DNA of 14,609 nucleotides from contig CALMQN010000146.1 in NCBI GenBank assembly GCA_937872185.1, forward strand, positions 1 through 14,609. Reading direction: 5' to 3'. The translations under genes were made by a program, and so were the position numbers. Each line of letters opens with the position of its first letter. The stretch's first letter is position 1. The DNA is from an uncultured bacterium (GTDB lineage: Bacteria > Patescibacteriota > Saccharimonadia > Saccharimonadales > Saccharimonadaceae). The notes beneath the pieces were generated by a model, which worked only from the letters and a program-made list of their open reading frames with translations, did not search any database and was not told the origin of the DNA. Below are positions 1-14,609 of the stretch, piece by piece.

Positions 1-61
1 CGAAGACCATTAGTGCACTTAATACAAGTCTCCGACTGAGCAGCCCTTTTCTCACATTCAT
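1..61 (-). CDS. N-terminal fragment of a secreted protein gene, cut by window edge
   Basis: Reading leftwards from an ATG at 61 there are 20 open codons to the window edge, beginning MNVRKGLLSRRLVLSALMVF. This looks like the basic n-region and hydrophobic core of a Sec signal peptide. A well-formed promoter (TTGACG, 18 bases, TACAAT with an upstream TG) ends so that the predicted transcription start falls on the A of this ATG, which supports a real, probably leaderless gene. A second possible start is the GTG at 55, which keeps the same frame. The mature product lies outside the window and cannot be identified. The neighbours suggest another surface protein. Existence of the gene is moderately supported; its function is unknown. 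Confidence 0.55.
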   Translation of the reverse strand, partial: MNVRKGLLSRRLVLSALMVF

Positions 62-67
62 GTGCGA

Positions 68-97
68 ATTGTAGCATGAGCGTTAATTGCCCGTCAA
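68..97 (-). promoter_or_regulatory. Sigma70-type promoter for the gene starting at 61
   Basis: On the minus strand, TTGACG (97-92) is followed after 18 bases by TACAAT (73-68). A TG one base upstream of the -10 makes it an extended -10. The start predicted seven bases after the -10 is the A of the ATG at 61, so the transcript would be leaderless. Confidence 0.6.
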
Positions 98-119
98 CAA
101 ATCCGTTATGCTTTTTTGA

Positions 120-1283
120 TTAGAATGTTGGAGTACAGATGTAGGTAAGGGTAGTGGTGTAGGTACCGGCAGGTTGGCTACCAGGGACGTTCACGATGTA
201 GCTAACTGTGTAGATTTGGGCGTCTGATCCACCAAGAGTAGCGTTTCCACTGTTTGCGACTGGGTCACCTGAGGTAAATGAGAAGCTATCGACAGTATTA
301 TAATTGTTTGTATATCCTTGCGCTGTTCCGACGGCTTGTCCGCGGTAGTTGGTTCCGTTTGATGCAACGGCGATTTCTGAACCGACGGCAATGGTTGAAG
401 TAGCAGTGGTGTTTAGTTTTAAGTTTAGTCCGAATTGTGACACACCCTTGATACTTGCTGTGCTGTTGATGGCAGAGACGGTATTACCACCAGATGTCAG
501 CGTTGGTCCGTTGACGGTGATGACGTATCCCGATCCTGCATTAGTCGATGCTGCCATTTGAGAAGTAGCCGTTGCTGTATCAGTTGGAGAGAACAATTGG
601 TTAAAGGTGACGGCACCCGTAGTGACTGTTGAACAGTCAGGCACGCTGCTTGTTGTACCGACGGTTGCACCAGCACAGAAGACGAGTGATTCAGGCATAG
701 TACCAGTCAGGTCGATACCACGTGCTGTTGCTGCAGCCACAGTACCACTATCAATGGCTGAACCCGTTGTATCGGTTGATGCGTATGACGTAATACGGAC
801 GAAGAAGGTCTCACCGTTAACTGAGGTCGGGTTAGTAATCGTGTTGAACTGATATGTCACAGCAGTATTTGAGCTGACGCTCGCAGCAGTTCGCGTAATG
901 TATGGCGCACCGTCAGTTGCAAGAGTGGTGCCGTTGACGGTAAATCCGGTCGCACCTGTTTGACCGCTGAGAGTCGCGCTGGTTGTGGTGAGCCCTGTCG
1001 GCTTCACACATGTAGGAGTGATTGAAGAGTCGGCGGCCGTCGTACAGTACTGAAACTTAATTGATCCAACGTTGCTACCACCAGGAAGCGTGAAGGCAAA
1101 TGCGTGGTTAACAACTCCACCAGGTTTTGAACCACCGTCTGAGCCGTTTGCCATAAGCGTCAGACTACGTGCTGTAATTTGCGCGGCAGATGCGAAGCCC
1201 GGTAAAACTGCTTGGAGAACGAGAGCAAAGGTCAATACTAAAAGACCTGATATTTTGATAAGTGATGCGTGGTGGGTTTTCAT
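120..1283 (-). CDS. Secreted AQITAR-family surface protein (387 aa)
   Basis: A Sec signal peptide (residues 1-34, hydrophobic core about 10-30, ending ASA) is followed by AQITAR at the start of the mature protein. The rest is Thr/Ser/Gly/Asn-rich and beta-strand-like, with paired cysteines (CTTAADSSITPTC; another pair after LVF) and no membrane anchor. The C-terminal part (about 245-387) carries the motifs SQFGLNLKLN and YTVSYIVNVPGSQPAGTYTT, which it shares with the proteins at 13125-14153 and 1413-2156. The N-terminal part matches the proteins at 13125 and 14162. I recognise this as an abundant exported family in Saccharibacteria/CPR genomes. Its role is not known to me; a cell-wall or surface layer component is a reasonable guess, and WxL-like anchoring is possible because a WxL-interacting-like gene lies at 11601. 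The start at 1283 is preceded by an A-rich leader without a clear Shine-Dalgarno site. Confidence 0.85.
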   Translation of the reverse strand: MKTHHASLIKISGLLVLTFALVLQAVLPGFASAAQITARSLTLMANGSDGGSKPGGVVNHAFAFTLPGGSNVGSIKFQYCTTAADSSITPTCVKPTGLTTTSATLSGQTGATGFTVNGTTLATDGAPYITRTAASVSSNTAVTYQFNTITNPTSVNGETFFVRITSYASTDTTGSAIDSGTVAAATARGIDLTGTMPESLVFCAGATVGTTSSVPDCSTVTTGAVTFNQLFSPTDTATATSQMAASTNAGSGYVITVNGPTLTSGGNTVSAINSTASIKGVSQFGLNLKLNTTATSTIAVGSEIAVASNGTNYRGQAVGTAQGYTNNYNTVDSFSFTSGDPVANSGNATLGGSDAQIYTVSYIVNVPGSQPAGTYTTTLTYICTPTF

Positions 1284-1330
1284 TGTTTATTTTTCATTTT
1301 TTTTGTTTGTTTTAATGAGCTGTTGATAGC

Positions 1331-1359
1331 AGAATAGCACGAGCGATATGACGTGTCAA
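1331..1359 (-). promoter_or_regulatory. Strong promoter for the secreted protein gene at 120-1283
   Basis: On the minus strand there is a perfect -35 TTGACA (1359-1354), a 17-base spacer and TATTCT (1336-1331) with an extended TG. The start should lie near 1324, giving a leader of about 40 bases rich in A. This is the most consensus-like promoter in the window, consistent with high expression of an abundant surface protein. Confidence 0.7.
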
Positions 1360-1412
1360 CATATTTTTATCGTAAATACAAAAGTTATACACAGGTCACT
1401 GCCAGCAGTCAG

Positions 1413-2156
1413 TTAATACGTACCGGTCACAAGGAGCGTTTGATCGCTTGTGTATATACCACCAGGGGTAAGGGCGGGTACGTTGACCAGGTACGTAATG
1501 GTGTATGTCGTTGTGCCCGAGTTGCGAGTTGCCTGAGCAATCGTTTCGCCACTAACATACCGATATGAGTTTGAAGTAGCATAATTACCTGCGACGGTAC
1601 CAAAACCAAACTGGCCATTGTTGGGATTTGCACCCACTGATACCGGTGAGGTGTTAGCGACCAGGTTGATGCCAAACTGGGACGTGCCTGCGACCGACGC
1701 GCCTGGAAACGATGGTCCAGAGGGGTTCATAGCTTCAATTGTTGTGCTGCCGTTGCTCGGTGCGTTACCTATAATCTGTACAACGTATCCGTAGGTGGTG
1801 TAGTTAAGGACCGTAAATGTTGTCGTGGCTGTCGTTGCAGTGGCTGCTGAAAAGGCGTTAAAATTGATCGTTCCGTTAACTGCAACGGATAGTGCCGGGT
1901 CATTTGTAGTGGTGGAACCCGCAGCAATTTGAAAGTTAGATGAGGCGGCAGGCCCAACGCCAATATCACCAATTGAGTCTCGGCCCTGATAATTTGCCGA
2001 ACTGGACTGAATCAGTCCACCTGACCCGATGGCACTCTCGTTAAACTTATAATTTGTGGATTGCGATGGTTCCGCATAGACAGTCGAAGAAAGAGAAATG
2101 ACAACGAACGCAAAAGCAAAAAATGCGCCAATTCCTCTTCTTAACCTCTTTGACAT
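1413..2156 (-). CDS. Secreted protein with the shared C-terminal surface domain (247 aa)
   Basis: I chose the ATG at 2156 because it opens directly on a signal peptide (MSKRLRRG, then a hydrophobic core to about residue 27, ending VYA). The open frame extends further upstream to 2384, but that part is not signal-peptide-like and would overlap the divergent gene. The mature N-terminus reads STNYKFNESAIGSGG and SSANYQGRDSIGDIGVG, a type of repeat common in exported CPR proteins. The C-terminal half contains TSQFGINLVANTSP, YRYVSGETIA and TYTITYLVNVPALTPGGIYT, closely parallel to the AQITAR proteins at 120 and 13125. It therefore shares their C-terminal domain but has a different N-terminal module. 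There is no transmembrane anchor and no cysteine in the mature part. Function unknown; a surface or wall-associated protein is inferred. Confidence 0.8.
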   Translation of the reverse strand: MSKRLRRGIGAFFAFAFVVISLSSTVYAEPSQSTNYKFNESAIGSGGLIQSSSANYQGRDSIGDIGVGPAASSNFQIAAGSTTTNDPALSVAVNGTINFNAFSAATATTATTTFTVLNYTTYGYVVQIIGNAPSNGSTTIEAMNPSGPSFPGASVAGTSQFGINLVANTSPVSVGANPNNGQFGFGTVAGNYATSNSYRYVSGETIAQATRNSGTTTYTITYLVNVPALTPGGIYTSDQTLLVTGTY

Positions 2157-2163
2157 AAGCTCT

Positions 2164-2192
2164 ATTGTGGGTGATTGGAGGTGATTTTGCAA
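2164..2192 (-). promoter_or_regulatory. Probable promoter giving a leaderless transcript of the gene at 2156
   Basis: On the minus strand, TTGCAA (2192-2187) is followed after 17 bases by CACAAT (2169-2164). The start predicted seven to eight bases later falls at 2157-2156, on the ATG. There is no Shine-Dalgarno site close to the ATG, which fits leaderless translation. Confidence 0.45.
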
Positions 2193-2219
2193 GGAGGACG
2201 CAACGGTTTGCTCCTTGCA
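2188..2219. repeat. 9-bp perfect inverted repeat in the divergent promoter region
   Basis: TGCAAGGAG (2188-2196) and CTCCTTGCA (2211-2219) are perfect inverted arms separated by 14 bases. They overlap the -35 elements of both divergent promoters (2164-2192 minus and 2208-2236 plus). Neither side has a T-run, so a terminator is unlikely. An operator for a dimeric regulator, or an RNA hairpin that hides a Shine-Dalgarno-like AAGGAG, is possible. Confidence 0.55.
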
Positions 2220-2236
2220 GCCGTAAGCAGTATAAT
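2208..2236 (+). promoter_or_regulatory. Promoter for the fibre-like gene at 2270
   Basis: TTGCTC (2208-2213), a 17-base spacer and a perfect TATAAT (2231-2236). The start should be near 2243, leaving a leader of about 27 bases. The -35 lies beside the right arm of the inverted repeat. Confidence 0.6.
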
Positions 2237-2269
2237 AACAACCAATAGAACACATAGTTATAGAGAAAC

Positions 2270-3322
2270 ATGAAAAACCAGTCAGACACAGATACAAAAC
2301 CAGCTGCCAAGACAGCCTCAACTGAGCCACCAGTGCCAGAGGTATTACAGGCGCAAAGTGATGACGAGCCAGTCGAAGAACCAACGACGACTGCTAAGGC
2401 ATCCTCAGAGCCACGCAAAGCTCGCACGTTGCCGCACCGCATTACAACCTATCGGCCGAGTCACAAAGCAACCTTTATTGGTGTTGGTGTTGTGATCGCG
2501 ATTTTGGCAGCGAATGCTGCGATTATTGCGTTTGTCGTACAGGGCCAAGATAACGCCAACGCCCAGACAGGTCAGTCGGACGTTACCATCAGTCCAGCCG
2601 TGCTTGATACACTTGGCGTCAGTCGCAACAGTGTTGGTGACTTGGGCACAGAACTGGTCGTTGGACCGAACTCACGTTTTGATGGGAAAGTGACAATCGG
2701 TAACGATGTGAGTATTGGCGGTGAGCTGAAATTAAACGGCAAATTGTCAGTATCTGACGCGACGCTCACAAGCCTTCAGGCAGGTAACACTTCTCTCAGC
2801 AAACTAGACGTCAATGGTGATGCTAACGCAGCAAACTTGAACTTACGCCAAAACCTAGCCGTTGCGGGTACATCAACGCTGCAAGGGGCAGTGACAGTAG
2901 GACAGACATTAAACGTTGGCGGCAACCTAGTTGTTGGTGGTGCGCTGACGGTACGCACTTTCCAGGCGAGTAGCCTGACCTCAGAGACGACGCTCACTAT
3001 CGGAGGCCACGTGATTAGTAAGGGTGTTGCGCCAGGCATTGCGAGCGGCGGGGCAGTCGGCTCAAACGGTACGGTATCAATTAGCGGCAACGATGCATCT
3101 GGCACGGTCGCAGTCAATATTGGTGTTGGCGCTGTCAGTGGTACATTGGCACAAATTACCTTTCGTACGGCGTATTCATCGATTCCACATATCGTTGTGA
3201 CACCAGTGGGACGCAGTGCAGGTGATTATTATATTACCCGCACCAGCACTGGTTTTAGCATTATTGTGACTGGCGCATTATCAGCTGGCGGCTACGCTTT
3301 CGATTACATTGTCATCCAATAA
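2270..3322 (+). CDS. Membrane-anchored beta-rich surface fibre protein (350 aa)
   Basis: The first 65 residues are polar, Pro/Glu/Thr-rich and presumably cytoplasmic. A single membrane helix follows (about 67-91: FIGVGVVIAILAANAAIIAF). Residues 100-240 are a repetitive region of short beta units (VTIGNDVSIGGELKLNGKLS; LNVGGNLVVGGALTV) that resembles bactofilin-like or phage-fibre beta-helical stalks. The C-terminal 95 residues (VSISGNDASG, then FRTAYSSIPHIVVTPVG, ending AFDYIVIQ) look like the small beta domains found at the tips of phage tail fibres and in CPR surface proteins. I infer an N-in/C-out fibre on the cell surface. The gene converges with the F1-like operon, leaving one base between its stop and that of epsilon. 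The exact family is not recognised. Confidence 0.75.
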   Translation: MKNQSDTDTKPAAKTASTEPPVPEVLQAQSDDEPVEEPTTTAKASSEPRKARTLPHRITTYRPSHKATFIGVGVVIAILAANAAIIAFVVQGQDNANAQTGQSDVTISPAVLDTLGVSRNSVGDLGTELVVGPNSRFDGKVTIGNDVSIGGELKLNGKLSVSDATLTSLQAGNTSLSKLDVNGDANAANLNLRQNLAVAGTSTLQGAVTVGQTLNVGGNLVVGGALTVRTFQASSLTSETTLTIGGHVISKGVAPGIASGGAVGSNGTVSISGNDASGTVAVNIGVGAVSGTLAQITFRTAYSSIPHIVVTPVGRSAGDYYITRTSTGFSIIVTGALSAGGYAFDYIVIQ

Positions 3323-3323
3323 A

Positions 3324-3590
3324 TTACATATTAGCGAATAACAACACTTCATTATCACGCACCGTAAGAATGCCGTTTCGTATAGTAAAGATAACGGGTT
3401 CACCGCTTGTTTCGATAATGACTTCACCCGGATCGAGCATCGAAAAAAAGTCGGCATGTCCGGGGAGTATATCAAACTGCCCAACCTTATTTGTAGCCGT
3501 CACAGCCCGAGCAATACCATCGTAATATAGGTGAAAGGGCGCTCTAGCCACTACTTTTAACTCAGTAATATCGGAAGCTTGGTGAATCAT
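3324..3590 (-). CDS. atpC: F1-like ATPase epsilon subunit, short form (88 aa)
   Basis: This matches the N-terminal beta-sandwich of F1 epsilon: FDILPGHADFFSMLDPG is the counterpart of the usual GVLPGHAP...LKPG motif, followed by a FTIRNGILTVRDNEVLLFA strand pair like the usual FAVSGGFLEV. Family members are usually 130-140 residues long with two C-terminal helices. Here the protein stops right after the sandwich, so the helical domain that regulates rotation and inhibits hydrolysis is absent. Epsilon normally joins gamma to the c-ring as part of the central rotor. The start ATG overlaps the TGA of beta (ATGA), so translation is coupled, and this is the last gene of the operon. Identification is secure despite the short length. 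Confidence 0.85.
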   Translation of the reverse strand: MIHQASDITELKVVARAPFHLYYDGIARAVTATNKVGQFDILPGHADFFSMLDPGEVIIETSGEPVIFTIRNGILTVRDNEVLLFANM

Positions 3591-4987
3591 GTCTTTTTGT
3601 CAGCAGCAACTTCAGCTTTAGGCTCAGATGTTGGGGCGGCTGCTTTTTCCTCTTTTACAGGTTTTCCGTCAAGGATTGCTTCGATGCCTTTCAAGGTTTC
3701 CTCAAGCGTGAAGTACTGGCCAGGTTTACCAGACAAGTGTTCTGCAACGGTAAAGTCCTGCGAAAAGAACTGGACGAGTTTCTGCGCGTTTTGGTAGTCG
3801 GCACGGTCAGCAGGCGACAGCTCATTTTCACCAACGATGGCAATAATGTTTTTAAGTGAGTCATACTTTTGCATAATCGCTTGCACGCGACCAGCCAGCT
3901 TGTAGTGTCGTTCACCGACGATTTGGGGCGTTAAGAGTGACGAGGTCGTCTTTAACAGGTCAACCGCCGGTCGAATACCACTCTCGGCAACACTACGTGA
4001 GAGCACCAGCACTGAGTCTAGCTGTTGCGAGATGGCCTGCACCGCAGGGTCAGAAAGGTCGTCTGCAGGGATATACACAGCCTGCACAGACGTAATTGTT
4101 CCTTTGTCTGTTGAGCTCAGGCGGTCTTCCAAGCGACGCAGCTCGGCGTAGATCTTTGGTGAATAGCCACCTTCAGATGGAATCAACCCAAGGTTTGTTG
4201 ACAGCTCTGTCAGGGCTTGGATATGTCGATAAATGTTGTCCACGAAGAATAGGATGTCGCGGCCTTCCTCGTCACGGAAGTACTCCGCAGCAGTTGCCGC
4301 AGCCGGACCAACCATCGAACGAATAGCGGGTGTCGAGTCCATTTGTCCAAAGAACATGACCGTGTTTTTTAGCACACCAGTTTCTTTCAGTGTTTCATAT
4401 AACTCGTTACCTTCACGAATACGCTCACCAACACCACAGTAAATTGACAGACTTTTGGCGTTGCGGGTGACGTTATTAATCATTTCCATAGTAAGGACAG
4501 TCTTGCCCACACCAGCACCTCCGACGATACCAATCTTGCGACCTTTCACAAACGGTGTCAAAAAGTCGATTACTTTCAGGCCGGTTTCAAGCATCTCGAG
4601 CTTTTGCGTGCCACGGTAGCTCTTTGTGCCTGACGCTTCGCTAATCGGACGTCGTTTGTCAGTGATTCCCGGCTTTTCGTCGAGGGGTTCACCAAGCGCA
4701 CTAAAGACACGACCGAGCGTATTTGGCCCAACAGGCACCGACACTTTCTCGTGAGTACGAAAGATATTTTGGCCACACTGCAACACTTGGCTGTTGGTCA
4801 GGTTAATACAGACCACAGTATCAGCTTTAAAGAAACTGACTTCCAAAAAGACTTCAGGATGGTCTTCAACTCGCAGTAGCTCTTTTTCTTCAGGACGGTC
4901 GCCAATAATCTGTACTTCAACCATCAGGCCACGCAATGACTGGATACTTCCTACTTTTTCTTCTGATATCTTTGGATGCGTCTTCAT
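3587..4987 (-). CDS. atpD: F1-like ATPase beta subunit, divergent (466 aa)
   Basis: A full-length beta: N-terminal beta-barrel (1-80), nucleotide domain with Walker A GGAGVGKT (156-163), catalytic Glu188 in GVGERIREGNELY, Walker B ending at Asp250 (ILFFVDN), TSVQAVYIPADDLSDPA (299-315), then the C-terminal helical domain. Pocket residues differ from ordinary ATP synthases. The adenine-stacking Tyr of GIYPAVDPL is Arg339 (GIRPAVDLL). The usual MNEPPG is MDSTPA (216-221), which changes the conserved Asn to Asp. The second aromatic of the adenine pocket (VFTG) is Leu418. The DELSEED lever reads ENELSPAD (387-394). A charged Ala/Lys/Glu tail ends the protein. ATP hydrolysis is likely intact because all catalytic residues remain. 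The start overlaps the gamma stop (TAATG) and has an AGAGGAG ribosome site. It reads as a divergent paralogue; an ordinary beta is expected elsewhere in the genome. Confidence 0.93.
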   Translation of the reverse strand: MKTHPKISEEKVGSIQSLRGLMVEVQIIGDRPEEKELLRVEDHPEVFLEVSFFKADTVVCINLTNSQVLQCGQNIFRTHEKVSVPVGPNTLGRVFSALGEPLDEKPGITDKRRPISEASGTKSYRGTQKLEMLETGLKVIDFLTPFVKGRKIGIVGGAGVGKTVLTMEMINNVTRNAKSLSIYCGVGERIREGNELYETLKETGVLKNTVMFFGQMDSTPAIRSMVGPAAATAAEYFRDEEGRDILFFVDNIYRHIQALTELSTNLGLIPSEGGYSPKIYAELRRLEDRLSSTDKGTITSVQAVYIPADDLSDPAVQAISQQLDSVLVLSRSVAESGIRPAVDLLKTTSSLLTPQIVGERHYKLAGRVQAIMQKYDSLKNIIAIVGENELSPADRADYQNAQKLVQFFSQDFTVAEHLSGKPGQYFTLEETLKGIEAILDGKPVKEEKAAAPTSEPKAEVAADKKT

Positions 4988-5853
4988 TACCTGGCTCCTC
5001 TGGCGTGTGCTTTTTTCTTTTTGATGCTAATCATGACTTCGCGGAGTCGGCGGTCGCTTTCACTTCGTTTAGCGCGGTGAAACTCCAGGTGGTAGTCAAC
5101 CAACAGTTCAGTCGCACGCTTTTTAGCAACGGCCATCGAGTTAAATCGACTGGCGGCCTGCGCCAGACTTGACTCGAGGATTGTCTGACTGAGCGCAATG
5201 GTCATCATGGTCATCTCCATTCTCTCGGCAATCTCATCAAGTGATGGCTCAAAGATTGTATCAGCTGCCGTCATAATGTCAGTTTCGGTTGCGTCAGTTT
5301 CGCTCAGGCTTTTCATACTCGATATCAAGTCAATGCTTTTAATTTCTTGCACACCCAACGACACATATTCTTCATAATAGACAACAATGTTGCTGTACGG
5401 CATCACGGCTTTAATCACAGGGCTTACGTCGATATATTTGTCGGTCTCGGGCACTTGAAAAAACCGTTCAAAATGGATGCCACGTTGTGTTAACTGGTTA
5501 GCACCGTGACTACCCAGGACAATAATGTCTGTTGTCTTGGCGTCGTAGTTTTGCATCATTGTCTCAATCAAACGAAGGTCAATATCACCGCTCAGTCCGG
5601 CTTCGGCCGAGATAATGACAAACGCGTTCTTGCCGTTTTTGTCTGCACCGCCGCGGTTGGTGATTTGCGTTTTTGGATCAACACGGATTGATCGGTAGCG
5701 TGACCACAGCAGTTGAAAGAACTCGCCCGACAATTCAACCTTGTTTTTTACCTTCGCAACTTGGGTACTGGCGATACTCTCAAACACCCCCGTCAAATCT
5801 TCAATCGTGGTGATCTGTATCGTCTCTTTTTCGACAGTACTAGCTCTTCGCAT
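4987..5853 (-). CDS. atpG: F1-like ATPase gamma subunit (288 aa)
   Basis: Gamma is the central shaft turned by the alpha/beta hexamer. Both coiled-coil ends are visible: an N-terminal helix (about 15-56, TIEDLTGVFESIASTQVAKV) and a C-terminal helix (about 210-280) containing SRFNSMAVAKKRATELL, the counterpart of the family's MAAMKNATDNA. The middle Rossmann-like domain has VIISAEAGLSGDID (79-92), matching the usual TSDRGLCGGLN. Length is typical (family about 285-290). The classical N-terminal RRI-T-QITKAM motif is not recognisable, so it is divergent. I chose the ATG at 5853 over an upstream in-frame start at 5895 because AAGGAAG lies five bases before it. This gives a 14-base overlap with alpha. 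The C-terminus is strongly basic (KKKKAHARGAR). The stop overlaps the beta start by one base. Confidence 0.88.
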   Translation of the reverse strand: MRRASTVEKETIQITTIEDLTGVFESIASTQVAKVKNKVELSGEFFQLLWSRYRSIRVDPKTQITNRGGADKNGKNAFVIISAEAGLSGDIDLRLIETMMQNYDAKTTDIIVLGSHGANQLTQRGIHFERFFQVPETDKYIDVSPVIKAVMPYSNIVVYYEEYVSLGVQEIKSIDLISSMKSLSETDATETDIMTAADTIFEPSLDEIAERMEMTMMTIALSQTILESSLAQAASRFNSMAVAKKRATELLVDYHLEFHRAKRSESDRRLREVMISIKKKKAHARGAR

Positions 5854-7327
5854 TGGCTTCTTCCTTTGGTGGCTCTGCCGGCGTCTCAACAACAATCGTG
5901 GTCGGCGTCTTGGACTTAATGGTATGCGCCTTCAATAGCTCAGCCTCAATATGGTCAAAGTCTTTCTCTGCCTTGACGCGCGATTTTGCCTTGATGACGG
6001 CATCTTTCAAGCCAACAATATCAATCTCAACTGTTCCACCTCCCAGCAAAATGGTCTCAAGTAGCAGTTGTTGCTCCACCAAGTTATACAAGGTCTCTGG
6101 CGGCTGTTGTAGGGCGGCATAAATTTGTTTACCCAGTGTGAGGTCAATTTGTGCGTCCTTAGACAGGCTTGACCCAAAGTGTGAAAACTCTTCGGCTTGT
6201 TTGTACTTCGACAGCAGTTTAAACAGTGTACCAGACAATCGTTTTTGCCTGACGGTTTGGGCTTGTCCACCGACACGCGAGACGGACAACCCAGCGTTAA
6301 CGGCTGGTCGAATGCCTTGGCGAAAGACACCAAGGTCCAAAATAATCTGCCCGTCGGTAATAGACATAATACTCGTCGACAGGTAGGCGGTAATGTCGTC
6401 ATTTGGCGTCAAAACAACCGGTAGGGAAGTCAGCGTTTTGCCGTTTTTTAACAACTTTCCCGCACGCTCTAACAGACTAGAGTGCGCATAGAACATATCA
6501 CCTGGGTATGAGTCACGACCTGGGTCAACTTCTTGCAGCAGTGACAATTGTCGGTAGGCTTCAGCGTGGCTAGTCAGGTCGTCATAGATAATCACGACGT
6601 CTTCGCCGCTGTACCAAAGGTACTCGGCCATGGCACAGGCAGCGTAGGGCGCAAGGTACGACTGGGTGAGCGAATCAAAAATATCAGCTAGCACGACGAT
6701 GGTGTGGTCCATGGCGCCTGACTCACGCAGGCCCGCCAGCAGTTGCTCGATGTCGACTTTACGTTTGCCAATCAGCACGTAGACAACAATACGTTTTGTG
6801 CCTTTTTGGCTGGCGCTCAGCTGTGACAAGAAGGTACTTTTACCTGACTTGCTGTCACCCAGGATTGCAATACGCTGACCCAATACAACAGGGAAAAACA
6901 TATCAACGGCAGTCACACCGCTTGCGAGCTGTTCGTTCAGCATTGACCTTGCCATAATGCCTGGTGCTGCGTTAAAAATACCTGATGTCGCAGTACTGCG
7001 GATTGTCCCTTTGCCGTCAATTGGCTTGCCCATAGGCGTAACGACACGACCAATAAGTCCTTTTCCTACCGGAACGCTCAGGACGTCGGTCTCTACAACA
7101 GCAAGTGTGCCTGGCGCCATTTTTTCAGAATCAATATTAAACAGGATGACCTTGTCGCCATATGCTTCACGCACCAGTCCGCGTTGCCCATCTTCAAATA
7201 GTACCTGTGCACCCAGGCGTACGCCCTCCAGGCCTTTTACCTCAATAATAAAGCTATTGACCGCAACAACTTCACCGGTCAGCCCATCGGCTTCGACGAG
7301 CTTTTGAAAGGTAGCGTTATTAAACAC
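5840..7327 (-). CDS. atpA: F1-like ATPase alpha subunit, divergent (495 aa)
   Basis: Non-catalytic nucleotide-binding partner of beta. Domains in order: a shortened N-terminus (about 15 residues before the beta-barrel, against about 27 usually), barrel (16-85), nucleotide domain with P-loop GDSKSGKS (157-164) instead of the usual GDRQTGKT, YDDLTSHAEAYRQLSLL (248-264), PGRDSYPGDMFYAHSSLLER (269-288), and the arginine finger Arg351 in VSRVGG. The helical C-terminal domain ends in an unusual Pro/Glu-rich tail (after about 470). The altered P-loop and short N-terminal helix, which normally docks onto delta, set it apart from standard ATP synthase alpha. The start is a GTG at 7327 with GAGGTG seven bases upstream. 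It lies 33 bases downstream of the annotated delta stop, or overlaps delta by 8 bases if the delta frameshift is corrected. Confidence 0.92.
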   Translation of the reverse strand: MFNNATFQKLVEADGLTGEVVAVNSFIIEVKGLEGVRLGAQVLFEDGQRGLVREAYGDKVILFNIDSEKMAPGTLAVVETDVLSVPVGKGLIGRVVTPMGKPIDGKGTIRSTATSGIFNAAPGIMARSMLNEQLASGVTAVDMFFPVVLGQRIAILGDSKSGKSTFLSQLSASQKGTKRIVVYVLIGKRKVDIEQLLAGLRESGAMDHTIVVLADIFDSLTQSYLAPYAACAMAEYLWYSGEDVVIIYDDLTSHAEAYRQLSLLQEVDPGRDSYPGDMFYAHSSLLERAGKLLKNGKTLTSLPVVLTPNDDITAYLSTSIMSITDGQIILDLGVFRQGIRPAVNAGLSVSRVGGQAQTVRQKRLSGTLFKLLSKYKQAEEFSHFGSSLSKDAQIDLTLGKQIYAALQQPPETLYNLVEQQLLLETILLGGGTVEIDIVGLKDAVIKAKSRVKAEKDFDHIEAELLKAHTIKSKTPTTIVVETPAEPPKEEANAKS

Positions 7328-7360
7328 GGCGCAGCACCTCAGGAAACTTTTCGCGCTCAG

Positions 7361-7804
7361 CTAGCAACTGGCGTCGGAACGAAAAATGCGGCTTTTGTGG
7401 TGAATTACCAGACCGCCCAGAATCGTGGCGTTAAAGCCAAAGGCAATCATAATATTTGGTGCAATATTTGCTCGACACCAATTGGTCAGTGTTTGTTTGA
7501 TGTCGTTGGTTGGCGGTGCAGCCAGTGTAATCGTCAGTGTCGGCGCAGTGTTTTTATACAAGTTTAAAAGGTCGGTTAATTCGTCCAAACGACGGACGCT
7601 GAGTGGCTCGTCTTTTTCCCATGCATGCAACAGCTCGGTCGCGCCAGGTGATAGGGCAGGGCGATCGCTTTTTTTCTTGCTCCCAACGCGCTTCAAAATT
7701 GCATTGTGTGAAAACCACTTTGTAAACTCTCGAACTTCAATCATCAGTGTCATCAAGTCTTGAACAGAAGTGACATCGTCTGGTAATTGCAGCTTAGCTT
7801 TCAT
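7361..7804 (-). CDS. atpH: F1-like ATPase delta/OSCP-like subunit with probable C-terminal frameshift (147 aa)
   Basis: Delta ties the top of the alpha/beta hexamer to the peripheral stalk b. Residues 1-88 are a short helical domain without clear motifs. The C-terminal domain is recognisable: a hydrophobic strand (TLTITLAAPP), a helix, then NIMIAFGFNATILGGLVI, the counterpart of the family's SLIGGLVVRIGD. The frame then ends abruptly in RSDASC. In the -1 frame, 20 further codons follow (SFRRQLLAE...PEVLRRV) to a TAA at 7322-7320, and they look like the missing DGSxRxQL tail helix. A one-base slip or indel in the T5 run (7386-7382) or the A4 run (7396-7393) would join them. The corrected gene would be 7320-7804, about 160 residues, and would overlap alpha as most other genes here overlap. 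The start overlaps the end of b by 11 bases. Confidence 0.75.
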   Translation of the reverse strand: MKAKLQLPDDVTSVQDLMTLMIEVREFTKWFSHNAILKRVGSKKKSDRPALSPGATELLHAWEKDEPLSVRRLDELTDLLNLYKNTAPTLTITLAAPPTNDIKQTLTNWCRANIAPNIMIAFGFNATILGGLVIHHKSRIFRSDASC

Positions 7805-8402
7805 CGGTGATGCCTTTGATCAACTCTGCTTTGTGTTCTTCTAACATGGCGATCATATACGGTGTTTGTGCGCCCAAATCAACGTTATGCTGCAAGCTCT
7901 CTGCCAAAAATGATGTCACTGCGTCGGCTAGCTTTGTATCAATTTGACCGACCAGGCGTTGTTGCTCGGCTGCGACTTTCTCGTTCAACTTGGTCTTTAG
8001 GTCAGTTTGGTGGTCCTGAATATCGGTCTGAGCGGTCGTGATCACTGTCTGCACTTGCGTGCGGAGGGATTCCAGCATGGTTTGGTAGCGCTGTGTCTCG
8101 CTGGTGACCACTTGTGCCCCCAGTTTTTCCAGCTGGCCGTTCAGTTCGGTCGCAGTCTTGGTCAGGTCATCTTGTAGCTCGCTCGCAGCGTGCGTCAGGA
8201 CTTTTTCAAAGTCTCTCTGAGCCTTATCAAGCATCTGTTCCTTTAACTCTTGTGGAAGATGCAGTGTTTGGGCTGCAGGTTTTTCGACCTTTTTTTGTGG
8301 GCGAAAGTGTGCCCAGGCGTGACGAATCGCTGTTGTCGACAGTGCGCCGATAATAAACACATTAATCAGCAAGAATAGTTGTAAGAATGTGATGCCCGTC
8401 AT
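7794..8402 (-). CDS. atpF: F-type ATPase b-like peripheral stalk subunit (202 aa)
   Basis: One N-terminal membrane helix (about 4-24, ITFLQLFLLINVFIIGALST) is followed by a long, highly charged, alanine/glutamine-rich coiled coil (about 50-170) and an amphipathic C-terminus that would contact delta. This topology, length and position between the c-like and delta genes identify it as subunit b, the stator that stops the alpha/beta ring from turning. Sequence identity to classical b is low, as usual for this subunit. The loop after the membrane helix is basic (HFRPQKK), consistent with the cytoplasmic side. The ATG is one base after the stop of the c-like gene. With subunit a missing from the locus, it is unclear what b is anchored to in the membrane. 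Confidence 0.75.
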   Translation of the reverse strand: MTGITFLQLFLLINVFIIGALSTTAIRHAWAHFRPQKKVEKPAAQTLHLPQELKEQMLDKAQRDFEKVLTHAASELQDDLTKTATELNGQLEKLGAQVVTSETQRYQTMLESLRTQVQTVITTAQTDIQDHQTDLKTKLNEKVAAEQQRLVGQIDTKLADAVTSFLAESLQHNVDLGAQTPYMIAMLEEHKAELIKGITDES

Positions 8403-8403
8403 T

Positions 8404-9228
8404 CTAAAACCTCGTTAAAATTACATAAATTGCTATGATTGCGACTGCTAATATTCCCAAAACTAACGCAGACAGCTGAATCACGTCACGATAGACCGCA
8501 GACTGCGCCATGGGGTTACGTCCAACTGACACTATACTACTACGAATCATCGTATAAATAATACTCACAACCACAATCAACGTCACAATAAAGATAATGC
8601 CGCTGACGATGATGGGTAGTGAGTTAACGGTTTTACCAGCCAGGGCGTTGGCAATGTTTTGAATAGCAGGGGGGATGAGCGTTTTTTCTGGTTCGGCGTA
8701 ATAATACGACACATCAACTGCCAGCGTCACTTCACCAAGAGTGAGGGGCTGCTTGTTACCTTTGTCATCAGTGTAAGTCTGGTCTTTGTTGGTGCTGTTG
8801 GTTGGGTTGCTTTGCGCGACACCGACGACCTTGGCATTGCCTGTTGCTTTCATGCCAACACCTTTGACTGGTGAGGCGGTAATATGGTCACCTTTGACGA
8901 CAGCGCCGTTAATGTCTGACACCAGGGCAGATACAACACCGCTTGTTGCTACCTGCACTTGATTATCAGTGCCGTTACTGACGGTTAGTAGCGATCCGCC
9001 ATCGTTAATCACAATGCCCAACAGGTTATCAACATTACTCGACGACGTGGCGGTGACTTGGTCGGTTGATCCAGGCTCGGTACTCACCAGTGATCCGATA
9101 GAAAGGGTGTCGTTGCTTGAGTACCCCTGCGAGATAGTTGTAATGGCAAAGACGCCAAGTGGCATAACGCTCAGTAAAAAAGTACCGACGAAAGCTAATA
9201 ACGCGACAAACGGCTTTTTTGTGTTCAC
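8404..9228 (-). CDS. Signal peptide, extracellular beta domain and subunit-c-like hairpin fusion (274 aa)
   Basis: This first gene of the F1-like operon holds the subunit c position. Residues 1-28 are a signal peptide (MPLGVFA). Residues 30-175 form a Ser/Thr/Gly-rich beta domain containing IGSLVST, LLGIVIND, VKGDHITASPVKGVGMKATG and KVVGVAQS. I recognise this pattern from CPR surface and phage-fibre-associated proteins. Residues 204-226 and 249-271 are two membrane helices joined by a loop with VGRNP (235-239), the hallmark of the F-type c loop that touches gamma and epsilon. Predicted topology (both ends outside, RNP loop inside) also matches c. However, helix 1 lacks the GxGxG motif, and helix 2 has no Glu or Asp; the only nearby acid is Asp248 at the helix edge. 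The GTG at 9228 is chosen because a promoter at 9266-9274 lies inside any longer reading, and AGGAG lies 13 bases before the GTG. Confidence 0.72.
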   Translation of the reverse strand: MNTKKPFVALLAFVGTFLLSVMPLGVFAITTISQGYSSNDTLSIGSLVSTEPGSTDQVTATSSSNVDNLLGIVINDGGSLLTVSNGTDNQVQVATSGVVSALVSDINGAVVKGDHITASPVKGVGMKATGNAKVVGVAQSNPTNSTNKDQTYTDDKGNKQPLTLGEVTLAVDVSYYYAEPEKTLIPPAIQNIANALAGKTVNSLPIIVSGIIFIVTLIVVVSIIYTMIRSSIVSVGRNPMAQSAVYRDVIQLSALVLGILAVAIIAIYVILTRF

Positions 9229-9265
9229 GATGACTGTTTTACTCCTGTTGCCCACTAATACTTCC

Positions 9266-9274
9266 AGTATAGCA
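9266..9274 (-). promoter_or_regulatory. Extended -10 promoter of the F1-like operon
   Basis: TGCTATACT on the minus strand is an extended -10 element; I see no good -35. The start would be near 9259, about 30 bases before the GTG at 9228. The region 9229-9342 is shared with the divergent prepilin-like gene. Confidence 0.5.
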
Positions 9275-9342
9275 AAAAAAGCATAAGCGCAGGCATGTTG
9301 TATGCGTGATAAAATAAAGACATTAATAGGGCGGAACACAGC

Positions 9343-9453
9343 ATGAAAAAATCAGTTCAATCGCAATCAGGTTTTACTATCTTGGAACTTGTCGTCGTGA
9401 TTTTGGCGGCACTTATCTTGGTTGCCATTATCTTTTTCTACAGCACACGATAG
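9343..9453 (+). CDS. Miniature type IV prepilin-like peptide (36 aa)
   Basis: The frame opens MKKSVQSQSG then FTILELVVVILAALILVAII and ends YSTR before a TAG. It has every feature of a type IV prepilin N-terminus: a short basic leader, Gly at -1, Phe at +1, Glu at +5 after the predicted prepilin peptidase cut, and a long hydrophobic helix. There is no globular head: only about five residues follow the helix, whereas usual pilins exceed 100 residues. It is divergent from the F1-like operon and precedes the tail-like unit. It could be a minor pilin reduced to its helix, an assembly or signalling peptide, or a truncated remnant. No clear Shine-Dalgarno site is visible and no frameshifted head domain follows. 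The prepilin motif is convincing; the biological role is unknown. Confidence 0.65.
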   Translation: MKKSVQSQSGFTILELVVVILAALILVAIIFFYSTR

Positions 9454-9478
9454 GCGTCCATTTTCCTCGGTTATCATG

Positions 9479-9507
9479 TTGCATAGTCGATCAATATAGC
9501 TTATGAT
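9479..9507 (+). promoter_or_regulatory. Promoter of the tail-like gene unit
   Basis: TTGCAT (9479-9484), a 17-base spacer and TATGAT (9502-9507) place the start near 9514. An ATG at 9503 lies inside this -10, so the GTG at 9536 is the better start for the first gene. Confidence 0.5.
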
Positions 9508-9535
9508 TGAGGTAATACCACTGCGAGGTACACGG

Positions 9536-9736
9536 GTGATCAAAAAGAATATTTTACAGACGATTAGCGCCAAAGAAATGGACCGCAAAGACTTTTTGAA
9601 GTACAGCGGCATTGTTTTGATTGGGCTTGTTGGTCTGAAGGGTGTTGCGACACTTCTTACAACTGCGGAGTCTAAAATCAGCGCCAAACCAGAGAAAATT
9701 ACTCGGGGTTACGGCGGCGGAAAGTACGGGGTATAG
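9536..9736 (+). CDS. Small membrane-anchored protein with YG-rich tail (66 aa)
   Basis: It starts at a GTG with GAGG seven bases upstream. The N-terminus contains MDRKDFLKYSGIVLIGLVGL (about residues 15-34). This resembles a Tat-type motif with one arginine (DRKDFLK) followed by a membrane helix (about 24-42). The C-terminal 24 residues are basic and end GYGGGKYGV. I recall similar small proteins preceding tail-fibre-like genes in CPR genomes. It probably exposes its YG-rich tail on one side of the membrane and may anchor or help export the two following gene products, with which it forms a unit (3-base gap to the next gene). Family function is unknown to me. Confidence 0.6.
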   Translation: MIKKNILQTISAKEMDRKDFLKYSGIVLIGLVGLKGVATLLTTAESKISAKPEKITRGYGGGKYGV

Positions 9737-9739
9737 GCG

Positions 9740-10258
9740 ATGGCTACTGAACAAAGGCTTCCTACGGTAAACAGTGACGATGGCGAATGGGGCGGACACC
9801 TTAACGCTTTTCTCGGCAAAGAGCACTATACTGCCGACGCAAACGTAACATACCCTGGTACCTCGACGAATGGTGGGCACAAGACCATTACTATTCGTCC
9901 GGGTACAGCGACTGCGGGCACTGCTCCGCTCAAGTTCTCGACTGGTCCAGTCCTTACGGCGCTAGAAGTTGGCGCTGTTGAGTTCACGGACGGTGGCGTT
10001 AATGGCAAATTGTATGTAACATACAATCAGGCCAATACACCGACGCGTCTGACGGTTGCAGCTTACAATGACGCATCAGGTGCAACGGGTGATATATACT
10101 ATAGAGACGCAAACGGCAATTTCGCGCGACTGGCAAAAACAACCGATACGCATGTATTGACACTCGCGGGCGGTGTGCCAACATGGGCAGCTCCATCAGG
10201 TGGCGGTGGTGGACTAACGTTCGCACAAACATATGCCATAACAACATTAATCGGGTAA
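9740..10258 (+). CDS. Phage-tail-fibre-like structural protein (172 aa)
   Basis: The N-terminus (LPTVNSDDGEWGGHLNAFL, residues 7-25) is a motif that I recognise from phage-derived tail proteins and CPR surface proteins, where it starts a module for a beta-rich fibre. It is followed by GGHKTITIRPGTATAGTAPL (45-64) and GAVEF (78-82), also typical of phage and prophage fibre proteins. The C-terminal part ends GGVPTWAAPSGGGGG and a short tail, a common linker to further fibre modules. There is no signal peptide or membrane helix, so export would need another route or the small anchor protein upstream. Start ATG at 9740; the next gene follows after 5 bases. No other phage genes (capsid, terminase, integrase) are present, so this is a captured surface module rather than a prophage in this window. 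Confidence 0.65.
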   Translation: MATEQRLPTVNSDDGEWGGHLNAFLGKEHYTADANVTYPGTSTNGGHKTITIRPGTATAGTAPLKFSTGPVLTALEVGAVEFTDGGVNGKLYVTYNQANTPTRLTVAAYNDASGATGDIYYRDANGNFARLAKTTDTHVLTLAGGVPTWAAPSGGGGGLTFAQTYAITTLIG

Positions 10259-10263
10259 TACGT

Positions 10264-11523
10264 ATGATACTTCTTCAAGCAACGACAGACACACTAGAGA
10301 TTAACACAAGCACTGCGGCTAATATTGATTATTCAGTTAGTTGGGTTGATGTCGTCGCAACAACTTCTGCTACTCCTGGTACGAGTCAAGGTAAGATTAC
10401 AACAGCGACTACTACAGTTGCGGTGACAACCCCTGGTGCATCGACAACTCGGCAAATTAAAAACGTATCTATACGTAATACGCATGCCTCGTTATCAAAT
10501 ACTATTCAGGTAGTGAGGGATGTGTCGACTGTACCGTACATCCTCACAAGCGATGCGATCTTGCAGCCGGGCGAAGCCTTGACGTATGAAGACGGAGTTG
10601 GGTGGAGTATAAACAACGTGCTTGTCAGTACTCTTACGGACGATATACACCTTGGGTTTCAAGAGTGGTCTGCCATATCAAATCCTTCCGCGCCAGCGGC
10701 AGACACAATACGTGTGTATGCCAGAAAAATTGCTGGACGTATGGTTCCAAAATGGATGCCACCGAGTGGTATTGATAACCCAATGCAGGCAGCCTTATAC
10801 GGTAACAATATAGTTCTGTATGTACCTAACACGGGTACAACGGCAGGTATTAACTTCGGTACGCCATGGGCTGTTGGTACAACCGTGGCTCACCCGGCAC
10901 CTACAGCTGGTATATATACGCAGATGAAACGCACGACATCAACAAACGTTGTGACGACTACCAACCAGGCACTAGGTATCTCGAGCATTGTTAGCACAGC
11001 TGCCCAGTTCTGGATAGGAAACTCTACTGGTCTTGGTGGATTCTTCTTCTTCGCTCGTTTTGGCATTGAGACACTTACCGCAGCATCGCCGAACGCAACT
11101 CGCTTGTTCGTAGGGCTGCAGTCAGGTACAACGAATATCCTCGCATCTGACACGATCCCTGCTATCTCATGTGTGGGGCTGTGGCATGATACAACTGACG
11201 GTGCAAATGTTATAAACCTTCTTACAAAGAACGGTACGACAGCAACAAAGAACGCCTTGACTGGCTCGCCGACAACTCCTTACACAACGGGTCAGGCCTA
11301 TGACTTCTATATGTATTGTAAGCCTGCGGATAACGTTATCTATTACCGTCTTGATAATTTTAATACTTCTACGACTCTTGTTGATAGTTCGGTTACGACA
11401 ACGCTTCCTGCTAATACAACTTTCATGGGTCCGGTTGTCGGTATGAGTAATGGAACAGCCAATACTGTCGCCGCAACAGTTGGTATAGGTATAAACAGAG
11501 TGTATGTAGAATCTGATCGTTAA
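10264..11523 (+). CDS. Phage-tail-fibre-like protein (419 aa)
   Basis: The start chosen is ATG 10264, just after the stop of the previous gene; the open frame reaches back to 10183 but would overlap it. Residues 1-125 form a beta-sandwich-like module (LLQATTDTLEINTSTAANID, then IKNVSIRNTHA and LQPGEALTYEDGVGW) resembling phage tail proteins that carry TxxLE and YEDGxGW motifs. Residues about 130-419 form a larger beta domain with GGFFFFARFGIETL, RLFVGLQSGTTNI and DFYMYCKPADNVIYY. This pattern is shared with tail-fibre tip domains of tailed phages that resemble concanavalin-like folds. There is no signal peptide, membrane helix or catalytic motif. It is probably the distal, ligand-binding part of the surface structure formed with the two preceding gene products. 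Host recognition is an inference only. Confidence 0.65.
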   Translation: MILLQATTDTLEINTSTAANIDYSVSWVDVVATTSATPGTSQGKITTATTTVAVTTPGASTTRQIKNVSIRNTHASLSNTIQVVRDVSTVPYILTSDAILQPGEALTYEDGVGWSINNVLVSTLTDDIHLGFQEWSAISNPSAPAADTIRVYARKIAGRMVPKWMPPSGIDNPMQAALYGNNIVLYVPNTGTTAGINFGTPWAVGTTVAHPAPTAGIYTQMKRTTSTNVVTTTNQALGISSIVSTAAQFWIGNSTGLGGFFFFARFGIETLTAASPNATRLFVGLQSGTTNILASDTIPAISCVGLWHDTTDGANVINLLTKNGTTATKNALTGSPTTPYTTGQAYDFYMYCKPADNVIYYRLDNFNTSTTLVDSSVTTTLPANTTFMGPVVGMSNGTANTVAATVGIGINRVYVESDR

Positions 11524-11585
11524 ACAAAGATCAATGAGCCCACATCCCTCCCGTGAGTAGTTGCTTACTATCGCAATGAGCGGGC

Positions 11586-11594
11586 TGTTATGAT
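11586..11594 (+). promoter_or_regulatory. Extended -10 promoter of the WxL-interacting-like gene
   Basis: TGTTATGAT is an extended -10 element. The start seven bases later falls on the GTG at 11601, so the transcript may be leaderless. No good -35 is visible. Confidence 0.4.
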
Positions 11595-11600
11595 GGAAGG

Positions 11601-12527
11601 GTGTTGAACAATAGAAAAATGCACCAAATGCCTAAACGTGTCATCCTTATTGTATTTGGGATCGCTTCTATCTTATTGGCATGGATGTCTTTCGGATCCG
11701 GGCATGCTTTTGCGGAGTCTGGTGACCAGCTCACAAAAGGCCTCACGGTATCGCCGCTGCGTACAGAAGCTGAGGTTGCACCTGGTACGTCCCAAGATAA
11801 AACCTTATCAATAACAAATAACAACAAAACCCCGATCACTGTGCGACTAAGCGCCGAAGAGTTTAGCGTGATTAATCAGCAATATGACTACGCCTTTAAC
11901 ATTGAAACGGAACTGGTCAAATGGGTGGCATTTGCGTCCAATACAATTGAAGTCGCGCCAGGTGAAACTAAGTCAGTAGCGTTTAGAATCGGTGTGCCCA
12001 TCGACGCAGAACCGGGTGGGCGCTACATTAGTATGTTCGCCTCAACAGAGGCGGGCAGTACCGGCGACGGAAGTATATCGCGTCAGCGCGTTGGTTCTTT
12101 AATTTACCTGACGGTGCTAGGCGATGTAAGCAGAGCCGGTAATTTGGTGTCACTTAGTGCGCCGTGGTTCGTCACAAGTTCCACCGACTGGCGGGCGACA
12201 TTGCAAAATACGGGGACAACGCATTACCGCAGCCGCTATAACGTGGTCATTCAAGATATATTTGGTGGTACGCAGTCATCGACGACCGTTGGCGAGGCGT
12301 TGATATTACCGGGTACAGTACGGTCGGTTTCTGATGCGGTACCGCTTCCGCGCTTCCCTGGTATCTATAAACTAACCTATACGATTGGCCTGGGTGACAC
12401 GCCGGCTAAGGTCGAAACGCGCTACATGATCTATCTACCGACGGCAGCGATTGTTGTCATTATATTTGCCGCCATACTGATTGTCGCGCTGGTGGGCGAA
12501 TATCGATCACGAAAAAGACACGCCTAA
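11601..12527 (+). CDS. WxL-interacting-protein-like (DUF916-like) membrane-anchored surface protein (308 aa)
   Basis: A signal peptide (core about 13-30, ending HAFA at 35-38) is followed by an Ig-like fold with LTVSPLRTEAEVAPGTSQDK (48-67), TLSITNNNKTPITVRL and IEVAPGETKSVAFRIGVP. These are hallmarks of DUF916-type domains in Gram-positive WxL-interacting proteins. The GGRYISMFAS motif and a second beta domain (about 180-275) resemble the following DUF3324-like part. A C-terminal membrane helix (about 279-301) and basic tail (YRSRKRHA) anchor it. In Firmicutes such proteins are encoded beside WxL proteins and bind peptidoglycan and the WxL partner. Here the nearby secreted paralogues with a shared C-terminal domain could be the partners, although they lack a WxL tryptophan motif. 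The start could be GTG 11601 (leaderless) or ATG 11619. The stop overlaps the convergent gene by four bases. Confidence 0.7.
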   Translation: MLNNRKMHQMPKRVILIVFGIASILLAWMSFGSGHAFAESGDQLTKGLTVSPLRTEAEVAPGTSQDKTLSITNNNKTPITVRLSAEEFSVINQQYDYAFNIETELVKWVAFASNTIEVAPGETKSVAFRIGVPIDAEPGGRYISMFASTEAGSTGDGSISRQRVGSLIYLTVLGDVSRAGNLVSLSAPWFVTSSTDWRATLQNTGTTHYRSRYNVVIQDIFGGTQSSTTVGEALILPGTVRSVSDAVPLPRFPGIYKLTYTIGLGDTPAKVETRYMIYLPTAAIVVIIFAAILIVALVGEYRSRKRHA

Positions 12528-13069
12528 TCAGTCTGCGGGACGGCTGTGTAAATGACTGAGTTGGAATAGTTACCCGCGGGCTTGGAGAGATCAATATTGA
12601 TACCATAGGTAAAGGTCGTGACATCGCCACTTGATGCAGGAGTGGTGAGGGACTTAATCAGTACATCTGTCAGCGTCATACCGGTAAAATTTGCCGAGCC
12701 ATTCGTGTTGTAGCCCCATGTATTAACAGCGAGCGCTGCGGGCGACCCATTGCCAGATGTTGGCACAATTGCTCCAAGGTTGTCCATATCCGTGTTTGTG
12801 AGCGATCGCACGTATAGCTTAAACCCTTTAACGTCAGTCGAGGTAACGGTAACGACGCTTGCGTTCGTTGCGAGTGTCCCACCTGTCACCGGTGTGATAC
12901 TAGCAATGGTGACATCACCATCAGTCGCTATTGAAAGTGATGTTTCGTCGCCGTACTGGACGATACCGTATAAGCCTTTGCCGTAGGGTTGGGCAGAGGC
13001 AAGAGGCGCAAGGCCGATCGCTCCCACGATGATAAAAAGAAAGGTTGAAATGGTTATTGTTTTTTTCAC
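12524..13069 (-). CDS. Small secreted protein with YG-rich N-terminus (181 aa)
   Basis: A GTG start opens on a typical signal peptide (MKKTITIS, core 8-20, ending ASA at 24-26). The mature protein begins QPYGKGLYGIVQYGD, a YG repeat common in exported CPR proteins. The rest is a single beta-rich domain with VKGFKLYVRSLTNTDM, TWGYNTNGSANFTGM and FTYGINIDLSKPAGNYSNSV, ending a few residues later. The ending parallels the shared C-terminal motif of the larger secreted proteins (PAGxYxxxxTY), so it may be a minimal one-domain member of the same fold. No cysteine or membrane anchor. Its stop overlaps that of the WxL-interacting-like gene, and it is divergent from the AQITAR gene at 13125. Predicted surface protein of unknown role. 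Confidence 0.78.
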   Translation of the reverse strand: MKKTITISTFLFIIVGAIGLAPLASAQPYGKGLYGIVQYGDETSLSIATDGDVTIASITPVTGGTLATNASVVTVTSTDVKGFKLYVRSLTNTDMDNLGAIVPTSGNGSPAALAVNTWGYNTNGSANFTGMTLTDVLIKSLTTPASSGDVTTFTYGINIDLSKPAGNYSNSVIYTAVPQTD

Positions 13070-13073
13070 GCTT

Positions 13074-13088
13074 ATGTTATTATAACAT
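13074..13088. promoter_or_regulatory. Palindromic divergent promoter region
   Basis: ATGTTATTATAACAT has 6-bp inverted arms (ATGTTA/TAACAT) around three bases. On the minus strand it contains a perfect extended -10 (TGTTATAAT, 13087-13079), placing the start near 13072 and giving the gene at 13069 almost no leader. On the plus strand TATAAC occurs at 13081-13086 and 13094-13099, either of which could serve the gene at 13125. A regulator binding the palindrome could control both. Confidence 0.5.
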
Positions 13089-13124
13089 TCAGATATAACT
13101 AGTACCGTAAGTTAGAGGGAAGAA

Positions 13125-14153
13125 ATGACAAAAACACACTCACTAATAAAGAGAATCGCTTATTTTGTAGCAATGCTTGGCATCGTCGCATTACCACTAC
13201 TGGGCGCGACACATGCATCAGCCGCACAAATTACTGCACGTAAAGTAATCATCGGCAGTTCACTACCAAGTGCTAGTACGACATATAACTTTACGTTTAC
13301 AGCACCGACGGCAACAACAATTCAATCAATTGAGTTTAAGGCCTGTACGACTGCATCCGGTGCCTGTGCCAGCCCTCCTGCCGGGTTCTCTGAAGCATCA
13401 TCAACACTTTCATCAACAACTGGTCTGGGATCAGGTGGAACATGGATTGTTAACACCGCACTTCCAGGGTCACTGCGTGTATCAAACGGCTCTAACACTG
13501 GCTCACCATCTGCCGGTGCAACGGTAAACTTCGGTGCGGTCGTTAACCCAAGCGCACTTAACTCGACATTTTACCTCCGTATGACGACCTATTCAGCCGT
13601 CGGTTTTACCGGTGCGATCGACACAGGCGTCGTGGCAACATCGACTGCCGGTGCAATTACGGTTAACGCAACCGTTGATGAAACATTGACGTTCACATTG
13701 GCCGCTGCAACTGTCACTCTGACGAACCCAACAACAAGCGCCACTGGTACCGGTACATCAACAATGACAGCTGCAACCAACGCTTCATCAGGGTACTCAA
13801 TTACGGTTGCAGGGAGCACATTAGGTGGACCAACCTCCATTACGGCGATGACCGGTGCAACGGGTAACGCTTCATCCGTTAACTCGAAGCAGTTCGGTAT
13901 CAACTTGAAGGCCAATACGACACCGTCGGTTGGCACAAACGTGACAGGATCAGGATCAGGTGTTCCGACAGCTGCCTCTGGATATGATGTTGCAGACTTC
14001 TTCAAATTTGTATCGGGCAACACGATTGCTGGTGCCACGGCACCAACTAACAGCAACACATACACAGTCAGTTATGTTGCTAACATCGACGGTTCAACAC
14101 CAGCTGGTGCATACACAACCACGATAACCTACGTCGCAACGCCTAACTTCTAG
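13125..14153 (+). CDS. Secreted AQITAR-family surface protein (342 aa)
   Basis: A signal peptide (1-33, ending ASA) is followed by AQITARK. The N-terminal domain (about 34-190) contains IQSIEFKACTTASGACASPP with a paired cysteine motif, then NSTFYLRMTTYS. The C-terminal domain (about 200-342) contains ATNASSGYSITVAGSTLGG, SKQFGINLKANTTP, FFKFVSGNTIAGA and TYTVSYVANIDGSTPAGAYT. Both domains match the protein at 120-1283, and the C-terminal domain also occurs in the protein at 1413-2156. A good ribosome site (AGAGGGA) lies four bases before the ATG. The stop TAG forms part of the AGGAG site of the next paralogue, so the two are co-transcribed. The composition is very Thr/Ser/Ala-rich with no membrane anchor. 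I infer an abundant surface-layer or wall-associated protein; no enzyme motif is visible. Confidence 0.87.
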   Translation: MTKTHSLIKRIAYFVAMLGIVALPLLGATHASAAQITARKVIIGSSLPSASTTYNFTFTAPTATTIQSIEFKACTTASGACASPPAGFSEASSTLSSTTGLGSGGTWIVNTALPGSLRVSNGSNTGSPSAGATVNFGAVVNPSALNSTFYLRMTTYSAVGFTGAIDTGVVATSTAGAITVNATVDETLTFTLAAATVTLTNPTTSATGTGTSTMTAATNASSGYSITVAGSTLGGPTSITAMTGATGNASSVNSKQFGINLKANTTPSVGTNVTGSGSGVPTAASGYDVADFFKFVSGNTIAGATAPTNSNTYTVSYVANIDGSTPAGAYTTTITYVATPNF

Positions 14154-14161
14154 GAGACATT

Positions 14162-14609
14162 ATGCAAAAACGAACACAGACACTGCGGACACACGCAAAA
14201 ATAGTACAAGCGAGCATTTTGGCAATCGCCCTGGCGGTATTGCCGCTACTTGGTGCATCGCAGGCTTCGGCCGCACAGATTACTGGCCGTAAGGCAACGC
14301 TCAGTACATCGGCACCAAGTGCGACTGGTGTGCAATATGCCTTTACCTTTACCGTACCATCAGCAACAGCTATACAGGCAATTGATTTTGAGGCTTGTAC
14401 GACCGCCAGTGGCGCTTGTACGACTCCTGGTGGAACCTTCGCGACCACAGGATCAAGTTTGACGGGTCAACCAACTGGGCTTGGATCGGCATCTGGCTGG
14501 GTCGTTGATAATGGCACCGCCGGTTCACTACGTGTTAAACACACGACCAACGTCACCGCACCGTCGGGCAGTCAAGCGGTCAGTTTTTCAGGTGTTACTA
14601 ACCCAACGG
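14162..14609 (+). CDS. Secreted AQITGR-family paralogue, truncated by window end (149 codons seen)
   Basis: The ATG at 14162 has AGGAG five bases upstream, overlapping the stop of the previous paralogue. A signal peptide (1-37, ending ASA) precedes AQITGRKATLSTSAPSATG. The visible part of the mature protein follows the N-terminal domain of its neighbour closely, for example IQAIDFEACTTASGACTTPG against IQSIEFKACTTASGACASPP, and later GSLRV. The frame is open to the window end, so the C-terminal domain is outside. The clear paralogy and tight spacing indicate a tandem duplication. The closeness of the two N-terminal domains compared with the copy at 120-1283 suggests this pair is the more recent duplication. 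Confidence 0.87.
   Translation, partial: MQKRTQTLRTHAKIVQASILAIALAVLPLLGASQASAAQITGRKATLSTSAPSATGVQYAFTFTVPSATAIQAIDFEACTTASGACTTPGGTFATTGSSLTGQPTGLGSASGWVVDNGTAGSLRVKHTTNVTAPSGSQAVSFSGVTNPT

Follow-up and report, generated by a model that had tools for sequence, protein, structure and literature searches.

A second F1-like ATPase operon in Saccharibacteria with a carboxylate-free, ectodomain-bearing c-like protein and a possible mechanical output

An F1-like ATPase operon at positions 3324..9228 of the window (the whole 14,609-nt stretch of DNA that was analysed) is best explained, at a probability of about 0.6, as a dedicated F1-type rotary ATPase that does not translocate ions and that performs mechanical work on the outside of the cell. 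In textbooks, rotary ATPases are machines coupled to ion flow. The composition of this one and the loss of its ion site are read from its sequence: the F1 catalytic residues are intact, a gamma subunit, an epsilon N-domain and delta-like and b-like genes accompany them, an acid-free hairpin with a GRNP loop follows an N-terminal domain predicted to be exported, and no subunit a was found for the operon. Because the c-like protein no longer has the ion-carrying acid and has acquired a domain that faces outward, ATP may drive mechanical work at the surface rather than ion pumping. Our search of an open-access library found no description of such a system, and F1-like exceptions were described as mycoplasma-specific (PMC3369863). 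Here an F1-like operon is conserved across many lineages of a large phylum, with a c-type hairpin retained without its ion site, and it becomes directly testable whether a c-ring can deliver mechanical output instead of acting as an ion turbine.

The window contig is of Saccharibacteria type, and the operon genes lie on its minus strand in the order c-b-delta-alpha-gamma-beta-epsilon. An earlier note on this DNA had claimed this order with nearly abutting genes; all seven reading frames that it placed there are open, with gaps of 1 nt between c and b and 33 nt before alpha, and overlaps of 11, 14, 1 and 4 nt. The alpha-like (495 aa; 5840..7327), beta-like (466 aa; 3587..4987) and gamma-like (288 aa; 4987..5853) subunits passed Pfam cut-offs, as did the epsilon-like subunit (88 aa; 3324..3590), which consists solely of the N-terminal beta-sandwich. 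ATP synthase models also ranked best in NCBIfam, with all scores below the curated cut-offs (beta, 455.6 versus 462.85; alpha, 390.3 versus 484.45 for atpA). The delta-like protein (147 aa; 7361..7804) is putatively identified by profile comparison with canonical atpH (95.8%), its sole line of support (Pfam OSCP, E 0.17). The b-like protein (202 aa; 7794..8402) has a transmembrane segment at its N-terminus followed by a long helical part, and is tentatively assigned from its position, this segment and a coiled coil. It matches the atpF profile weakly (32.6%), a point against the rotary explanation. No subunit a gene lies at the locus, as the note had also claimed, and the single PF00119 match in the whole genome falls inside a canonical operon on a separate contig (C4).

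This arrangement is not confined to one genome. Matches to the c-like protein occurred in 172 genomes, and removing eight with E above 1e-20, a cut made by hand after the lists were seen, left strong matches in 164 of the 392 genomes of the class; the operon also recurs in other Patescibacteria, so that some of these very small bacteria have it in addition to, or in place of, the normal ATP synthase. Among 120 loci sampled from the best matches, with seven places represented twice, F1-like alpha, beta or gamma adjoined the c-like gene at 108, five were too short to judge, and seven were solo. The c-like fusion is kept next to F1 genes in the class and beyond, the conservation that the note had asked about, although the seven solo loci count against our preferred explanation. 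The catalytic machinery, described there as functional-looking, appears so throughout. In the window, beta retains Walker A and the catalytic GERxRE motif and alpha retains its P-loop and Arg finger; among relatives, Walker A and GERxRE were found in 85/85 beta-like sequences (Walker B in 67/85 by regular expression alone) and the Arg finger in 99/99 alpha-like sequences by alignment column, of which a regular expression catches just 72.

The c-like protein (274 aa; 8404..9228; GTG start with AGGAG upstream) was found, as first proposed, to join a signal peptide, a beta-rich ectodomain and a GRNP-loop c-type hairpin without a carboxylate. Its two-helix hairpin is homologous to subunit c as judged by hhalign profile comparison, which gave 92.9% against canonical c overall, 94.7% for members from other classes and 88.8% for Saccharibacteria alone, versus 0.1–1.6% for controls. 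Pfam subunit c matched none of 21 c-like members, and PF00137 had no match in genomes with the c-like gene only; JGI names two relatives "F0F1-type ATP synthase membrane subunit c". Canonical c carried D or E at +20 or +21 from the loop glycine in 48/48 sequences, whereas helix 2 of all 114 aligned c-like hairpins was free of D, E, H, K and R from +17 to +25, leaving the ion-binding carboxylate absent (present in 0/114 versus 48/48). The ectodomain has a predicted phage-decoration-like fold, comparable with phage head-decoration (cement) proteins and the C-terminal domain of phi29 gp12; PF23982 matched 6 of the 21 members (best E 1.1e-4), the window member having no match. The c-like domain differs from phage decoration proteins in being exported and joined to a c-type hairpin, and the fold that the models suggest they have in common tells nothing about function.

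Secreted and surface proteins are encoded beside the operon. Tail to tail with epsilon lies "2270" (350 aa; 2270..3322, plus strand), a membrane-anchored fibre-like protein that may have a beta-solenoid stalk and, at its C-terminus, an H-type-lectin-like domain; its structure model is poor except for the last 100 residues (mean pLDDT 62.7). Further along, on the minus strand, are the secreted proteins "1413" (1413..2156; start picked by its signal peptide) and "120" (120..1283; often in two copies), both in conserved synteny. In Saccharibacteria "2270" often adjoins the operon, and it was present at 66 of 89 loci that contain epsilon. At a loose threshold 192 genomes matched "2270", 143 with a c-like match and 49 without; strong matches (E below 1e-50, again cut by hand after the lists were seen) occurred in 119 of these, 118 of which also had a strong c-like gene. 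Fisher tests on this co-occurrence overstate significance because the species are related. A strong "2270" match was missing from 46 of the 164 strong c-like genomes; this lack of universality, together with the loci and genomes above in which only one of the two genes occurs, counts against our explanation, as does the poor fibre model. The conserved synteny with a fibre-like gene strengthens the link to the cell surface that had been proposed for the operon; a motility or host-contact output is something we infer.

Under the preferred explanation, ATP hydrolysis would turn gamma and epsilon, and the c-like proteins would form a multimeric ring whose GRNP loops dock on gamma/epsilon as in FoF1. 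With no subunit a, this ring would turn, or strain against a b-delta stator, leaving ions unmoved, and its extracellular domains would transmit the movement to proteins of the surface, among which the neighbouring "2270" may be the recipient in Saccharibacteria. The ring, its rotation and its task are what we infer from these parts. The purpose, perhaps to touch other cells or surfaces or to move on them, is the least certain element.

The type 2 enzyme of Mycoplasma mobile (G1-ATPase) offers a parallel. It is an F1-like ATPase put to mechanical use in gliding at the cell surface, with sugar-binding legs outside, and has dimeric internal chains, a large N-terminal extension on beta, and GliD in place of a stalk, according to PMC11864180. 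The likeness would lie in the surface mechanical use. The dimeric chains, the beta extension and GliD set the gliding enzyme apart, and the MMOB1670 and MMOB1660 models scored 352.2 (cut-off 850) and 308.7 (cut-off 600) on the window operon. Tentatively, and with well under even odds, Patescibacteria might possess a distinct ATP-driven rotary surface motor in which F1 spins a carboxylate-free c-ring with an extracellular crown. The crown would move fibres tipped with lectins, by which the cell glides on other cells or grips them, and the system would have converged on Mycoplasma gliding.

Mycoplasma type 3 (F1-like X0) ATPases suggest a different use of the same parts. According to PMC3369863, they are encoded by an extra operon, usually next to the canonical one, that lacks subunit a and includes a 12-transmembrane protein as well as a large membrane protein that is unrelated to it and without similarity to a, b or c. 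The type 3 ATPase (MSC_0618/0619) is the surface-linked partner of the MIB-MIP system, which requires it (PMC12994834). The window operon is similar in being an extra F1-like operon without subunit a and with a surface link, and differs in that it has delta-like and b-like genes and that its c hairpin can be recognised as such and is joined to an ectodomain. The 12-transmembrane protein 1 of the seven-gene type 3 cluster is absent from the seven genes of the window operon, on which the MSC_0618 and MSC_0619 models scored 387.7 (cut-off 570) and 258.9 (cut-off 520). By analogy with type 3 and MIB-MIP, the F1 part could be an ATP-driven conformational or assembly machine that loads, releases or unfolds surface proteins, while the c-like protein would form no rotating ring and would stay fixed in the membrane as an anchor or receptor. 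The flanking surface genes fit this, as does the loss of most helix-1 glycines (mean 1.2 in c-like hairpins versus 6.9), owing to which a tight c-ring is not assured. However, everything that links F1 with a c-ring (gamma, the epsilon N-domain and the GRNP loop) is retained, and we consider such a machine rather unlikely.

It is improbable that the ATPase powers protein export across the membrane in the manner of FliI/SctN, which are related to F1. Genes for secreted proteins adjoin the operon and FliI/SctN models also score the beta-like and alpha-like subunits (216 and 209 bits), but the scores of ATP synthase models are roughly double, the c-type hairpin and the partner subunits (alpha, gamma, delta and epsilon) constitute an F1Fo set, and no export gate gene was noticed on the mapped loci, from gene maps rather than a targeted search.

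Ion pumping could persist if an a-like subunit had escaped recognition and the ion site lay elsewhere, and bears on how the operon relates to other ATPases in these genomes. Contig C4 carries a canonical F1Fo operon that includes an atpB and a normal atpE, so the window operon is the second F1 operon of its genome. The earlier note had proposed to check for such an operon, and its presence, like the conserved c-like fusion, came out in favour of the note's interpretation, which is partly supported. It is like the canonical one in F1 subunits, gene order and a GRNP-loop c-type hairpin, and differs in lacking subunit a, in an acid-free c with signal peptide and ectodomain, and in an epsilon without the C-terminal domain. 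Displaced atpB and atpE completing the F1-like operon were rejected: both sit in the canonical operon, and they are also absent from three near-complete relatives. These came from the 21 strong c-like genomes without atpB, six of which were looked at (G111, G009, G135, G141, G001 and G246). G009, G135 and G141 (100, 99 and 96% complete) had two PF00006 matches each, both at the F1-like operon, and no match to PF00119 or PF00137; in these three genomes, at least 96% complete, the operon is the sole F-type ATPase found. G111 was dropped from this list on account of canonical-type matches, one within an 11,043-aa open frame that suggests masked sequence, and G246 was left off for a third match at a contig edge. 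The F1-like operon may mislead surveys of Patescibacteria in which alpha and beta genes are taken as a sign of ATP synthesis. Homology of the c-like hairpin to c would suit an ion pump, and PF00119 could miss a divergent a. Set against these are the uncharged +17 to +25 stretch in all 114 hairpins, the lack of PF00119 in the three genomes, the absence of V-type subunit a (PF01496) from six genomes, and the lack of a conserved multi-transmembrane gene at mapped Saccharibacteria loci, which make pumping highly improbable.

That the operon is a redundant or decaying ATP synthase copy is scarcely credible: a canonical operon is usually co-present (atpB in 143 of the 164 strong c-like genomes), but frames, catalytic residues and gene order are intact across wide distances and the F1-like operon is retained where the canonical one is absent. 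N-ATPases likewise form a second F-type operon next to the usual one, but their operons, as examined, have subunit a and an ordinary c; alt_F1F0 models scored 421.1 for beta (cut-off 752) and 341.5 for alpha (cut-off 750.5) on the window operon.

Two features at the subunit ends bear on the rotary, non-pumping explanation. The epsilon-like subunits have a median length of 88 aa (n = 89) versus 138–152 aa (n = 14) and lack the C-terminal domain, which is inhibitory in known enzymes; its absence fits with a motor working in the hydrolysis direction. Alpha N-termini bind the stator in F1, and those of the alpha-like subunits are often short, commonly with 17 residues ahead of the first conserved strand versus 26–36, a likeness to those F1-like ATPases of mycoplasmas in which a normal stalk is missing. 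With starts uncertain, these short N-termini would count against a stator-equipped rotary machine.

A first FastTree tree was difficult to root. In a tree of 50 sequences, in which long branches may mislead, the alpha-like subunits were not one clade, so the tree gives no date for the divergence from canonical F1; the beta-like subunits formed one clade (UFBoot 84).

The seven-gene operon lies on the minus strand of the 14.6-kb window contig, running from 9228 to 3324 in the order c-b-delta-alpha-gamma-beta-epsilon, with genes that overlap or nearly abut except for 33 nt ahead of alpha. Its source genome bin totals 653 kb and is rated 86% complete, and close c-like proteins in named records come for the most part from Candidatus Saccharibacteria. 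Pfam recognised alpha, beta, gamma and epsilon; ATP synthase models were the top NCBIfam matches, every score falling under the cut-off. When profiles were compared with those of the class's own canonical subunits, the result was 99.5% for gamma-like, 97.6% for epsilon-like, 95.8% for delta-like, 92.9% for the c-like hairpin and just 32.6% for b-like proteins (mismatched controls, 0.1%–1.6%).

The earlier note proposed looking in the genome for a separate canonical operon, and one is present, so that the window operon is a second one. It lies on contig C4 and contains its own atpB, atpE with the aspartate, atpF, atpH, alpha and beta, while the c-like protein occurs in one copy in the genome. 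The window operon is therefore neither a broken ATP synthase nor one completed by distant genes; the atpB and atpE on C4 belong to the canonical operon.

Among non-redundant full-length proteins, Walker A and GERxRE were kept in all beta-like sequences (85/85 each), and alpha-like sequences kept the P-loop in 97 of 99 and the Arg finger in 99 of 99. Judging from these catalytic residues, the F1-like motor looks active. The F1-like epsilon spans 82–135 aa (median 88, n=89; starts were set by the longest frame, so the upper lengths are overstated), compared with 138–152 aa for canonical epsilon (14 detected among 20 operons), and by this shortness its C-terminal helical domain is gone. At the IYPA motif, beta-like proteins read IRPA (68/85), ILPA (2) or IYPA (1), with 14 not read; canonical beta had IYPA in 12 of 20, with 8 not read.

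In a 50-sequence tree whose root position is not fixed, beta-like proteins formed a clade (UFBoot 84) and alpha-like proteins were not monophyletic. Saccharibacteria F1-like members formed clades in alpha and in beta (UFBoot 100 each), as did canonical alpha and beta (100 and 99). On this tree, the F1-like and canonical kinds appear long separated.

Within the class, 172 of 392 genomes had a c-like match (164 once weak matches were dropped) and 215 an atpB match; 143 combined atpB with a strong c-like match, and 21 had the latter without atpB. Six of these 21 were checked more closely (G009, G135, G141, G001, G246 and G111), and PF00137 was found in none of the six. G009, G135 and G141 (100%, 99% and 96% complete) have a single alpha/beta pair, sited at the F1-like operon. 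G111 has canonical-type genes, the neighbours of which are probably masked. In G246 a third match, at a contig edge, makes the assignment ambiguous. G001 has two F1-like sets, one with alpha directly after c (L202, 2965–7608) and one including b and delta (L203).

The c-like fusion also keeps its place beside F1 genes in relatives, as the earlier note's reading entailed: F1-like genes adjoined it in 108 of 120 fetched loci, drawn from the best matches, and in 14 of 15 loci mapped from other classes. The full c-b-delta-alpha-gamma-beta-epsilon order was seen in 74 of the 120. Outside the class, at least 45 of 342 genomes had a match reaching the hairpin (three of the 45 are fragments), and named matches include Roizmanbacteria and Levybacteria.

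Arrangements varied. In L056 the c-like gene (11992–13161) follows epsilon rather than preceding b, and of the three c-like matches in genome G209 one falls in the operon. Solo c-like genes apart from F1 genes occur at L047 (11995–12849, the same place as L162), adjoining a 2,440-aa frame, and at L048 (2875–3732), L168, L169, L187 and L205. In L188 and L189 a WxLIP-like gene separates c from b, and another c-like gene, in opposite orientation, comes after epsilon.

Sequence analysis shows motor parts present and the ion site missing. We propose that ATP hydrolysis would turn gamma and epsilon, which would take hold of a ring of c-like proteins by its GRNP loops; ion coupling would be absent because there is neither subunit a nor the acid. 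Exported domains could carry the motion outside, where it may act on the fibre-like protein encoded tail to tail with epsilon or on other surface proteins. Counting against a rotor form are lost glycines in the c-like hairpin, often short alpha-like N-termini, the weak b-like support (32.6%) and the existence of solo c-like genes. Precedents, as described in extracts of the respective papers, are the type 2 mycoplasma ATPase, which serves gliding (PMC11864180), and type 3, which works with MIB-MIP (PMC12994834); by model score the window system belongs to neither. An excerpt of a 2012 mycoplasma paper (PMC3369863) terms F1-like structures specific to mycoplasmas, and excerpts of Patescibacteria papers mention F-type or A/V-type ATP synthase alone. 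Our search of one open-access library found no report of such an F1-like operon with a c-like gene.

The c-like ectodomain without the hairpin was also matched within frames of ~400–4,400 aa phylum-wide (e.g., G601:C2 and G623:C7): on these matches, a common surface module. In other Patescibacteria, large proteins adjoin the operon (L190, 1–2484; L193, 1–2641; L194, 1–1692). They combine a MerR-type HTH at the N-terminus with a single predicted TM and a long further stretch, and an intein domain is present in one of them. Downstream of the operon in L164, a 1,465-aa frame (9897–14292) matches phrog_31660, a family of phage tail fibres (E 3e-18). In the window, 10183–11523 matches phrog_13925, a family of unknown function (E 6e-22), and 13125–14153 and 14162–14608 encode secreted proteins resembling the '120' family of conserved synteny, across the operon from '120' itself.
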